A stretch of 64,000 nt of DNA from Salinibacter sp. 10B. Lineage in GTDB: Bacteria; Bacteroidota; Rhodothermia; Rhodothermales; Salinibacteraceae. The first letter of the stretch is position 1; every line of letters begins with the position of its first letter. A program made the translations under genes and the position numbers. Shown piece after piece: positions 1 through 64,000 of this stretch. The stretch lies in the NCBI RefSeq assembly GCF_002954405.1, contig NZ_MQWC01000004.1, positions 1,200,301 through 1,264,300 on the forward strand, given 5' to 3'. Below the pieces are notes generated by a model, which ran no database searches, was not told where the DNA came from, and was given only the letters and a program-made list of their open reading frames with translations.

Positions 1-444
1 ACGGTGTTTCAGGATAGCCTCGAGGGCCAGAAGCCCCTCCGCGACGCCTTTCACACGTTCGTCGAGCGCCACTTTGAGCTGGTCCGTGACCAGCAGGATC
101 TTTTCCTCATTCTGGTTCGCGAAGCCCACCTGATGGCCTTCAGCGACGACCCGGACCGAACGCAGTTCTTTCGTGAACAGCATGAGCGTCTGCTGAACGC
201 CCTCATGCCGGTGCTGGAGGAAGCTGTGGATCGGGGCGAGATGAAATCGCTCCCGCCCTCGTCCGTTGCCAACCTTCTCCTTGCAAATGTTCGGGGGATG
301 GGGACGCACTGCACCCTTGAGCAGAAGCATTGTCCGTGTGAAGAGCAGGAGTTTCTCAACCATCCGGAAAAGGCAGCGGATCTTCTGACGACCCTGCTCT
401 TCGACGGTCTGGAGACGAATGACGTCCCCTCGTCCGCACCGTAA
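1..444 (+). CDS. TetR/AcrR-family regulator, C-terminal part (5' truncated by window edge)
   Basis: The reading frame is open to the first base of the window, so the N-terminal helix-turn-helix is outside and only about 147 residues are visible. These form an all-helical segment typical of the ligand-binding half of TetR-type regulators, with a late Cys-rich stretch (CTLEQKHCPCEEQ). The gene ends about 60 bases before a TolC-adaptor-RND efflux operon on the same strand. Such regulators commonly repress the adjacent pump, so local control of that operon is the likely role (inference from context). The TetR assignment rests on the C-terminal half and on neighbourhood; the DNA-binding domain cannot be checked here. 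Confidence 0.7.
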   Translation, partial: TVFQDSLEGQKPLRDAFHTFVERHFELVRDQQDLFLILVREAHLMAFSDDPDRTQFFREQHERLLNALMPVLEEAVDRGEMKSLPPSSVANLLLANVRGMGTHCTLEQKHCPCEEQEFLNHPEKAADLLTTLLFDGLETNDVPSSAP

Positions 445-503
445 CATTCGCTCTCTTTGCCTCGTCCTTCTGAGAAATCGCACGACCCGTGATTGGACCT
501 GTT

Positions 504-2174
504 ATGCGCCGCATGCGCTCCTTCGTCTCCCCTGTCTCGGCCCTTCTACTTTGCTTCGGGCTGTTCGGACTTGCCCCCTCCGCCTCGGTGTGGGCCCAGG
601 AGGTGTCTGAGGACCCTGCCGTCTCCGCCTCGCCGGACGATCCCGTCGTTCTCACCCTTCGGGCAGCTGTGGGCATGGCCTTGAAACAGAACCTCAACCT
701 GAAGGCTGCACAGCTCGATGTGCGCGAGGCCGACGCTCAGGTCCGCGAGGCGTGGGGCAACCTTTACCCGTCGCTCGACCTAACGGGTAGCTATACCCGT
801 AACGTCGTGACTGCCAACCCCTTCGCTGGAAGTGACGTCACGAGCTTTTTTGGCGGCGGCGGAGAAACCGAGTGGCTGGCCTTCAATGAGCGTCGTCGCC
901 TGGACATGGACCCGTCCACGGACCCCATTTCCTACCGCGCCTTCACGCAGCGGCAGCGGGACAGCATCGCTGCGGCTGGGATCTCCCTCGGGGGGGGAGG
1001 AGACAACCCCTTCGGCGTCGACAATCAGTTCAACGGGGGACTCCAGCTTACGCAGACGCTCTATAGTAAACAGGCCTTTGCCTCCGTGCGAGGATCCGAG
1101 CAGTTCAAGGAGGTGAGCCGACATGCCCGCGATCGGGAGGTACAGAGAACGACCAACGAGGTGGTGACCTCCTTTTACCAGGCCCTGCTGGCCCAAGAGC
1201 GTGCCAGCGTTCGCAAACAGCGGGTGAAACGAGCCCAGAAAACCCTCCAGGAAGTGTCGATGCAGGTACAGCGAGGCGTCACTCCGAAGGCCCAGCGGCT
1301 TGGTGCCGAAGTGGAATTGTCGAATGCCCGCACACAGATGATCGAAGCCCGCAATGCGGCCGATCTCGCCCAGGACAACCTCAAGCGTACCATCGGGCTC
1401 TCTCCGCAGACGCCTATCCGGCTAAAAGGCGATCTGGAAAATCAGCAGGAGGATGGACTACAGCAGGTGTCCCTGGAAACCATTTCGATGTCGAAAGCAG
1501 TCGACCAGGCGATCGAAAACCGGCCCGACCTACAGCGCGCCCGCCTCAACGTGGAACTGCGCTCAATCCAAAAGGAAGCCTCTCGCGCCGAGTTTTTTCC
1601 CCGCGTCGAGGCGATAGCCAATTTCAACTACTCGGGCCGCGTCCCCGATAACCGCTCCCAGGTGCTCACCACCGATCCCCAGGACCCGACCAACCCGTTC
1701 TACTATCGCGAGCGGAGCCGCGGCTTTTTCAGCGACGACTTCTGGAATCCCTCCTTTAGTGTGGGCCTCCAGTTCAGCTGGAATATCTTCAACGGCTTTC
1801 AGAGCTCCTCCCGCCTCCAGCAGGCCGAAATTCAGCGACAGCGGGCGCAGACGCAGCTGGAACAGCTGCGGCAGGCCGTGCAGGTGGAGGTCCGCCGGGC
1901 CATCCGCAACCTCGAAAATGCCCGTGAGCGCATTCAGGCCCAGGAGGCCAACGTTCGCCGTGCGGAACTGAACTACGACCACATGTCGGAACGGGTTGAC
2001 GAGGGCGTGGCGCGCCCCATCGAGTTGCGAGAAGCGTCCGACCAGCTCGACCAAAGCCGCCTCAACTACCTCCAAGCCGTGTACGACTACCTCGTGGCCC
2101 GCAGCGACCTCGAAACGGCACTCGGCCAACCCCTCACCCCGACATCTGAATCCTACCTGATGACGAGTCGATGA
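504..2174 (+). CDS. TolC-family outer membrane efflux protein
   Basis: This encodes an outer-membrane channel of the TolC/OEP class, the exit duct of a tripartite efflux system. From the ATG at 504 the protein begins with an Arg-rich start, a hydrophobic signal segment and a likely cleavage after SVWAQ. A GTG at 489 is an alternative start that only adds five residues before the same signal. The body has the two long coiled-coil repeats expected of OEP proteins (around residues 190-300 and 420-540), rich in Gln, Arg and Leu, with strands between. At about 556 residues it is slightly longer than E. coli TolC. Its stop overlaps the ATG of the adaptor gene, indicating translational coupling. Confidence 0.9.
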   Translation: MRRMRSFVSPVSALLLCFGLFGLAPSASVWAQEVSEDPAVSASPDDPVVLTLRAAVGMALKQNLNLKAAQLDVREADAQVREAWGNLYPSLDLTGSYTRNVVTANPFAGSDVTSFFGGGGETEWLAFNERRRLDMDPSTDPISYRAFTQRQRDSIAAAGISLGGGGDNPFGVDNQFNGGLQLTQTLYSKQAFASVRGSEQFKEVSRHARDREVQRTTNEVVTSFYQALLAQERASVRKQRVKRAQKTLQEVSMQVQRGVTPKAQRLGAEVELSNARTQMIEARNAADLAQDNLKRTIGLSPQTPIRLKGDLENQQEDGLQQVSLETISMSKAVDQAIENRPDLQRARLNVELRSIQKEASRAEFFPRVEAIANFNYSGRVPDNRSQVLTTDPQDPTNPFYYRERSRGFFSDDFWNPSFSVGLQFSWNIFNGFQSSSRLQQAEIQRQRAQTQLEQLRQAVQVEVRRAIRNLENARERIQAQEANVRRAELNYDHMSERVDEGVARPIELREASDQLDQSRLNYLQAVYDYLVARSDLETALGQPLTPTSESYLMTSR

Positions 2175-3412
2175 CGCCCCTCGTCTCCCTCCGTCGACGC
2201 ACGCTCTCCGACGATCGCAACGATTTCATGACCGTACCTCGATTGCTCTTTTCCACTCCTTCCTCTTCCGACGTGACGTTTCGCACGCTCGCTACGTTCG
2301 TTCTGACGCCCCTCCTCGCCGGTCTGCTCCTCTTCACGAGCGGCTGTAGCGACGGGCAGGCCTCGAAATCGTCATCCACGCAGGCGCGCTCCCAGCCCAA
2401 GACCCGGGTGGAGACCCTCCTCTTAGAGCCGACCTCCTTTACCGACGTGATTGAGGTAACCGGAACCGTAGAGGCCATCGACGACGCCACGCTCTCGGCC
2501 CAAACCGACGGTCCTGTCACGATGCTACTGGAACTCGGCACGCGGGTCGACAAGGGAACGCCCGTCGCCAAGATCGACGCTGAAGAGGCAGAGTCCGCCG
2601 TGGAGCAGGCAAAGGCCCAGTACGAGCTCGCACAGGACCGCTTTGAACGCCAGCAACCGCTCTACCGAGACTCGGTCATCAGCGCTCTCGAATTTGAACA
2701 GGTTCGGTCGGAACGCAATCAGGCACGGGCCGCCCTCAACCAGGCGCAGACCCGTCTGGCCGACGCGATCCTTGAGGCCCCGTTCGCCGGCACGATCGAG
2801 GACCGCTTTCTCGAGGTCGGGGAGCAAGCGGCCCCTGGCACACGGCTCGCACGCCTCGTCAATACACGGCGGGTGAAGATTACGGCGGGCATTCCCGAGC
2901 GCTACGCAAACGACATTGAAATCGGCACCCCGGTCCAGCTCGACTTTCGTCGCTACGGCGCGGGCGTGCGCACCGCTGACGTGACGTTCGTGGGCAATAC
3001 CATTGATCCGCAGAGCCGCACCTTCACCGTAGAAATTACAGTGTCGAATGAAAACCGCACGCTGAAGCCCGAAATGGGAGTCAATCTCCGGGTCACGCGT
3101 GCCGTGCTCGACAGTGCCCTCGTTCTGCCCCGCACTGCCGTACTGCGCGACGAAACTGGGACGCACGTCTACGTGGTCGATCGTTCGGATACGACAGCCG
3201 TGGCTCGAAATCGGGAGATCACGCTCGGACCTGAAACCGGCGGAAGTGTCGTAGCCGACTCGGGCCTCGCCGCCGGGGAGGAGGTCATCATCGTGGGACA
3301 AAACAATGTATCCCCCGGCGCCCCGCTGGAGGTCACCGACCAGTTCAACCGAACGTCCGCGGCGGGCACTCCCTACGAGGAGAATTCCCTCCCTACCCCC
3401 CCAACCGAATAA
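2171..3412 (+). CDS. RND efflux periplasmic adaptor (membrane fusion protein), lipoprotein
   Basis: This is a membrane fusion protein that bridges an inner-membrane RND pump and a TolC channel. A hydrophobic segment ends in a lipobox (LLLFTSGC), so the mature protein should be a lipid-anchored periplasmic lipoprotein. After it come a biotinyl-lipoyl-like half motif, a helical hairpin (about residues 130-195), the second lipoyl half with the pattern LEAPFAGTIEDRFLEVGEQA, then beta-barrel and membrane-proximal domains. The start at 2171 overlaps the tolC stop (ATGA). An ATG at 2228 would give a shorter signal peptide and cannot be excluded. Length (413 residues) is normal for the family. Confidence 0.9.
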   Translation: MTPLVSLRRRTLSDDRNDFMTVPRLLFSTPSSSDVTFRTLATFVLTPLLAGLLLFTSGCSDGQASKSSSTQARSQPKTRVETLLLEPTSFTDVIEVTGTVEAIDDATLSAQTDGPVTMLLELGTRVDKGTPVAKIDAEEAESAVEQAKAQYELAQDRFERQQPLYRDSVISALEFEQVRSERNQARAALNQAQTRLADAILEAPFAGTIEDRFLEVGEQAAPGTRLARLVNTRRVKITAGIPERYANDIEIGTPVQLDFRRYGAGVRTADVTFVGNTIDPQSRTFTVEITVSNENRTLKPEMGVNLRVTRAVLDSALVLPRTAVLRDETGTHVYVVDRSDTTAVARNREITLGPETGGSVVADSGLAAGEEVIIVGQNNVSPGAPLEVTDQFNRTSAAGTPYEENSLPTPPTE

Positions 3413-3535
3413 CGGGAACCGTGTCCCTGACGGGATCGTCCCCCGGCCGAGACGTGCGGCCCCCTCTCCCTGCACGTCCGACGCTCCTCTTTACCCGGCT
3501 GCCGCTCTGCCTCCTACGAACCGACGATTGTTGCG

Positions 3536-6500
3536 ATGAAGATTACCAACCTTTCGATCAAGTACCGCACTGCGATCGCCGTCTTCACTCTGATCCTGGC
3601 GGTCGGCGGACTGACGAGCTACCTCACGATTCCGAAGGAATCTCAGCCCTCTATTGAGTTTCCACAGATCGTGGTGACCTCCATCTACGCGGGGGCCAGC
3701 CCAAGCGACGTCGAGTCAACGGTCACGCAGGTCGTCGAGCAGGAAATTAGCTCGATCAACGGCATCGATGAGATGCGCTCCACCTCCTCGGAGGGCGTGT
3801 CAACGATCGTCGTCGAATTTACCCCGGACGTGGATACGGACAAGGCCTACCAGGAAGTGAACCGGGCCGTAGACCGGGCCCAGCCCGACCTGCCCGAGGC
3901 TGTGGAGGAGCCGATGGTCGACGAGATCAACACGGACGAGTTTCCGATCATGACCGTCAACCTGTCGGGGTCCTACTCTCTGGCCCGCCTCAAAGAGGTG
4001 GCCGAAGACCTACAGGATGAGGTCGAAGGCATCTCCAGTGTGCTGGAGGCGAACCTCATCGGCGGCCTTACCCGAGAGGTGCAAATCAATGTCGACCTTT
4101 CCGCGCTGAAAAGCCACGGGGTGTCGTTCAACGATCTCGTGAGCACCATTCAGCAGGAAAACACGAACATTCCGGGCGGCTCGATCGACATCGATCGGCT
4201 AAACTACCTCGTGCGGGTGAATGGCCAGTTCGACAACCCCTCGCAGCAGATCGAAAATTTGGTCGTTAAGTCGACGCCAAACGGTCGCAACGTCTACGTT
4301 CGGGACGTAGCAGACGTGATCTTCGGGTTCAAGGACCGCTCTTCCTACTCCCGCCTGCGTATCTTGAAGCGTGAAAACGACGCCGGCCAAACAGTGTCGG
4401 TCCCGGAATCGGAACGGCGAACCGCTCAGGTCATCTCGCTGAACGTGACGAAGCGCCCCGGTGCCAACATTTTGGAAACCTCCGCCGAGGTGAAGTCGAC
4501 CCTTGAGACCTTTGACTTTCCAAGCGGGACGGAGGTGCTCGTTACGGGAGACCAGAGCGAAAACGTACAGACGCTGGTAACGGATCTGGAGAACAACATT
4601 ATCAGCGGCCTCATCTTCGTGATTGCCGTGCTGCTCTTCTTCCTAGGGGTGCGCAACGCCACGCTGGTGGGCATTGCCATTCCGCTGTCCATGTTTACCA
4701 GCTTCCTCGTCTTCCAGGCCCTCGGACAGACCCTCAACTTCATCATCCTGTTCTCCCTGATCATCGCGCTGGGGATGCTGGTCGACAACGCGGTGGTGGT
4801 CATCGAAAACATCTATCGGTTCCGGGAGGAAGGGTATTCGCGCTGGGAATCCGCACGGCTGGGGACGGCCGAAGTCGGCCCGGCTGTCGTCGCTTCGACC
4901 GCCACGACCGTATCGGCCTTTGCCCCTATGCTCTTCTGGCCAGGGATTATCGGGGAGTTTATGGGCTATATGCCGCTCACGCTCATCATTACGCTGACGA
5001 GTTCGCTGTTTGTGGCCCTCGTCATCAACCCCGTCATCACGGGCTTTTTCGTGCAGGTGAAGGGGAACGAGAACGGACACGCAGACGCGTCCCAGGAATG
5101 GCCCGCCATTGCCCGCTACGGAGGAGTGGCCCTCATTCTACTGCTGGGCGTCACGCTCGGCATTGCAAACTGGAAGACGCTGGTGGTCGTCGCGACGGGC
5201 ATCCCAGTGCTCTACCTCCTTCACGTCTATATCATGTCGCCGATTGGCGACCGCTTCGTAGAGTCGGGACTGCCGAAACTCGTGGCGTGGTACCGGGGCT
5301 TTCTGCGACGAATGCTGGACCGCGACTACTCGGTGCCGTACGCCTACCTCCGCAACACCGGCGCGCTCGTCGCCCTCTCAGCCGGAGTGGTCCTGGCAAT
5401 CGGCGGCGGCCTCATTTCCGCGCTCGCCGGGCAGACGGCCGGAATGCTTCTGCTTGTGCCGGGCGGCGTGCTCGCCGGCCTCGGCGCTCTCGGTGTGGTC
5501 GTGCATACGCTCGAAAGTGTGTACCTGGGCGGCTGGACGAGTGCAAAGGTGGGCGGCGGTATTCTCGCCGTCATGTTCGCCGTGCTCGGGCTCAACTACC
5601 TGGCCGGCGGCATTGAACCCAACACAATGCTGCGGCTCGCAGCAGTGCCCACGCTCCTCGTCCTCGTCGGCGTCCTGGGCGGACTCTTCAACTCGCGCGA
5701 TCGCCTCCTGCTCACCGACACCCGGGCGGCCCTCCTAAACGGATCTCTCGGCGGGCTCGTCCTGATCGTGGGGCTCTTCCTCATCGCCCCGACCGGGCAG
5801 GCCTTCTTCCCGGACACCGATCCGGGCCGGGTCCAGATCAACGCCGAGGCCCCGCTGGGCACCAACATCGAGGCCTCCAACAGCGTCGCGCAGACGGTGG
5901 AGGATCGCATCCTGCAGCTTCTCGATCAGAATCCAAAATCGGAGGGCAACATCGAAAACCTGCTCGTGAACGTGGGTGTGGGGGGCGACGCGATGTTCGG
6001 CGGCGGGGCCCAGCAACCCGAGCGCTCGCGCGTCTCGCTCAACATGGTGGACTACGCCGACCGCCTCGAACCGTCCACCAAAACCCTCGAAAAGCTGCGG
6101 GCCCAACTGCAAGGCATCCCCGGCACTGAGATTGAATTCACGAAGCAGCAGCAAGGCCCCCCAACCGGGCCGCCGGTCAACATCGAGATCTCAGGCCCCG
6201 AGTTTGAGCGGATCGTCCAGATCTCGAAGGAAGTCAAACGCCGACTCAATGACGCGGCCCTGAGTGGAACGCTTCCCGGCCTCGTGGACGTCGCCGACAA
6301 CCTGAACACTGGACGGCCCGAGGTGCAGGTGGACGTGGACCGCGAACAGGCAGCCAAGTACGGCCTTTCGACGAGCCGCATCGCACAAACGGTCCGCTCG
6401 GCCATCCAGGGCATCGAGGCCGATACGTACCGAAGCGGCGAGGATGAGTACGATATCACTGTCCGCCTCCAAAAGGAGGACCGACAGAGCATCGAAAGCC

Positions 6501-7468
6501 TCGAAAGCCTGACCGTGACCAACCTGCGGGGCCAGCAAATTCCCCTCACGTCCGTCGCGGATATCGTGGAAGGAACGGGCTTCGGTTCCATCACCCGGAT
6601 CGACCAGAACCGAGTCGTGACCGTGTCCGGCGATGCGGCCCCCGGCTTCAACGGCCCCGACGTGCTTACGCGCGTGCAGAATGAGCTTTCGGAGTACCGG
6701 GAGAACCTTCCCTCTGGCTACACGATGGAGTATACCGGCGGCAACGAGGAACAGCAGGAATCCTTCAGCTTCTTGACCACGGCCCTCCTCGTCGGGGCCT
6801 CCTTGATTCTACTCATCCTGATTGTCGAGTTCAATTCAATCAGTGCCCCCTTCATCATCATGGTAGCCGTTGGCTTGAGCATGATTGGTGTTCTGCTGGG
6901 CCTCATCCTCACGCGCACGCCGTTCAATCTCTTCACCTTCATCGGCATCATTGCGCTGGCCGGCATTGTCGTCAACAATAACATTGTGCTGGTCGACTAC
7001 ATCATGCAGCTGCGCGGGCGGGGCCAAAACAAGCAGGATGCGATTATTGAAGGCGGCGCCACCCGCCTGCGTCCGGTGCTACTGACAGCCCTCACGACCG
7101 TGCTCGGCCTCGTGCCGCTCACCTTCGGCATCAACGTGGACTTCGTAGGCCTGCTGGCAGACTTCGCGCCGAACTTCCAAATCGGCAGTGAGAACACCCA
7201 GTTCTGGGGCCCGATGGGCACCGCCATCATTTCTGGCCTCACCTTCGCGACGTTCCTCACGTTGGTCATCGTGCCGGTGATGTACTCCACGTTCGACTCG
7301 GTGAGCCTCCGCGTAACACAGGCCTTCGGGGGAAGCGTCGAAAATGCGTCGATTGTGAGCGACGCTGTCACGACCGACAGCCTCCTCGACGAGGACGAGG
7401 TCGCGGGCAATGGCGCACCGAAGGGGTCTGATCAACCGACCCCGGAGACATCTTCTCCTGAAGCGTAG
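3536..7468 (+). CDS. RND-superfamily efflux pump with extra membrane domain
   Basis: This is the inner-membrane proton-driven pump of the tripartite system. The N-terminus, two large periplasmic porter domains and the TM4 relay motif (LVDNAVVVIEN, Asp at about residue 417) are typical of AcrB/MdtB-like pumps. The protein is 1310 residues against roughly 1040 for most relatives. The excess lies between canonical TM6 and TM7, about residues 520-740, where at least six additional hydrophobic segments can be read. The C-terminal half then resumes with the second porter domain and TM8-TM12. A short Asp/Glu-rich tail ends the protein. Substrate is unknown. Confidence 0.92.
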   Translation: MKITNLSIKYRTAIAVFTLILAVGGLTSYLTIPKESQPSIEFPQIVVTSIYAGASPSDVESTVTQVVEQEISSINGIDEMRSTSSEGVSTIVVEFTPDVDTDKAYQEVNRAVDRAQPDLPEAVEEPMVDEINTDEFPIMTVNLSGSYSLARLKEVAEDLQDEVEGISSVLEANLIGGLTREVQINVDLSALKSHGVSFNDLVSTIQQENTNIPGGSIDIDRLNYLVRVNGQFDNPSQQIENLVVKSTPNGRNVYVRDVADVIFGFKDRSSYSRLRILKRENDAGQTVSVPESERRTAQVISLNVTKRPGANILETSAEVKSTLETFDFPSGTEVLVTGDQSENVQTLVTDLENNIISGLIFVIAVLLFFLGVRNATLVGIAIPLSMFTSFLVFQALGQTLNFIILFSLIIALGMLVDNAVVVIENIYRFREEGYSRWESARLGTAEVGPAVVASTATTVSAFAPMLFWPGIIGEFMGYMPLTLIITLTSSLFVALVINPVITGFFVQVKGNENGHADASQEWPAIARYGGVALILLLGVTLGIANWKTLVVVATGIPVLYLLHVYIMSPIGDRFVESGLPKLVAWYRGFLRRMLDRDYSVPYAYLRNTGALVALSAGVVLAIGGGLISALAGQTAGMLLLVPGGVLAGLGALGVVVHTLESVYLGGWTSAKVGGGILAVMFAVLGLNYLAGGIEPNTMLRLAAVPTLLVLVGVLGGLFNSRDRLLLTDTRAALLNGSLGGLVLIVGLFLIAPTGQAFFPDTDPGRVQINAEAPLGTNIEASNSVAQTVEDRILQLLDQNPKSEGNIENLLVNVGVGGDAMFGGGAQQPERSRVSLNMVDYADRLEPSTKTLEKLRAQLQGIPGTEIEFTKQQQGPPTGPPVNIEISGPEFERIVQISKEVKRRLNDAALSGTLPGLVDVADNLNTGRPEVQVDVDREQAAKYGLSTSRIAQTVRSAIQGIEADTYRSGEDEYDITVRLQKEDRQSIESLESLTVTNLRGQQIPLTSVADIVEGTGFGSITRIDQNRVVTVSGDAAPGFNGPDVLTRVQNELSEYRENLPSGYTMEYTGGNEEQQESFSFLTTALLVGASLILLILIVEFNSISAPFIIMVAVGLSMIGVLLGLILTRTPFNLFTFIGIIALAGIVVNNNIVLVDYIMQLRGRGQNKQDAIIEGGATRLRPVLLTALTTVLGLVPLTFGINVDFVGLLADFAPNFQIGSENTQFWGPMGTAIISGLTFATFLTLVIVPVMYSTFDSVSLRVTQAFGGSVENASIVSDAVTTDSLLDEDEVAGNGAPKGSDQPTPETSSPEA

Positions 7469-7505
7469 AGAACATGATCTTATGACGCCCCCGAGATGAA
7501 CTGGA

Positions 7506-7533
7506 AACAACAGTTTAGTCCTGTCTTGTTTTT
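7506..7533 (+). terminator. Probable terminator of the efflux operon
   Basis: AACAACAG (7506-7513) pairs with CTGT (7521-7524) and TGTT (7527-7530) around a two-base bulge, and a run of T follows. It sits 38 bases after the pump stop codon and before the next gene. Confidence 0.45.
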
Positions 7534-7538
7534 ACCTT

Positions 7539-7566
7539 GAATGATCGCATGTATCTACGATCGTTC
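7539..7566. repeat. Imperfect inverted repeat upstream of the hydroxylase gene
   Basis: GAATGATCG (7539-7547) and CGATCGTTC (7558-7566) form an 8-of-9 dyad with a 10-base spacer, ending 14 bases before the ATG at 7581. It could be an operator or part of the 5' untranslated region. No regulator is suggested by the sequence. Confidence 0.3.
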
Positions 7567-7580
7567 TGAAAGCAAGACTT

Positions 7581-8378
7581 ATGCGTAATACTCCCGCTCA
7601 AGAACCGTCTGTTCAGGAGCAGTCTTTCCAGGACCGCGACGACTCGGTTCTCAAAACGCTCGGGCACTTGGGCATGCACGCTTTGGATGACGTATACGGG
7701 GCCTTTTCGACGGTAGGCGACCGTCCGATCCACGACCCCCGTCGTTTTGAGTGGACCTCGGTGCTGGAAAACAACTGGACCGTGATGCGGGAGGAGCTCG
7801 ACGAGATCCTCGAATACCGGGAAGCCCTTCCCAGCTTTCACGACATTGCCGAGGACGCCTCCACGATCTCACAGGACGACGACTGGAAGACGTTTTTCCT
7901 CTACGGCTACGGCGTAAAGGCAGAAGAGAATTGTGGACGCTGCCCCCGCACCACGGAACTGATCGAACAGGTGCCGGGCATGACGACTGCCTTCTTTTCG
8001 ATTCTCTCTCCCGGCAAGCACATTCCACCGCATCGCGGTCCCTATAAGGGTGTGCTACGCTACCATCTGGGTCTCAAAGTGCCCGCGCCCGCAGAGAAGT
8101 GCCGCATCCGCGTGGCCGACGAGGTCGCCCACTGGGAAGAGGGGGAGAGCATGGTGTTCGACGACACCTACAACCACGAAGTGTGGAACGAAACCAACGA
8201 AGAGCGGGCCATCCTCTTTCTGGACGTCAAGCGTCCGATGCGACAGCCCATGGCCGCCGTCAACGATCTACTGCTCGGCCTGCTTCGCTACACGCCAGTC
8301 GTGCAAAACGCCCGGGAGAACCAGAGACAGTGGTCCAAACGACTGGAACAGGCCGAAATGACGACGCAGCCTGCATAA
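7581..8378 (+). CDS. Aspartyl/asparaginyl beta-hydroxylase family protein
   Basis: This is a predicted 2-oxoglutarate/Fe(II)-dependent dioxygenase of the Asp/Asn beta-hydroxylase (LpxO-related) fold. The core is clear: PPHRGPYKGVLRYHLGL carries the first iron-binding His (His151), and FDDTYNHEVWNET carries the distal His (His199), followed by Arg209 in NEERAILFLDV, which should hold the 2-oxoglutarate. A Cys pair (CGRC, about residues 118-121) lies upstream. No signal peptide is evident, and a hydrophobic C-terminal stretch (about 225-240) may touch the membrane. Relatives hydroxylate either protein side chains or lipid A acyl chains; the sequence does not say which applies here. The gene stands alone between two hairpins. 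Confidence 0.85.
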   Translation: MRNTPAQEPSVQEQSFQDRDDSVLKTLGHLGMHALDDVYGAFSTVGDRPIHDPRRFEWTSVLENNWTVMREELDEILEYREALPSFHDIAEDASTISQDDDWKTFFLYGYGVKAEENCGRCPRTTELIEQVPGMTTAFFSILSPGKHIPPHRGPYKGVLRYHLGLKVPAPAEKCRIRVADEVAHWEEGESMVFDDTYNHEVWNETNEERAILFLDVKRPMRQPMAAVNDLLLGLLRYTPVVQNARENQRQWSKRLEQAEMTTQPA

Positions 8379-8403
8379 CGACGACGGACAGACATAGAGA
8401 CGT

Positions 8404-8441
8404 GGAGGCATGGATGCGGATTGCCACGCGTCCATGCCTCC
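8404..8441. terminator. Strong hairpin between convergent genes
   Basis: GGAGGCATGGA (8404-8414) pairs perfectly with TCCATGCCTCC (8431-8441). The stem extends inward by four more pairs including one G-T, leaving an 8-base loop. It lies between the hydroxylase gene (plus) and sucC (minus), so it can serve both strands, although no T-run follows on either side. Confidence 0.55.
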
Positions 8442-8462
8442 GCCCTCTCCATGCGTCAACCG

Positions 8463-9644
8463 CTAAGCTTCAACGCCCAGCGCCTGCGTTACCTTATCGG
8501 CCGCCTCCTTCAATAGAACGGCGGACTTGACCGTAACGTCGCTCTCGTCCAGCAGCTGCTTGCCCTCCTCGGCGTTGGTGCCCTGCAGGCGTACGATGAG
8601 CGGCACGTCAATGTCTACGCTCTTGGCCGCCTCGATCACCCCCTGCGCCACGCGGTCGCAGCGCACGATGCCGCCGAAGATGTTCACCAGAATGGCCTCC
8701 ACGTTCGGATCCTTCAGGATGATGCGGAAGCCGGCCTCCACGGTTTCGGCACTTGCCGAGCCCCCGACATCAAGGAAGTTCGCAGGCTCTCCGCCGGCCA
8801 GCTTGATAATGTCCATGGTGGCCATCGCCAGTCCGGCCCCGTTCACCATACAGCCCACGTTGCCGTCGAGCTTAATGTAGCTGAGCCCGTGCTCGCCGGC
8901 CTCCACCTCGGTCGGGTCCTCTTCATGGAGGTCACGCATCTCCTCGAGGTCCGGGTGCCGATAGAGGGCATTATCGTCGAGGTTGATCTTGGCGTCGACG
9001 GCCTCAATGGTTCCTTGCTCAGTGCGGACGAGCGGGTTGATCTCCGCCAGCGTGCTGTCCGTCTCCTCGAACGCCTCGTAAAGGCCGGTGATGGCGTTGA
9101 CGGCCTGCTTGAAGGCATCGCCCTCCAGGTCCATCGCAAATGCAAGCTGACGGGCGTGAAACGGACGCAGGCCCAGCGACGGATCAACCCAGACCTTGTG
9201 AATCTGATCGGGGGACTCCTCCGCGACCGTCTCAATGTCGACGCCGCCCTCCGTCGACACCATGATCACGTTCATGCTCTTCTCGCGGTCGAGCGTGACG
9301 CCGAGGTAATACTCCTGCGCAATGTCGACACCGGCGGTCACGAGAATCTTTCGCACCTTCTGCCCCTCCTCTCCCGTCTGGTGGGTCACCAGATTCATTC
9401 CGAGGATGTCGTCGGCGTATTCTCGCACCTCATCAATCGACTCGGCAAGTTTGACCCCACCGCCTTTGCCGCGCCCCCCCGCGTGAATCTGTGCCTTCAC
9501 AACGAAGAGACTCGCGTCCTCTTCTTCCTGAAGACGCTCGGCGGCCGCGACGGCGTCGTCGACCGTCTCCGCCACGATGCCCTGCGGCACCGGTACGTCG
9601 TAGTCTCGAAGAATGCCTTTTGCTTGATATTCGTGGAGCTTCAT
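8463..9644 (-). CDS. sucC: Succinyl-CoA synthetase beta subunit (ADP-forming)
   Basis: This is the beta subunit of succinyl-CoA ligase, the substrate-level phosphorylation step of the TCA cycle. The N-terminus MKLHEYQAKGIL is the family hallmark and fixes the start at 9644; in-frame codons upstream give low-complexity sequence with no family resemblance. The ATP-grasp domain follows, with the Gly-rich loop HAGGRGKGGGVKLAES. The C-terminal ligase domain carries NGAGLAMATMDIIKLAGG and the GGIVRCDRVAQGV segment. At 393 residues it is standard length. The alpha subunit (sucD) is not adjacent, so the two subunits are encoded at separate loci here. Confidence 0.97.
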   Translation of the reverse strand: MKLHEYQAKGILRDYDVPVPQGIVAETVDDAVAAAERLQEEEDASLFVVKAQIHAGGRGKGGGVKLAESIDEVREYADDILGMNLVTHQTGEEGQKVRKILVTAGVDIAQEYYLGVTLDREKSMNVIMVSTEGGVDIETVAEESPDQIHKVWVDPSLGLRPFHARQLAFAMDLEGDAFKQAVNAITGLYEAFEETDSTLAEINPLVRTEQGTIEAVDAKINLDDNALYRHPDLEEMRDLHEEDPTEVEAGEHGLSYIKLDGNVGCMVNGAGLAMATMDIIKLAGGEPANFLDVGGSASAETVEAGFRIILKDPNVEAILVNIFGGIVRCDRVAQGVIEAAKSVDIDVPLIVRLQGTNAEEGKQLLDESDVTVKSAVLLKEAADKVTQALGVEA

Positions 9645-9934
9645 GAACGTCGGGCGGATTGGGTGAACGGACAGTTCGCGGGTAAGTAAATAATCGAGCG
9701 TGAGAAGGTCTAACCGAAATCCCGATTTTGCGGCTTGTTCGAGGGCTGCGACGGCCGCACCACAACCGTGCCGAGCCGTAGCACAATCGGAGACGACCAT
9801 TTTTGCCTGTTTGGGCGGATGAGGACCCTTCCCCGGAACGGCAGGTCGCCCTCTCTCGCTCCGCACCCCTCCGTAGCCCCGGGTGCCCGCATCGGGTCTC
9901 TCGTCAACGCCGCAGCTCGTCCGACGCCTCGTCC

Positions 9935-11017
9935 ATGACGCTCTTTGAACGACACGTTGCGAAGCGCCTCCTCAAGGGATTCGTCCTCTTCATCGGGTCC
10001 CTGATCATTTTCTTCATTGTACTGCACTGGGTCGAGTACAGCGACGACTTTCTGGATGGGGGCGCGACGGTCGCGGAAGTCTTCACGGTCTTCTACCCCA
10101 GCTACATCCCGGAAATTATCCGGCTCACCTCGCCGCTCGCCCTCTTTCTTTCGTGCATCTACGTTACGGGGACGCTCGCCCAAGAGCTGCAGCTCATCGC
10201 CCTGCAGACCTCCGGGGTGTCGTTGTATCGCCTCATGCGTCCCTATGTCCTTGTCGGCACTGCCGTTACAATCTTCATGTTCGGCTTCAACGGATGGGTG
10301 GTTCCTCGGACCAACGAGGTGGTGGTGCGATACGAAAACGAGTATCTGCCCCACGGGAATGAATCAACAGACGTGAGCGAGATGCATCGGCAAAACGATC
10401 CGCGCACCATTCTTTCCGTTGGGTACTACGACCGGGACCGGAAGCGCGCACACGATGTATCCCTTCAGCGCTTCAATGAACACTCCCACCTCGTGTCTCG
10501 CCTCGACGCCGAACGCATGGAATGGATCGATTCCCTGAAGACGTGGCGCATGGAAACCGTGGTGCGCCGCTCATTTCACGATTCTAGGATGACGGAAGAG
10601 CCAATCTCCTCCGTCGACACGACGCTGCAAATCTATCCGCGCGACCTGGCTCGCTCTCAGAACGACGTGGCGGCCATGACGATCCCGGTGGCCCGCAACT
10701 ACCTGGCCGCCCTTCGCCGAGCCGGAGTGGGCAACCTCGAACGTCCCCTCGTGGCGTACTACAACAAATTTGCCTATCCGTTTGCCAATCTCATCCTCAT
10801 TCTCATCGGCGTGCCGCTTGCCGCCGTTCGGCGTCGGGGAGGACAAGCCATCCGATTTGCTATTGGCCTCCTCACGGCGTTCGTCTATCTCGCCGTGCAG
10901 AAGCTCACTGAGCCGTTTGGATACGCCGGAGCCCTTCCCCCCTCCCTTACCGCTTGGCTCCCCCACGTTGCCTTTGCCGTAGTGGCCATCATCATTCTTT
11001 GGCGAACGCGGAAGTAA
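9935..11017 (+). CDS. LptF/LptG (YjgP/YjgQ) family permease
   Basis: This is a predicted inner-membrane subunit of the LPS transport exporter LptB2FG. The N-terminal amphipathic helix MTLFERHVAKRLLKGF, three N-terminal TM segments, a periplasmic beta-jellyroll (about 125-265) and three C-terminal TM segments, the first containing YNKFAYPFANLILILIGVPLA, match the family. The ATG at 9935 gives this canonical start; an upstream in-frame extension is Pro/Arg/Ser-rich and unlikely. The length (360 residues) is normal. The paralogous second permease is not in the window, so LptF and LptG cannot be told apart. Confidence 0.88.
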   Translation: MTLFERHVAKRLLKGFVLFIGSLIIFFIVLHWVEYSDDFLDGGATVAEVFTVFYPSYIPEIIRLTSPLALFLSCIYVTGTLAQELQLIALQTSGVSLYRLMRPYVLVGTAVTIFMFGFNGWVVPRTNEVVVRYENEYLPHGNESTDVSEMHRQNDPRTILSVGYYDRDRKRAHDVSLQRFNEHSHLVSRLDAERMEWIDSLKTWRMETVVRRSFHDSRMTEEPISSVDTTLQIYPRDLARSQNDVAAMTIPVARNYLAALRRAGVGNLERPLVAYYNKFAYPFANLILILIGVPLAAVRRRGGQAIRFAIGLLTAFVYLAVQKLTEPFGYAGALPPSLTAWLPHVAFAVVAIIILWRTRK

Positions 11018-11075
11018 TACCATCTCCGAAGGATCGATGAGCATCTGCCCCCCAGTCGAAACGGATGTCCATCCT

Positions 11076-11097
11076 GAGGCGGGCCTCGCGCCTCTTT
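11076..11097 (+). terminator. Putative terminator of the lptF/G gene
   Basis: GAGGCG (11076-11081) pairs with CGCCTC (11089-11094) across a 7-base loop and is followed by TTT. It lies about 60 bases after the permease stop. Confidence 0.45.
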
Positions 11098-11154
11098 CAT
11101 TCCGAAACGCGTCCAGCAACATGCATAACGATCCTCGGCATCTGGTATAAGAAC

Positions 11155-11306
11155 CTGTTTTAATTTACGCCCGTCTCCACATCCAATGCCGATATTTTCG
11201 TAGACCAAAAGCACATCGGAGCGTATACGCCTGCATCCCCGGCGGGGAGGAACGGGTCCGCAGTCGTAGCGTCCTGCGGAACTCACAGCGTGTGAAATTA
11301 AAACAG
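11155..11306. repeat. 152-base element bracketed by a perfect 12-bp inverted repeat
   Basis: CTGTTTTAATTT (11155-11166) is exactly complementary to AAATTAAAACAG (11295-11306). Inside are two further GC-rich hairpins, CCCCG/CGGGG and CCGCAG/CTGCGG. The ends are AT-rich against the local background. It fills most of the 341-base gap between two convergent genes. It could be a small mobile-element relic or a structured RNA; no coding sequence is evident in it. Confidence 0.4.
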
Positions 11307-11358
11307 CTTCTAAGGCCGTCGTCTCCACCGCTGGGAACGCGCTCCCCCCGACGGCCCG

Positions 11359-11955
11359 CTAGTGCTCTCTCCCTGGGCCCTCGGCCTCCCCATCGGGAGA
11401 CTCATCCGGCAACGGTCCATACAACGCATTCCCCGGCGCCGCCGGATCATCGGACAGATAAAATTCCTGCACGGCCACAACCAGATCCTCCTCGGTCAGA
11501 AATCCTTTTCCGCCCCGATCGAGGCTCCGAAAGGCTTGTGCACTTCCCTCGGCCCCCCACGCCTCAAGCCAGTCGGCGTACTCGTCTTCCGTGACCCTCC
11601 CCGACCCGGTGCAGTCAATGGCATCGAGCGTGCCCCGAGCCGCCCGCTGCAGTGTACGCAGCGTCCGCGTTTCCCCCTGCGTCACTCCGCGCTGGATCGA
11701 CCGCCAGTACGCCTTCCATTCCGGCAGCGTCACGCGCGCATCCCCGTCGAAGTCGGCAATCGTGCAGATGTGCTCCCACCACGCGACAACCTGATGGCGA
11801 AGGGTCTCTCGCACGCCGTCGTCGGTGACGTTCTGAACGGTGGCCAGCCGCTGTGCTCGGAGTGCAAAGTCACTTGCCTCGACGATCCCGTTGCCGTCCT
11901 CATCAATAAGGTCAAAGTAGTAGGTAGCCTTCCGCTCGTGAAGATCGCTCAGCAT
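11359..11955 (-). CDS. Calerythrin-like EF-hand calcium-binding protein (copy 1)
   Basis: This is a cytoplasmic four-EF-hand protein of the calerythrin / sarcoplasmic calcium-binding type, known from actinomycetes and other bacteria. The start at 11955 (MLSDLHERKATYYFDLID) is set by the match to its paralogue at 42832-43404. Loops read DEDGNGIVEASD (canonical), DFDGDARVTLPE (canonical), DCTGSGRVTEDE (canonical spacing) and DRGGKGFLTEED, where Gly at position 5 of the DxDxDG pattern may weaken binding. The C-terminus carries SDDPAAPGNALYGPL, a tail typical of this subfamily. It has no signal peptide or membrane segment. Function is probably calcium buffering or sensing. It diverges from the carbon-uptake cluster that follows. 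Confidence 0.85.
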   Translation of the reverse strand: MLSDLHERKATYYFDLIDEDGNGIVEASDFALRAQRLATVQNVTDDGVRETLRHQVVAWWEHICTIADFDGDARVTLPEWKAYWRSIQRGVTQGETRTLRTLQRAARGTLDAIDCTGSGRVTEDEYADWLEAWGAEGSAQAFRSLDRGGKGFLTEEDLVVAVQEFYLSDDPAAPGNALYGPLPDESPDGEAEGPGREH

Positions 11956-12395
11956 GACGGACGCAGAATGGTGAGGAGAACCGTTTGAGTGTTCGGGTGG
12001 GATGGGCCCGTCTGCCGCTTTCCACAGCTGTCCCCATCCCGGTCGTGCCGACGCAATGTATACGCCCCCCAAATTGACATCCCTACGCAACTGGACGGAA
12101 AAATCTGACGGGGGTCTCTGGTTTCTCTACACCGACTCGGCCCCCGAAGGATTCAGGCCGTCAGGACTGTTCCGCCTCAACCCGGCGGTGCTCTTACTCG
12201 TCCCCTCTGCAACAACCCTCCTATTCAATACACGGGAAAGGCCTCAATGTCATTTGGAGAGGAGCAACTCCTGTAGTATCTTTTTTTACAGAAGCCCCCC
12301 AAAATACAGGACAGAAATACGGTCATCGAATTACTGCCCACGGACCGACCGACTCTGGGGAATCGTCGACTTGTTTCGCATCGAACACTGCCAAC
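11956..12395. other. Divergent intergenic region, no gene seen
   Basis: These 440 bases separate the minus-strand EF-hand gene from the plus-strand DUF2294 gene and must hold both promoters. The only notable structure is AGGAG/CTCCT around CAA, followed ten bases later by seven T, at roughly 12262-12288. A TTGACA at about 12075 has no convincing -10 partner. Confidence 0.4.
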
Positions 12396-12788
12396 ATGCC
12401 CACGTCTTCCGTTCCGTCCAACAAAACGAAAGGCCAAATTGAGGCTGCGGTCACCAAGGCCATCACGCAACTTGAGCGCGACTATCTCGGACGAGGCCCC
12501 AAGGAAGCCAAATCCTTCATCGTCGAAAATCTGGTCGTCGTAAAGCTCCAGGGCATTTTGAGCCCCGCCGAACAACAGCTGAGCCACGAGAACGGGGGCG
12601 TCGAGCTGATCAAAAAGATGCGGACCCGTTTGATTGAAAGCTCTAGCACGGATCTCTGTGGACTCGTGGCCGAAGAAACCGGCGTTCAGGTCGTAAGTAT
12701 GCATACGGACATTAGCGCTCGGACCGGGGAGCGCGTGTTCGTCTTCAGCCTCGAAGACGACCTTGAGACAATATTGGAAGAGCAATAG
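12396..12788 (+). CDS. DUF2294 domain protein
   Basis: This 130-residue soluble protein fits the DUF2294 family; no biochemical role is established to my knowledge. Visible features are an N-terminal helix (KGQIEAAVTKAITQLERDYLGRGPKEAKSF is its region, residues 11-40), the segment VKLQGILSPAEQQL, and a C-terminal part with HTDISARTGERVFVFSLE. DUF2294 genes often sit beside dabB/dabA-type genes, and here it directly precedes them on the same strand. A promoter and terminator lie between it and dabB, so it may be a separate transcript. A regulatory or accessory part in bicarbonate uptake is inference. Confidence 0.75.
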   Translation: MPTSSVPSNKTKGQIEAAVTKAITQLERDYLGRGPKEAKSFIVENLVVVKLQGILSPAEQQLSHENGGVELIKKMRTRLIESSSTDLCGLVAEETGVQVVSMHTDISARTGERVFVFSLEDDLETILEEQ

Positions 12789-12828
12789 AATGGGGCGTGA
12801 ACTTTCGGTAAGAGAAGCGCTTCGGGAC

Positions 12829-12857
12829 TTGCGACCCCCTCCGCCCATTTCTATGTT
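12829..12857 (+). promoter_or_regulatory. Putative sigma-70 promoter for the structured RNA
   Basis: TTGCGA (12829-12834) and TATGTT (12852-12857) are spaced by exactly 17 bases, each matching four of six consensus positions. The predicted start, near 12864, coincides with the first base pairs of hairpin 1 of the RNA element. Confidence 0.4.
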
Positions 12858-12859
12858 CG

Positions 12860-13076
12860 TCTGCGGTTGAGGAAACGGAGCGCCCCTGGCGAGCCGGTTC
12901 TTCAACTGTCTACATACAGCTCCGGCACGCAAGCTGCGTACACGCTCTTTCCCCCGTACCCCGCACCACTGCACGCGGTGCGCAGGGGGAAAACCGAGCA
13001 CTGCTCGGTACGAGCGGGTACAACGATTGAGGCCGACATTCAGCGTCACCTCGGCGCTGCGTGTCGGCCTTTTTTC
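12860..13076 (+). ncRNA. Candidate structured RNA upstream of dabBA, ending in a terminator
   Basis: Four strong stems are visible. H1: 12866-12878 with 12894-12906 (12 of 13 pairs), capped by CGCC/GGCG. H2: TTTCCCCC (12948-12955) with GGGGGAAA (12985-12992), enclosing CGCACC/GGTGCG. H3: ACCGAGC (12993-12999) with GCTCGGT (13003-13009), directly abutting H2. H4: AGGCCGACA (13030-13038) with TGTCGGCCT (13062-13070), enclosing CAGCG/CGCTG, then six T: a classic Rho-independent terminator. There is no ATG in the element. It begins at a promoter-like sequence and ends 82 bases before dabB. It lacks the hallmark motifs of SRP RNA, tmRNA, RNase P RNA and the riboswitches I know. It may be a small RNA, or a leader controlling dabBA by termination. 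Confidence 0.6.
13030..13076 (+). terminator. Rho-independent terminator in front of dabB
   Basis: A 9-bp stem (13030-13038/13062-13070), an internal 5-bp stem (13041-13045/13055-13059) and a run of six T make this the strongest terminator in the window. Because it precedes dabB on the coding strand, it either ends a small RNA or acts as an attenuator. Confidence 0.75.
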
Positions 13077-13157
13077 GTGAACAGCGCTTTTGCTGCGGCG
13101 CTTTCGGAAACGACGTTTTGTTCTCTCATCTTACTTGCCGACCGACTCTCTCCCCGC

Positions 13158-14573
13158 ATGCCGCTCCTGCTTACCCGCCTGACGTGGTTGCTCTTCATTC
13201 TGAGTCTCGGTGCTCTTGTGTGGTCCCCCGATCCAGAGTGGGCACACGGGACCCTTCTCCACGTGGACGGGCTCACCCGTCTCATGGCCGTCGTGACCAC
13301 CTTCTTCAGCGGCATCATTCAAAGCTTCTCGCGTCGGTACATGGCAGGCGCCAAGCGCCTGTCCTCCTTCTATGGGCGCCTCTTCTCCCTCACGCTCATC
13401 GTGGTGGTGCTTACGGCGGCCAACCATCTCGTTCTGTTCGTCGGTGCCTGGACGGCAATGGGCTGGTTGCTCGCGGACCTGATCGGACACGTGCGGGGCT
13501 GGCCCCAAGCACAAGCGGCGTCCCGATTTGCCCGTGGCCATTTTTTGGCGAGCAGCGCACTCGTGGCCGGGGCCCTTGGCCTCTTGGGCGTACAGGCCCA
13601 CACCGTCACGATCAACGGTGTGCTGGCGGCCGTGCCGTCCCTCCCGACGTCCACGGTTGCGCTTTCTGCCCTCCTCCTCTTGGGAGGCGCCATGATTCAA
13701 TCTGCCCTCGTACCGTTTCACCGATGGCTACTGTCGTCGATGACGGCCCCGACACCGGTGTCGGGCTTCATGCATGCTGGACTCGTGAATGCGGGCGGCA
13801 TTCTTCTGGCCCGGTTCGCCCCTGTCGCCTTCGAGCTCTCTTGGGTCATGCTGGGAATTGTGATTGCGGGCGGCGTCAGTGCCCTGCTCGGGCAGGCCTG
13901 GATCCTGGTCCAGACCGACGTGAAGCGACAGCTCGGGGCCTCGACGGTAGCTCAAATGGGATTTATGGTGCTGCAGTGCGGCTTGGGGCTCATTCCGGCT
14001 GCGATCACTCACCTCCTGTTGCACGGCTTCTACAAGGCCTACCTGTTCCTTGCCACCGGCTCCGCCGTACAGCACACCACTCCGTCCGGAACGTCCCCTG
14101 CTCCCTCCTCCATCGCCGGTAGCCTCGTGGCGCTCGCCTCCGCCCTCCTGGGTGGATTCCTGTTTGCGTTCCTCACAGGGAAGTCGCTCACGGCCCTCGG
14201 GAGCGGAACCCTACTGACCCTGTTTGTGGTCTTGGCCGTGCTACATGCCACGCGGACGATGGTGCGCCGCTCCGCCCTTCCCGGCACTGCCCGCCTCTGG
14301 GCGGTCCCCACGGTTCTGCTGTCGTCGATCGGCCTGTATGCGCTCGTCTACAACGGCGTGTCGGCCCTTCTGGCCCCGCTCCCGATGGCAACGTTCCATG
14401 CTCCCCTTACTCCTGTGCATTGGACGCTCGCCGTCCTCTTCATTGCGGCCTACGTGGCCACGGACCGCGGCTGGCACCGCACCAGCACGCGGCTCTACGT
14501 GGCCCTCTTGAACACCTCCCAGCCGGCTTCGACCACCCTGCTGCACAATCGCGATCAGTACAATGCCTATTGA
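13158..14573 (+). CDS. dabB: DabB, proton-conducting membrane subunit of the inorganic carbon transporter
   Basis: This polytopic membrane protein is related to NuoL/MrpA-type proton-translocating subunits and fits DabB, the partner of DabA in the DAB bicarbonate accumulation complex (MpsA in staphylococci). The ATG at 13158 starts MPLLLTRLTWLLFILSLG; longer in-frame reading back to 12867 would run through the RNA element and is rejected. About 12-14 hydrophobic helices are present, with the family core LVPFHRWLLSSMTAPTPVSGFMHAG (residues near 185-210) and VKRQLGASTVAQMGFM. The stop overlaps the dabA start by 11 bases, so translation is coupled. DabB is thought to use the proton gradient to drive CO2 hydration or uptake by DabA. 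Confidence 0.88.
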   Translation: MPLLLTRLTWLLFILSLGALVWSPDPEWAHGTLLHVDGLTRLMAVVTTFFSGIIQSFSRRYMAGAKRLSSFYGRLFSLTLIVVVLTAANHLVLFVGAWTAMGWLLADLIGHVRGWPQAQAASRFARGHFLASSALVAGALGLLGVQAHTVTINGVLAAVPSLPTSTVALSALLLLGGAMIQSALVPFHRWLLSSMTAPTPVSGFMHAGLVNAGGILLARFAPVAFELSWVMLGIVIAGGVSALLGQAWILVQTDVKRQLGASTVAQMGFMVLQCGLGLIPAAITHLLLHGFYKAYLFLATGSAVQHTTPSGTSPAPSSIAGSLVALASALLGGFLFAFLTGKSLTALGSGTLLTLFVVLAVLHATRTMVRRSALPGTARLWAVPTVLLSSIGLYALVYNGVSALLAPLPMATFHAPLTPVHWTLAVLFIAAYVATDRGWHRTSTRLYVALLNTSQPASTTLLHNRDQYNAY

Positions 14574-17019
14574 ACGTTCCGTTCTGCGTGCTCGGATCGA
14601 GAATGCGGCCGAGTACATCGGTCCTCTTTGGCCGTTGCAAACCTTTAACGCTGCCAATCCCCTGGTGGGGTTTGAGGACCAGTCCTTCGATCAGGCGGTC
14701 CAGCAGGCCCGCCAACTGCTCGGGGGACGCGGATACCCCCACCCTTCGGTGTTTCGCCAGGCCTGGGAAAATGATGAGATCGACCCCGAGATTCTGACGC
14801 GGCACCTCGCAGATCACGGCATCACACAGCGGCCGGAGGTGCTCCTCGACCGAATGGAATCCGATGACCGCAGTGAGCCTGCCCCTCCGTCAGACGAGCC
14901 CCTCGACCGGGTCACCGTAAAGTGGCTGTCGGCATTCCTCGACCAGGGACAGGCCGCCTGGCCGATGCCGAAGCGATCGGACGGATTTTACGCCGCCTGG
15001 CGCGCCGTGGCTCCGTACGACAACGCCGTCCCCTCCATCACACGGACGGCGGACCTCCCCGATACGCTGCTGGAAGCCTTCGAGGAGGTATTGGCCAGCT
15101 ATCCCGAGAAGCGCTGGGAAAGCATCTTCGTCCACCACCTCGCGGCCCTGCCGGGCTGGACCGGCTTCATCAAGTGGCGGGCCCGGCGCGGGAATACAGA
15201 ATGGCAAGAGGCCTATCCCATTACTCTAGCCGACTACCTTGCCGTGCGCCTGATCTTGGCCACGCACTTGGACGCCGCGGTGACGCCGGACCGGGCCCAA
15301 GATCTTCCCGCCAACGGCACCGATCGTCCCTTCCTTCCCCAGATCTGGCTCCGGGCATGGGAAAAAAGCTACCGGGACCGGCTGCTCGACACCTTAGCAC
15401 AGGCCAACAAGGACCCACAGGCCAGCAGGGACCGAAGCCCCAACAGTGCCCGTCCCGATGCGCAGTTCGCCTTTTGTATTGACGTACGGTCGGAGATCAT
15501 CCGACGTCACATTGAGGACCAGGGGGCCTACGAGACGCACGGATACGCCGGCTTCTTCGGCGTCCCGATGCAGCACCAGCCGTACGGAGCCGAAACAACG
15601 GTCAAGTCCTGTCCGCCGATTGTAGACCCCAAACACCGCATTATCGATCGCCCGGCAGACAATACAGCGGAGGCAGTCGATACCTACGGCTGGTGGACCG
15701 CCCTGGAAACGGGGCGCCGGCATCTCGTCAAAACCTTAAAGAGCAACGTCGCTGCGGCATTCGGTTTCGTGGAGGGAAGCGGCGGCTTCTTTGGCGGCGC
15801 CATGGCCGCCCGAACGCTTCTCCCATCGGCCCTCTTCCGGCTGGGTACGCGCCTGACCGACTGGATTCCTCAGCCCACTGCCTTTACCGAACCCACGGTG
15901 GATCGTCCCTCGGCCGACGATGCGGACTGGGAGAACGGCCTGCCGGTGGGACTCTCTCACGAGGCAAAGGTCTTGTACGCCGAAGCCGCGTTCCGGCTCA
16001 TGGGCTGGACTGATCGCTTTGCCCCACTTGTGATCTTCACCGGCCACGGCACCCAGACGCCGAACAATCCCTACAAGTCGAGTCTCGACTGCGGGGCATG
16101 CTCCGGCAATCCGGGCGGGCCGAACGCACGGGTCCTGGCCGCAATTTGCAATGAGGACGCAGTACAGAACGAATTGCGCGAGCGGGAGATCGACATCCCC
16201 GACGACACGGTCTTCCTCGCTGGCCAGCACAACACCACGACGGACGAGATCACCCTCTTCGTCGACGACCGCACCCCCACGGTCCCGTCCGACGCTCTCG
16301 CCCAAGTAAAGGACGACCTGAAGGCCGCTCAGGCTCAGGCCACAACCGAGCGGGTTCGAACCATGAATGCAACGGTCGACTCGGGGCAGCCGCGGGCGGC
16401 CGTACGCGAGACGGAACGGCGGGCGGCCGACTGGGCTGAAACGCGTCCGGAGTGGGGACTGGCCGGCAACGCCTCTTTCATTATCGGCCCGCGTCGCCTC
16501 ACCGAAACCGTGGACCTGGACGGGCGGGCGTTCCTGCACTCCTACGACTGGGCGACGGACGAGGACGGCACGGCCTTAGAAAACATCATGACCGGCCCGC
16601 TGGTCGTCGGGGAGTGGATTAACACCCAGTACTACTTTTCAACGGTCGATAACGCCGCGTACGGGAGCGGCTCAAAAGTGACGCAGAACGTCGTCGGTAA
16701 GGTCGGTATTGTTCAAGGAAATGGGGGAGATCTCATGACGGGGCTGCCCCTGCAGTCGCTACAGATCGATGACGAGCACCCCTTCCACCGCCCGCTGCGA
16801 CTCCTCACCATCATTCACGCCCCGACCGAACGGGTCGACGCTGTTCTTGATCGGCATGCCTCTCTCGTCCAACTCCTCGACCACGAGTGGATCCATCTCA
16901 CGATCATGGATCCGACCCAGAACAACCGCTTCTTCCACTATGAGGCTGGGAAATGGACCGCCCATACGGATGCCAGTCATGCCTCCGCCGAGCCAGCGCT
17001 CGCAGCCCGGACATCATGA
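14563..17019 (+). CDS. dabA: DabA (DUF2309), carbonic-anhydrase-like subunit of the inorganic carbon transporter
   Basis: This large cytoplasmic protein has a beta-carbonic-anhydrase-like zinc site that works with DabB to trap CO2 as bicarbonate. The zinc-site residues described for Halothiobacillus DabA are all present: Cys305 and Asp307 in FCIDVRSE, His495 in TGHGTQTPNNPYKSS, and Cys510 in LDCGACSG. The His-to-Cys spacing of 15 equals that of the characterised protein. The C-terminus retains GLPLQSL, characteristic of the family. At 818 residues it is normal length. The start at 14563 overlaps dabB. In a presumed heterotroph the system would supply bicarbonate to carboxylases (inference). 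Confidence 0.93.
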   Translation: MPIERSVLRARIENAAEYIGPLWPLQTFNAANPLVGFEDQSFDQAVQQARQLLGGRGYPHPSVFRQAWENDEIDPEILTRHLADHGITQRPEVLLDRMESDDRSEPAPPSDEPLDRVTVKWLSAFLDQGQAAWPMPKRSDGFYAAWRAVAPYDNAVPSITRTADLPDTLLEAFEEVLASYPEKRWESIFVHHLAALPGWTGFIKWRARRGNTEWQEAYPITLADYLAVRLILATHLDAAVTPDRAQDLPANGTDRPFLPQIWLRAWEKSYRDRLLDTLAQANKDPQASRDRSPNSARPDAQFAFCIDVRSEIIRRHIEDQGAYETHGYAGFFGVPMQHQPYGAETTVKSCPPIVDPKHRIIDRPADNTAEAVDTYGWWTALETGRRHLVKTLKSNVAAAFGFVEGSGGFFGGAMAARTLLPSALFRLGTRLTDWIPQPTAFTEPTVDRPSADDADWENGLPVGLSHEAKVLYAEAAFRLMGWTDRFAPLVIFTGHGTQTPNNPYKSSLDCGACSGNPGGPNARVLAAICNEDAVQNELREREIDIPDDTVFLAGQHNTTTDEITLFVDDRTPTVPSDALAQVKDDLKAAQAQATTERVRTMNATVDSGQPRAAVRETERRAADWAETRPEWGLAGNASFIIGPRRLTETVDLDGRAFLHSYDWATDEDGTALENIMTGPLVVGEWINTQYYFSTVDNAAYGSGSKVTQNVVGKVGIVQGNGGDLMTGLPLQSLQIDDEHPFHRPLRLLTIIHAPTERVDAVLDRHASLVQLLDHEWIHLTIMDPTQNNRFFHYEAGKWTAHTDASHASAEPALAARTS

Positions 17020-17041
17020 TGCCGCGCGCCGTAATGCTTCC

Positions 17042-17055
17042 CCCTTTCGAAAGGG
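17042..17055. repeat. 14-bp palindrome after dabA
   Basis: CCCTTTCGAAAGGG is a perfect palindrome 23 bases past the dabA stop. It could form a small TCGA-loop hairpin or bind a dimeric regulator of the PII-like gene. Confidence 0.3.
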
Positions 17056-17099
17056 TCGGAGGATCGACGAACGACTGCCCTCTTCTATTCGTCCACTAA

Positions 17100-17134
17100 A
17101 CGTTCTGACGTGAAAACGTTGAATGTTATGACGT
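17100..17134. promoter_or_regulatory. Phased ACGT repeats upstream of the PII-like gene
   Basis: The tetranucleotide ACGT begins at 17100, 17108, 17116 and 17131, i.e. spacings of 8, 8 and 15, mostly in an AACGTT context. The array ends 52 bases before the ATG at 17186 and may be an operator; nothing in the window identifies the binding protein. Confidence 0.3.
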
Positions 17135-17185
17135 TAGGGGAATGCCCTCTCATCCCAAACGCACACCGAGCCCAACCCGATTCCC

Positions 17186-17542
17186 ATGAGTGATCCGTCT
17201 ACCAGTGAACAAACTGAGCATACCCTCCACCCACTCAAGAAAATCGAAATTATCGTGCGCGGGGAAAAAGAGCCGTTCGTCCGCGACCTGCTCGATGAGT
17301 CGAATATCAGCGGCTACACGATTCATCACAACGTGACGGGGCGTGGGGAGCACGGCTTCCACGAAGGACGCCTGCTCTTCAACGACCGCGACAGTCTCGT
17401 GATGTTCTTTGCAGTGGGCCAGGAAGAATCGATCCAAACCATCGTGGACGGCCTCACGCCCCTCTTCGAACAAAGCTCCGGCGTGATGTTCGTCTCCGAT
17501 ACAAGCGTGGTGCGGCTCGATAAATTCCTGAAGGAGGACTAA
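17186..17542 (+). CDS. PII-like signalling protein linked to dabBA
   Basis: This 118-residue protein has the ferredoxin-like pattern of PII/CPII proteins. Beta-1 is LKKIEIIVRGEK, helix 1 is FVRDLLDESNISGYTIH, a short T-loop-like turn is TGRGEHGFHEGR, and later comes MFFAVGQEESIQTIVDGLTP. It lacks the Tyr-containing T-loop of GlnB. PII-like proteins (CPII, SbtB) sit near bicarbonate transporters and bind adenine nucleotides or bicarbonate; location 166 bases after dabA suggests the same kind of role. The ligand is not deducible from sequence. The possible operator array upstream would allow regulation separate from dabBA. Confidence 0.72.
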   Translation: MSDPSTSEQTEHTLHPLKKIEIIVRGEKEPFVRDLLDESNISGYTIHHNVTGRGEHGFHEGRLLFNDRDSLVMFFAVGQEESIQTIVDGLTPLFEQSSGVMFVSDTSVVRLDKFLKED

Positions 17543-17692
17543 CCGTGGGGTGAGCACGTTTGCAAGTTTGGGTGCATGGAAGCGTCCCTCGTCCTCCCCC
17601 ATGTACGCTCATCTCCGCATCCGACTGCCCGATTGGGAAGAACCGGCTGAGCGTCTGGGGTAATTCCCCGTGCCCCCCCTACGACGACCATT

Positions 17693-18187
17693 CTATTTCT
17701 GAACCTCTGCCGGCACTGCACACTTCTGCCGTCGCGTATCGGTGAGTTGGAGAATTCTCCAGCCCCCTCGATGCCGCACCAGCTGGAGGGCGTTCACGCC
17801 ACAATGCGAGCGCTCCTCACCAAGATAAAACACGTAGGGCACCCAGGCACTGGCGAGCGGACCATCGATCCGAATTTCCACGTCCCAGACCCGCTCATCC
17901 CACACCTCCTCGTGTGGCCGACCGACAGCAGAGGCAAACGCCTCGACCTGCGTCGCCTGTACGCTGCTCGTATCAGCTCCTAGCGCGGTATGCAACCGGG
18001 CGTTCGGATGAAAAACACCACGCACCGCCGCACTGTCGCCCGCCCGCATGGCGTCGAAGAGCGCATCAATGGTCGCTCGAACCTCTTGTGCAGAGGACCG
18101 GGCGGTCGACGGAGACGCGCCGGACTGGGCACGCGAAGCTGGTACCAACGACAGAAGTATCGTAAAGAGAAGCAGAAGCCGAGCCAT
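17693..18187 (-). CDS. Secreted NTF2-like (SnoaL/DUF4440 type) protein
   Basis: A signal peptide (MARLLLLFTILLSLVPASRAQ) is followed by an approximately 120-residue alpha+beta cone fold of NTF2 type: helix VRATIDALFDAMRAGDSAAV, strand VFHPNARLHT, and C-terminal GVNALQLVRHRGGWRILQLTDTR. Proteins of this shape are either enzymes or ligand binders, so no reaction can be assigned. An ATG two codons upstream (18193) is the alternative start. It converges with the PII-like gene and precedes the end of the arginine operon; no functional link is evident. Confidence 0.7.
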   Translation of the reverse strand: MARLLLLFTILLSLVPASRAQSGASPSTARSSAQEVRATIDALFDAMRAGDSAAVRGVFHPNARLHTALGADTSSVQATQVEAFASAVGRPHEEVWDERVWDVEIRIDGPLASAWVPYVFYLGEERSHCGVNALQLVRHRGGWRILQLTDTRRQKCAVPAEVQK

Positions 18188-18361
18188 TATCACGGAAAGA
18201 GTTTACGGAACGGTCAAAACGCATCCTCCACGACGATCACTTGTCGAACGCCTGTACTGAGGACAGCAGGAACGCCCGAAAGAAAGCCTGCCGTCTTCTC
18301 GTGTTTCGCTCCCCCTCATTCCCCCCTCAGCAGTCGTCCCGCCTCGACCAGCGACTGTGCC

Positions 18362-19450
18362 TCACGCACGGGGGGCAAAATAGGCCCTGATGAGGTCGCG
18401 ATACACGTCTACGGCCCGATGAACCTCCGCCGTCTCGATGTGCTCCTCGGCCGTATGGGACCGCTCGCTCAGTCCCGGTCCCAATTTCACCGCCGGGACA
18501 TCGTGGAGGAATACCCAATCGGAGCAGGTAGGCGAGCCAAAGGGCTCGGTGTCGGGAAGGGCCGTCTGGGCGGCCGTCGCGATGCGAGTGTCGTCCGGAG
18601 TAGCACACGGAACCAAGCGCTTGCTATACACCTCTACCTCCGCGTCCACGTGCTCCCGGAAGACCTGAATCAACTCGTCGTGCGTGTAGGCCGGCGTCGT
18701 GCGCACATCTACCGTAAAGACGCTATGTTCGGGAACGACATTGTTGGCAGCCCCCCCCTCAATCATCGTCACGGTCACGTTCGGTGATCCGAGGTAGGGG
18801 TCCTCGCGATCCAACGACAGTCCCTCGACCTGCCGAATGGCCTCCGCAGCCTTCGAGATGGCATTTTCGCCCAGATGCGAGCGGCCCGCGTGGGCGGATT
18901 TGCCATGGGTGTGAACCTTCAAGATGAGGAGCCCCTTCTGCGCGACGCAGGGCTGAAGCGACGTGGGCTCGCCAATGACCGCCGCATTGAGATCCGGCAG
19001 GTGCGGCCGCACGTCCTGGAGGCCGTTCTCCTTCCCGCCCGATTCCTCGTTCGTCGTGAGCGCCACCATGACCCGACCGTCGTCCGGGGTCCAGTCCTCC
19101 TCGGCCAGCGATAGCAGGGCCGTCGTCATCGCCGCCCCACTCGCCTTGGCGTCCACGCTGCCTCGCCCATACAGCTGCCCTTCCACCTGCACCGGATCGA
19201 AGGGATCGTATGGGTGGTCGCTGGAGGGCGGCACCACGTCGAGGTGGGTGTTGAGGAGAAGTGTGTCGTCGCCGCCGCCGATCGAGAAGACGACGTTGTC
19301 GTCCAGTCGCTCCACAGTCACCCCGTCGCGCTGAACATACTCTGCTACGAAACTAGCAATGTCAGACTCCTCTCCGCTGAGGGAGGGAAATCGAACCATC
19401 TCTTTCAGCAGTGCAACGGCGTCGGTGGTTTCAATCTGGGACGTGGACAT
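18362..19450 (-). CDS. argE: M20-family deacylase of the arginine operon (ArgE-like)
   Basis: This is a zinc-dependent M20 amidohydrolase. Its place at the end of an arginine operon containing an acylornithine carbamoyltransferase predicts that it deacylates N-acyl-citrulline (or N-acyl-ornithine). Metal-site motifs are visible: NTHLDVVPPS (first His and Asp), GRGSVDAKASGAAM (bridging Asp) and TNEESGG (catalytic Glu pair). The dimerisation domain runs from about residue 170 to 280. The start at 19450 (MSTSQIETTDAV) is the first ATG that fits the family; 19492 adds 14 residues without similarity. It is 362 residues long. Confidence 0.85.
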   Translation of the reverse strand: MSTSQIETTDAVALLKEMVRFPSLSGEESDIASFVAEYVQRDGVTVERLDDNVVFSIGGGDDTLLLNTHLDVVPPSSDHPYDPFDPVQVEGQLYGRGSVDAKASGAAMTTALLSLAEEDWTPDDGRVMVALTTNEESGGKENGLQDVRPHLPDLNAAVIGEPTSLQPCVAQKGLLILKVHTHGKSAHAGRSHLGENAISKAAEAIRQVEGLSLDREDPYLGSPNVTVTMIEGGAANNVVPEHSVFTVDVRTTPAYTHDELIQVFREHVDAEVEVYSKRLVPCATPDDTRIATAAQTALPDTEPFGSPTCSDWVFLHDVPAVKLGPGLSERSHTAEEHIETAEVHRAVDVYRDLIRAYFAPRA

Positions 19451-19529
19451 GGGAACGGGAGAACGATGTGAGAAACTCGGATTCAGCGGCACTGCTGCGC
19501 TCTACAATTCACGCATGCCGAAATACACA

Positions 19530-20327
19530 TTACGCAATAACCTCGGTGGCCTGGGACCGCGCGACCAGATCATCGGGGGCACAGACAAAGGCCTGGCTGA
19601 CGCCATTTCGGAGCGCATCCAAGGCTGTTTTCATTTTGACCCGCATGCCCCCCTCAATCCAGCCCTCCGCCACCCCTACGTCGAACGTCTCGGCATCGCA
19701 GGTGGAAAGGTGCGACTCCGGATCGTCGGCGTTGCGGCGCACCCCGCCGGTCCCGGTCACAAACAGCAATTCTCTCGCCTGAAGTGCCCCTGCAAGGGCA
19801 CTGGCCACCGTGTCGGCATTCACATTGTAAAGCTGTCCCTCCTCGTCGATGCCGAGCGGCGCAACGATGGGCATGATGCCCTGCGCCAGCAGGCTTTCCA
19901 AGAGCGACGAATCGATCGCCTCGATGTCGCCGACCCAGCCGAAGTCCACGCGTTCGCCGTTGATGTCCCAGGGCGGTCGCTTCGAAACCTGTACTTGACA
20001 GGAATCGGCCCCAGAAAGCCCGACGGCGGTGAGGTCGTGCGCGGCGGCCTGGGCCACGAGCTGCGTGTTGAGCGCTCCGCTCATGGTCCACTTTGCGATC
20101 TCCAAATCGAGGTCGGTCGTCACGCGACGGCCCTGTACGCGGCGCGGCGTGTGGTCGAGACGGTCGGCCATGTCGCTCATCTGTGTGCCGCCGCCGTGCA
20201 CAATTGTGACCGGCGCCTGCGCGCGGAGCGACTGGAGGGCGGACCAGAGCGCATCCATTCCGTCTGCCGTTTCCATCAAGGACCCGCCGATCTTTACGAC
20301 GATGGGGCTGCTGTTCTCGTTGCTCAT
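19530..20327 (-). CDS. argB: Acetylglutamate kinase
   Basis: This amino-acid kinase phosphorylates N-acyl-glutamate, the second step of arginine synthesis. KIGGSLM (near residue 12) and HGGGTQMS form the nucleotide and substrate Gly-rich loops, and the NADTVASALAGAL segment and the GIMPIVAPLG strand are characteristic. The start at 20327 (MSNENSSPIVVKIGG) places the first strand directly; an ATG at 20336 is possible. No N-terminal regulatory helix is present, so the arginine-inhibited hexameric form is not indicated. It lies between argF' and the M20 gene. Confidence 0.92.
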   Translation of the reverse strand: MSNENSSPIVVKIGGSLMETADGMDALWSALQSLRAQAPVTIVHGGGTQMSDMADRLDHTPRRVQGRRVTTDLDLEIAKWTMSGALNTQLVAQAAAHDLTAVGLSGADSCQVQVSKRPPWDINGERVDFGWVGDIEAIDSSLLESLLAQGIMPIVAPLGIDEEGQLYNVNADTVASALAGALQARELLFVTGTGGVRRNADDPESHLSTCDAETFDVGVAEGWIEGGMRVKMKTALDALRNGVSQAFVCAPDDLVARSQATEVIA

Positions 20328-20370
20328 TGCCGGCATTCGTAGCTGAGTGCTCAATTCAAACGGTGTGTAA

Positions 20371-20424
20371 GTTTGGATGTGTGTACGCATGTACGTTGCG
20401 AGATGAACCTACACACATACAAAC
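20371..20424. repeat. 15-bp inverted repeat in the argF'-argB gap
   Basis: GTTTGGATGTGTGTA (20371-20385) pairs with TACACACATACAAAC (20410-20424) at 14 of 15 positions across a 24-base loop. It lies between argF' and argB. No T-run follows on the minus strand, so it is more likely an RNA processing or stability element, or a repeat relic, than a terminator. Confidence 0.5.
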
Positions 20425-20481
20425 CCCCAAACTCCCCCAGTGTCATACAGCAACTTGTAGCGACTGAAAACCGAAATGCCG

Positions 20482-21504
20482 TCAGCCGAGGTCCCAGACG
20501 TAGTCAAGCAACGCCTTCTGCGCGTGGAGGCGGTACTCGGCCTGGTCGAGGTGGACGGCGTGCGATCCGTCCATCACTGCATCGTCCACCACCACGTTGC
20601 GGCGGACGGGCAGACAGTGCATGAATGCACCGTCGGTCGTCCGGGCCATTCGGTCGGCGGTGACCCGCCAGTCTCGACTGCTCGTCCGAATCTCTGCTTC
20701 TTTTTCCGGATCGGTGTACACGAGCGGCCCGCCCCAGGACTTGGCGTAGACCACGTCGGCGTCCTTCACCGCCGCGTCCAGATCGTCTGTTGCTGATACC
20801 GTAGCGCCGTGCGGATCGGCAAGGGACTGCGCGGCCTCCATCACACCGTCGTCCAATGCATGCGACTCGGGCCGGGCCACCGTCACGTTCATGCCACAGC
20901 GCGCGGCCATCTTGACCGTCGAGTTTGGCACGGCCATCGGGAGCGCCTTCGGGTGGTAGGTCCACGTCAGCACGAAGTCCTTGCCGCTGGGATCGCCGTC
21001 AAACCGGTCGGTGAGCAACGAGGCGTCAGACACCGCCTGACACGGATGGGCCCAGGCGGATTCCAGATTGATGACCGGTACGGTCGCGACCTCGGCCACG
21101 CGACGGATGAGCTCGTCGCTCTTGTCCGCTTCGTAGTCGGTGCCAGAAGCAAAGACGCGGACGCCCAGGGCATCGTGGTAGCGCGAGAGGACGCCGATCG
21201 CCTCCCGCACGTGCTCGGCGGCGTCCCCATCCATCACAGCCCCGTCCTCCCAGGCCAGATTCCAGGTGCCCTCCCCCGGCGTGAGCGTCGTGCTGTCGGC
21301 GCCAAGGTGGGCGGCAGCCACCTCCATGGACGTTCGGGTGCGGAGCGACGGATTGAAGAAGAGAAGCCCGATCGTCTTGCCATCCGCCGAATTGGTGCGG
21401 GTATCGTTCTCCTTATAACTGACGGCCGAATCAAGCACCGAGCGCCAGACGGAATCGTCCAGTTCGGAAGCGTGGAGAACGTGCCGAAGGTCGGAAGAGG
21501 ACAT
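20482..21504 (-). CDS. argF': N-acylornithine carbamoyltransferase (AOTCase/SOTCase type)
   Basis: This transfers a carbamoyl group to an N-acylated ornithine, giving N-acyl-citrulline. The carbamoyl-phosphate motif is FFNPSLRTRTSME. LTWTYHPKALP, YAKSWGGP and HCLPVRRN match the acetylornithine/succinylornithine class rather than ordinary OTCase (which has HCLPAHRG). In the segment MDGDAAEH, position 96 is Ala where the Xanthomonas acetyl enzyme has Glu92 (DTEEH) and the Bacteroides succinyl enzyme has Pro90 (DKPEH). That residue is known to set acyl specificity, so the true substrate is open. At 340 residues it is the usual length. Confidence 0.9.
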   Translation of the reverse strand: MSSSDLRHVLHASELDDSVWRSVLDSAVSYKENDTRTNSADGKTIGLLFFNPSLRTRTSMEVAAAHLGADSTTLTPGEGTWNLAWEDGAVMDGDAAEHVREAIGVLSRYHDALGVRVFASGTDYEADKSDELIRRVAEVATVPVINLESAWAHPCQAVSDASLLTDRFDGDPSGKDFVLTWTYHPKALPMAVPNSTVKMAARCGMNVTVARPESHALDDGVMEAAQSLADPHGATVSATDDLDAAVKDADVVYAKSWGGPLVYTDPEKEAEIRTSSRDWRVTADRMARTTDGAFMHCLPVRRNVVVDDAVMDGSHAVHLDQAEYRLHAQKALLDYVWDLG

Positions 21505-21664
21505 AAGCGTCGTTGCAGTTGTGTCGATCTGAAAAAACCTGTGTTTCGAGGTTCGCCCCTGTCTGCCTTGATGGAAACGATCGACGGCAGACGGCCGACC
21601 GCGGCCTGACGGCAGCTGCTCTCAGACCGAGGTGGCCAATTTTACCAACCCCAATCGTGGAGGG

Positions 21665-22855
21665 TTAAGCTGCCTCCGCCGGCGCGGGGGTTTCGTCCAG
21701 AGCCGTGTGCAATGCATCAGCGAACGTTTTCACGTCCTCATCGCTCACCACGAGCGGGGGCATCAGCCGCATCACGTGCGGGTCCGACGAGCCGCCGACC
21801 AGCACGCCCTGCTCGCGCAGCGCATCTTTGACCGGCCCCACTGGACGATCGAGCTTGAGGCCCATGAGACAACCACGTCCCCGCACCTCCTCCACGACCG
21901 GTCCCACATGCTTGCGCACCTGCTCGTGAATGGCCGTCGCCCGTGCCATCAGGTTCTTCTCCACCAGCGTCTCCAGTGTGGCCTTCACCGCCGCCATCGC
22001 CAGCATGCCGCCGCCGTAAGTGGATCCCTGATCGCCAGACTCTACGGTCATAGCCACCTTGTCGGTCACGAGCACAGAGCTGACCGGCACGCCGGCCCCG
22101 AGGCTCTTCGCCAGCGAGATGAGGTCTGGCGTGGTCCCAAGATGGTCGGCCATCGAAAAAGCCCCCGTGCGCCCGACGCCCGTCTGCACCTCATCGAACG
22201 CAAGGAGCGTCCCGTACGTGTCACAGAGGTCGCGAAGCCCCTGCACGAAGTCGGCGGGAATCTCCTTCATTCCCGCAATGCTCTGGATCGGCTCCAGAAG
22301 CACCGCCGCCACGTCCTCTCCCGCCAGCGCCTCTTCCGCCGCGTCGAGGTCGCCCACCGGAATCCAGGTCGTCTCCGGCAACACGTCGAGGTAGGGCGTG
22401 CGATACTTCTCGTCGTGCGTGGTGGCGAGGCTGCCGAGCGTACGTCCGTGCCACCCATCTTCCAGCGCCACAACGCCGGAACGCCCGGTGTACTTCCGCG
22501 CCAGCTTGAGCGACGTTTCGTTTGCTTCCGAGCCCGAGTTCGCGAAGAAGACCTGCCAGTCTCGCTCCTCGGGCGCGAGCGACGTGAGCCGCTCGGCGGC
22601 CTGTGCCCGAACCGGGCTGTGGGCCACGTTCGAGTAGAAGAGTAGCTTTTCGGCCTGCTCCTTAATCGCCTCCACGACCGGCGCCGGGCTGTGTCCAAGC
22701 AACGACACGCAGTGCCCGCCATAAAAGTCGAGGTATCGATTCCCCTCGGCGTCCCACACGTAGGCGCCGTCCCCCTCCACGAGCGCCATCGGCATCTTGC
22801 TGTAAGTAGGGATTTCGAGCTTGTTTTCGAGATTAACGATCTCGTCGGTAGTCAT
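21665..22855 (-). CDS. argD: Acetylornithine aminotransferase (class III PLP enzyme)
   Basis: This PLP-dependent transaminase converts N-acyl-glutamate semialdehyde to N-acyl-ornithine using glutamate. The class-III signature is intact: FDEVQTGVGRTG, then LISLAKSLGAGVPVSSVL, in which Lys is the PLP-binding residue. NSGSEANETSLKLARKYTG forms the cofactor phosphate loop. The N-terminus (MTTDEIVNLENKLEIPTYSKMP) fits the family with the start at 22855. At 396 residues it is normal length. It lies 67 bases downstream of argC and 160 bases upstream of argF'. Confidence 0.93.
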   Translation of the reverse strand: MTTDEIVNLENKLEIPTYSKMPMALVEGDGAYVWDAEGNRYLDFYGGHCVSLLGHSPAPVVEAIKEQAEKLLFYSNVAHSPVRAQAAERLTSLAPEERDWQVFFANSGSEANETSLKLARKYTGRSGVVALEDGWHGRTLGSLATTHDEKYRTPYLDVLPETTWIPVGDLDAAEEALAGEDVAAVLLEPIQSIAGMKEIPADFVQGLRDLCDTYGTLLAFDEVQTGVGRTGAFSMADHLGTTPDLISLAKSLGAGVPVSSVLVTDKVAMTVESGDQGSTYGGGMLAMAAVKATLETLVEKNLMARATAIHEQVRKHVGPVVEEVRGRGCLMGLKLDRPVGPVKDALREQGVLVGGSSDPHVMRLMPPLVVSDEDVKTFADALHTALDETPAPAEAA

Positions 22856-22922
22856 AGAGTCAGCTCAATTCGATCGATAGAAAGCAGAAACACAGACGCC
22901 GGTCGGCCGACGGCCGGTATTC

Positions 22923-23999
22923 TCACTCAGTCGTAGCAACTGTCCGTTCGGGCAAAAGCCCAGCGGTTTCCGAAAATCCGAGCGCCCGGTTCAGATTCTG
23001 GACGGCCTGGCTGGCGGCGCCCTTCAGAAGATTGTCGAGGGCAAAGCCGACGACGAGCGTGTCCTCGTCTCGCTGCCAGCCCACGTCGCAAAACGGTGTG
23101 CCCACGGCGGGCTGGAGCGACGGAAGCTCGCCCGGCGAATATCGGACGAACGGGGCGTCCGCGTAGGCGTCGTCAAACCAGTCATTCACCGCATCGGGAG
23201 AAAGCGGGGACGGCCAGTCGACCTGGGCGGTGCCCCAGATGCCACGCGTCCAGGGACCGGAGGCGGGCACGAAGTTGAGATTAACGTGCGGGCCTACGGT
23301 TTGCAGAATTTCGGGCCCGTGTTGGTGGGCCAGCACCTTGTAGGGCCGTACGTTGCCGTCACGGGTGGGAAAGTGGGTGGCGGAGGAGGGCTTCGCGCCC
23401 GAGCCAGACGCGCCGGTGAGGGCTGTCACGTGGACCGAGAAGGGCGTCTCTTGCACGGCCAGCGGGGCAAGCGCCAGTGTGATGCCGGTGGCAAAACAGC
23501 CCGGATTGGCAGTAATTTGGCCGGACGGTGCGCCGTCGCGCCATTCCGGCAGACCGTAGGTCGCTGTGTCGAGAAGGTCAGGCGCCGGGTGCTCCACGTC
23601 GAACCACTCCGGATAAATGTCAGCGTCTCGGAAGCGGAAGTCTGCACTCAGGTCCACGATCGGCCCCTCAAAGCCTGCCTCTAGAAGCTCCGGCACGAGG
23701 TGCATGCTCTGCCCGTGCTCCCCCGCCACCAGGACGGCGTCGAGACCATCAAGATCTACCTTATCCGGCGCAACAAACGATTGCTTCACCTGTCCGCGGA
23801 GCGAGGCGTGCGGCTCGGCGAGCGACTGCCCTGCAAACGTACGACTGGTGACGGCGGCCAGCGTGGCACTCGGATGGTTGGCCAGAATTCGAATCAGCTC
23901 ACCGCCCACGTAACTGGCGCCGTGCAATACGCCAACACGTGCCGAGCCGGTCGTAGATTCGGGAGGAGCGGACGGAGAGGTCGTGGTGGACAGTGTCAT
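22923..23999 (-). CDS. argC: N-acetyl-gamma-glutamyl-phosphate reductase
   Basis: This NADPH-dependent reductase makes N-acyl-glutamate semialdehyde. The Rossmann motif is VGVLHGASYVGGELIRIL. The catalytic Cys lies in TANPGCFATGI, and GAKPSSATHFPTRDGNVRPY carries the conserved loop. The start at 23999 (MTLSTTTSPSAPPES) leaves a short, probably disordered Ser/Thr/Pro leader before the first strand; further upstream codons cross an intergenic hairpin. At 358 residues it is of normal length. It is third in the arginine operon. Confidence 0.93.
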   Translation of the reverse strand: MTLSTTTSPSAPPESTTGSARVGVLHGASYVGGELIRILANHPSATLAAVTSRTFAGQSLAEPHASLRGQVKQSFVAPDKVDLDGLDAVLVAGEHGQSMHLVPELLEAGFEGPIVDLSADFRFRDADIYPEWFDVEHPAPDLLDTATYGLPEWRDGAPSGQITANPGCFATGITLALAPLAVQETPFSVHVTALTGASGSGAKPSSATHFPTRDGNVRPYKVLAHQHGPEILQTVGPHVNLNFVPASGPWTRGIWGTAQVDWPSPLSPDAVNDWFDDAYADAPFVRYSPGELPSLQPAVGTPFCDVGWQRDEDTLVVGFALDNLLKGAASQAVQNLNRALGFSETAGLLPERTVATTE

Positions 24000-24096
24000 A
24001 TTGGAAATCCTGCTGTACGGATGTTGAGGCGATTCCCGCAGCGCTATTGGAGTGTAGGATTGTGAGATTATCCGCCGGGCGTGATGAATGCCCTGC

Positions 24097-24125
24097 GTAG
24101 CGTCGTTGAATTCCAACGATGCTAC
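24097..24125. repeat. Intergenic hairpin between the P-loop gene and argC
   Basis: GTAGCGTCGTTG (24097-24108) pairs with CAACGATGCTAC (24114-24125), 12 bp with one G-T. The core AGCGTCGTTG recurs in the hairpin at 38299-38327 and, unpaired, next to the argF' start at about 21505. It has no T-run. It may be a repetitive palindromic element or an mRNA stability stem. Confidence 0.45.
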
Positions 24126-24273
24126 ACAACGGATATTGACCTCTGTGGAGAAAAACCTGTGCCCTGCTGTGTCGCTCCTGTAGTTAATCTCGCAATGTCA
24201 TAGCCCAACGGCGCTCCATACGGAACTCGCGGATTGAGCGAGGAAGAGACACAATGAATCGATGGACGCTGCA

Positions 24274-25428
24274 CTACGATGCGACGGCCACTTCTTCTTC
24301 CGAGGCCGACTCGTCCGCCGGCGTCCCGTCTTTCGTGGTCGACAGGCGTTCCGGGCCGCCGTTGTCCGGAAAGGCTGAAGCCGGCAACGTCTGCACGACT
24401 TCATCCACAAGCTCCGTGCTTTGCTGGAGGGCGTTGAGGGCGGTGATGCCGAGCCGCTGCTTGATGTACCGCCGCCCCACGTCGTTGTCGGTTACCGGTC
24501 CCGTGACGGCCGTGATGTCCGTGTTATAGCGCTGGGTAAAGAGCTCTTCCGCAGCCCAGGCCCCGGACAGGTCCGCGGCGGCCACCACGTGCGTCTCGAT
24601 AAAGGACTGCAGCTCCATGTCGGTCAGCAGATCGTCGACGCCGTAATAGCCGACGAAGCCATCGCCCATCTCCGCGACAATCACGTCCAGGTCCTCGGTC
24701 TCGTTGAGGTGTTGAATGATGCCCTTTGCGATGGGTGTAATCGCATCTTCCACCGTGCAGGCAATGCCCGCGTCGGTGAATGTCGAAACGGCCGTTGCCC
24801 CGTGCTCCCGCATCCGGCGCACATCCCGCATCAGCGACGCTCCCGTGAGCTTGGCGGCCCCCACCTTCAGCCCCATCTCCGACAGTCCCTCGACGATGAT
24901 GCTCGCAGCCTTCGTCTTGCCGGTATCCATCGCCGTTCCGCTTACATTGATGATGGGTACCGACGATTCAAGCCGGTGCACCATCTCCAGCGCGTCCTCC
25001 TGGATGCGGGCGTGGACCCACTGCCCGTTCCGCTGCACCATCACCGCCCCAATCACCTCCACCGGCAGTGCGGGGCCCAGGTTGGGATGGCCGGAGGTGC
25101 ACTCGCCCACGAGCCCGCCCAGATTGAGAATGTTGAGTGTGTCCCCCGCGGAGATGTGCCGGGGCACGCGCCCGCTATATCCCTTCAGGGCCTGCCGGCC
25201 CCCAAGCGTACACGCCAACAAGTCGCCTTTCTTAATGTGACGAAAGACACCGTCCTGACACTCCACTTCGTCGTACTGATCCTTCTCGTCGAGGGCTCGC
25301 ACCGCTACGACATAGCCGTGCTGGGCTACGACGTACGGCGAGACCGTGACCGGAGACTCAATGTTACAGTGCGCTGTACTCGAAGCGATTTTGTCGACAG
25401 CACCCGTCGAAAATGCGTCGTCAGTCAT
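24274..25428 (-). CDS. Unknown P-loop NTPase-like protein in the arginine operon
   Basis: I do not recognise a characterised family. Residues 1-130 look like a beta-rich domain (YVVAQHGYVVAVRALDEK, then RQALKGYSGRVPRHISAGD). A P-loop GTAMDTGKTKAA follows at about residue 165, with downstream strands GLKVGAAKLTG and DLDVIVAEMGDGFVGYYG, as in MobB/BioD/DUF1611-like nucleotide-binding proteins. The last 40 residues are acidic and likely disordered. It is the second gene of the operon, 48 bases after argG. No N-acetylglutamate synthase or argininosuccinate lyase is present in the window, so a role in the acylation step or in amino-acid sensing is conceivable but untested. Confidence 0.7.
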   Translation of the reverse strand: MTDDAFSTGAVDKIASSTAHCNIESPVTVSPYVVAQHGYVVAVRALDEKDQYDEVECQDGVFRHIKKGDLLACTLGGRQALKGYSGRVPRHISAGDTLNILNLGGLVGECTSGHPNLGPALPVEVIGAVMVQRNGQWVHARIQEDALEMVHRLESSVPIINVSGTAMDTGKTKAASIIVEGLSEMGLKVGAAKLTGASLMRDVRRMREHGATAVSTFTDAGIACTVEDAITPIAKGIIQHLNETEDLDVIVAEMGDGFVGYYGVDDLLTDMELQSFIETHVVAAADLSGAWAAEELFTQRYNTDITAVTGPVTDNDVGRRYIKQRLGITALNALQQSTELVDEVVQTLPASAFPDNGGPERLSTTKDGTPADESASEEEVAVAS

Positions 25429-25475
25429 GGTGAGGAACGTATCAGGTGGATCGAAAACGAACGAGATCCGGCAGA

Positions 25476-26708
25476 CTACGTCGTGGCGAGATCCCGAGAC
25501 GAATCTTCCTTCTGTGTGCCCGACCGGGCCTGTTTTGCGAGAAGCGACGGTACGGCGGCAAGGGTGGTGAACCCCTCGGCGTCTCGTCCGTCCCAGAGGG
25601 CATTCTCTTCCCCGTACGTGGCCATACTGGCATCAAACATGGAGTGCGGACTGCTCACGCCCTGCACCTGCAGATTGCCCTTGTAGAGCTTCACCGTGAC
25701 GGTGCCGGACACAACGTCCTGGCTGTTGTCGAGAAATGCCTCTACGTCCCGCATTACGGGGTCGAAGTACTGACCCTCGTGCAGCAACCGTCCATAGAAG
25801 GCGCCCATTTCGTCCTTCTGTACCTGCTGCCACTTCGAGAGCACCACCTTTTCGAGCTCACGGTGGGCCGTAATCAGAATTTTTGCCGCCGGCGCCTCGA
25901 ATCCGATGCGCCCCTTGATGCCGAGAATGGTATCCCCAACGTGAATGTCGCGTCCCACACCGTGCTGCCCCCCTGTATCGTTCAGCGTTTCAACCAGCTC
26001 GACCCCTCCCATCGACTCGCCGTCCAACGCCACCGGTAGGCCATCTTCAAAGGTAATTGTGAGCTCCATCGGATCGTCCGGCGCCTCCACGGGCGGTACC
26101 GTATCCGGATAGGCGTCTTCCGGCAGCGGCTGCTCGCTGGTGAGCGTTTCCTTGCCGCCGATGGTGGTGCCCCACAGACCGCGATTGATGGAGTAATCGG
26201 TCGTGTCGGCTGGCACCGAGAAACCGCGCTCCTCCAAGTAGGCCGTAGAGTCCTTGCGGCTCAGGCCGTGACTGCGAATCGGCGCGATGACGTCCAGGTC
26301 GTCGCCCACCAACTGCAACGCCACGTCAAACCGCACCTGATCGTTGCCCGCTCCAGTAGAGCCGTGCGCAATCGTCGACGCCCCGACCGTTTTCGCCACC
26401 TCGGCTACGCCCCGCGCCTGCACGATGCGCTCCGGTCCCACGCAGAGGGGATAGACGCCCCCGCGCAGCACGTTGCCTTTGATGAGATGGCTCAGGTGAT
26501 CGTCATAGAGGGCCTGACGTCCGTCCACGACGTGATGCTCTGTGGCTCCGAGCTCCGTCGCTCGCGCCGCAATGGCCGATCGGTCCGCCTCCGTCATTCC
26601 TCCGGTATCGACCGTCACGGTGTGCACGGACGTGTCGTAGGTTTCTTGGAGGTACGGGACGCAAAACGAGGTATCGAGGCCACCACTGAAGGCAAGAACA
26701 AGGGCCAT
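25476..26708 (-). CDS. argG: Argininosuccinate synthase
   Basis: This joins citrulline and aspartate with ATP cleavage. The N-terminal PP-loop LAFSGGLDTSFCVPYL is diagnostic, followed by the citrulline/aspartate-binding segment GSTGAGNDQVRFDVA and the IDYSIN-like TDYSINRGLWG. The start at 26708 (MALVLAFSGGLD) leaves almost no leader, as usual for the family. At 410 residues it is normal; the C-terminal 20 residues are variable. It is the first structural gene of the arginine operon and is preceded by an Arg-rich leader peptide and a terminator (26750-26928). Confidence 0.96.
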   Translation of the reverse strand: MALVLAFSGGLDTSFCVPYLQETYDTSVHTVTVDTGGMTEADRSAIAARATELGATEHHVVDGRQALYDDHLSHLIKGNVLRGGVYPLCVGPERIVQARGVAEVAKTVGASTIAHGSTGAGNDQVRFDVALQLVGDDLDVIAPIRSHGLSRKDSTAYLEERGFSVPADTTDYSINRGLWGTTIGGKETLTSEQPLPEDAYPDTVPPVEAPDDPMELTITFEDGLPVALDGESMGGVELVETLNDTGGQHGVGRDIHVGDTILGIKGRIGFEAPAAKILITAHRELEKVVLSKWQQVQKDEMGAFYGRLLHEGQYFDPVMRDVEAFLDNSQDVVSGTVTVKLYKGNLQVQGVSSPHSMFDASMATYGEENALWDGRDAEGFTTLAAVPSLLAKQARSGTQKEDSSRDLATT

Positions 26709-26749
26709 GGAACGTGAGAGAGATTGAAAAAAAGCGTTGAGACAAATAG

Positions 26750-26779
26750 AAAAGGCGCTGGCTCGGAGGAACCAGCGCC
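26750..26779 (-). terminator. Attenuator terminator in the argG leader
   Basis: On the minus strand GGCGCTGG (26779-26772) pairs with CCAGCGCC (26761-26754), followed by TTTTCTATTTG. It lies 42 bases before the argG ATG and after the leader peptide stop. The 5' arm, with the adjoining GAC, can alternatively pair with an upstream segment at 26858-26865, which would abolish the terminator. Confidence 0.8.
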
Positions 26780-26814
26780 GTCAACGGCAGCGTCAAATGT
26801 CGGTAGCTATCCGA

Positions 26815-26928
26815 TCATTGCTCGTCTAAAGCGCCGGGTCCACAGATCTGCACGTACGACGGTCGGAGCCGTCGTGCGAAGAATCGTCGTCGGGACGTAC
26901 GGGCGCTATGGATCGGGTTGCGTTTCAT
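26815..26928 (-). CDS. Arginine leader peptide of the argG operon
   Basis: A 37-codon frame starts MKRNPIHSARTSRRRFF and ends GALDEQ. It contains eight Arg codons (positions 3, 10, 13-15, 19, 20, 22), including CGA-CGA-CGA and CGA-CGG; five of the eight are CGA. After codon 22 the Arg codons stop. The segment ACGACGG over codons 18-20 forms a hairpin with CCGTCGT just downstream, as region 1 and region 2 of a classical attenuator. Low charged tRNA-Arg would stall the ribosome over region 1 and so free region 2 to pair with the terminator's 5' arm. The likely promoter lies so close that the mRNA may be nearly leaderless. It needs confirmation by ribosome profiling or reporter data. Confidence 0.75.
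   Translation of the reverse strand: MKRNPIHSARTSRRRFFARRLRPSYVQICGPGALDEQ
26856..26875 (-). promoter_or_regulatory. Region 1:2 pause hairpin of the arg attenuator
   Basis: On the minus strand ACGACGG (26875-26869) pairs with CCGTCGT (26862-26856), a perfect 7-bp stem with a 6-base loop. Region 1 coincides with leader codons for Ala-Arg-Arg. Region 2 can instead pair with GACGGCG at 26782-26776, seven pairs with one bulged A. Confidence 0.65.
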
Positions 26929-26937
26929 GGTGACACT

Positions 26938-26966
26938 ACGGTACGGGTACGAAGAGAGTTTGTCAA
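26938..26966 (-). promoter_or_regulatory. Putative promoter of the arginine operon
   Basis: On the minus strand a perfect -35 hexamer TTGACA (26966-26961) is followed, 17 bases on, by TACCGT (26943-26938), a weak -10. Transcription would start within a few bases of the leader-peptide ATG at 26928. The remaining upstream stretch to 27076 is AT-richer and holds no gene that I can support. Confidence 0.4.
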
Positions 26967-27076
26967 CGGCGATTGCCCCCATTTTGATGACGAAACGATG
27001 AAGGGAAGCGCTTTCGAGGCCGCGCACCAAAGAACAATTGTAAATGTATCGACAAATGTCTCCGCAGATGTGTCGA

Positions 27077-27589
27077 TTACTGCGGAGGAGCGTTGAGCGC
27101 ACCCGTTACTTCAACCGAGACGTCGTCGCTGGGGCTTTCCACACGCGTCCCCTCCATCTGAAAGGTAAACGTGGCCCCCACCTGCTCCTCGTTGATGTAG
27201 GTTAAATTGAGAGATCCGTGGGTAGACTCGAAGTGCATATCGCGGAGCGCAAGAAACGCAATCACCCCCGGCGGGCTTCCCGAACGGTCGAGCCCGAAGA
27301 GCTCCGCCTCCACAACCTCATAGGTGCGCAAGTCGAGCGGCTTCGGCTCCAGTTCAATGGAGAGGCCCGGCCCCTCCTTCGCCCCCATCTCCAGTCCCAC
27401 GATCGCCCCGTCGTCCATGCGGTAGTGGGCGGCTCCCGACAGCGTGTCGGACACAGTGCCGTCCACATAGGCCGTAAAGCGACCGGACGCAACATCAGGC
27501 GGATTCCCCTGCCCCTCACATCCAGTGAGAACGAGTCCACTCACGAGAAGGAGCAGTCCGTAACGTACCGTGCGACAATCGAAGGGCAT
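27077..27589 (-). CDS. Hypothetical lipoprotein
   Basis: The start at 27589 gives a signal sequence ending in the lipobox LVLTGC, so the product is probably anchored to a membrane by lipid at Cys. The mature part (about 145 residues) is beta-rich with no cysteine and segments such as GRFTAYVDGTVSDTLSGAAHY and EEQVGATFTFQMEGTRVES. I recognise no catalytic motif. It is divergent from psuG and lies upstream of the arginine leader on the same strand as argG. Its function is unknown. Confidence 0.65.
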   Translation of the reverse strand: MPFDCRTVRYGLLLLVSGLVLTGCEGQGNPPDVASGRFTAYVDGTVSDTLSGAAHYRMDDGAIVGLEMGAKEGPGLSIELEPKPLDLRTYEVVEAELFGLDRSGSPPGVIAFLALRDMHFESTHGSLNLTYINEEQVGATFTFQMEGTRVESPSDDVSVEVTGALNAPPQ

Positions 27590-27723
27590 GCTGAAGACGT
27601 ACTGATTCTGAGCAGATCGGCATTGCGGATTGCCGCCCGTCCGAGGGAACCCGCACACCGCTGTACAGGGTACGGATCACGCTCCTGCGTTACAATTACT
27701 CGTTCCGATTCTGCCCGATTCTC

Positions 27724-28584
27724 ATGCCCGCCCCCGTCGCCCTGGAATCCAGTGTCATTGCTCACGGCCTTCCCCACCCGGCCAATGTCGAAACGGCACT
27801 GCAGCTGGAAACCATCGTTCGGGCGGAGGGCGGCGTTCCCCAAACGGCGGGATGTGTCGACGGACATCTACGAGTCGGCCTCTCTGAGGCGCAGATCCGC
27901 CACCTCGCAACGGCCGACGACGTGCAAAAAGTCAGCCTCCGCGATCTACCGGTCGTTGCGGCGGAAAATGCCGATGGGGGCACCACAGTTGCCGCTACGA
28001 TGCACCTGGCCTATCGTTCAGGAATTGAGGTGATGGCCACCGGTGGAATTGGGGGCGTCCATCGCACAACGCCTCCTGAGCCGGCGTGGGACGTAAGCGC
28101 AGACCTAGAGGCCCTTCGCCGCACGCCAATGACCGTTTTCTGCTCAGGCCCAAAGATCATTCTCGACCTTCCGGCCACCCGCGAGGTTCTGGAATCGTAC
28201 GGCGTGACGGTCGTAGGCTACCAGACCGATACGATGCCTGCCTTCTACAGTCCCTCTAGCGATTGCCCCGTGGACGTACGCTGCGACGCCCCATCGGATA
28301 TCGCCACCCTCATCCGGAACCGCGATCGTTTCGGTCTCGATGCCGCCCTCCTCATCACAGTCCCTCCGCCGAAAGACGCCGCCATTCCACGCCCCCTTCT
28401 TGAACCGGTCCTCGAACGTGCCGTTGCCGATGCCGCCGACCGTGACCTCCGAGCGGAAGCAGTCACCCCCTTCCTGCTGGAGCGCCTGCGCCAGATCAAA
28501 GGGGAGCGCATTGTGGAAACCAATCGCGCGCTGCTGCACCGAAACACCAGACTCGCAACCCAGGTGGCCCACATTCTCGCCTGA
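27724..28584 (+). CDS. psuG: Pseudouridine-5'-phosphate glycosidase
   Basis: This splits pseudouridine 5'-phosphate to uracil and ribose 5-phosphate (reversible). The N-terminus VALESSVIAHGLPHPANVETA is a family hallmark. So are HLAYRSGIEVMATGGIGGVHR, carrying the lysine-loop-like Gly-rich turn, and the GYQTDTMPAFYSPSS segment. At 286 residues it is slightly shorter than most PsuG proteins (about 300). No pseudouridine kinase (psuK) is adjacent, so either it is elsewhere or the enzyme works on imported phosphate. The stop is three bases from the stop of the converging ndh gene. Confidence 0.93.
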   Translation: MPAPVALESSVIAHGLPHPANVETALQLETIVRAEGGVPQTAGCVDGHLRVGLSEAQIRHLATADDVQKVSLRDLPVVAAENADGGTTVAATMHLAYRSGIEVMATGGIGGVHRTTPPEPAWDVSADLEALRRTPMTVFCSGPKIILDLPATREVLESYGVTVVGYQTDTMPAFYSPSSDCPVDVRCDAPSDIATLIRNRDRFGLDAALLITVPPPKDAAIPRPLLEPVLERAVADAADRDLRAEAVTPFLLERLRQIKGERIVETNRALLHRNTRLATQVAHILA

Positions 28585-28587
28585 GCC

Positions 28588-29943
28588 TCACACTTCTGCC
28601 TTCACCTCTTCGAGCCGCGCCTTCACCTCTCGGTCCACCTCTTCTACCTCCATCGGGATGTCGTCCGAGATGGGAACCATATCGAGAATGAGCCGCGCGC
28701 TTCGGCTGTACGTAAAGTAGTTGTAGGCCCAGTTCACAAATGCACTGAGCCGATTTCGGAAGCCTACGAGCTTCGCGATGTGGATTACAACCCAGATCAA
28801 CCACGCAAACACTCCCTTGAACGTAATTCCGCCCGCAAACTCAGCGACCGCAGCGTTTCGCCCAATCGTCGCCATTTGGCCGTAGTCACGGTACGAAAAG
28901 GCCTCCGTCTCCGCCCCATCGAGCCGACGTCGAATCTGCGATGCAGCATGACGCCCACTCTGAAGCGCCACCTGGGCCAACTGCGGCTCGAACCCATCGG
29001 CTCCCTCAATGGCCGCCATGTCGCCAATCGCATAGACCGAGGGGCATCCCGGCACGCTCAGATCCGGCTCAACGACCACCCGACCGTCGCGGGCCTGCTC
29101 GGTGTTGAGCATGTCGGCCACCGGACTTGCCTTGACCCCTGCCGCCCAGATGAGCGTCTGGGAGGGAATCGTGGAGCCGTCGTTGAGATGAACCGCCTCC
29201 GCGTCCACTTGCTCAACCGCCGTATTCGTGAGCACCTCCACGCCCCGCTCCTCCAACACACGCTGCGTGTACGTCTGCAACGACTGCTGGTATGGCGGGA
29301 GCAGGCCATCCTGCATCTCCAGTAATATACAGCGCGCCTGCTCCCGAATGTCGAAATCGGCAAAGTCGTCATTGAGCGTATCGAACAGCTCAACGAGCGC
29401 CCCCGCCATCTCGACTCCCGTGGGGCCGCCGCCCACGACAACAAAGGTGAGTGCCCCAGACTGCCCCTCTCCGCCCCGGCGATCATAGCGCTCAAACTGG
29501 CGGAGAATGTGATTGCGCAGGTTGACGGCGTCGGGCACGTTCTTGAGCGGGTACCCATGCTCGCGCACACCCGGAATGCCGAAGTCATTGCTTACCGCCC
29601 CGGCCGCAAGAATCAGAAAATCGTACCCGAGCGGATCGCCCCCCTTCAAGTGCACCCGCCGAGCGTTCGTGTCGATCCCGACGACGGTACCGAGTCGAAA
29701 GTGCACGGTGTCGTTTCCCTGAAAAATGTTGCGCACATTGTGCGCGATGTCGTCCGGCTCCAACCCTGCCATTGCCACTTCGTAAAGGAGCGGCTGAAAC
29801 TTGTGGTAGTTATTTCGATCGACCAGTGTAACGCGAACGGGGGCGTCACGGAGCGCTTTCGCCGCTTCAAGCCCACCAAACCCCGCCCCAACAATGACGA
29901 CGTGCGGACGCGTCGCAGAGGACGCAGGAGTATCAACCGGCAT
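28588..29943 (-). CDS. ndh: Type II NADH dehydrogenase (NDH-2)
   Basis: This is a single-subunit flavoprotein that passes electrons from NADH to quinone without pumping protons. Two dinucleotide folds are visible: VIVGAGFGGLEAAKAL (FAD, residues 16-31) and FVVVGGGPTGVEMAGAL (NADH, near 168). VYAIGDMA precedes the third FAD contact, and GVFAWLIWVVIHIAKLVGFRNR is the amphipathic/hydrophobic C-terminal region that attaches it to the membrane. At 451 residues it is of normal length. An acidic Glu/Lys-rich tail follows. The upstream 396-base gap must hold its promoter. Confidence 0.93.
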   Translation of the reverse strand: MPVDTPASSATRPHVVIVGAGFGGLEAAKALRDAPVRVTLVDRNNYHKFQPLLYEVAMAGLEPDDIAHNVRNIFQGNDTVHFRLGTVVGIDTNARRVHLKGGDPLGYDFLILAAGAVSNDFGIPGVREHGYPLKNVPDAVNLRNHILRQFERYDRRGGEGQSGALTFVVVGGGPTGVEMAGALVELFDTLNDDFADFDIREQARCILLEMQDGLLPPYQQSLQTYTQRVLEERGVEVLTNTAVEQVDAEAVHLNDGSTIPSQTLIWAAGVKASPVADMLNTEQARDGRVVVEPDLSVPGCPSVYAIGDMAAIEGADGFEPQLAQVALQSGRHAASQIRRRLDGAETEAFSYRDYGQMATIGRNAAVAEFAGGITFKGVFAWLIWVVIHIAKLVGFRNRLSAFVNWAYNYFTYSRSARLILDMVPISDDIPMEVEEVDREVKARLEEVKAEV

Positions 29944-30339
29944 AGAAGTACCGTCTTTTTATGAGGAGACCAAACGTAGAGATGATAACCTGATGGACTG
30001 GTCTGAACGCCTCTCCCCCGCAAAGTATTCCTGCAAACAGGAAACGATTCAGGTTTATTACGGTCCACCAGATGGATTCCAGGCGACCCTGAGTGGAAAT
30101 CTGTTCAGGATGCGGACATAGAGGGGCACCGTCTCGTGTCCCTGCCTCTCCAGCTCGGTGTAGAGATGTCGACGGGACGACCCGAGCCCCTTCCGCCGTC
30201 ACCTCCCGAACGGCTTGTGCCCAGGCCGAAACCTGTCCCTATCCACTGAACGTGTCGGCAGTTGAGATCTTCCTCCGGGGGCCCCAACGCCCCCTCCTCG
30301 ACTCGCTGTGACAGAACTGCGCTGGCAACAGACGGGCAC
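29944..30339. other. Intergenic region between ndh and the kinase gene
   Basis: It holds the ndh promoter (minus strand) and the 3' end of the kinase operon. GGGGGC (30277-30282) pairs with GCCCCC (30289-30294) around a 6-base loop, 45 bases past the kinase stop, and may help to terminate it, although no T-run follows. I see no gene. Confidence 0.35.
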
Positions 30340-33060
30340 CTACCACGTCATCAGCGAGTCGCGATAGGCCGCGGCCTGCTCCGACTGCCCCAGCGCCGTA
30401 TACACTTGCGCGAGTTCACGAAGGGCCCGCTGGCTAAGCGGCGCTCGGAGCCCCACCTGCTCCCGACGAAGCCGGTAGCCTCGATCAAGCAGCGATTCTG
30501 CTCGGCGCCACTCCCCACGCTTAGCGTACAGCTCCCCCTTCCCTACATACGTAATAGCCTTCATTCGCGTAAGGTTCACCGTTGTGGAGTCCGACGGGGT
30601 TTGCCGCAGCGCCCGGGTGCCCGCTTGCAACATCCGCTGAGCCTCCTCGAGCCGCCCCCGCTCGACGAGACACAAGGCGTATCGGACACGCGTGTTATGT
30701 GTCCAGATATGATCCGGGCCGTGTGCATCAGCCCGGTAGTGAACCGCCTTTCGCAAAAGCGGTTGTGCCTCCGCCGACTGTCCCATATTGTCCAGGAGAT
30801 GTCCCATCCGTTGATATGCGGTAGTTACGGACAGGTGGGGAGGGGCATGCCGGTTCGTCACGACGTTCAGATTCGTCTGGGCCACCGACAGGGCTTGTTC
30901 GTACCGTCCCCGGTGGATGAGCGTCTTGTAGAGGTTATCTCGGGCTCGTCGCGCGCGCGGATGAGCCCGCCCCATTTCCTTCGAAGCGATTGAGAGTGCT
31001 TTTCGGTAGTAGGTAGCCGCCGCTACATTTTCCCCTTTGATGCGGAGAAGGTCTCCAAAATTATTGTACGCCGTGACCTCCTCCGTTGAGGTGTACCCCG
31101 TCTCCTCTTGCATCTTCCGAAGCCCCGCCCGGTAAAGGGCCTCGGCCTCGTCGTGCTGTCCTTGTCGCTGCACGATGCGGGCCAGATCCATCTGGTCGAG
31201 GGACAATCCGTGGTAGTGTCCCCCCTCTCGGCGGCGCCGCAGATCGATCGCCTTTCGCATAAGCACCTCTGCGGAGTCGGGACGCCCCTGCATCGAAATG
31301 GTCTGCGCAAGACCTTCCAGAATATCGGCTCGGTACGCATCCGAGCGGAGATGACGACTCATCGAGAGGGCTTCCTCGTACAACGGACGGGCCTCCCAGA
31401 ACCGCTGCCCGCTCCGTCGCGTGTCGGCCACATGCACCAGACTCGCGGCCAGGTCGGGATGGGGAGGCGAGAGGTGTCGTCGCCGAAGAGCAAGCGAGTG
31501 TTGCAACAGCGAATCGGCCTGACTCCACTCGCCAATGCCTCGCGCGGCTTGCCCCAACGCATCCAGCATTTCGGCCTGCACGAGGGGCCGATTTTCCAGC
31601 CGCTCCACACGAGCCAACCCGCGCCGCACGAGGGTGCGGGCCGTTACAGTGTCGGGGGCTCCATCCGGCGTGCCCGCACTAAACAGATTCACGAGGTACG
31701 ACGACACGATCTCAGCCTTCTGTGCTTCGCGCCGGGCCCGTTCACGCTGCTGAACGAGGAGCGCCCCGAACGTGATGACCAGTCCCAAAAAGGCAAGCGC
31801 AATTCCGACTCCCCACCGATTGCGCTGCACAAACTTTCCCATTCGGTAGCCAAGGGAGGCCGACCGGGCCTCGATGGGCTGACCGTTACGGTAGTGCTCC
31901 AGATCTCCGAGCAACGCCTCAACCGAGGCGTAACGACGGTCTTCTTCTTTCCGCATCGCCGTCTGCACAATCGTATTCAGATCCCCTTCCAGCACGTGCC
32001 GAAGCTGTCGGGTCGTGGTGCTCCGCGCCGCACTAATAGCCTCGGGCGTCGCAGGACAGTCGGCCTCGTCCGCATTTTCGCGCGCCTGGGACACGACCGT
32101 TGAGGGACGACACGGGGTTGTGTCGAGAATAGCACGCTCCATATTCCGCCGATCCGATGCCTCGAAGGGACGATGGCCGGTCAGCATTTCGTAGGCAAGC
32201 ACGCCCAACTGGTACACGTCGGTGGCGGTGCTGACCGCCTCGCCCCGTATCTGCTCGGGGGCGGCGTAGGCCGGGGTCATGGGACGCACGCCGGTGCGCG
32301 TGTCGGGGAGTGTGATGGCGGCGCTGTCATCCAGTAGCTTGGCAATGCCAAAATCCAAAAGCTTTACCGTCCCCTCGTCCGTCACCAGCACGTTGGAGGG
32401 CTTCAGATCGCGATGGACAATCAAATTCCGATGCGCGTGCTGAAGGGCCATCCCCACGTCCTGCAACAGTGAAAGGCGCTCCGGAATGGAAAGGGTGTGC
32501 TCGTCAGAGAAGGACGTGATCGGCTGTCCGTCCACGTACTCCATGACGAGATACGGCACATCATCCTCCGTCAACCCACCATCAAGCAGCGCGGCTATGT
32601 GGGGATGCTGAAGTTTTGCAAGCACCTGCTGCTCCAACCGAAAGCGGCGCCGGGCCGCCTCCGTGTCGAGCCCAATCCGAAGTAGCTTTACCGCCACCGT
32701 GTGCTCAAACCCGCCGTCCGTTCGCTCCGCGCGGAAAACACGACTCATGCCCCCGCGTCCAATCTCCTCCTCCAGCCGGTACGGCCCTACTTGATGGGAG
32801 GGAGCCGCCAGCGGATCATCGGCAATGCTTTCCCCCTCCTCCGGCTCGTAGGCCGGGGCCGCAAAGGCGACCGCCTCCTGGTTGAGAAAGTCAGGTGCCT
32901 CGGCCTCGGCCGCCAGCAGCGATTCGAGTTCAGCCCGGAGCGCGGGTTGGCCTTCGCACGCCTCCGCCACGAATGCCTTTCGTTCCTCCGGTGTGCGATC
33001 AAGCGCCGCGTCGAAGAGGCGATCCAGCTCCTCCCAGTCTGTATCAGAGAGTTCTGTCAT
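30340..33060 (-). CDS. Membrane-anchored Ser/Thr protein kinase with C-terminal TPR repeats
   Basis: This is a eukaryotic-type protein kinase. Numbering from an alternative start one codon upstream (33063): an N-terminal helical domain (1-65), kinase domain about 94-390 with IGRGGMSRVFRA, Lys126, HRDLKPSN (217-224), DFG (237-239) and APE (268-270), then a single membrane span at about 417-437. After that come roughly 450 residues of TPR-type repeats (Leu/Ala/Tyr pattern, for example HYHGLSLDQMDLARIVQRQG) that should lie outside the cytoplasm. It is co-transcribed behind an ECF sigma factor gene, an arrangement seen in several bacterial phyla. Substrates are unknown; controlling the sigma factor is one hypothesis. 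Confidence 0.9.
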   Translation of the reverse strand: MTELSDTDWEELDRLFDAALDRTPEERKAFVAEACEGQPALRAELESLLAAEAEAPDFLNQEAVAFAAPAYEPEEGESIADDPLAAPSHQVGPYRLEEEIGRGGMSRVFRAERTDGGFEHTVAVKLLRIGLDTEAARRRFRLEQQVLAKLQHPHIAALLDGGLTEDDVPYLVMEYVDGQPITSFSDEHTLSIPERLSLLQDVGMALQHAHRNLIVHRDLKPSNVLVTDEGTVKLLDFGIAKLLDDSAAITLPDTRTGVRPMTPAYAAPEQIRGEAVSTATDVYQLGVLAYEMLTGHRPFEASDRRNMERAILDTTPCRPSTVVSQARENADEADCPATPEAISAARSTTTRQLRHVLEGDLNTIVQTAMRKEEDRRYASVEALLGDLEHYRNGQPIEARSASLGYRMGKFVQRNRWGVGIALAFLGLVITFGALLVQQRERARREAQKAEIVSSYLVNLFSAGTPDGAPDTVTARTLVRRGLARVERLENRPLVQAEMLDALGQAARGIGEWSQADSLLQHSLALRRRHLSPPHPDLAASLVHVADTRRSGQRFWEARPLYEEALSMSRHLRSDAYRADILEGLAQTISMQGRPDSAEVLMRKAIDLRRRREGGHYHGLSLDQMDLARIVQRQGQHDEAEALYRAGLRKMQEETGYTSTEEVTAYNNFGDLLRIKGENVAAATYYRKALSIASKEMGRAHPRARRARDNLYKTLIHRGRYEQALSVAQTNLNVVTNRHAPPHLSVTTAYQRMGHLLDNMGQSAEAQPLLRKAVHYRADAHGPDHIWTHNTRVRYALCLVERGRLEEAQRMLQAGTRALRQTPSDSTTVNLTRMKAITYVGKGELYAKRGEWRRAESLLDRGYRLRREQVGLRAPLSQRALRELAQVYTALGQSEQAAAYRDSLMTW

Positions 33061-33177
33061 CACTCAGGAATTCGATGATCGTGCCCCGTGATCCTCGCCC
33101 ATCAGTGCCGAGCGTCCCTCATCCGCGGTGCACTGTGCTCGTCGCGTCCCGCCCGTCGTGGCTGCCCCTTCTCGCTG

Positions 33178-33783
33178 CTAGGACGAGGCTCCTTCCCCTC
33201 CACTGCTCTCCCGCTCAATGCCATACCCCGAGAGCTCACGGGCCAGCCACGCCTGAGCCTTCCGCCATTCGCGCCGCACCGTGCGTGTGGACACGTCCAA
33301 CACGTCGGCAATGGCGCGCTGCGTCATTCCTCCGAAGAACTGATACATCACAATTTGAGCCTTCCGCGGATCGCGGTCCGAGAGACGAGTGAGCGCCTCA
33401 TCCAGTGCCAACAGGGTCTCGCCCCGCTGATCGACCGGAATCTTCCCTTCTTCCAGCGACACCATTGGCGCGTCGCCGCCCCGCTTCTCGGCCGTTTGCT
33501 TGCGAAAATAGTCAATTAGAATCTGCCGCATGACACGGGCCGAAAGCGCCTGAAAATGTGCCCGGTCCGACCACTCCACGCGCGACTGGTCGATCAGCTT
33601 CAGGTAGGCCTCGTGTACCAGAGCCGTCGTGGTCAGCATGTGCCCCGCGGGACGCTTCTGAAGGAGTCGATGCGCGATTTCCCGGAGCTCATCGTGTACC
33701 TTTGGCACCAGTTCATCTAGGGCCTCTTTGTGGCCCCGTCGACTCTCGACGAGAAGCTGCGTAGTATCGGACGACTCGGCCAT
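33178..33783 (-). CDS. ECF-family RNA polymerase sigma factor
   Basis: This 201-residue protein has sigma region 2 (HDELREIAHRLLQKRPAGH, then LVHEAYLKLI with RVMRQILIDYFRK) and region 4 (ALTRLSDRDPRKAQIVMYQFFGGMTQRAIADVLDVSTRTVRREW region). The latter contains the helix-turn-helix that reads the -35 element. The pattern fits the ECF subfamily usually found upstream of TPR-tailed Ser/Thr kinases, and that kinase gene follows 115 bases downstream. No anti-sigma factor is encoded nearby, so control through the kinase is plausible but inferred. Confidence 0.9.
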   Translation of the reverse strand: MAESSDTTQLLVESRRGHKEALDELVPKVHDELREIAHRLLQKRPAGHMLTTTALVHEAYLKLIDQSRVEWSDRAHFQALSARVMRQILIDYFRKQTAEKRGGDAPMVSLEEGKIPVDQRGETLLALDEALTRLSDRDPRKAQIVMYQFFGGMTQRAIADVLDVSTRTVRREWRKAQAWLARELSGYGIERESSGGEGASS

Positions 33784-34278
33784 TGCGAGAGGTGCACTTG
33801 GCGAAAGGAAAACTCAATGTCGCTGCGAACGGCGGAAAGACATGATGGAATTAAGATCCGGCGAAGCAGCGCACTCATCATAGCCAAACCCCGGCGGCAC
33901 GTTCCGTGCGTGTCCGGATGTCGGTCTGTTCTTCGTACTGGAGGGTGAGGAGGCAAAACCAGGGCTTCATCCGCTACTCGCCTCCTCTCTTTCATAATCG
34001 TTTCGGTTCTCCGACTTCAGTGGGGCCCTCTGTCGCCAGCAGAGGTGAAGTTGCGGAGAGCCGAACAGGGACGGCGGACCGTGGCGATCTCGTCTTGTCT
34101 TTGCCACGGCTTCTCACTTCTCTCTTCCGCCGTCCCTCCCCTTTTTGGGGATCGTCCGCCCTCCCGTCGTGAAGGCCTGTCGATGTGATACTGCCAATGC
34201 GTATCGGTAGGATGTGGGGCACGAAAAGCAACACGTGATGGCAACCGGCTCCGCACATTCCGATTCAAAGATCTCCTT
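33784..34278. other. Intergenic region upstream of the sigma factor gene
   Basis: These 495 bases lie between the end of the aldehyde dehydrogenase gene and the sigma factor start, both minus strand. They include a strong nested hairpin (34068-34136) and, beside it, CCCC-TTTTT-GGGG. The rest holds no gene I can support and must include the sigma-kinase promoter. Confidence 0.4.
34068..34136. repeat. Nested long hairpin downstream of the aldehyde dehydrogenase gene
   Basis: Outer arms GGGACGGCGG (34068-34077) and CCGCCGTCCC (34127-34136) pair perfectly. Inside, CCGTGGC (34079-34085) pairs with GCCACGG (34103-34109). On the minus strand it follows the aldehyde dehydrogenase stop and precedes the sigma gene by about 285 bases. 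It could be a terminator-like structure or a small structured RNA. Confidence 0.5.
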
Positions 34279-35643
34279 TTACTCCACCCACACGGTTTTC
34301 GCGTTCACGAATTCTCGAATGCCGTGGTGCGACAACTCGCGGCCATAGCCGCTGTCTTTGATGCCGCCGAATGGGAGACGGGGATCGCTCTTCGTCATTT
34401 CGTTGACGAACGCACAGCCCACCTCCAGATCGCGGGCCATCCGCTCTCCTTTTTCCTGATCCTCGGTAAAGATGCTGCCGCCAAGCCCGAAGCGTGTATC
34501 GTTGGCGAGGGCAACAGCGTGATCAGTGTCCTCCGCCACCACCACGGATGCAACCGGTCCAAAGATTTCCTCTTCGAACGCCACGGTACCCGGCTCCACC
34601 TCCGTCAGGACCGTCGGTGCGTAGTAGATTCCCTCCCGGTCGATTGTATGCCCTCCTGTGGCGGCGACAGCCCCCTGTCCGATGGCACGCTCCACCTGGT
34701 CGTGAATGCCCTCCCGCAGATCCTTTCGAGCCAGCGGCCCGATGTCCGTCGAGGCCGCCATCGGATCTCCAACTGTTAGCGCCTCCACCTCGTCGATCAG
34801 CCGCTCCGTGAATGCATCGGCCACTGCAGCCTCCACAATGAACCGCTTGGCTGCAATGCAGCTTTGTCCGTTGTTCTGCATGCGCGCCGTGCAGCCCACC
34901 GAAGCAGCCTCCTCCAGGTCCGCATCCGCGCACACGACGAACGGATCGGAGCCGCCGAGCTCCAGCACCGTCGGCTTTACGTGAGCCGCAGCCTGCTGCG
35001 CGACGGCTTTGCCCGCCCCAACGCTACCGGTCAGTGTGGCTGCCCGCACGCGCCGGTCGCCCAGCACCTCGCCCACGGTTTCCTCATCAATAAGGAGCGT
35101 CTGCAACTCGTGCTCCGTAAAGCCGGCATCCTGCAGAACGTCCTCGATCGCAAGGGCGCATCCGGTAACGTTGGGGGCATGCTTCAACAAAATCGAGTTG
35201 CCGGCCATGAGGGCAGGGGCCCCAAACCGAAGGACCTGCCAAAACGGAAAATTCCACGGCATGACGGCCAGGACGGGGCCGAGCGGCTCGTAAGCGACAT
35301 AGCTCTTCTGTGCATCGGTCTCGACGGGCTCGTCGGCCAAAAACTCGGCGCCGTTTTCAGCATAGTAGCGACACACCCAGGCACACTTCTCCGCCTCTGC
35401 GACGGCCTGCGACAGCGGCTTGCCCATCTCTCGGGTCATGAGTTTTCCGTACTCTTCGGCCCGCTCCTCGAGCAGATCAGCCGCGCGATTCAGGCGCTGT
35501 GCCCGCTCCTCGAACGACCGCCACCGATTGGCCTCAACGGCCGACTGGGCCTGATCGAGCCGGGTGTCCAGTTGGTCGGCTGTATGTGCCGAGTAGCGAC
35601 TGACCTCATCGGTGGTAGCAGGATTGACGGAGACAAATTCCAT
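34279..35643 (-). CDS. NAD(P)-dependent succinate-semialdehyde dehydrogenase-like aldehyde dehydrogenase
   Basis: This aldehyde dehydrogenase oxidises an aldehyde to an acid; closest by pattern are GabD/Sad-type succinate-semialdehyde dehydrogenases. Seen: VMPWNFPFWQVLRF, the cofactor motif TGSVGAGKAVAQQAA, catalytic Glu in LELGGSDPF, catalytic Cys in NNGQSCIAAKRF, and the C-terminal KDSGYGRELSHHGIREFVN. At 454 residues it matches the short Sad-like group. There is no gab gene nearby, so its physiological substrate could be another short-chain aldehyde. Confidence 0.88.
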   Translation of the reverse strand: MEFVSVNPATTDEVSRYSAHTADQLDTRLDQAQSAVEANRWRSFEERAQRLNRAADLLEERAEEYGKLMTREMGKPLSQAVAEAEKCAWVCRYYAENGAEFLADEPVETDAQKSYVAYEPLGPVLAVMPWNFPFWQVLRFGAPALMAGNSILLKHAPNVTGCALAIEDVLQDAGFTEHELQTLLIDEETVGEVLGDRRVRAATLTGSVGAGKAVAQQAAAHVKPTVLELGGSDPFVVCADADLEEAASVGCTARMQNNGQSCIAAKRFIVEAAVADAFTERLIDEVEALTVGDPMAASTDIGPLARKDLREGIHDQVERAIGQGAVAATGGHTIDREGIYYAPTVLTEVEPGTVAFEEEIFGPVASVVVAEDTDHAVALANDTRFGLGGSIFTEDQEKGERMARDLEVGCAFVNEMTKSDPRLPFGGIKDSGYGRELSHHGIREFVNAKTVWVE

Positions 35644-35805
35644 GGCGGACGAGACTTTGGAACGCAGAGGTGAACGGCGATTGCACGACCGCCCCCCAAT
35701 CCGTGATCCAAGACCGCACCCGAGCGCCCTCCGAAGTGAACGGCTCTCCGGATGATTCGTAGGGAAAGAGATCGTGGCTCCATTTCTGATTCCCGTCCTT
35801 CTGTC

Positions 35806-36510
35806 ATGTCGTTCTCTCCGCCCCAGGATGTCTCACGGGCCCAGATTGAAGACCTCATCGGCCAGTCGGTCGAGGATCTTTCATTCTATCGGCGTGCCCT
35901 CACACACCGCTCTGTTCTTCGGGATCCTTCTGACCGCTCCCTGCGGTCCAACGAGCGTCTCGAATTTCTCGGGGATGCGCTCATTGACCTCGTGGTAAGC
36001 GAGGCCCTGTACCAGCAATTCCCCGAAAAGAACGAAGGGGAACTCACGCGACTGCGCGCCAAGCTTGTAAGTGGGTCGGCTCTCGCCCAGTACGCTCGCC
36101 GGATGGAATTGGGCCTGCATGTGCTGATGAGCGAGAACGCAGCCCAAACCGAGGGACGCGACAATCCAAACATTCTTGCGGACGCGTTCGAGGCAATTGC
36201 CGGGGCCCTCTACCTGGATCAGGACTACGCTGCTGCCGCGCAGTTTGTCCACGAGCGTGCGCTAGAGCCCTTCGACTTGGAAGACGTGGCTGCCCAGGAC
36301 GAAAACTACAAGAGCCAATTGCTTGAACAGATGCAGGCCGAAGGACGTCCGCAACCGACCTACCGGGTAGTCCATGAAGAAGGCCCAAGCCACAACAAAA
36401 CCTTTACCGTCGAGACCGTCGTGGGCGATACGACCTACAAACAGGGCACTGCCGGAAGCAAGCAGCAGGCCGAGCAGGAGGCTGCCCGCCGAACGCTCGA
36501 GTACCTGTAG
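35806..36510 (+). CDS. rnc: Ribonuclease III
   Basis: This is a double-stranded-RNA endonuclease for rRNA and mRNA processing. The signature NERLEFLGDALIDLVV (residues near 45-60) supplies the metal-binding Glu and Asp. A second acidic cluster is DAFEAIAGALYLD. The C-terminal double-stranded-RNA-binding domain runs from about residue 165, with PTYRVVHEEGPSHNKTFTVE and AGSKQQAEQEAARRTL. The ATG at 35806 (MSFSPPQDVSRAQIEDL) was chosen over one at 35752, whose extra residues look non-coding. At 234 residues it is standard. Confidence 0.95.
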   Translation: MSFSPPQDVSRAQIEDLIGQSVEDLSFYRRALTHRSVLRDPSDRSLRSNERLEFLGDALIDLVVSEALYQQFPEKNEGELTRLRAKLVSGSALAQYARRMELGLHVLMSENAAQTEGRDNPNILADAFEAIAGALYLDQDYAAAAQFVHERALEPFDLEDVAAQDENYKSQLLEQMQAEGRPQPTYRVVHEEGPSHNKTFTVETVVGDTTYKQGTAGSKQQAEQEAARRTLEYL

Positions 36511-36854
36511 CTCGTCGCCTCAGCACCTCCCCCTTCTCCTGCTCGTTCTGGACAGAACCGGAGCATGAAAGGCAAATGAGCATCCGTCGCCCATTAGCCA
36601 CGGCCGGTGCGATTGAATCGGCTTGGAAGAGCTCCCAAAATGCTAGACACGATCCCCCTCGTTGCTCTGAATTGGATTCAGAGTCCATCCGACGATCGTT
36701 CTGACCTCCTCATTCGGCGAGAGGGACTCTGGCAATCTAGATGACCGAGATCAAGTCTGGACACCTCAGTTGCTGGGAATCTCTGTAGGATTACGAAATT
36801 AACCGCAGTACGATACTGCTTTCTTTGCATGTCTCCGTTCCTTCTCGTGAGGAT

Positions 36855-36884
36855 GTGCATTTTTGGCCGGATCCAAAAATGCAC
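36855..36884. repeat. Perfect 12-bp inverted repeat
   Basis: GTGCATTTTTGG (36855-36866) and CCAAAAATGCAC (36873-36884) are exactly complementary around CCGGAT. It is located inside the 36.5-37.3 kb gene-free region. Confidence 0.75.
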
Positions 36885-36935
36885 GAAAAAGATCGCGGCT
36901 GTGAAGAAAATGCCTGACCTCTACTTCGGTCACGC

Positions 36936-37000
36936 GGAAATTCTTCGAAACTCGCTCCTGGCAATCTGAAATTGCCTCGCTCAGACAGCGAAGAATTTCC
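36936..37000. repeat. Nested hairpin with 12-bp perfect outer stem
   Basis: GGAAATTCTTCG (36936-36947) pairs with CGAAGAATTTCC (36989-37000). Between them GGCAAT (36960-36965) pairs with ATTGCC (36971-36976), leaving two symmetrical internal loops that both contain CTCGCTC-like sequence. The organisation suggests a folded RNA or a palindromic element. Confidence 0.65.
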
Positions 37001-37319
37001 AGGGCGCGCTTCCTCCGAGAGGTCCGGGCGGCATTTTATTTAATGAGTCGCTACGCTCGTCTCTTCAAGGCCGGAAGAGTCTTTCTTTCCCTGGTGTCCC
37101 GCAAGAAGACTGCATCCGGCGTTTAATCTCATAAAGTCACACAGATTCCCTGGAGCGACGAAGGTGCAGTTTTCTGACGTATGGGAGGTGTTCAATAGCA
37201 CCACCCGTATTAGCACTCCAACCTGCAATTGCCTGGCCCCTCCTTGCTTTATTGATTTTCAATATGGGGCTTCCTAATGTACACGTCCTCCATCCTCCAC
37301 CACCCACTCTCTTCGAGTT

Positions 37320-38258
37320 ATGAGTTCGTCAATGGATCGTCGCGACTTCGCAAAAATCTCCGCCACGGCCTTCGCGGGACTCAGCCTTGCCCCTACGTTG
37401 GGCTTCAGCACGGGCCCAGCCGCCGAACACGCTCCCCTCTACAAAATCTCGCTGGCGCAATGGTCTCTGCATCGGCATTTGTTCGACGGGGACCTGGACA
37501 ACCTGGATTTTGCGCAAACGGCCCGGGAGGAGTTCGACATCGGCGCAGTCGAGTATGTTAACCAGTTCTTCATGGACAAGGCCACCGACCAGGGCTACCT
37601 GAAGAAGATGAAGAAGCGCGCTGCCGATGCGGGGGTCACGAACGTGCTCATTATGTGCGACGGGGAAGGAGCCCTTGGAGACGCCGATCCCGAAAAGCGG
37701 GCACAGGCCGTCGAGAATCATCACAAGTGGGTCGACGCCGCCAAATTCCTGGGATGCCACTCGATTCGCGTGAACGCTCGCAGCAGTGGAAGTTGGGAAG
37801 AGCAGAAAAAGCGCGCGGCTGAAGGGCTTCGACAGCTTACCGAGTACGCCGCCCCGAAAGACATCAGCGTGATTGTCGAAAATCATGGGGGCCTCTCTTC
37901 CAACGGGGAATGGCTAGCTGAGGTAATGGAGACGGTGGATCACGAGCACTGCGGGACACTTCCGGACTTCGGCAACTTTACGATCCGGGAGGGTGAGACG
38001 TACGACCGATACAAGGGCGTTCGCCAGCTCATGCCGTACGCGAAAGGCGTGAGTGCCAAAACCCACGAGTTCGACGACAGTGGGAACGAGGTGCACACCG
38101 ACTACGAGAAGATCATGAGCATCGTGCTCGACGCCGACTATCACGGGTACGTAGGCATCGAGTACGAGGGCGATCAGCTTGGGGAGTATGAGGGCATCCG
38201 GGCCACGAAAAAGCTCCTGACGCAAACCCGGAAACAGCTTCAAGCAAAATACGGATGA
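37320..38258 (+). CDS. Tat-exported sugar phosphate isomerase/epimerase-like TIM-barrel protein
   Basis: The N-terminus [20 protein letters not shown] has a twin-arginine signal (RRDFAK), so the folded protein is probably exported. An ATG at 37332 is an alternative start. The mature part fits the xylose-isomerase-like TIM-barrel (AP endonuclease 2) family: strands [48 protein letters not shown] and [17 protein letters not shown], with metal ligands expected at Glu, Asp and His in those strands. Such proteins act on sugars or inositols; the substrate is not evident. A strong hairpin follows the gene. Confidence 0.85.
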
Positions 38259-38296
38259 CCTCGGATCCGTCCCCCCGAGTGTACATGTGGAATAGT

Positions 38297-38329
38297 CTGA
38301 AGCGTCGTTGGACTCCAACGGCGCTTCGG
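38297..38329 (+). terminator. Hairpin after the TIM-barrel gene
   Basis: GAAGCGTCGTTGG (38299-38311) pairs with CCAACGGCGCTTC (38315-38327), 13 bp with one G-T and a 3-base loop; two more pairs extend it. There is no T-run. The core AGCGTCGTTG is shared with the hairpin at 24097-24125. Confidence 0.55.
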
Positions 38330-38423
38330 TATTTCCTGGGGACGTCCGCGTTGGCGTACGTCTCCCCACAGCGGATATGCCTACCGTCTTCTCTTTCTTT
38401 ATCCACCCACTGTCCCTGCCTCA

Positions 38424-39242
38424 ATGTCCTCCCTTTCTTCTGAACTCGACCTTGCTCTCAGGCTGGCCCGTACCGCTGAGGACGAGATCCTTCCCCGCTT
38501 TCGTACGGTCACCTCCACCCGCAAGCCGGACGGCACCGAGGTAACAGAAGCGGACCGGGAAGCGGAACGCTCCATGCGCGAGCACCTGGCCGAGGCCCGA
38601 CCCAATCACGCCGTACTTGGGGAGGAATTCGGCGACACCGGGCCGGACGACGCCCGATTCCAGTGGGTACTGGACCCCGTCGACGGCACGGCGGGCTTTA
38701 CAATTGGAGTCCCCCTCTTCGGTACGCTCGTCGCGCTACTCGAACGGGGAACGCCGGTGGTCGGGGTCATTCACTTTCCGGCGATCAATGAAACGGTCTA
38801 CGCCGCGCGAGATGAAGGCTGCTGGTTCCGTACCGAGGATGAGGAGATACAAGTGCAGGTGGACCCCGTCGATACAATTGGCGATGCCACCATCACCACC
38901 ACGGCTCTCCATAGCTCGGACGTCACGGCAACCGAGGACCAGACGCCCTATCGGGTCACCGCTCTCGTGCGGGAGGCAGGCAAATTCCGCTTCGTGACGG
39001 ATTGCCTCCAACATGCACTCGTGGCGCGTGGACGCACCCACGCAGCCGTCGACACGATCATGCATCCCTGGGATGTTGCCGCCCTCGTTCCGTGCGTTCG
39101 GGAAGCCGGCGGGGTGGCTGAGCCACTCGACGACTCGGCGGACGATGTGGTGTTCGGCGGCAGCCTCATCACGGCGGGAAGTAAGGCCCTGCTGGACGAC
39201 GTCCGCACTCTCCTCCAACCGACAGGCCCCGAATCAACCTGA
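38424..39242 (+). CDS. hisN: Inositol-monophosphatase-family phosphatase, probably histidinol-phosphatase
   Basis: This is a magnesium-dependent, lithium-sensitive-type phosphatase. Motifs are LGEEFG (metal Glu), WVLDPVDGTAGF (metal Asp pair and Gly-Thr) and MHPWDVAALVP (third metal site). The DGTxxF variant and the short length (272 residues) resemble HisN-type histidinol-phosphatases more than CysQ or SuhB, but no his genes are adjacent, so the substrate is inferred. The TIM-barrel gene lies upstream; about 440 gene-free bases follow. Confidence 0.78.
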   Translation: MSSLSSELDLALRLARTAEDEILPRFRTVTSTRKPDGTEVTEADREAERSMREHLAEARPNHAVLGEEFGDTGPDDARFQWVLDPVDGTAGFTIGVPLFGTLVALLERGTPVVGVIHFPAINETVYAARDEGCWFRTEDEEIQVQVDPVDTIGDATITTTALHSSDVTATEDQTPYRVTALVREAGKFRFVTDCLQHALVARGRTHAAVDTIMHPWDVAALVPCVREAGGVAEPLDDSADDVVFGGSLITAGSKALLDDVRTLLQPTGPEST

Positions 39243-39680
39243 TGTCGGGACGTGGAACCTTATGCCAATTCTCGTGGATCAGAATACCCTCTGCCAGGAA
39301 CTCTGAATTGATTTCGAGTGCCCACTTCAACCGGTGGAGATTCTGCCTCGGAGTGCGGGATGACGTCGTTCGCAACGATGGCGGTCTCTGTACGAACCGG
39401 AGTTCGGAAATGTACTGTCATCGTCAGTAGACGATACTATTTCGTCCTCCTCGGCCCCCGTCTACACTTCGCCCGCCGTGTACCGGACGACGCGGCGCCT
39501 GTCCTTCTCGCCATGGAAAATCGTTCAGCACGCGGGGCTGGACACGTTCCTTGGGAATCCCTGGACCGGATGATCGCTCCTTGATGGCCCTGTGGCTACA
39601 GCATCCCTCCCCACTCTCTTGATTCCGCCCCGTCGCCCCATCATCTTCATGCCCACCCATGTCCCTGCACATTTCCCCGA
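39243..39680. other. Intergenic region, no gene seen
   Basis: The 438 bases between the hisN-like gene and the MBL-fold gene show no supported coding frame. A small hairpin ATCGTC/GACGAT lies at 39420-39435. The promoter for the MBL gene should be here. Confidence 0.35.
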
Positions 39681-40613
39681 TTGATCATGCACCATCGCCT
39701 CGCAACGCTGGACTTGCACTTCCAAGATCGGGCCCACACCATCGCATCGTACCTTCTGCCCCACGATGACGGCGCGGCATTGGTCGAGACCGGCCCCGCC
39801 TCTACTGCTCCCATGTTGCAGGCCCAGTTGGCCGACCACGGCCTCACTCCGAACGACATCTCGGAGGTTCTTCTCACACACATCCACCTCGACCACGCGG
39901 GGGCTGCCGGCTGGCTGGCCGCCGAGCACGGCGCCACGATCTACGCACATCCGAAGGGTGCCCCCCACCTTGCCAATCCCGAACGACTGCTCCGCAGTGC
40001 GAGGCGAATCTATGGGGATGACATGGATCGCCTATGGGGCAAGACCCGACCGGTACCGGAGGAGCAACTTGCCGTGCTGGAAAACGGCGACACGCTGTCG
40101 ATTGGAGGCGTAGACGTGACGGCACTCGAAACGCCGGGCCACGCCTCCCACCACCATACCTATGCGGTGGGAGACGTGCTTTTCACCGGCGACGTGGGCG
40201 GCGTGCGGCTTCCCGGGAAGACGTACGTGGAGTTGCCGCTCGCCCCACCGGAGGTGCGTCTCGACCTCTGGCGAGAAAGCCTTCTCCGCATCCGGACAGC
40301 GGTTCAGCATCACGACATCACCCACCTCGCCCCCACGCACTTCGGCGTCTTTGACGACGTGACATCCCACCTCGATCGACTGTCGGCGGCTCTCGAGGCA
40401 GCCGATGCGTGGGTGGACCGAACCCTTCCGGAGGTCACGGACAATACCGACGCCTTGCAGGACGCCGTCTCTGCGTGGATGCGTGAGCAGGCCACAGCCA
40501 ATGGAATTGACGACGAGACGTGGGAGCTGTACGAGCTAGCGAACCCGAGCTGGATGGCGGCCCTTGGGCTACGGCGATACTGGAAGAAACACAAGGCCCC
40601 CTCTTCTTCCTGA
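39681..40613 (+). CDS. Metallo-beta-lactamase-fold hydrolase
   Basis: This protein has a glyoxalase-II-like dinuclear zinc hydrolase domain at residues 1-215. The metal motif is LTHIHLDHAGAAG, with later His in TPGHASHHHTY and Asp in FTGDVGG, and a third His in APTHFG. The C-terminal roughly 90 residues are helical and carry a Trp-rich end (WELYELANPSWMAALGLRRY), probably for substrate binding. A second ATG six bases downstream (39687) is also possible. The thioester or other substrate is unknown. It converges with yhbY. Confidence 0.88.
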   Translation: MIMHHRLATLDLHFQDRAHTIASYLLPHDDGAALVETGPASTAPMLQAQLADHGLTPNDISEVLLTHIHLDHAGAAGWLAAEHGATIYAHPKGAPHLANPERLLRSARRIYGDDMDRLWGKTRPVPEEQLAVLENGDTLSIGGVDVTALETPGHASHHHTYAVGDVLFTGDVGGVRLPGKTYVELPLAPPEVRLDLWRESLLRIRTAVQHHDITHLAPTHFGVFDDVTSHLDRLSAALEAADAWVDRTLPEVTDNTDALQDAVSAWMREQATANGIDDETWELYELANPSWMAALGLRRYWKKHKAPSSS

Positions 40614-40679
40614 TTCCGGACGTCGACGCCCGAAAACGACTCCTCCGCACCAGAGAACGCTCCGGCCCATCTGCTCGAT

Positions 40680-40997
40680 TTATTCTCCCCCCGCCTCCGG
40701 AAGCGAAATCTCAGGCTCGTCCGGGTGCGGACGATAGAGCAGGGCCGTACCGCCAATGGTACGCACCACGAGCACATCATCGAGCGCACCGGCGACGGCT
40801 TCGGCCAGGTCTCGCACGTCGCGCGGGGCATTGTCAAGCACACGAATGGTCACAAGCTCTCTCGTGTTGAAAGCCTCGGCAATGGCCTGCTCCACTGCCT
40901 CGGTCAACCCCTCTTTTCCAATGTGAATAAGAGGGTCCTGCCCATGCGCAAGAGAACGGAGGTGAGCACGTTGACGGGAGGTGAGTCGGTCGGGCAT
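40680..40997 (-). CDS. yhbY: YhbY / CRM-domain RNA-binding protein
   Basis: This 105-residue protein is a single CRM (CRS1-YhbY) domain. It begins LTSRQRAHLRSLAHGQDPLIHIGKEGLTE, whose Gly-Lys-x-Gly loop is the RNA-binding signature, and ends with VVRTIGGTALLYRP. In E. coli YhbY associates with 50S precursor particles, so a part in ribosome assembly is expected. It ends 67 bases from the converging MBL gene. Confidence 0.93.
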   Translation of the reverse strand: MPDRLTSRQRAHLRSLAHGQDPLIHIGKEGLTEAVEQAIAEAFNTRELVTIRVLDNAPRDVRDLAEAVAGALDDVLVVRTIGGTALLYRPHPDEPEISLPEAGGE

Positions 40998-41096
40998 GGC
41001 AGTTGGTGCAATTGCGCAGAAGAACGGACGGCCTCAACGGGTCGCTGCGGCGTACGTGCCGCGTTCGCGGGAAGATGCGAGGGCTCCAACACAATT

Positions 41097-42320
41097 TCAC
41101 GTGTCCGCAAATTGAATGACGCCCCACCGCCCGTTGATTAACCAATCAGGGTCTTCGGCGTTGAGACGATCGACCTGCGCCTGGTTCAACCCGGAAGCGA
41201 CTTCGGCTTTGAGGGTGCGAAGGGCCAGCAGCGGCGCCGGAAAATAGGACACGACCTCCTCGAATGGCGTCGTATAGCTCCAGTGCCGGTCTCCCATCAG
41301 CCGCCGGTAGTTGGCGTCCCCCTTACTGATGAGGAGATCCGTGCGCGCAAGTTCGGCGTGCACGTTCGTCGGAAAGTCGCGGGCCGGAAGGGGCGAGGTC
41401 CAGGCATAGGCGTCGTGGAGTCGAAGGTGCCCCTCTCGAAGGGCAGTCCGTAGCCGACCGGCAAGGGCCTGGGTGGCCGGGTGGTCCTCCCTCCCAAGTC
41501 GGGTGAGGGTTGCGTGCACGTCCCGAATTGTCGCATCGGATACGAACGTGGGGTGAGCCTTGAGGTGAAGCACGAGTGGATGGGCGAGGCCGGCGGACAG
41601 AAGCCCGTCGATCATAGCAAGATCGGTGACCAGCTCAAACCCTGCATTGTCCGCCCACACGTCGATGCGCGCCGGGCGGTCGAAGGTCTCCAGATGATCG
41701 AGGGCCGCGGCTGTATCGTCGGCCAACGTGTGCTCCCTCTCCTGCCCTGTCCCTATATGATCCGGGCCCTCTGCATCGGCCGCCCACATGCTGAGATCCG
41801 CCTGATTCCCCCAGAGGGCCGTCCGCACAAGGCGGACGAGTTCCTCACGACCCGTCCCTGCCGACAGCGCCTCGGCTCGCCCCTGGGCTAGTGTGCGAAT
41901 GGCATCGAGAGACGCCGTGTAGCCCTGCTCCTTCTGTCGCGTGAACGGATCGGACCATCTCCCGGGACCAGACTGAAAGTACCCAGTGGCTTCCATGATG
42001 CGGCGGTAGAAGTACGTTTCGCCAAAGAACCACGGGACCTCCAGCCACGACTGTCCCTCGTAGGGCGCAATTCGCTCGTTCCAGAGCGTCTCATCGGGGG
42101 CTCCTGGATCGTCCAGCCGCCGGATGGGGCCCTCTGGAATCTCGTCGATCAGGGCCTGGATCCGGTCGGTGATGCTGGCCGGAGCGTCATTTTCATCAAT
42201 GACCCGACGCGCGATGCGCGGCCATCGGACAGTAATGGTATGATGAGCAAAAGAGTCTGCGTCCGTGCCTCGAAGGGGCGGGGGACGATCGTTATCAGTC
42301 GACAGGCGATTCACGAGCAC
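41097..42320 (-). CDS. ARMT1-like (DUF89) damage-control phosphatase
   Basis: This 407-residue protein fits the DUF89/ARMT1 family, metal-dependent phosphatases that remove damaged or excess phospho-metabolites; eukaryotic ARMT1 was also reported as a methyltransferase. Visible markers are WGNQADLSM, DNAGFELVTDL (metal Asp and Asn) and SKGDANYRRLMGDRHW (KGDANYR being the hallmark), with an all-helical N-terminal cap containing VPWFFGETYFYRRI. The arrangement resembles the large subfamily III common in eukaryotes. The exact substrate is not deducible. Confidence 0.85.
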   Translation of the reverse strand: MLVNRLSTDNDRPPPLRGTDADSFAHHTITVRWPRIARRVIDENDAPASITDRIQALIDEIPEGPIRRLDDPGAPDETLWNERIAPYEGQSWLEVPWFFGETYFYRRIMEATGYFQSGPGRWSDPFTRQKEQGYTASLDAIRTLAQGRAEALSAGTGREELVRLVRTALWGNQADLSMWAADAEGPDHIGTGQEREHTLADDTAAALDHLETFDRPARIDVWADNAGFELVTDLAMIDGLLSAGLAHPLVLHLKAHPTFVSDATIRDVHATLTRLGREDHPATQALAGRLRTALREGHLRLHDAYAWTSPLPARDFPTNVHAELARTDLLISKGDANYRRLMGDRHWSYTTPFEEVVSYFPAPLLALRTLKAEVASGLNQAQVDRLNAEDPDWLINGRWGVIQFADT

Positions 42321-42487
42321 GGAACGATCTGAGAAAAAGCATCGGGACGGCTCCCGTAACGCTCCTGTGCGCTTGGGCGTTCATGTTCAAAGTCAAAGAT
42401 TGCAGTTGTTTCCACCGCGTGTGCAACCAAACAGGTCGTTGGGGGGCGTCTCCGACCGGATCTGGGCGACGTGGCTCCCCAAATGCT

Positions 42488-42760
42488 CTACGGCGTTGCC
42501 CCGGGCTGATGTGCCTCTTCTTTCGCCTTCTGCTCCTCCTGTTCAATCCTCACGATGTGATCCAATCGAATAGTCGTTCCCCCATCGAGGCGAATATACT
42601 CAGCCGTGCCTTCCGTGTATAGATCGCTAATCCGCCCGGCCTGCTCAACGCACTCATCGCCCGTCTCGACAATCAGCCGACAGGGCGTGCCCCGCATCAT
42701 GCGAAGCCCCAGTTCGTCGTAGAACCGGCACTCAACTGGTTGATAAGCCGCATCGGACAT
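42488..42760 (-). CDS. rof: Rof (Rho-binding antiterminator)-like protein
   Basis: This protein of about 90 residues has the pattern of YaeO/Rof: an opening YQPVECRFYDELGL, a Lys/Arg-poor beta-barrel, and the ending EYIRLDGGTTIRLDHIVRIE, closely parallel to E. coli Rof. Rof binds Rho and inhibits its RNA loading. A Met one codon upstream (42763) is equally possible. It lies 72 bases after the EF-hand gene on the same strand and may be co-transcribed. The similarity is by pattern, so the activity is a prediction. Confidence 0.7.
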   Translation of the reverse strand: MSDAAYQPVECRFYDELGLRMMRGTPCRLIVETGDECVEQAGRISDLYTEGTAEYIRLDGGTTIRLDHIVRIEQEEQKAKEEAHQPGATP

Positions 42761-42831
42761 CACAGAGACGGTCTCTATCCTTTGGGACCCGATCGGAGAC
42801 TCGGCCCCTCCAGCCTCCCAGAAGCATCACC

Positions 42832-43404
42832 TCAGAGCTGCTCCACCTCCTCCGGCAACTCGCCATACAGCACATTGCCGGGCGCCGATGGATCATTTGA
42901 GAGGTAAAACTCGGTAGTGGCTTCCGCCAAATCCGCCTCCGTGAGGTACCCATCGTCGTCCCGATCGAGACGGCGAAACACCGCTTCGTCCGCCTCCACA
43001 TCCCAGGCCGCAAGCCAGTTCAGAAACTCCTCCTCGGTGATGCGCCCGGATCCCGTTCGGTCGATGGCTCGGAAGGTGTACCGGGCCGCTTTCTGCAAGT
43101 TTGAAATCGACTGGCGATCGCTCCCCATGCTCACCGCGACCTTAAAGCGGGCCCAATACATCCGCCACTCCTCCCGCGTGATCTGCCCATCATCGTTTTC
43201 GTCCGCAAGGGTCGAGAGATGCTGCCACCACTGCATCACGCGCCGACGCAGTTGTGCCCGTTCCTCGCCGTCGGACACGTCGAGGCTCTCTGCCAGCCGA
43301 TCGGCTCGCTCTCGAAAGTCCGCAGCCTCAATGACCCCGTTGTCGTCTTCGTCAATGAGATCGAAGTAGTAGGCCGCCTTTCGTCGCTGTAGATCGCCAA
43401 GCAT
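42832..43404 (-). CDS. Calerythrin-like EF-hand calcium-binding protein (copy 2)
   Basis: This is a paralogue of the protein at 11359-11955: both start ML(S/G)DLxxRKAxYYFDLIDED and end with SxDPxAPGNxLYG. All four loops here are canonical or nearly so: DEDDNGVIEAAD, DENDDGQITREE, DRTGSGRITEEE and DRDDDGYLTEAD, so this copy keeps more acidic ligands than copy 1. It is 190 residues, cytoplasmic, with no membrane segment. The start at 43404 is set by comparison with copy 1. It probably heads a two-gene unit with rof. Confidence 0.88.
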   Translation of the reverse strand: MLGDLQRRKAAYYFDLIDEDDNGVIEAADFRERADRLAESLDVSDGEERAQLRRRVMQWWQHLSTLADENDDGQITREEWRMYWARFKVAVSMGSDRQSISNLQKAARYTFRAIDRTGSGRITEEEFLNWLAAWDVEADEAVFRRLDRDDDGYLTEADLAEATTEFYLSNDPSAPGNVLYGELPEEVEQL

Positions 43405-43704
43405 GAATAGGGTCCGATGTGCGTGAGAACCGACGAAATTGAGAATTGGACTACCGGAAAATGGACAGAAAAGAAGATGTAGGGCGAAAAACGGAGTTCT
43501 GAGCCGCGGAGTTTCTTTTTCAATTCTGAGAGGACGTTCGCCCCCGCTGTCCCATACTGCAACTCGATCCGCAAATGTGCGACTGCTGCAACAATTCGCG
43601 TCCCACCGGATCGGCAGCGGAACCGGTTTCGTAACGTGAGCACGAATTGTCAAAGGGCTCGACTGGCTCTCTCCATTGTCTCACCGACGAACCGCTCCCG
43701 TTTC
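43405..43704. other. Divergent promoter region, no gene seen
   Basis: This 300-base gap lies between the minus-strand EF-hand gene and the plus-strand small membrane protein genes. I see no stable hairpin or coding frame; it should carry both promoters. Confidence 0.3.
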
Positions 43705-43875
43705 ATGTCGAACAGCAAAGGGTGGATTTTTGCCGCCGGCGTATTGGCGCTTGCCCTCTCTCTTTATCTTTGGTTCAGCGGCAGCAAGCAGGCCGGCATT
43801 TTTGTAGGACTCTGGGTACCGTCGCTATGGATCCTCGCTGATCTCGTTGAGAAAACCGAGGTTATGTCCGAATGA
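43705..43875 (+). CDS. Small membrane protein (56 aa)
   Basis: This is a two-helix membrane protein: WIFAAGVLALALSLYLWF and IFVGLWVPSLWILADLVE, with a Gly-Ser-Lys turn between. An upstream in-frame codon at 43636 would add 23 residues that look non-coding. The stop overlaps the next ATG (ATGAATG), so the two are coupled. I recognise no family; similar short proteins often sit in membrane complexes. Confidence 0.6.
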   Translation: MSNSKGWIFAAGVLALALSLYLWFSGSKQAGIFVGLWVPSLWILADLVEKTEVMSE

Positions 43876-44111
43876 ATGTTCTCGTCGAGTACTTTGGGCT
43901 CCTCATTTTTGCGTTTGTCGTACTCGTCGGCGGCCTCGTAGCCCTCCCTGAGATGACGGCTGCCCCCCAAACGTCCGTTCGTGAAATTCTGGGGCTTGGC
44001 CTGGCCTTTATCGTCATCGCGGGAGGCTTTTCGTGGTACTACTTTGCCACCACTCCCCAAGATGTCGCCGGAGGCGAGCCGCCCTCCTCTCGACAGGCGC
44101 CTCGCCAGTAG
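43872..44111 (+). CDS. Small membrane protein (79 aa)
   Basis: Two hydrophobic segments, EYFGLLIFAFVVLVGGLVAL and EILGLGLAFIVIAGGFSWYYF, are followed by a polar Pro/Ser/Arg tail. It overlaps the preceding small gene by four bases. Translation coupling and the alternation of two-helix proteins suggest that they act together, but the function is unknown. Confidence 0.6.
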   Translation: MNVLVEYFGLLIFAFVVLVGGLVALPEMTAAPQTSVREILGLGLAFIVIAGGFSWYYFATTPQDVAGGEPPSSRQAPRQ

Positions 44112-44132
44112 CCTCCGTCTTTTCTGCCACAC

Positions 44133-44291
44133 TCAGGTCTCGCTGTACAGGTCGTCGACAAACGCCTTAAACCAAGGCGGACGCATCACAAGAACGTATG
44201 CCACTAGGAATGGCACGATGGGCACCATAAACAGCAGGAGATCGAGCGCAACGATTCCGAGCGCGAGCACCCAGATGGTTTGTTCTGACAT
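44133..44291 (-). CDS. Small membrane protein (52 aa), opposite strand
   Basis: A 52-residue frame reads MSEQTIWVLALGIVALDLLL and continues with MVPIVPFLVAYVLVM and the end FKAFVDDLYSET. It has one long or two closely spaced membrane helices with an acidic C-terminus. It converges with the 43872-44111 gene (21 bases between stops). It is too short for many gene finders, but the regular codon positions and amphipathic ends make it convincing. No Shine-Dalgarno sequence is seen. Function unknown. Confidence 0.55.
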   Translation of the reverse strand: MSEQTIWVLALGIVALDLLLFMVPIVPFLVAYVLVMRPPWFKAFVDDLYSET

Positions 44292-44516
44292 GGGAGGGAT
44301 TTCGCTAGTTTGATGTAGAAGCAGGTGCCGGTCTCCCCCGACTCTTCTGACTCCCTGAAGGCCCTGAAGGTCAACATTGCCACGTGCCCTCAGATGTCTC
44401 TATTGTAAAATCGCCCCTGCAGGATTCCGTTGGAACGGAAGAGGTGCCCCTTTCCACTTCAGACTGTCCACCGGCGCTCCCCGCCTTCCTGCAGTTTGAG
44501 GATTCCGTGAGACAAC

Positions 44517-44548
44517 TTGACACTTTCGGGTTCCTTCCTTCCTATAAA
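44517..44548 (+). promoter_or_regulatory. Promoter of the SAM-riboswitch transcript
   Basis: TTGACA (44517-44522) is a perfect -35 and TATAAA (44543-44548) a near-perfect -10; the spacing of 18-20 bases, depending on the register chosen, is a little long. The riboswitch P1 stem begins at 44553, so transcription would start at its base. Confidence 0.5.
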
Positions 44549-44552
44549 GGCG

Positions 44553-44696
44553 TCTCATCAAGAACGACCGAGGGAACAGGCCCGATGACGTCGTGGCAAC
44601 CGGGTTCGCCCCCGCACAAATGAAGGCGAGCCGTCTTGGTGCCAACTCCTGCTCCGACTCCTCAGTTCTGCTGTGGTTTTCGGAGAAAGATGAGAG
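44553..44696 (+). promoter_or_regulatory. SAM-I (S-box) riboswitch aptamer
   Basis: The hallmark pieces are in order: P1 TCTCATC (44553-44559) with GATGAGA (44689-44695); the start ATCAAGAA; GACCGAGGGA; GGCCCGATGA; GGCAACC; P3 arms GGTTCGCC and GGCGAGCC; the joining GGTGCCAACTCCTGC; and CGGAGAAAGATGAGAG. S-adenosylmethionine binding to this fold generally represses downstream methionine or cysteine genes. The element is followed by a candidate expression platform and the CGS-like gene. I rate the match very high. Confidence 0.92.
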
Positions 44697-44743
44697 GAAC
44701 GCGTCGCCCGCAGTCGTGCTGCGGTTCCGGGGCTATCCTCTGT

Positions 44744-44785
44744 CGTCTTGGTGAGACCGATTCCTCTTCTTCGCTCACCAAGACG
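44744..44785 (+). promoter_or_regulatory. Expression platform hairpin of the SAM riboswitch
   Basis: CGTCTTGGTGAG (44744-44755) pairs perfectly with CTCACCAAGACG (44774-44785), an 18-base loop, ending 11 bases before the ATG at 44797. CGTCTTGGTG also occurs inside the aptamer (44632-44641), so the 3' arm has two possible partners. No U-tract follows, which points to control of translation initiation rather than termination (inference). Confidence 0.6.
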
Positions 44786-44796
44786 CGGCTGCTTCC

Positions 44797-45996
44797 ATGG
44801 ACTTCGACCCGGAGACCACGCTGTCCCGTGCCGGCCAGACTCTCGATTCTGCCCCCCGCGGCGACGGTACGTCCAGCCATTCCCCCGCCTCTCACTCGAT
44901 TGAGCCGGCAGGACGAACGAACGGGACGTCTTCGCCCCGTCCTTCTTCGTCTCCCCGAACCACACTCGAACAGACGCTTGCCGATCTTGACGGCGGCGCA
45001 GGGGCTGTGGCCTGTTCAACTGGACGCTCGGCCATGGCGGCCATCACGCATCTCCTTGACGCGGATGCCCACCTTATCTGTGGGCGCGAGTGTTCTGCGG
45101 ATACAGCGCAGTTCTTTTCCCACCTCGACGAACGGGGCACGCTCTCGGTCTCCTACTGCGACCCGTCCAACCTTCAGGCGCTGACGACGGCCCTCCGCCC
45201 AACCACCGCGGCGCTCTGGGTGGAAACGCCGTCCGATCTGCATCTCCGCATTGCCGATCTGGACGCCCTCTCCGAGTTCGCCGACGCAAACGACCTGCTA
45301 CTCATCGTCGACAATACGGTACTGTCGCCGGTTGCGCAGCGTCCCCTCGATCTGGGCGCCGATCTCGTTGTCTACTCATCCATCCAGCGCCTGAACGGCC
45401 ACTCGGACGTGACGGGGGGCGCGGTCGTGGCCCAATCGACCGCACGGGCCGAAGCGCTTGATAGCATCGCAGACGCGTACGGACTCTACGCGTCTCCCGC
45501 CGACAGCAAACTCATCCTTCGCGGCACGAAGACCCTTTCCGTGCGCGTCCAGCAGCACGAAAAGAATGCCCGCTCGGTCGTCTACGAACTCGACGCGCAC
45601 CCGGCGGTGAACCGCGTCTTCTACCCCGGACTGCGCACCCATCCAGGCCACAAGGCCGCGCGCCGTCAGCAGGACGGCTACGGCAGCCTCGTCTCGATAG
45701 CGGTCGACGAAACCGTGAACATCAACGCACTTTTTCGGGCGTTTAATGTATTTTCGGTTGGGCAAGCGCGAGGCAGCGTGGAATCGACCATCGAGCATCC
45801 GGCGTCCATGAGTCGTGCCTCGAGTCCGCACGCGCCCCACGAAGGGGCTACCATTCCTCCAAATCTCGTCCGCCTCTCCGTCGGAATCGAGTCGACCGAC
45901 GATCTGCTCCACGATCTGGAGCAGGCCTTCGACACCGCACGCGCTCCTGAAACTGAACCGGCTCGCCCCCCGCAACCGGTACAGACAAGAACATGA
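44797..45996 (+). CDS. Cystathionine-gamma-synthase-like protein lacking the PLP lysine
   Basis: This 399-residue protein has the fold of Cys/Met-metabolism PLP enzymes: VDNTVLSPVAQRPLDLGADLVVYSS, NGHSDVTGG, and LRGTKTLSVRVQQHEKNA. In active enzymes Lys occupies the STTKYxNGHSD motif. Here the matching sequence is SSIQRLNGHSD, with Gln197 (CAG, 45385-45387) in its place. The phosphate-binding YSR is also lost (SPR near residues 46-48), and the usual N-terminal PPI(Y/F) region is replaced by a Ser/Pro-rich leader. It is controlled by a SAM-I riboswitch. It may be a regulatory pseudoenzyme, or may use another residue. Frame and codon use are regular, so it is not an obvious pseudogene. Confidence 0.8.
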   Translation: MDFDPETTLSRAGQTLDSAPRGDGTSSHSPASHSIEPAGRTNGTSSPRPSSSPRTTLEQTLADLDGGAGAVACSTGRSAMAAITHLLDADAHLICGRECSADTAQFFSHLDERGTLSVSYCDPSNLQALTTALRPTTAALWVETPSDLHLRIADLDALSEFADANDLLLIVDNTVLSPVAQRPLDLGADLVVYSSIQRLNGHSDVTGGAVVAQSTARAEALDSIADAYGLYASPADSKLILRGTKTLSVRVQQHEKNARSVVYELDAHPAVNRVFYPGLRTHPGHKAARRQQDGYGSLVSIAVDETVNINALFRAFNVFSVGQARGSVESTIEHPASMSRASSPHAPHEGATIPPNLVRLSVGIESTDDLLHDLEQAFDTARAPETEPARPPQPVQTRT

Positions 45997-46026
45997 GGTC
46001 GCCGGGCGGATCGAACGATCATTCGG

Positions 46027-46275
46027 CTACTCTTCTCTCCGCTCACCCTTCGTATTCACGGCCGTTCGATCAATTGGGCCTCGGACATATTGCCAAAACA
46101 CGCGGAGGGCCCACGTGAGTCCCATCATCAGGCTCAGGATCGCTCCGAACGGGGAGAGGCCAATGAAATCGAACCCTGCATCCGCTGAATGCAGAAGACA
46201 TCTGGCCCGGATGTAGGCCTTGTTGCTAAAATCCACATCCAGAAGACAAAAACTCGAGGGGCGGTTTCCGTCCAC
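46027..46275 (-). CDS. Possible small membrane protein
   Basis: The C-terminal part reads as a plausible membrane protein: FDFIGLSPFGAILSLMMGLT followed by WALRVFWQYVRGP and a Lys/Arg/Glu tail. The N-terminal part from the first ATG (46275) looks non-coding, so the true start may be internal, for example at the ATG pair near MMGLTWAL. It lies between the CGS-like gene and uvrB. Only the helix and strand placement support it. Confidence 0.3.
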   Translation of the reverse strand: MDGNRPSSFCLLDVDFSNKAYIRARCLLHSADAGFDFIGLSPFGAILSLMMGLTWALRVFWQYVRGPIDRTAVNTKGERREE

Positions 46276-46299
46276 CTCCTACTGACGATCCTTGAGTCC

Positions 46300-48405
46300 C
46301 TACCCATCGTCCTCCAGTTGCTCCTCCAATTCCTCGATGCTGTCCCGCAACTCAGCGGCACGCTCGAATTCCAGATTCTCGGCCGCCTCTTCCATTTCTT
46401 CCTCCATCTGATCGATGAGGTCCCGCTTCTGGTCGTCGCTCAGGTACTCAACCACCGGATCGGCCACCTCGGATGAGAGTTGATCCGGACTGCCATAGTG
46501 GTGCCGTTCGCTACTTCCCTCCCCGTCGGATTTCTCGTCGGCAATGGCCGTCCCCATCTTGATCTCGTCGGGCGACTTCGTAATCGGCTCAGGCGTCACG
46601 TCATGTTTCTCGTTATACTCGAGCTGACGCTCCCGTCGGCGCTCCGTCTCGGCCATCATTTTCTCCATCGCCTCTGTAATTTCGTCGGCGTAGAGGATGA
46701 CCGTGCCATTCACGTTGCGGGCCGCGCGCCCGGCCGTCTGGATGAGCGAGGTTTCCGAGCGCAGAAAGCCTCGCTGGTCGGCGTCGAGAATGGCGACGAG
46801 CGACACCTCGGGGAGATCCAGCCCCTCGCGCAGCAGGTTGACCCCCACCAGTACATCGTACTCGCCCAGTCGTAGACCGCGGATGATGTCCACCCGTTCC
46901 AACGCGTCGATGTCGGAGTGCATCCAGCGCACATCCACGCCGTAGCTGTCGAGATAGTCGGCCAAATCCTCCGTCATCCGCTTCGTGAGCGTCGTCACGA
47001 GCACCCGTTCCCCCTTCTCGGCCCGTTTGCGGATCTCTTCCATCAGGTCGTCCACCTGATTGCCCGTGGGACGCACGTCGATCTCCGGATCGGGAATGCC
47101 CGTGGGCCGCACTACCTGCTCCACGAACACCCCTCCGCTCTGCTCCAGCTCGTAGTCAGCGGGGGTGGCACTCATGAAAATGGTCTGCGGGGTCAGCTCC
47201 TCGAATTCCTCGAACGTGAGTGGGCGGTTGTCGAGGGCCGACGGGAGGCGAAAGCCGTGCTCCACCAACTTCAGCTTGCGCTGCCGGTCGCCGTTGTACA
47301 TGGCGCGCACCTGTGGGACGGTAACGTGACTCTCATCGACCACCAGCAGAAAATCATCGGGGAAATAGTCGAGCAAACAATACGGGCGCTCGCCCGGCTC
47401 TCGTCCCGTAAGGTGGCGACTGTAGTTTTCGATGCCGGAGCAATAGCCCACTTCCTGCATCATTTCGAGGTCGAACATGGTGCGCTGCTCCAGGCGCTGG
47501 GCCTCCACCATCTTGCCCTCCTCGCGCAATACCGCCAGCCGCCAGCGCAACTCTTCCTTGATGTCATCGATGGCCGTCTTGAGCCGGTCTTCGGGCGTTA
47601 CAAAGATCTGCGCCGGATACAACGTAAAGGTGTCGAGCTCCTCCAATTCCCGCCCGCTCTCCGGATCGATCAGGGCAAGACGGTCGATCTCATCCCCCCA
47701 GAACTCGATACGCAGGGCCTGTTCTTCACGATAGGCCGGAAAGATATCAACCACATCCCCACGCACACGGAAGACCCCGGGCTCGAATTCAATGTCGTTG
47801 CGCTCATAGAAGAGGTCAATGAAGCGGCGAAGCAGATCGTTACGCTCCACCTCCTGTCCCCGCTCAATGGGCACGATCTCTTTCCGAAACTCTGCCGGTG
47901 AGCCAAGGCCGTAGATGCAGGAGACGCTGGCCACCACGATCACGTCGTCACGTCCGCTCACAAGTTCGGAGGTCGCCCGCAGCCGAAGGCGCTCAATGCG
48001 GTCATTGATCGCCACGTCCTTCTCGATGTAGGTGTCGCTGGGGACGATATACGACTCCGGCTGGTAATAGTCGTAGTACGAGATGAAGTACTCGACGGCA
48101 TTATGGGGAAAGAACTGCTTGAGCTCGCCGTAGAGCTGCGCCGCCAGCGTCTTGTTATGACTCATCACGAGGGTGGGCTTGTTCACCTCCTCGATGACGT
48201 TTGCCACCGTGAAGGTCTTGCCCGTCCCCGTCGCCCCCAGTAGCGTCTGATACTCGTCCCCTCGCTCGATGCCGTCGACAAGCTCGCCGATGGCACCCGG
48301 CTGGTCGCCCATCGGCTCGAAGTCAGAGATCAGGTCGAATTGCCCCCCGGTCTCGGACGGTCGGGGGGCGTCTTCGGGAACGTCCGGGACTTCGCTCAAC
48401 TCCAT
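46300..48405 (-). CDS. uvrB: Excinuclease ABC subunit B
   Basis: This is the damage-verification helicase-like subunit of nucleotide excision repair. Motifs are [10 protein letters not shown] (Walker A), the beta-hairpin [12 protein letters not shown], the DESH box, the helicase motif QTAGRAARN, and the C-terminal UVR domain ([26 protein letters not shown]) that contacts UvrC. An N-terminal extension of about 25 acidic residues precedes the usual start of homology ([14 protein letters not shown]). At 701 residues it is slightly long for this reason. Confidence 0.97.
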
Positions 48406-48676
48406 GAAGGGACGGGAGACTTGATGCTGTGGAAATTATGTGTGCCCGAGAATCGTAAAACCGATGCGAGATTGGCAGGTTGCGCATTCGCACGGCCCAA
48501 CGGGAGGACGACACTCGAGATTTACAGGGATCCATTATTTGCTCTCGTCCCGCCCTCGCGAAGAGGTGCGTACAAGAGTCGCCCCAGACCTCATTCGGCA
48601 AAAGAGCAGCGCCTTGTCGGCGAGCGCGAATGCGTCCCACCGGCTTAACAGAACCAAACGGACGCAGGCGGAGGAC

Positions 48677-49294
48677 TCAGGTAAAGTAGAATTCCCAATC
48701 GATCCGGACAATCCGTCCATTCCGAAACTGCACCACCATGGATGTGGGCGTGGGTTCCGTTTCCTGATAGATCAGCTCGCCTTTTGACGGATTACGGCGG
48801 GTTGGGGGGCCGAGCTCATCAAGCACGTGCTGCTTGCTCAGTCCCACTCGCAACCCTTCCGGCGTGGCGTACTGCGTGCTCGACAAGGAGAGACGGACGA
48901 GAAACGTCTTCGCCTCATTGGTGACGTCGTATACCAAGGCTTCGATACCCGGGTACACGAGAGTGCGAAGGGTATCGACCTTCCCCCGCACATACTGATT
49001 GCGCACCGGCTCGATCTCGATAGTCTGCGGCGTCCCCAGACGTCTGACAAGGGTCTTGTACGATACGCTCCCATCGGACTGCAGGGCCTTCTGAATGAGA
49101 CGGGCAACCACATCCGAGGGAGGGCCGGTTTCTGCTCTCGGCTCGGACCGCTCTACCACCGTAGCCCCACCTGGAGGCACCGCTCCATCATCGCCCTCCG
49201 ACCTGGACCGGGTCGACTCTGCGCTCGAGCAAGCACTGAGTCCCAGGCTCACCCCCAGAAGTCCGATTAGTACGTACACAAGCTTTCGCAACAT
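48677..49294 (-). CDS. Hypothetical lipoprotein
   Basis: The start at 49294 gives MLRKLVYVLIGLLGVSLGLS followed by the lipobox LSAC. After a Ser/Glu/Arg-rich linker the mature domain (about residues 60-205) contains two similar stretches, VRRLGTPQTIEIEPVRNQYV and LDELGPPTRRNPSKGELIYQ, as in SmpA/OmlA-like folds. An ATG at 49318 is possible. I recognise no catalytic residues, so the role is unknown; outer-membrane assembly factors share this shape. Confidence 0.6.
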   Translation of the reverse strand: MLRKLVYVLIGLLGVSLGLSACSSAESTRSRSEGDDGAVPPGGATVVERSEPRAETGPPSDVVARLIQKALQSDGSVSYKTLVRRLGTPQTIEIEPVRNQYVRGKVDTLRTLVYPGIEALVYDVTNEAKTFLVRLSLSSTQYATPEGLRVGLSKQHVLDELGPPTRRNPSKGELIYQETEPTPTSMVVQFRNGRIVRIDWEFYFT

Positions 49295-49706
49295 GACGTC
49301 ACCACTCATGGGACGCAAAGACTCTGTAAAGTATACCTCAAACGGAAAAGCGTGATTCGCGAATATGTCCCTGGTTCACGAAACCAACGAACGATCTACG
49401 CTCCTCGGCCTCTTGCTCTTCGCCCCTGGTCGTCCCCTTTGGCGACGGGTCCCACTTCCGCTCGTACCGCAAAATACGGGTCTCACGTTACACTGTCACA
49501 CTCGTTTCCTCCGACTACCTTACCGAGCAGCCCCTCCGACTCAGAACGCAACGTGTTTTCCAAAACGTTCTTCCGACGTTTGTCGCAGAGAATTAACTGA
49601 CTCCTGAAAAATTTGAGGGCCTCCGTGCGTTTATGGAACCGGTCCCAAATTCTGGTGCTCCTCCGTGACTGCTCGGCGAACCTCGTCCTAAACATTCTCT
49701 TCAGCC
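49295..49706. other. Divergent intergenic region, no gene seen
   Basis: The 412 bases separating the lipoprotein gene (minus) and the small hypothetical gene (plus) contain no frame I can support. No convincing promoter or stable hairpin was found by eye. Confidence 0.3.
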
Positions 49707-50126
49707 ATGACCGCTTCTGATACGTCCGCCTCATCTATGACCTCTTCCCGCAGCGGCTCGAAGCACTTCTCGGCAGTCCGCATGCCCATCGAAGAGCCGA
49801 TTGGGGACCTGGATGATGCCGTCCAAAAACTAAAGCAATGCTCCTCCACGGAGCTTCACCGTGCCCGGCAGCATCATCGGCGCGCCCTCGAATCCCTTGA
49901 AAACGGAGGGTATACTGCCCTTTCCGACTCAACGCGCGCCCACCTGATCGACCATCTCCGCGACAATCTGGAAGCCCTGAATTTGGCGCTGGAGCCCGAT
50001 GACGCTCCTTCTTCTAGCGCCCCCTCGGGAACTGAAGAGGCCACGCCGTCCACCGATGCGGACGCGTCTTTTGCCACCCGGGTCAAGCGATTCGTTCAAC
50101 GTCTCTGGTCTTCCGAACAATCGTAA
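49707..50126 (+). CDS. Hypothetical protein
   Basis: This 139-residue soluble protein opens with a Ser/Thr-rich, probably disordered, leader. Its central helical stretch has charge alternation (DLDDAVQKLKQCSSTELHRA, then LHRARQHHRRALESLE), and a second helix follows (TRAHLIDHLRDNLEALN). An acidic linker leads to a short basic C-terminus (FATRVKRFVQRLW). I do not recognise a family. It converges with the DR2241-like gene four bases away. Confidence 0.55.
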   Translation: MTASDTSASSMTSSRSGSKHFSAVRMPIEEPIGDLDDAVQKLKQCSSTELHRARQHHRRALESLENGGYTALSDSTRAHLIDHLRDNLEALNLALEPDDAPSSSAPSGTEEATPSTDADASFATRVKRFVQRLWSSEQS

Positions 50127-50130
50127 CGAC

Positions 50131-51294
50131 TCATTCCTGATCTTCCGGGGTCTTGAGGAATTCCTTCTTGGCGCGTTTGGCTCGTAGGTAACGGGCCCGA
50201 TAGCGGTTGGCCCCGGTTCGTACGTCGGCCTCCCGAACGTCCCCCGCCGTTCCGTCCGCCACCGCGTCAAGCAGTGTCTCCAGTTGCTCTTTTTCAGACG
50301 GGGTGAGCTGTACGGTGTAGGTCTGCTCCTCTTCGCGCTCCAGCTTCGCCCACGTGCGGGCCGCCGCAATGACCAACGAACATGGTTCTCGACATGGGAA
50401 TGCCCCTTGGCCCCGGGGAACGGAAAGCTCCCGACTGGGGGTTTCGTCCCATTCCCGTCGCTTCAAACATTGCGAATCGACACAACACGCCTCCGCTACC
50501 CAGTCGACGGCCGCCCCTTCCAGTTCTTCGGTAATGGCGTAAATCCCGGTCTGGCGTCTGGTGGCCTCGGCCCAGTGCGTAACGTCTAGCTCTCCCACGC
50601 GCTCGCGGTACCAGTTCGCAATCGAGGCCGGATAAATAAAATCGACGGTGCGAACAGCTGCCGCGGCGTCAAGCTCTGGAAAGATCCACCCGGACTGCAG
50701 CGTGGGCGCCGTGGAAAGCGGCCGATAATCTCCGTCTTCGTCGTATTTTGCAAGAAAACGAGCCTCCCGCGGGCGGTTCTGCACATCGAGTCGGTCGATC
50801 GTACAGTCCGCGTCCTCCACGTGCCGAATCTCGTAGGCCCGCCGTCCCTCATCGTTTAGTTGAACAGTTAGTAGCAATTGGCCCCATTGCTGCTGGACGC
50901 CCTCGGCAAGCACCGCCCGTCGATCAGAGGGTGAGACGTCTGCATTCAGGTCTTCAAGCCTCCGGAGAAAGGCCCGTCGCGCCGAATGCTGCGGGGCCCG
51001 CCGGTGCCAGAACGCCCATTCTCGAACAGCCGCCGGATGCTCTGCAAGTCTCCCGCGAAGCTCTGCCTCTGACAACTTGGTATAGATCTCCTCCTCTACG
51101 GCAAGGTGGTATTGACCGTTCGCGTGCGTAAGGGTGAGCACCTCTGTGTTGATGCCGTGCTCTGCAGCATGGGCACGCAGGCGATCGAGGGTTGGAAAGC
51201 ACATAGGAGCCGTCACCGTATGTCGAACGTGTTCCGAGTCGTGCCCTCCTGTGCCCATTCTCACCAGGAATGCGTCTGCGATCGTCCCGTGCAA
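50131..51294 (-). CDS. DR2241-like 4Fe-4S protein, partner of CbiX
   Basis: This fits the C-terminal domains that in Deinococcus DR2241 are fused to a sirohydrochlorin chelatase: a stabilising domain followed by an iron-sulfur domain. Here it is a separate gene. Cys270, 271, 276, 301 and 305 in EACCVDSQC and FPCREPCSL are the candidate cluster ligands. ATGs at 51294 and 51204 are both possible; the longer form is given because it lies just 18 bases after cbiX. The cluster may support redox or ring modification in siroheme or corrin synthesis, but the reaction is unknown. Confidence 0.75.
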   Translation of the reverse strand: MHGTIADAFLVRMGTGGHDSEHVRHTVTAPMCFPTLDRLRAHAAEHGINTEVLTLTHANGQYHLAVEEEIYTKLSEAELRGRLAEHPAAVREWAFWHRRAPQHSARRAFLRRLEDLNADVSPSDRRAVLAEGVQQQWGQLLLTVQLNDEGRRAYEIRHVEDADCTIDRLDVQNRPREARFLAKYDEDGDYRPLSTAPTLQSGWIFPELDAAAAVRTVDFIYPASIANWYRERVGELDVTHWAEATRRQTGIYAITEELEGAAVDWVAEACCVDSQCLKRREWDETPSRELSVPRGQGAFPCREPCSLVIAAARTWAKLEREEEQTYTVQLTPSEKEQLETLLDAVADGTAGDVREADVRTGANRYRARYLRAKRAKKEFLKTPEDQE

Positions 51295-51312
51295 ACAGCA
51301 AACAGGCCCCAG

Positions 51313-52167
51313 TTACGACGCCGCCCTCGCATCAGCAAAATGGGACGTTGGGACCGACGCCCCGGCATCTCGGGCCCGTTCAAGAATTACGTCGGCCACG
51401 AGCGGATCCGTTCCCACAGCGCCCGTATACCAGACCCGGTGTCCGTCAACCACAGTAGGCACATCATACCCGTCCCGATAGTCGGCAGTCAGCCCGATGT
51501 CTTCCGGAATGTCTTCCTGCGTGTGGTAGCCGTCGGCAACGAACAGCGGCACCACTGCAATGTCCTCACAATCGAAATGGGCCGTGAGCTCCGACACCTT
51601 CGGCGTCTCGTCCATGAAAAGCGCCTGCACCTCCTCAAAACGGCCGTAAGCACGGAGACGCTCGGCATGGTACCGGATTGCCTTCGCCGAGTTCTCGTTG
51701 CGTTCGGTGCCGTGCCCCACCACAGCCAGGCCGACGCGGGCGCCGGCACGCTCGTCCAGCACCGTATCCGCACGATGAGCAAGAACAGCACTCATGGCGT
51801 CGTGTGTGCCCACCGGACCACAGTAGTGCACCTGCAGCTCCACGTCGCGGGGCCGAAAGGAGACCGCGGTGTCACTCTCCCCGTCGGACGCCCAGGCCTC
51901 GGGGGTCCATCCATCGAGACGCAGTTCACGGGGGAGAACCTGCTCGGTAAAGTAGCCCTCGCTGATGAACAGTGGCACGACGTACGCCTCGTCGCCATCG
52001 AGGGTGCGCAACACCTCCCGAAACGACGGCTCTTCTTTCCAGAAAGCCTCCCGAACCTCTGAGAATGCACCGGTCTCCCGAACCCGATCAGCGTGGTTGA
52101 AGGCGGGCGTGCTGGAATCCGGATTGAGGTGCGAGCCGTGTGCGGCGATCACGAGCGTCTGAGCCAT
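51313..52167 (-). CDS. cbiX: CbiX-family sirohydrochlorin chelatase
   Basis: This inserts a metal (iron or cobalt) into sirohydrochlorin. Two tandem CbiX-like halves of about 140 residues are visible: the first has VIAAHGSHLNP with the metal-site His10, the second VVGHGTERNE; each ends with VPLFxxxGY (VPLFISEGYFTEQVLP and VPLFVADGYHTQEDIP). No His-rich tail is present. It is the first gene of a two-gene unit with the DR2241-like gene. Whether siroheme or cobalamin is the product cannot be decided here. Confidence 0.88.
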   Translation of the reverse strand: MAQTLVIAAHGSHLNPDSSTPAFNHADRVRETGAFSEVREAFWKEEPSFREVLRTLDGDEAYVVPLFISEGYFTEQVLPRELRLDGWTPEAWASDGESDTAVSFRPRDVELQVHYCGPVGTHDAMSAVLAHRADTVLDERAGARVGLAVVGHGTERNENSAKAIRYHAERLRAYGRFEEVQALFMDETPKVSELTAHFDCEDIAVVPLFVADGYHTQEDIPEDIGLTADYRDGYDVPTVVDGHRVWYTGAVGTDPLVADVILERARDAGASVPTSHFADARAAS

Positions 52168-52311
52168 GGGGCGAAGCCAGCGTGCGTGTCTAAAAACGAC
52201 GTAACGGCCCTCGTCTTCAGTGTTACTTTACTCCCGCTCCTCTCTGGCGGTCCCCTCCACGATGAAATCGACCGCCCAAAAACGACTGCCCCCGATCATA
52301 TGCGTCCGCTG

Positions 52312-54123
52312 TTACCGTTTCGGCTGGAACAAAACCACTCCCCCCCGCTCGCTTCCCGACACGAGATCGAAGCGACCGTCGCCATCGAGATCGCCCACGG
52401 CAGGCGTCGCCAGGCGCGGCACGCCCTCCCACGAGAGTGCCGTTGGGGACGAGCCAAACGACGGCTCCGTCGCCGAGCCCGTATTGCGGAGAACAAAGAG
52501 TCCTTCCTCCGCTCCGATTAACAAATCAAGGGTCCCATCCCCATTCACGTCGTGAAGAGTGGGGGCACTTCGAGATCGGGCATCACTGGCCGGGAGGATT
52601 TTCGACCGTGCCCCGAACGAGGGCTCCTCCGCCGATCCCGTGTTGCGATACAAATAGACCGCGCCGTCGGCTGCCCCGACCACAAGGTCCAGCGTCCCGT
52701 CGCCCGTGAGATCACCGAGGGCGGGCGTGGCGTGACGTCCATCCATCGCAACCGCGTCCTCGTCGAGAACCGAAAACGACCCATCGCCCGTGCCGCGATG
52801 CACCGCAATGCGCCCCTTCCACGTCCCGAGCACGAGATCGTCAACGCCGTCGCCGGTAAGATCGCCGAGCGCGGGCGCATAGTGATACGCGGACGGCAGA
52901 TCGAGCGCTCCGCTCCGCCGGTAGGTCGAGTCGGTGCGGAGGAGCCGATAGAGGCGGGAGGTGGCGCCCTGCTTGGGGTCAATCTTGTTGGCGACAAGCA
53001 AGTCGGGCGTATCGTTGCCATCGAGATCCCCAACCGCCACGGCGCTCTCACTCCCAATGTCGAGCCCGCCCACGAATTGGCGGCTGCGGAGACGATAGCC
53101 ATCCTGTTGGCGCTCGTAGAAGTAGAAATTCTCGGCGAGACTGGCGTTGGCGTCGTCGGCCCCACCCAGCACCCCGACAAACAGATCCAACCGTCCGTTG
53201 TCCGTCCAATCAGTTAGGGCAGGTGCGTTGTACCCGCTCGTCTTGAGGGGATTAGACGGCGGAAAGGGCTCCGGTTCCCCACTCAGAACAGGATTGCCGC
53301 ACGCCCCCGTATTCTCGATCAGGAGAAGTCCCGGCTCAAAGAAGTCGCCCCAGAAGAGGTCCGGATCGCCGTCGTCGTCAATATCAGCAAACGTGAGTGT
53401 ATTGGCCCCATGCCGAATCCCAATTTTCCGATTCACAATTTCGATGCCCTCGAAGTTGTCGGTCACGTGAGCAAAGGTGGGCATGCCCGTCGAGTCGGTG
53501 GCCTCATAGCGAGAAATGGTACCGTCGAGCCGCCCCAGAAAAAGGTCCAGTCGCCCGTCGCAGTCGATGTCCGTTACGTTCGGAATGTTCTGCCGGTCGG
53601 AGAAGATGGCCTCTCCACTCGGCGTCCGCATCGTGTCGGCAGAAAGCTCAAAGGAGGGATTGGTGGCGGTGCCGGTATTGTGGTACGCCCGAAGATGGCT
53701 GTACGGCTGCTCGGCCAAAAGGTCCGGCACGCCATCCTGATCGAGATCCGCAAAGCGAAACCACTCCCCAACCGAAAGATCCCGATAATCGTCACTACGC
53801 CAAACAAGGCGCGGCTTCCCCTCAATCGTGACGCGCTCAAAAAACGCCACCTGGTCGGATTTTTCCTGTACGAACAGATCCTCGTCGCCATCGCCGTCAA
53901 TGTCCACAAACTGCGGACGGGGCGTGTTGAACCCTCCGTAGAACGGATTGGAGATGGGCGTGCCCGAGGCATCCATGACAGAAAAATCCGGACGCACGAC
54001 TCGACGGTAGTCCTCTGGAAACGATGCAGACTCGTCCGTGGCGGTCTGCGACGACCCGGCACACCCCATCCAGAGCAGACTGGCAACGGAGAGCACCGCG
54101 AAAAGAGAAACGACGGAGCGCAT
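52312..54123 (-). CDS. FG-GAP/VCBS repeat lipoprotein (beta-propeller)
   Basis: The start at 54123 gives MRSVVSLFAVLSVASLLWMGC, a signal peptide with a lipobox (LLWMGC). The body is made of repeats with the calcium-binding pattern D-x-D-G-D or D-x-N-G-D (DIDGDGDEDLF, DLDQDGVPDLL, DIDCDGRLDLF, DIDDDGDPDLF, DLTGDGVDDLV, DVNGDGTLDLL), typical of FG-GAP/VCBS beta-propellers. It is probably a surface-anchored protein. The ligand is unknown. Confidence 0.85.
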   Translation of the reverse strand: MRSVVSLFAVLSVASLLWMGCAGSSQTATDESASFPEDYRRVVRPDFSVMDASGTPISNPFYGGFNTPRPQFVDIDGDGDEDLFVQEKSDQVAFFERVTIEGKPRLVWRSDDYRDLSVGEWFRFADLDQDGVPDLLAEQPYSHLRAYHNTGTATNPSFELSADTMRTPSGEAIFSDRQNIPNVTDIDCDGRLDLFLGRLDGTISRYEATDSTGMPTFAHVTDNFEGIEIVNRKIGIRHGANTLTFADIDDDGDPDLFWGDFFEPGLLLIENTGACGNPVLSGEPEPFPPSNPLKTSGYNAPALTDWTDNGRLDLFVGVLGGADDANASLAENFYFYERQQDGYRLRSRQFVGGLDIGSESAVAVGDLDGNDTPDLLVANKIDPKQGATSRLYRLLRTDSTYRRSGALDLPSAYHYAPALGDLTGDGVDDLVLGTWKGRIAVHRGTGDGSFSVLDEDAVAMDGRHATPALGDLTGDGTLDLVVGAADGAVYLYRNTGSAEEPSFGARSKILPASDARSRSAPTLHDVNGDGTLDLLIGAEEGLFVLRNTGSATEPSFGSSPTALSWEGVPRLATPAVGDLDGDGRFDLVSGSERGGVVLFQPKR

Positions 54124-54346
54124 GTGCAGGAGGATGGTTCTACAAATTTCGCTCAGGGATGTCAATCGATTGACACACAGACGCCCCACTGGCCTGCTGG
54201 CCCAAAAACAGACGCACTGCAGGCACAACCGGAGCATTGCCCCCCCTCACCCCCAGAAAGGATCTCCCTGAGAGAGGACGATGTCTGTCGGGAGACGTGC
54301 CGTTCGACACAAAGGACACAGGGCGCTCAGGACACCAAGGTCCCCC

Positions 54347-55423
54347 CTACTCTCCGGACATCATGGCCCGCTGTCCCCCAAAGGTGCCTACTCCAGACGG
54401 ATAGGTTCCCACCTCAATAACCTTCGTGATCTCGTTGGTCTTCGTGTCAATGACCGTAACAGTTCCAGCCTCGGGATTGTCTCCCTCAGGCGTGTAGGTG
54501 CCGTCCCGATTGTTGTTCGACACGAAGAGGTAGCGTCCATCAGGCGACAGCGCCGTGCCGTGAGGCTGTGCAAGCCCGTCCCCTTCAATGGTCGCCGTTA
54601 CTTCGGCACTGCTTAGGTCGACGACACTGATGCTATGGGACATTTTGTTCGGCACGTAGGCCGTTTCACCGTCGCTGGAAATCACGGGGTGCCACGGCTG
54701 CTTGCCAACCTGGAGCGTATCGGTCACCGACAGGGTTGGGGACTCGCTGGCATCAAACAGCAGGAGTTGTCCCGTACGCTGTCCCCCGGCCAAGAGCGTA
54801 TTGCCATCCGGTGTCATTGCGAACTGGACAAGCGTCTGCGTATCACCGCCGAGGCGCGTGAGTTTCGTCTCGCCCGTCTGTGTATTCATCCCCATGAGCT
54901 GATTCGTCGCCAGGCTGGCAATGAACGCGTGTCCCCCGTCGTCCCGCACAGCCAGTGCGTGGGGGCGCGGAAAGAATGTATCCACACGCTCGGCCACCTC
55001 CATTGCCTGCCGATTCAGGACCCCCATGCTCTTCGGCGGATCCACGGCGCTCATCGAGCGGCCCGCATAGAGGCGATCCGACGACGGATCGAGGGCCAGA
55101 AGGCCCGGCACCTCAAAATCCGTAATTTTCCCGACGATCTTATTCTCGCGGTTGAACTTTAGGATGGTGTTCTCCCCGATCATCGTCAGGTACCAGTATT
55201 CTCCATTCGGCTCAGCCACCACGTGATGGGGCTTCGCATTCTCCGAGAACCCCCGCTCTTTCAAGTCCACCTTCGCCTCCACCGACTGCGTGTTCATGTC
55301 GATGATTGAGATGGTGGCCTCGCCCTGATTACACACGTACAGCTTCGGGCTCTGGGCCGCGCTCGGCACCGACCACGCCCCTAGAAGCAGGAAAGAGAAG
55401 AGGAACAAAAACAAGCGTCGCAT
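54347..55423 (-). CDS. YVTN-type beta-propeller secreted protein
   Basis: A signal peptide (MRRLFLFLFSFLLLGAWSVPSAAQ) is followed by YVTN-like blades: PKLYVCNQGEATISIIDMNT, then SPDGRYLFVSNNN and TVTVIDTKTNEITKVIEVG, a YncE-like 7-blade propeller. At 358 residues it is typical. Proteins of this kind act in adhesion or as periplasmic scaffolds. It stands between two other secreted beta-repeat proteins on the same strand. Confidence 0.85.
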   Translation of the reverse strand: MRRLFLFLFSFLLLGAWSVPSAAQSPKLYVCNQGEATISIIDMNTQSVEAKVDLKERGFSENAKPHHVVAEPNGEYWYLTMIGENTILKFNRENKIVGKITDFEVPGLLALDPSSDRLYAGRSMSAVDPPKSMGVLNRQAMEVAERVDTFFPRPHALAVRDDGGHAFIASLATNQLMGMNTQTGETKLTRLGGDTQTLVQFAMTPDGNTLLAGGQRTGQLLLFDASESPTLSVTDTLQVGKQPWHPVISSDGETAYVPNKMSHSISVVDLSSAEVTATIEGDGLAQPHGTALSPDGRYLFVSNNNRDGTYTPEGDNPEAGTVTVIDTKTNEITKVIEVGTYPSGVGTFGGQRAMMSGE

Positions 55424-55450
55424 GAGCAGTCAGACGTTTGACAAGAGTCA

Positions 55451-55511
55451 GTACAAAGGAGCCGACAGGGGCTGTTGTACGAGAGGAGGCGGGGCCCATT
55501 CTCGCCCCGCC
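55451..55511. terminator. Two hairpins after the choice-of-anchor-B gene
   Basis: On the minus strand the first structure reached is GGCGGGGC (55511-55504) pairing with GCCCCGCC (55495-55488), 8 bp. The second is GTACAA/TTGTAC (55451-55456 with 55475-55480), enclosing AGCC/GGCT. They lie in the 121 bases before the YVTN gene. There is no T-run, but the first has strong GC pairing. Confidence 0.5.
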
Positions 55512-55544
55512 AGTCCTCCAAACCCGTTCTGTAAAGCGCCTCGC

Positions 55545-57935
55545 TTACAGTTCCTGACGCGACGGCGTGAGAACGAACAGCCCTTCTCCGATGCTCGACA
55601 CGACAATAATGCCGCTTTCAAAGTACGGATAGTTACTCCACGATCCCTGGAAGCCGGGACTGTTCTTCCCGTACGGCTGGGTGTCGAAGTGGGCCACCTC
55701 CTTCGGCTGGGTCGGATTGCTGATGTCGAGGATGCGCAATCCGCTCTTGTAGTTGGACTGATACATCCGATCCCCCTTCACGTAGAGGTTGTGGTCCGTC
55801 GACTCCTCCGGCAGCATCTTCTCCGTCACGAGCTTGGGATTGTCGAGGTCCTTCATGTCCCACACGAGGGTGCGGGTCTGTTCCGCCTTGCCCTGCAGCT
55901 CGTCGAGCTCGTCGTTCTGGTAAAAGTAGCGCTGGTCTTCGGTAAACCAGCCCTGGTGGACGTAGGCGTGATCCGGATAGGAGGCCGTCGAAATGGCCTT
56001 TGCACTGTCCTTGTTGGTCACGTCCGCCACGCTGATGGCCGTCTCGTTGGCCCCGATGCAGATCTCGCGGCCCCGGTACTCTTGGTCCGGCCCTTCGTAC
56101 ACCACGCACTGAGCGTCGTGCGTGTAGCCGGTACCGGAGCGGCCAGTCGACTTGTCGGCAAAGCAGCCCTCAAACGTCGGATTCAGCGGGTCCTGGATGT
56201 TGATCATGTGGAGCCCGCCGCCACAGGTCTTGCCGCCGCCGCTGCTACCGACCGCGTAGGCGTACCCCGTCTCCTCGTTGATCACGATGTTGTGGACGCT
56301 GTTGACCTGATCGTAGAGCGCGTCGTGCTCGAAGGTCTTCGGCATCTCACTGGGCGAGACGTCCCGCAGCCGCGTCAGGTCAAAGATCTGCATGCCGTGA
56401 TCGCCCGCATTGTCGGCCACCACGTACGCGTGATTCTTATAGACCTTGACGTCACGCCACGAATTAATGCGTGCGCCGTCGGTGAGGGGCAGCTCCCCGA
56501 CGTAGACCGGATTCGTCGGGTTGCTCACGTCCACGAACGATGTGCCATCGGTGCGTCCGACGAGGGCATACTCGGTCCCGGTTTGGGGATCGGTCCATCC
56601 CCAGATGTCATTGAGATCAATGCCCCGGTCGCCCCCAATCTCCGAAATCGGAAGAAAGGACTGTAGGTCTACATTCTCGCAATTGAAGGCCTTCACACTG
56701 CCATCGCTGCAGGGGCGCTTCTCACCCGTGAGAGACGAGAGCACCTTGCCGGTGGTCGGCGCGATGGTGGACTTCTGCGTCCAGTCGCTGTCGGCCAACG
56801 AATAGAGCGCGAGGGTTCCCGCTCCATGGTCGTCGCCCGGAAGGCCCGCGGCCACAACCCGATCGTTCGCGGCAAGTGTAGCGCCGAGAGCGTTGCCCGA
56901 CTCGGCTTCCGAGTGCATGAGGCGGCGCACACTGCTCCAGGTGCTATCACGTTGCTGGAACCGATACAGCGCACCGGTCTGGTTCTGTGCACCGGGCGCT
57001 CCAACCCAGAGGTCCGTGCCGTCGTACGCCAGCCCGGCCCCGAAAAGGTGACGCGAGGCCCCGTCATAGGGAAGCAGTCGCCCCTGGCTCCGCCACGCAT
57101 TGGCGTTGGCGTCGAATGCATACGTGTACGCGGCGCCTGTGGCATCGTATGCTCGTGGCGCTCCGACCAGCACGTGGTCTCCGGCCCAGGCAAGGGCAGC
57201 CCCAAATTGGGCACTACCGCCCAACTCGCCGGCCGAAAGCGTCTGGACCTCGCTCCACTCTTCTCCGTCGCGGCGGAAGGCAACCACTGCCCCTCCGTCG
57301 CGCTTCGGGGCAGACACGAGCAGGTGCTCCGATGAGGCAACGATCGACTCCCCGAATCCAGCTCCCGCAGACAACTGACTGCTCCGGAGAGCTGTCGTCT
57401 CCCTCCATTCTCCGTTCTGCTGCGTAAAGACATGCACCGCCGGGGCCGTCGTCGTGTCGCCGTCAACGACCGACACCGTATTTTGAGTACTCACAAAGAG
57501 CCGACCGTCCGACAGGGCAACGCTCGCCCCCAGGCCGGAGGTGCTGTCACTCGCCGTAAGGCGTGCGGCCTGCGTCCAGCCGTCGCTTCCGGCCGTGAAG
57601 ACGTAGACGGCGTTGGACGAGGGGGCGCCTACCGCAAGCGTCTCTCCATTTCCATCAAGTGCCGCGCCAAAGTAATCGCCGACCGAGCCGTCGTTGGCCT
57701 CCAAATAGGCCGTCTCGGTCCAGCCGCCGTCGTCGGACTGGTTGAACACATACACGCGACCAGGAGAATGCGAATTGCGGGGCTCACCTACAAATACGTG
57801 CTGCCCGTCAATGTCGAGGGCCCGCCCAAAGCCGTTTTGCTGGGCCGTCGTGCCAAACGACGTCGTTTGGGCCATAGCGGGGCCGGCCCACGCAAGTAGG
57901 CAGGCAAGAAAACCAAGAAGAAAGGATCGTTTCAT
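55545..57935 (-). CDS. Choice-of-anchor-B family secreted protein with FG-GAP repeats
   Basis: After a signal peptide (MKRSFLLGFLACLLAWAGPAMAQ) the N-terminal 380 residues contain repeated FGxxLxxxGxxxxVGxP units (FGRALDIDGQHVFVGEP, FGAALDGNGETLAVGAP, FGESIVASSEHLLVSAP), an integrin-like FG-GAP propeller. The C-terminal half (about 410-790) has LVIVD-like repeats such as YQSNYKSGLRILDISNPTQP and YVGELPLTDGARINSWRDV, matching choice-of-anchor-B proteins, which carry calcium-dependent folds and often regulate surface anchoring. At 796 residues it is a complete protein. Its ligand is unknown. Confidence 0.85.
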   Translation of the reverse strand: MKRSFLLGFLACLLAWAGPAMAQTTSFGTTAQQNGFGRALDIDGQHVFVGEPRNSHSPGRVYVFNQSDDGGWTETAYLEANDGSVGDYFGAALDGNGETLAVGAPSSNAVYVFTAGSDGWTQAARLTASDSTSGLGASVALSDGRLFVSTQNTVSVVDGDTTTAPAVHVFTQQNGEWRETTALRSSQLSAGAGFGESIVASSEHLLVSAPKRDGGAVVAFRRDGEEWSEVQTLSAGELGGSAQFGAALAWAGDHVLVGAPRAYDATGAAYTYAFDANANAWRSQGRLLPYDGASRHLFGAGLAYDGTDLWVGAPGAQNQTGALYRFQQRDSTWSSVRRLMHSEAESGNALGATLAANDRVVAAGLPGDDHGAGTLALYSLADSDWTQKSTIAPTTGKVLSSLTGEKRPCSDGSVKAFNCENVDLQSFLPISEIGGDRGIDLNDIWGWTDPQTGTEYALVGRTDGTSFVDVSNPTNPVYVGELPLTDGARINSWRDVKVYKNHAYVVADNAGDHGMQIFDLTRLRDVSPSEMPKTFEHDALYDQVNSVHNIVINEETGYAYAVGSSGGGKTCGGGLHMINIQDPLNPTFEGCFADKSTGRSGTGYTHDAQCVVYEGPDQEYRGREICIGANETAISVADVTNKDSAKAISTASYPDHAYVHQGWFTEDQRYFYQNDELDELQGKAEQTRTLVWDMKDLDNPKLVTEKMLPEESTDHNLYVKGDRMYQSNYKSGLRILDISNPTQPKEVAHFDTQPYGKNSPGFQGSWSNYPYFESGIIVVSSIGEGLFVLTPSRQEL

Positions 57936-58177
57936 CGGTATTGAGGGGACGATGACCAGGACTTGAGTCGAGAACGGCAGAATAATCGCCGTCCCATCAT
58001 AGCCATCCGCGCCGACGGGGGTTCCGACTGCGGCTCGCTCCGCCTGAGCTTCGTTCTATGGAGCACACGTTTTCCGGACGTGACAGGCTCAACGGGGACG
58101 ATCGTTTTGTCCTCTTCATTCCGCGCCCTTACAATAGAATACACTCCCTTCTTTTTCTTGGCTGTCGTCATTTCCTT

Positions 58178-58891
58178 ATGCCTTCTTCCCCTTCCCGCTT
58201 CTTCGTTCTCATTCTGGGCACGTTGCTCATAGGCCTCGGCCTCTTGGCCTGCGGCGGGAGCACACCGACGAACGACATCGTCATCCGGGACGAGCAGGGA
58301 CCTGCCCCGACCCCCGACGAGGCCCGCACGGCCCTTGGCGAAGCCCTCGCGGCATTCAATCCGTACTGCCTCGCCCCAAACGCCCAAAACGATACCGACG
58401 CCTATCCCGTCCCGCTCGTCAACCCGAACCCGAATGCTCCCTCGTTCCAGTACCGGCAGCTTTCAGCGCTGGTCCACGCCGGGCTTCTCGACACCACCGT
58501 CACCCGCAGCCAGGGCGGCCTCCCCGTGCACCGGTTCTCTATCACGAAAAAGGGCCAACAAACCCAGTACGAGATTGCACAGGCCCGCAGCTACACACCA
58601 ATGTTCTGTTACGCCGTCCCGGAAGTGGCCCGGATCGACTCCATCAAAGCCCTTTACAACGCGGGCCCGAATTCGCTCGCGCAGGTCTGGTTTGCCTACC
58701 GGTATACCAACCTCGGGAAGTGGGTGCAGTCCCCTGCCGTGCAGCGCACCTACTCAGGGCTGCAGTCGCTGCCCTCGACTGCCCCCCGCCCGACCAATAT
58801 GCTCCTCATCCGCGTGGACAGTGCCTGGGTGGACCGACGCCTGACCGGCTACGAGCGACCGCCCAAAAACCCGAACGCACCGACAAACTAA
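58178..58891 (+). CDS. Hypothetical lipoprotein
   Basis: The start at 58178 (MPSSPSRFFVLILGTLLIGLG) leads to a lipobox LLAC followed by GGSTP. The mature part has two conserved-looking stretches, YRQLSALVHAGLLDTTVTRS and QVWFAYRYTNLGKWVQ, and a Pro/Asn-rich tail. No known family. Its stop codon overlaps the stop of the convergent queF-like gene (CTAA). Confidence 0.6.
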   Translation: MPSSPSRFFVLILGTLLIGLGLLACGGSTPTNDIVIRDEQGPAPTPDEARTALGEALAAFNPYCLAPNAQNDTDAYPVPLVNPNPNAPSFQYRQLSALVHAGLLDTTVTRSQGGLPVHRFSITKKGQQTQYEIAQARSYTPMFCYAVPEVARIDSIKALYNAGPNSLAQVWFAYRYTNLGKWVQSPAVQRTYSGLQSLPSTAPRPTNMLLIRVDSAWVDRRLTGYERPPKNPNAPTN

Positions 58892-59406
58892 TCGTCCCCC
58901 AACGCCGAAGGGGGACCCTGTTCACGACTATCGACGGTGCAGGTCGTGTTGATGCCCCCCCGTACCGTGTACTCGGTCCTCACCATAAGTACATCCGGAT
59001 TTTCGAGCTCTGCCCGCACGTCCCGGTAGATGTACGCGGTCACATCCTCCTGAGTAATGCCAATGTCGCGCCACGAAATCAGGTAGTACTTGAGACTTTT
59101 CAGCTCTACAACCCAATCACCCGGCACGTACTCAACCCGCACCGTGCCGGAATCCGGAAGCCCAGAAAAGGGACACACGGCCGAGAATTCGCCGGGCTCC
59201 GTCTCATACACCACGGTCTGACGAACCTCGTGCTCGTACGGCAACCGGTCAATCGTCTGCTGGCGCGCACTCGGGGGAAGAAAGGGGCGCACCTGTCCCT
59301 CCGGCTCAATGCCAAACTGCGCCATGTACTCCAGCGCCTCCTCCGTGTGCTCGCGCGCCGCTCGGGAACGGGATCGTCCGTTATCGGACTCGTGGGAATC
59401 GGGCAT
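58888..59406 (-). CDS. queF: QueF-like NADPH-dependent preQ0 reductase with an altered active-site His
   Basis: QueF reduces 7-cyano-7-deazaguanine (preQ0) to preQ1 in queuosine synthesis. Counting from 59406, the catalytic Cys78 (AVCPFSG), Asp85 and the substrate motif ELKSLKYYL (101-109) are present, with the C-to-D spacing of seven seen in B. subtilis QueF (C55, D62). The position of B. subtilis His96 is Gln119 in ITQED, while the following Glu is retained. The protein resembles the short type-I form. An upstream start at 59490, preceded by AAAGGA, would add 28 residues. The convergent stop codons overlap by four bases. Confidence 0.82.
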   Translation of the reverse strand: MPDSHESDNGRSRSRAAREHTEEALEYMAQFGIEPEGQVRPFLPPSARQQTIDRLPYEHEVRQTVVYETEPGEFSAVCPFSGLPDSGTVRVEYVPGDWVVELKSLKYYLISWRDIGITQEDVTAYIYRDVRAELENPDVLMVRTEYTVRGGINTTCTVDSREQGPPSALGDD

Positions 59407-59543
59407 GAGATCGAAAGGCTTGAACGAAAGGACAAACGACGGCACGGCGGCGGGATTCGTCCCCCCATTCGGATCCCGGCGTTCCCCCATGGGTTCCTTT
59501 CACCACGAGCGTCTCCTGGAATAAGGTATTCCTGACTGCCTGA

Positions 59544-60149
59544 ATGACTTCTCCCTTCCTCCCCCCCTCCCTTCGGATGGTCATCGGCCTCGGAATGCTC
59601 GGAGGACTCCTTCTAAGTGGCTGCGACCCTGCAGATGTCTCCTCCCCGAACACCTCCCCCCCGGCCTCTCGCCTCGATAGCCTTCCCGTGTCACCGGCGT
59701 CTCCCCCCGCCCAGGAACGCCCGTCGCGGCTCGTGCGCGGCCAGACGCTGTATGTCCCGGCCTACTCGCACATCTACATCCGGGACGCGCAGCGCACCAT
59801 GAATCTGGCGACGACTCTCAGCATTCGCAACGCAAGCCCCGATACCCCGATTACCATCTCGTCCATCGAGTATTACGACAGCAACGGCAACCACGTGCGC
59901 CCCTATCTGGACACGCCCCGCACACTCGGCGCCCTTGCATCGACGCACGTGGTGGTGGAGCAAGACGACCTGCGCGGCGGTGTCGGGGCCAATTTCCTCG
60001 TGCGCTGGCACGCCGAGACGCCGGTTCACGCACCGATCGTAGAGACCGTCATGATTACAACCGAGGCCACGCAGGGGATTTCATTTCGCAGCACGGCCCG
60101 TGTGCTGTACGAGACTTCGGCCTCGGCGGCCGACGCTCCGCAGGATTAG
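59544..60149 (+). CDS. DUF3124 lipoprotein
   Basis: A signal sequence with lipobox LLLSGC (about residues 22-27) precedes a Ser/Pro-rich linker. The main domain (about 65-190) reads QTLYVPAYSHIYIRDAQRTM, NLATTLSIRNASPDTPITIS and then the end HAPIVETVMITTEATQGISF, which fits DUF3124. The role is unknown. Its stop codon overlaps by three bases that of the convergent antiporter gene. Confidence 0.75.
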   Translation: MTSPFLPPSLRMVIGLGMLGGLLLSGCDPADVSSPNTSPPASRLDSLPVSPASPPAQERPSRLVRGQTLYVPAYSHIYIRDAQRTMNLATTLSIRNASPDTPITISSIEYYDSNGNHVRPYLDTPRTLGALASTHVVVEQDDLRGGVGANFLVRWHAETPVHAPIVETVMITTEATQGISFRSTARVLYETSASAADAPQD

Positions 60150-62194
60150 CTTTGCTGCACGGGCGCCCCCCCTTGCCGACGCGGCTCCGGCAGACGAAAA
60201 AGGTCGGCGCTCTCGGCAAACGCCTCGGCCTCCCCGAGCACAACGAGACGATCGTCGGCCTGAAGGGCAAAATCGTCGTCGGGTGTGGAGCGTGTCTCGC
60301 CGTCCCGCCGCACCGCAAGCACCCGGAGGCCGTACGTCTCTTCCAGGGCCAGCTCCCCCAGCGTGCAGGAGACGGCCGGACAGGCGTCCCGGAGCCGCAC
60401 CGTGCGGGTGTGCACGCCCTCCTCGTCGAGCCCCTGCAGCAGCAGGTGGGCGGTGTCGTCCGTCTCCCCCCGCAGCAACTCGTAGTCGTGGGCGCGGATG
60501 GTTCGCACCTGCGTCTCGATCTCCGCCGGGTCCACCTGATACGACTTCAGGACGTGCGCAAAAATTTGGACGGAGGTCTCAATTTCCTCTGGCACCACCA
60601 CGTCCGCCCCGGCGTCTCGGAAGCGCTCCAGTTCACTCAGGAACCGGGTGCGCACAATGAGTCGAAGCGTCGGATTCTCATGCCGCGCCACGTGCGTCAT
60701 CCGGTACGCGGCGTCCTGGTCGTTCACCACGATAACGCAGAGCTTGGCCCGCTGAATGCCCGCCTCCTCCAGCAGCGGCCCCCGCGTGGCGTCCCCGTAG
60801 ATGGCGTGATAACCCATCTCGCGCGCCTCCTGCACCGATCGCGGATTCAGGTCTACCACCACGAAGGGCAGGTCGTCCTCATGGAGCACCTGCGCGAGCC
60901 GCCGGCCCGCCGGCCCGAAGCCCACGATGACGACGTGATCCTCCAGCTCGGTCGTCCCCGCCGAGGGAGTCGCGTCGGTGTCCTCCGAGAGGCGTCCCAG
61001 TACGGTCCCTTGAAGCCACTCTCCAAGAGACGGTCCCACCTTCAGGAGGGCGGGCGTCGCCAGCATGAGCAGCACGGCCGTCGCGATAAACGTCTGCTCG
61101 CCCGCCTCGCCGAGCCCCATCGGCGAGAGCCCCACGGCCCGCCCCGTCCGCTCCAACACAAACGAGAATTCCCCGATCTGCGCCAGGGTCAGGCCCACCG
61201 CCGCCGAGATGCGGATGGGCACGCCCAGCGCAAGGGCCGACACGGTGGTGATGAGAAACTTTATGACGAGCACGCCGCCCACTGCCCCCAGCAACAGGAA
61301 CGGCTCTTCGAGAAAAAAGGAGAGGTCCAGGAGCATGCCGACCGACACGAAAAAGACGGCATTGAAGAGGGAGCGGAAGGGCAAGACCTCGCTCAGGGCC
61401 TGTTCGCTGTACTCGCTTTCGCTAACGACGAGCCCGGCCAAGAAGGCGCCCAGCTCCAGACTGACGCCCGCTAGGCTCACGAGCCAGGCGGTTCCCAACC
61501 CGATGGCCGCCACCGCCAGCACGAAGAGTTCCGGCCGTCGCACGTGGGCGACGCCCTTCAGAAGGTACGGCACGATGATTCGCGCCAGGATGAGCGTGAC
61601 GACGATCACGAGCGCCGCCTTGCCCAGCGCCAGGGCGACCGCCCACCCGGACCCGCCGGTGCCTGCAAGCATCGGGATGATCAAAATCATCGCCACGATG
61701 GCGAGGTCCTGAAAGATGAGCATGGCGAGGGAGAGCTGCCCGGACGGCGTGTCCGTTTCGCCGCGGTCGGCGAGGAGGCTGAGCACCACGGCCGTACTGC
61801 TCAGCGCCACCAGGAAGCCGGTGTAGATGCTCGACGCCCAGCCAATTCCCGCCATCCATCCCCCGAGGGTGACCACCAGAATGATCCCCCCGACCTGGAG
61901 CCCGCCCCCAATGCTGATGGCGCGCTTGAGGCGGGACAACTTGCTGAGGCTAAACTCGATACCGATTTCGAAGAGGAGGAGGATGACCCCAATCTCGGCC
62001 AGCGTCGAAACCAACTCCGGGTCCTGGATGAGCCCGAGCGCATTTGGCCCCACCGCAACGCCCGTCAGCAAAAAGCCGGCGATGGGCACCAACCGGATCC
62101 GCGTACAGACATACGCGATCAATGCGCTTAGGGCAAAGAGACCGACAATTTCTCCCAGAAACGGAAGGGAAGCAGCAAGGACGGGCACGGACAC
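60146..62194 (-). CDS. Kef-type monovalent cation:proton antiporter with RCK domains
   Basis: This is a CPA2-family antiporter or gated channel. About 12-13 membrane helices occupy residues 1-400, with the core GVILLLFEIGIEFSLSKL, and FLAGLVVSESEYSEQALSEV in the middle. The RCK_N (Rossmann) domain follows (DHVVIVGFGPAGRRLAQVLHE, about 425-445; then VVVDLNPRSVQEAREMGY), and then RCK_C (about 590-670). At 682 residues it fits KefB/YbaL-type transporters. The RCK domain suggests gating by a nucleotide or glutathione conjugate; no KefF-like ancillary protein is nearby. Confidence 0.9.
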   Translation of the reverse strand: MSVPVLAASLPFLGEIVGLFALSALIAYVCTRIRLVPIAGFLLTGVAVGPNALGLIQDPELVSTLAEIGVILLLFEIGIEFSLSKLSRLKRAISIGGGLQVGGIILVVTLGGWMAGIGWASSIYTGFLVALSSTAVVLSLLADRGETDTPSGQLSLAMLIFQDLAIVAMILIIPMLAGTGGSGWAVALALGKAALVIVVTLILARIIVPYLLKGVAHVRRPELFVLAVAAIGLGTAWLVSLAGVSLELGAFLAGLVVSESEYSEQALSEVLPFRSLFNAVFFVSVGMLLDLSFFLEEPFLLLGAVGGVLVIKFLITTVSALALGVPIRISAAVGLTLAQIGEFSFVLERTGRAVGLSPMGLGEAGEQTFIATAVLLMLATPALLKVGPSLGEWLQGTVLGRLSEDTDATPSAGTTELEDHVVIVGFGPAGRRLAQVLHEDDLPFVVVDLNPRSVQEAREMGYHAIYGDATRGPLLEEAGIQRAKLCVIVVNDQDAAYRMTHVARHENPTLRLIVRTRFLSELERFRDAGADVVVPEEIETSVQIFAHVLKSYQVDPAEIETQVRTIRAHDYELLRGETDDTAHLLLQGLDEEGVHTRTVRLRDACPAVSCTLGELALEETYGLRVLAVRRDGETRSTPDDDFALQADDRLVVLGEAEAFAESADLFRLPEPRRQGGAPVQQS

Positions 62195-62470
62195 GATGGG
62201 CTAGGTGAATGAAAGAACGTGGTACTTCTCTCTTTACACTTTGTCCCTGCCTTTACCGGCTCCCTCAACAAGCCCCCTGTAGAGGAGCCGCTTGTGGCAA
62301 CAGGAACTTCATCTCTATGAGGGCTCATCGGGCAAGCCCAATCGCCAAAGAACATCCTCGCTTCAAACCCGAAGCGTCGGTGGGTTCTATCTCGACAATA
62401 TTTTGAGCGCGCGTTCGTTTCGGACATCACACATCTCCGCGTCTCTCTCTCATCTTTCCTCTTTACTTCC

Positions 62471-62776
62471 ATGACCACGACCCGACCTCTTCTCCTCGTA
62501 CTGCTGGTCGCCTTCTTGCTTCCGGCGTGCTCGTCTACGAAAACGAATTCCTCTCCTCCCGTCCCTGCCCTCGTTTCCCCTGTACACCAAGAGACGAGCC
62601 CCAAGGAGAGAACGCCTCCCTCTGTGGATCCGCAGATGATCCTCCGTCCTGATTCCTCCATGCACGCCGAAATCCGACGCGTTCCCGTCCCCGACAGCGT
62701 TGACACCGGAATGGTGCACCGTCCGTCCCAACCGAACGGCTTCATCAGAACCGAGCGTCCTTCTCGAACGCCGTAG
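62471..62776 (+). CDS. Small lipoprotein
   Basis: This 101-residue protein has a signal peptide MTTTRPLLLVLLVAFLLPAC with the lipobox LLPAC, then a low-complexity Pro/Ser/Val-rich body with no recognisable fold. The function is unknown; it may be a structural or anchoring lipoprotein. It lies upstream of dnaE on the same strand. Confidence 0.55.
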   Translation: MTTTRPLLLVLLVAFLLPACSSTKTNSSPPVPALVSPVHQETSPKERTPPSVDPQMILRPDSSMHAEIRRVPVPDSVDTGMVHRPSQPNGFIRTERPSRTP

Positions 62777-62957
62777 GCTCATTCTTTTCAGAAGGCCTCC
62801 AGATCCATTCGTGACATTTCGTTTGCAATACCCGAAAAGCGTTGATTCCCGCCCGGTCACCTCTTTAGTTTAGGATGGTCTGTGAGTCCCTTCGCCCGGG
62901 GTCTTCCTCTGGGCCGTGGCTCCTCATCTCTCGTCGTTCGAACCAATCGACGTCTGT

Positions 62958-64000
62958 ATGCCCGAGTTTTCGCACCTTCACTGTCACACGCAGTACTCAC
63001 TCCTCGACGGTGCTGCCGGCATCGACAACCTGATCGAGAGCGCCGAGCGTCGCGACATCCCGGCCGTGGCCATAACGGACCACGGCAATCTCTACGGAGT
63101 GCCGGAGTTTTACACCACGGCGCAAGACTCGGACGTGCAGCCGATCATTGGTTGTGAGTTTTACCTCACCCCCAGCGGCATCGACGACAAAACCGATAAG
63201 ACTCGGTACCATCAGGTCCTGCTGGCCAAGAACCAGACGGGCTATGAGAACCTGATGACGCTGTCCTCTCTCTCGTTTACGGAGGGCTTCTACTACAAGC
63301 CACGCATCGACCGCGACCTACTTCGCGAACACCACGAGGGCCTCGTGGCCACCACCTGCTGCCTGCAGGGCGAGGTGCCGCAAACCATCCTGAACGAGGG
63401 CGAGGAGCGGGCACGGGAACTGTTTGAGGAATATATCGACATCTTCGGGGACGACTACTACATCGAGCTCCAGGACCACGACATCGACGACCAGCACACC
63501 GTCAACGAGGTGCTGCTGAAATGGCGAAAGGAGTACGACGTGAAGGTCCTAGCCACCAACGACGTCCACTACGTCGACCAGCAGGACCACGAAGCGCAGG
63601 ACATCCTCCTCTGTCTCCAAACTGGGGCCGACTATAAGGACCCCAACCGGATGCGCTTCAGCAACGATCAGTTCTACCTGAAGGGTGAGGAGGAGATGAC
63701 CGAAGCCCTCACCGGCATCCCGAAGGAGTTCCAGCGGGAGGCGCTCGTCACCACCAACGAGGTGGCGGATAAGTGCAAGTTTGAACTTCCGATGGGCGAT
63801 CTCCTCATGCCCCACTATCCCATCCCCGACGGCTTCGATGGGATGGACGAGTACCTGCGGCACGTGACCTTCGAGCGCGCCAAGGAGCGGTACGGTGATC
63901 CCCTCCCCCAGAAGGTCGTTGACCGCCTCAATCACGAACTCGGCATTATCGCCGACGAGGGGTACTCCGGCTACTTCCTGATCGTGCAGGACTTTACGGA
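62958..64000 (+). CDS. dnaE: DNA polymerase III alpha subunit, 5' part (3' truncated by window edge)
   Basis: The N-terminal PHP domain (residues 1-270) starts with MPEFSHLHCHTQYSLLDGAA, carries TDHGNLYGVPEFY, and ATNDVHYVDQQDHEAQDILL. PHP motifs HLHCH and TDHG suggest that metal-binding residues are kept. The visible part then enters the polymerase domain (for example ELGIIADEGYSGYFLIVQDF). The start ATG is at 62958; no competitor is close. The catalytic Asp residues are beyond the window. Confidence 0.95.
   Translation, partial: MPEFSHLHCHTQYSLLDGAAGIDNLIESAERRDIPAVAITDHGNLYGVPEFYTTAQDSDVQPIIGCEFYLTPSGIDDKTDKTRYHQVLLAKNQTGYENLMTLSSLSFTEGFYYKPRIDRDLLREHHEGLVATTCCLQGEVPQTILNEGEERARELFEEYIDIFGDDYYIELQDHDIDDQHTVNEVLLKWRKEYDVKVLATNDVHYVDQQDHEAQDILLCLQTGADYKDPNRMRFSNDQFYLKGEEEMTEALTGIPKEFQREALVTTNEVADKCKFELPMGDLLMPHYPIPDGFDGMDEYLRHVTFERAKERYGDPLPQKVVDRLNHELGIIADEGYSGYFLIVQDFT

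Follow-up and report, generated by a model that had tools for sequence, protein, structure and literature searches.

A putative ribosome-mediated attenuator sensing charged tRNA-Arg in front of the arginine operon of Salinibacter sp. 10B and related Rhodothermia

In a stretch of 64,000 nucleotides from Salinibacter sp. 10B (hereafter the window), the arginine biosynthesis genes are preceded by a short Arg-rich reading frame and a set of alternative RNA helices. We take these, with a probability of roughly 0.9, to form an attenuator of transcription that works through the ribosome, responds to charged tRNA-Arg and governs the arginine operon. Arginine synthesis is a textbook example of repressor control, with ArgR as the protein repressor of the pathway in many bacteria, and ribosome-mediated attenuation is the mechanism known from amino-acid operons of the trp, his and leu type. 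A preliminary description of the same DNA had already proposed that charged tRNA-Arg controls the operon by way of a leader peptide and hairpins that exclude one another. This proposal is supported by the Arg codons conserved in relatives, by covarying stems and by the alternative pairing found there. The anatomy of the region, its conservation, the coevolution of its alternative helices and the absence of ArgR were all computed here and are presented below.

Anatomy of the leader region and of the operon

The promoter, the leader ORF, the terminator and argG follow one another in this order on the minus strand of the window (Table 1). Two elements of the preliminary description were recovered unchanged from the sequence: a 37-codon minus-strand frame with eight Arg codons, five of them CGA and three consecutive, and a TTGACA placed 17 nt before a weak -10. 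The latter (TACCGT) matches the consensus at 3/6 positions, and a strict promoter scan of the window did not find the leader promoter. Gene order and strand suggest that the genes from argG to the deacylase gene are co-transcribed. The 384-aa protein encoded between argG and argC (24274-25428, minus strand) matched no family of Pfam or NCBIfam at E 0.001, and proteins resembling it also come after argG in several families. Elsewhere in the window, a SAM riboswitch was recognized on the plus strand (44552-44696; RF00162, 71.9 bits).

Table 1. Features of the arginine leader region and operon in the window.
Feature	Position	Strand	Basis or detail
Promoter	26938..26966	-	TTGACA 26966-26961, 17 nt spacer, TACCGT 26943-26938
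Leader ORF, 37 codons, MKRNPIHSARTSRRRFFARRLRPSYVQICGPGALDEQ, 8 Arg codons (5 CGA), stop codon 26817-26815	26815..26928	-	sequence
Segment 1, able to pair with segment 2	26893..26912	-	window RNA folds, swap test
Three consecutive CGA codons, main predicted stall site	26884..26892	-	sequence
Local hairpin ACGACGG/CCGTCGT right after the CGA run (1:2 hairpin of the preliminary description)	26856..26875	-	predicted fold
Segment 2, antiterminator strand within the leader ORF; core 26841-26830 GGACCCGGCGCT	26828..26850	-	folds, swap test
Segment 3, terminator 5' arm, alternative partner of segment 2	26768..26779	-	folds, swap test
Segment 4 (26764-26754) and T tract, terminator 3' arm	26744..26764	-	terminator prediction, covariation in relatives
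argG, argininosuccinate synthase, first gene of the operon	25476..26708	-	TIGR00032, 337.9 bits, above cut-off
Operon remainder: 384-aa protein, argC, argD-type transaminase, N-acetylornithine carbamoyltransferase, argB, ArgE/DapE-type deacylase	18362..25428	-	profile matches, none for the 384-aa protein

Conservation of the leader, its codons and its start

Since 91 of the 114 genomes of the order contained argG and three of these lacked the gene start, 88 upstream regions were available for comparison. A detector that required at least 5 Arg in 12 codons, followed by a terminator, was positive in 63/88 of them, as compared with 0/440 dinucleotide shuffles and 2/88 reverse complements. Positive loci occurred in 13/14 families of the order, and with this detector family f15 had a leader at 0/16 argG loci. 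Beyond the order, we used a laxer detector (4 Arg of 12 codons, run without a shuffle control) on 40 argG loci of the class that were hand-picked from among the matches listed, and 23/40 were positive (f20 15/15, f17 2/2, f21 2/2, f18 3/4 and f19 1/1). Even with the laxer detector, family f16 had a leader in 0/16 of the loci fetched. Genome-contig loci, mostly from other groups, were positive in 2/79 cases (79 of 80 loci scanned, L102 omitted), and these two, L033 and L068, are titled Rhodothermales and Balneolales.

Arg-rich leaders were further curated by eye, on promoter spacing and Arg codons, at 67/88 argG upstream regions of the order. Outside the curated set remain 21 loci: all 16 of f15, together with L142, L143, L020, L152 and L140; the last of these was positive by the detector yet was left outside, and L142 and four f15 loci were flagged by a lax filter, which we judged to be chance. 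A search without a threshold for hairpins that precede a T run placed the best one 20-59 nt past the stop codon (median 33) in each of the 67 curated leaders, with energies from -12.6 to -28.9 kcal/mol (median -20.6). The leaders themselves are 18-52 codons long and highly variable in sequence except for the Arg codons. A His codon at leader position 7, which overlaps segment 1, occurs in 22/63 distinct leaders. No second arginine leader was seen before argH in the 20 loci fetched; these include genomes with argH apart from argG (G008, G009, G028 and G038) and two loci with a flank shortened by the contig end (L220 and L223), the argH of the window's own genome lying outside this set.

The codon content of the leaders points to what is sensed. 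The 67 leaders contain 504 Arg vs 22 Lys codons and ten genes of the window 242 vs 100, a comparison in which, here and for the codons that follow, the leaders come from many genomes and the ten genes from this window alone. Because Lys is near absent from the leaders, it is Arg that has been kept and not charge. Among the Arg codons, CGA makes up 223/504 in the leaders vs 36/242 in the ten genes, and CGG 27/504 vs 80/242; in the window's family (f1) alone, 72 of 142 leader Arg codons are CGA and 10 are CGG. CGA, CGC and CGU are usually read by a single tRNA that carries inosine, and the leader may therefore be tuned to this tRNA-Arg isoacceptor. A reason why attenuator sensitivity depends on codon choice is given in the accessible part of PMC1183508.

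In the window, the -10 ends 9 nt upstream of the leader ATG, and the transcript is predicted to start approximately 3 nt ahead of this codon. Promoter spacing was analysed for 63 of the 67 leaders (the other four, two of them with a GTG start, were added later), and the best-scoring -10 ended 5-11 nt before the start codon in 47/63, a count obtained without a shuffle control. Larger gaps were present in 4/5 leaders of f13 and 6/6 leaders of f14. Leader transcripts would thus generally begin some 0-5 nt before the start codon. A Shine-Dalgarno-like 4-mer precedes 1/67 leaders, and likewise argG in 1/67 cases. To judge from the predicted start site, the arginine leader is probably almost leaderless. 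Further upstream, a AAGCGCTT-like palindrome is located at 27004-27015 in the window and at 20/67 loci overall, often approximately 85 nt before the leader start, and such sites appeared in mononucleotide shuffles with a frequency of 1.2%; this palindrome is a possible site for some other regulator.

Alternative helices and simulated ribosome positions

The 3:4 terminator with its U-tract, as given in the preliminary description, was predicted in the window at 26779-26754 with 11 pairs, 8 of them G-C, followed by the T tract, and 8/11 pairs had changed on both sides among 27 terminators from different families. Pairing with the terminator's 5' arm peaks in the stretch from 36 to 13 nt upstream of the leader stop codon. 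To assess this segment 2:3 pairing we exchanged arms between species: with their own arms all 67 leaders gave -13.6 kcal/mol vs -11.7 kcal/mol with those of other species, a difference reached in 0/20000 permutations. The same swap test gave a z of -4.8 for the 46 distinct arms and a median p of 0.0005 with one leader per family. Against dinucleotide shuffles, just 12/67 leaders had a z below -2, and since this energy test is weak we relied on the swap test for segment 2:3. For segment 1:2 in 62 distinct leaders, the own and swapped values were -18.9 and -16.6 (0/10000 permutations). The predicted folds of the window contain CCATAG/CTGTGG, AGCGCC/GGCGCT and GTCC/GGAC as alternative helices between segments 1 and 2.

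These results shift two of the pairings first described for the window. The 1:2 hairpin of 26875-26869 with 26862-26856 is indeed predicted, and the placement of segments 1 and 2 that it implied needs correction. This hairpin is present in L001-L003, and L004-L008 have other hairpins at that place, with energies from -4.7 (L004) to -16.3 kcal/mol (L008). In 61 leaders, local hairpins were slightly enriched over mononucleotide shuffles at ORF nt 36-78, with a mean z of -0.87 at 48-78. The window hairpin may be an RNA polymerase pause hairpin. For the 2:3 pairing, originally placed at 26858-26865 with 26776-26782, the comparison instead favours 26841-26830 with 26779-26768, which is nearer to the leader stop. 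The exact helix first proposed has -8.2 kcal/mol; unconstrained and with the same target, its region reaches -16.6 and the coevolving region -20.9 kcal/mol, so that energy alone does not exclude it. The original 2:3 pairing is not preferred because the coevolving partner in the swap test lies at 26841-26830.

We then considered how a ribosome would affect these helices, using simulations on RNA truncated after segment 3, with a ribosome footprint of 30 nt. Across the 67 leaders, mean pairing of segment 3 with segment 2 was 0.15 with no ribosome, 0.38 with a ribosome on the Arg core and 0.09 with a ribosome at the stop. Stalled ribosomes gave more pairing than no ribosome in 60/67 leaders and more than ribosomes at the stop in 59/67, the exceptions numbering 7/67 and 8/67, respectively. 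The gain in pairing upon stalling was 0.24 in the real leaders vs 0.03 in 201 shuffled controls. Families differed in the simulated outcome: the antiterminator was near absent in f7 and f12 (0.00 and 0.04), and in f14 stalling failed to raise pairing (0.50 to 0.44). For the leader of the window we obtained 0.70 with no ribosome, 0.75 when stalled and 0.03 at the stop. Since pairing is nearly as high without a ribosome as with a stalled one, segment 1 protects poorly there, and in the model a ribosome at the stop would do most of the switching in the window.

From these data we infer that the leader is translated, that ribosomes stall on it, and that termination takes place in the cell and responds to arginine. 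In the proposed mechanism, transcription would start a few nucleotides before the leader start codon and a ribosome would load on the emerging RNA end. At low arginine, a ribosome stalled on the Arg codons would cover segment 1 and leave segment 2 free; segment 2 would then capture the terminator's 5' arm, letting the polymerase continue into argG. With ample arginine, the ribosome would proceed via segment 2 to the stop and cover segment 2, allowing the terminator to form. If there is no translation, segment 1 would tend to hold segment 2, and the terminator would form as well.

ArgR, rival explanations and known systems

ArgR shares the target pathway and the signal with the proposed attenuator, yet it is a protein repressor, and it was nearly absent from the genomes searched. 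With PF02863 we found it in 0/27 genomes of the family, 1/114 of the order and 1/244 of the class (1/162 among the more complete ones), in a search in which 8/14 control genomes gave a match. The view that the usual ArgR control is missing from this lineage is thus borne out, ArgR not being found in 243/244 genomes of the class. In the sole genome that has it (G073, locus L169), argR lies just before a divergent argG, and no leader is present. The argG of this genome shows 48% identity, and the argR-argG pair looks like an acquisition by transfer that replaced the leader. Neither leader nor ArgR was found in f15 (16 loci) and f16 (16 loci fetched).

Other explanations of the leader have to be weighed against sensing of charged tRNA-Arg. 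Stretches of Arg and of CGA codons are able to slow ribosomes, and stalling could accordingly come from the polybasic nascent chain or from slow CGA-CGA pairs, in which case the attenuator would sense general translation speed. The strong Arg and CGA runs, with five CGA in the window leader, would fit this explanation. We nevertheless regard it as improbable, because Lys is equally basic and is nearly absent (22 Lys vs 504 Arg in the 67 leaders), while the genes downstream make arginine and the trpE leaders of the order bear Trp codons. A still smaller likelihood attaches to the idea that the leader encodes a small protein, rich in Arg, with a role elsewhere in the cell, the hairpin being merely its terminator. 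A terminator after every curated leader would agree with this, as would the recurrent His at position 7 (22/63 distinct leaders). Against it stand the wide variation in length (18-52 codons) and in sequence outside the Arg codons, and the lack of a Pfam match for the window leader at E 0.001, on which grounds the protein reading was judged unlikely; moreover, at the RNA level the frame's 3' portion shows coevolution with the terminator arm.

Lastly, the operon could be under another regulator, for example a riboswitch, a T-box or a protein that binds the AAGCGCTT site, with the leader being incidental. The palindrome upstream of the leader in 20/67 loci speaks for this. However, no Rfam family matched the arginine leader at the gathering cut-off, and no T-box or riboswitch was seen there at E up to 10, where only two weak matches of other kinds appeared, both on the opposite strand. 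The Arg codons and the alternative pairing are, moreover, kept across families, and we give control by another regulator very little credence. Returning to the attenuator that senses charged tRNA-Arg, we consider it rather likely that it is ancestral to the class and plays the role of ArgR for the whole operon, with a near-leaderless start and translation coupled to transcription from the first codons, that the trp operon is controlled likewise, and that an acquired argR-argG pair has taken its place in one genome.

In mycobacteria, polycysteine leaderless short ORFs reportedly act as operon attenuators, to go by the title of a 2020 paper by Canestrari. Judged by this title alone, they resemble the leaders described here in consisting of short ORFs with one amino acid repeated in runs and in being leaderless, as the arginine leaders probably almost are; they differ in the amino acid, cysteine, and in belonging to another phylum. 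The arginine leaders are like the trp/his/leu attenuators, as presented in the accessible part of PMC1183508, in having a leader ORF rich in codons for the operon's own product, alternative 1:2, 2:3 and 3:4 pairings and an intrinsic terminator before the first gene. Unlike those attenuators, they belong to another bacterial class, sense arginine and hold segments 1 and 2 both inside the leader ORF; in addition, they probably have almost no 5' UTR, and 66/67 have no Shine-Dalgarno-like 4-mer.

Leader peptides that sense arginine are already known, with other mechanisms. In Salmonella orf34-speF, ribosome pausing at consecutive Arg codons senses arginine (PMC6386406, in the part available). That leader, according to the same text, controls ornithine decarboxylase and works through Rho-dependent termination, exposure of the ribosome-binding site and RNase G, not through an intrinsic terminator before arginine synthesis genes. 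The Staphylococcus aureus rbfL leader peptide has rare Arg codons and is an arginine sensor as well; as far as the available part of PMC13009471 goes, it is translational, blocks the rbf ribosome binding site, and low arginine lowers expression. Within Bacteroidetes, the accessible part of a study on Flavobacterium psychrophilum (PMC9723704) gives clues to leader peptides before amino-acid operons and does not name the amino acid, and that of PMC7366714 describes short frames within Bacteroides leaders. In the available text of PMC1262725, arginine operons of Actinobacteria are reported to show no conserved upstream RNA structure, and T-boxes are given as the RNA-level control of arginine genes found elsewhere; a carA RNA motif of beta-proteobacteria appears in that of PMC8632094.

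The suggestion that an attenuator of this type had not been described held in the literature searched: among the matches listed, with subscription papers mostly outside, no attenuator of an operon for arginine biosynthesis came to light. In the parts available, PMC13236596, PMC3783181 and the other papers cited name none. PMC2965389 (2010) states, in the portion available, that such attenuators had been known from Proteobacteria and Actinobacteria alone until it added a case in Firmicutes, and the word 'arginine' is absent from its main text. The attenuator has probably been kept in most families of the class examined, with a specificity that is probably new and an initiation that is probably leaderless. 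In most families of the class the arginine sensor appears to be the translating ribosome. This would bring arginine biosynthesis, and this class, within the range of amino-acid attenuation and suggests how repressor and RNA control replace one another. It also raises the question of how attenuation proceeds when the leader peptide begins right at the 5' end and no Shine-Dalgarno sequence precedes it.

Within the genus, 5/12 other genomes gave no argG match (G001, G002, G005, G011 and G012). G002 and G011 are incomplete, the latter with a strong argH match, and G001, G005 and G012 had weak argH matches only, being possible arginine auxotrophs. Among other operons, one weak match to a His leader, probably due to chance, was obtained before hisG in 12 loci, and Leu leaders before leuA were found in 0/10 loci scanned (12 fetched). 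Before trpE, Trp-rich leaders with terminators were present at 11/12 loci fetched from the order (L230-L241), as scored with a permissive threshold and no shuffle control. In the window's own genome, the trpE leader (L233) has, by eye, a similar near-leaderless promoter spacing.
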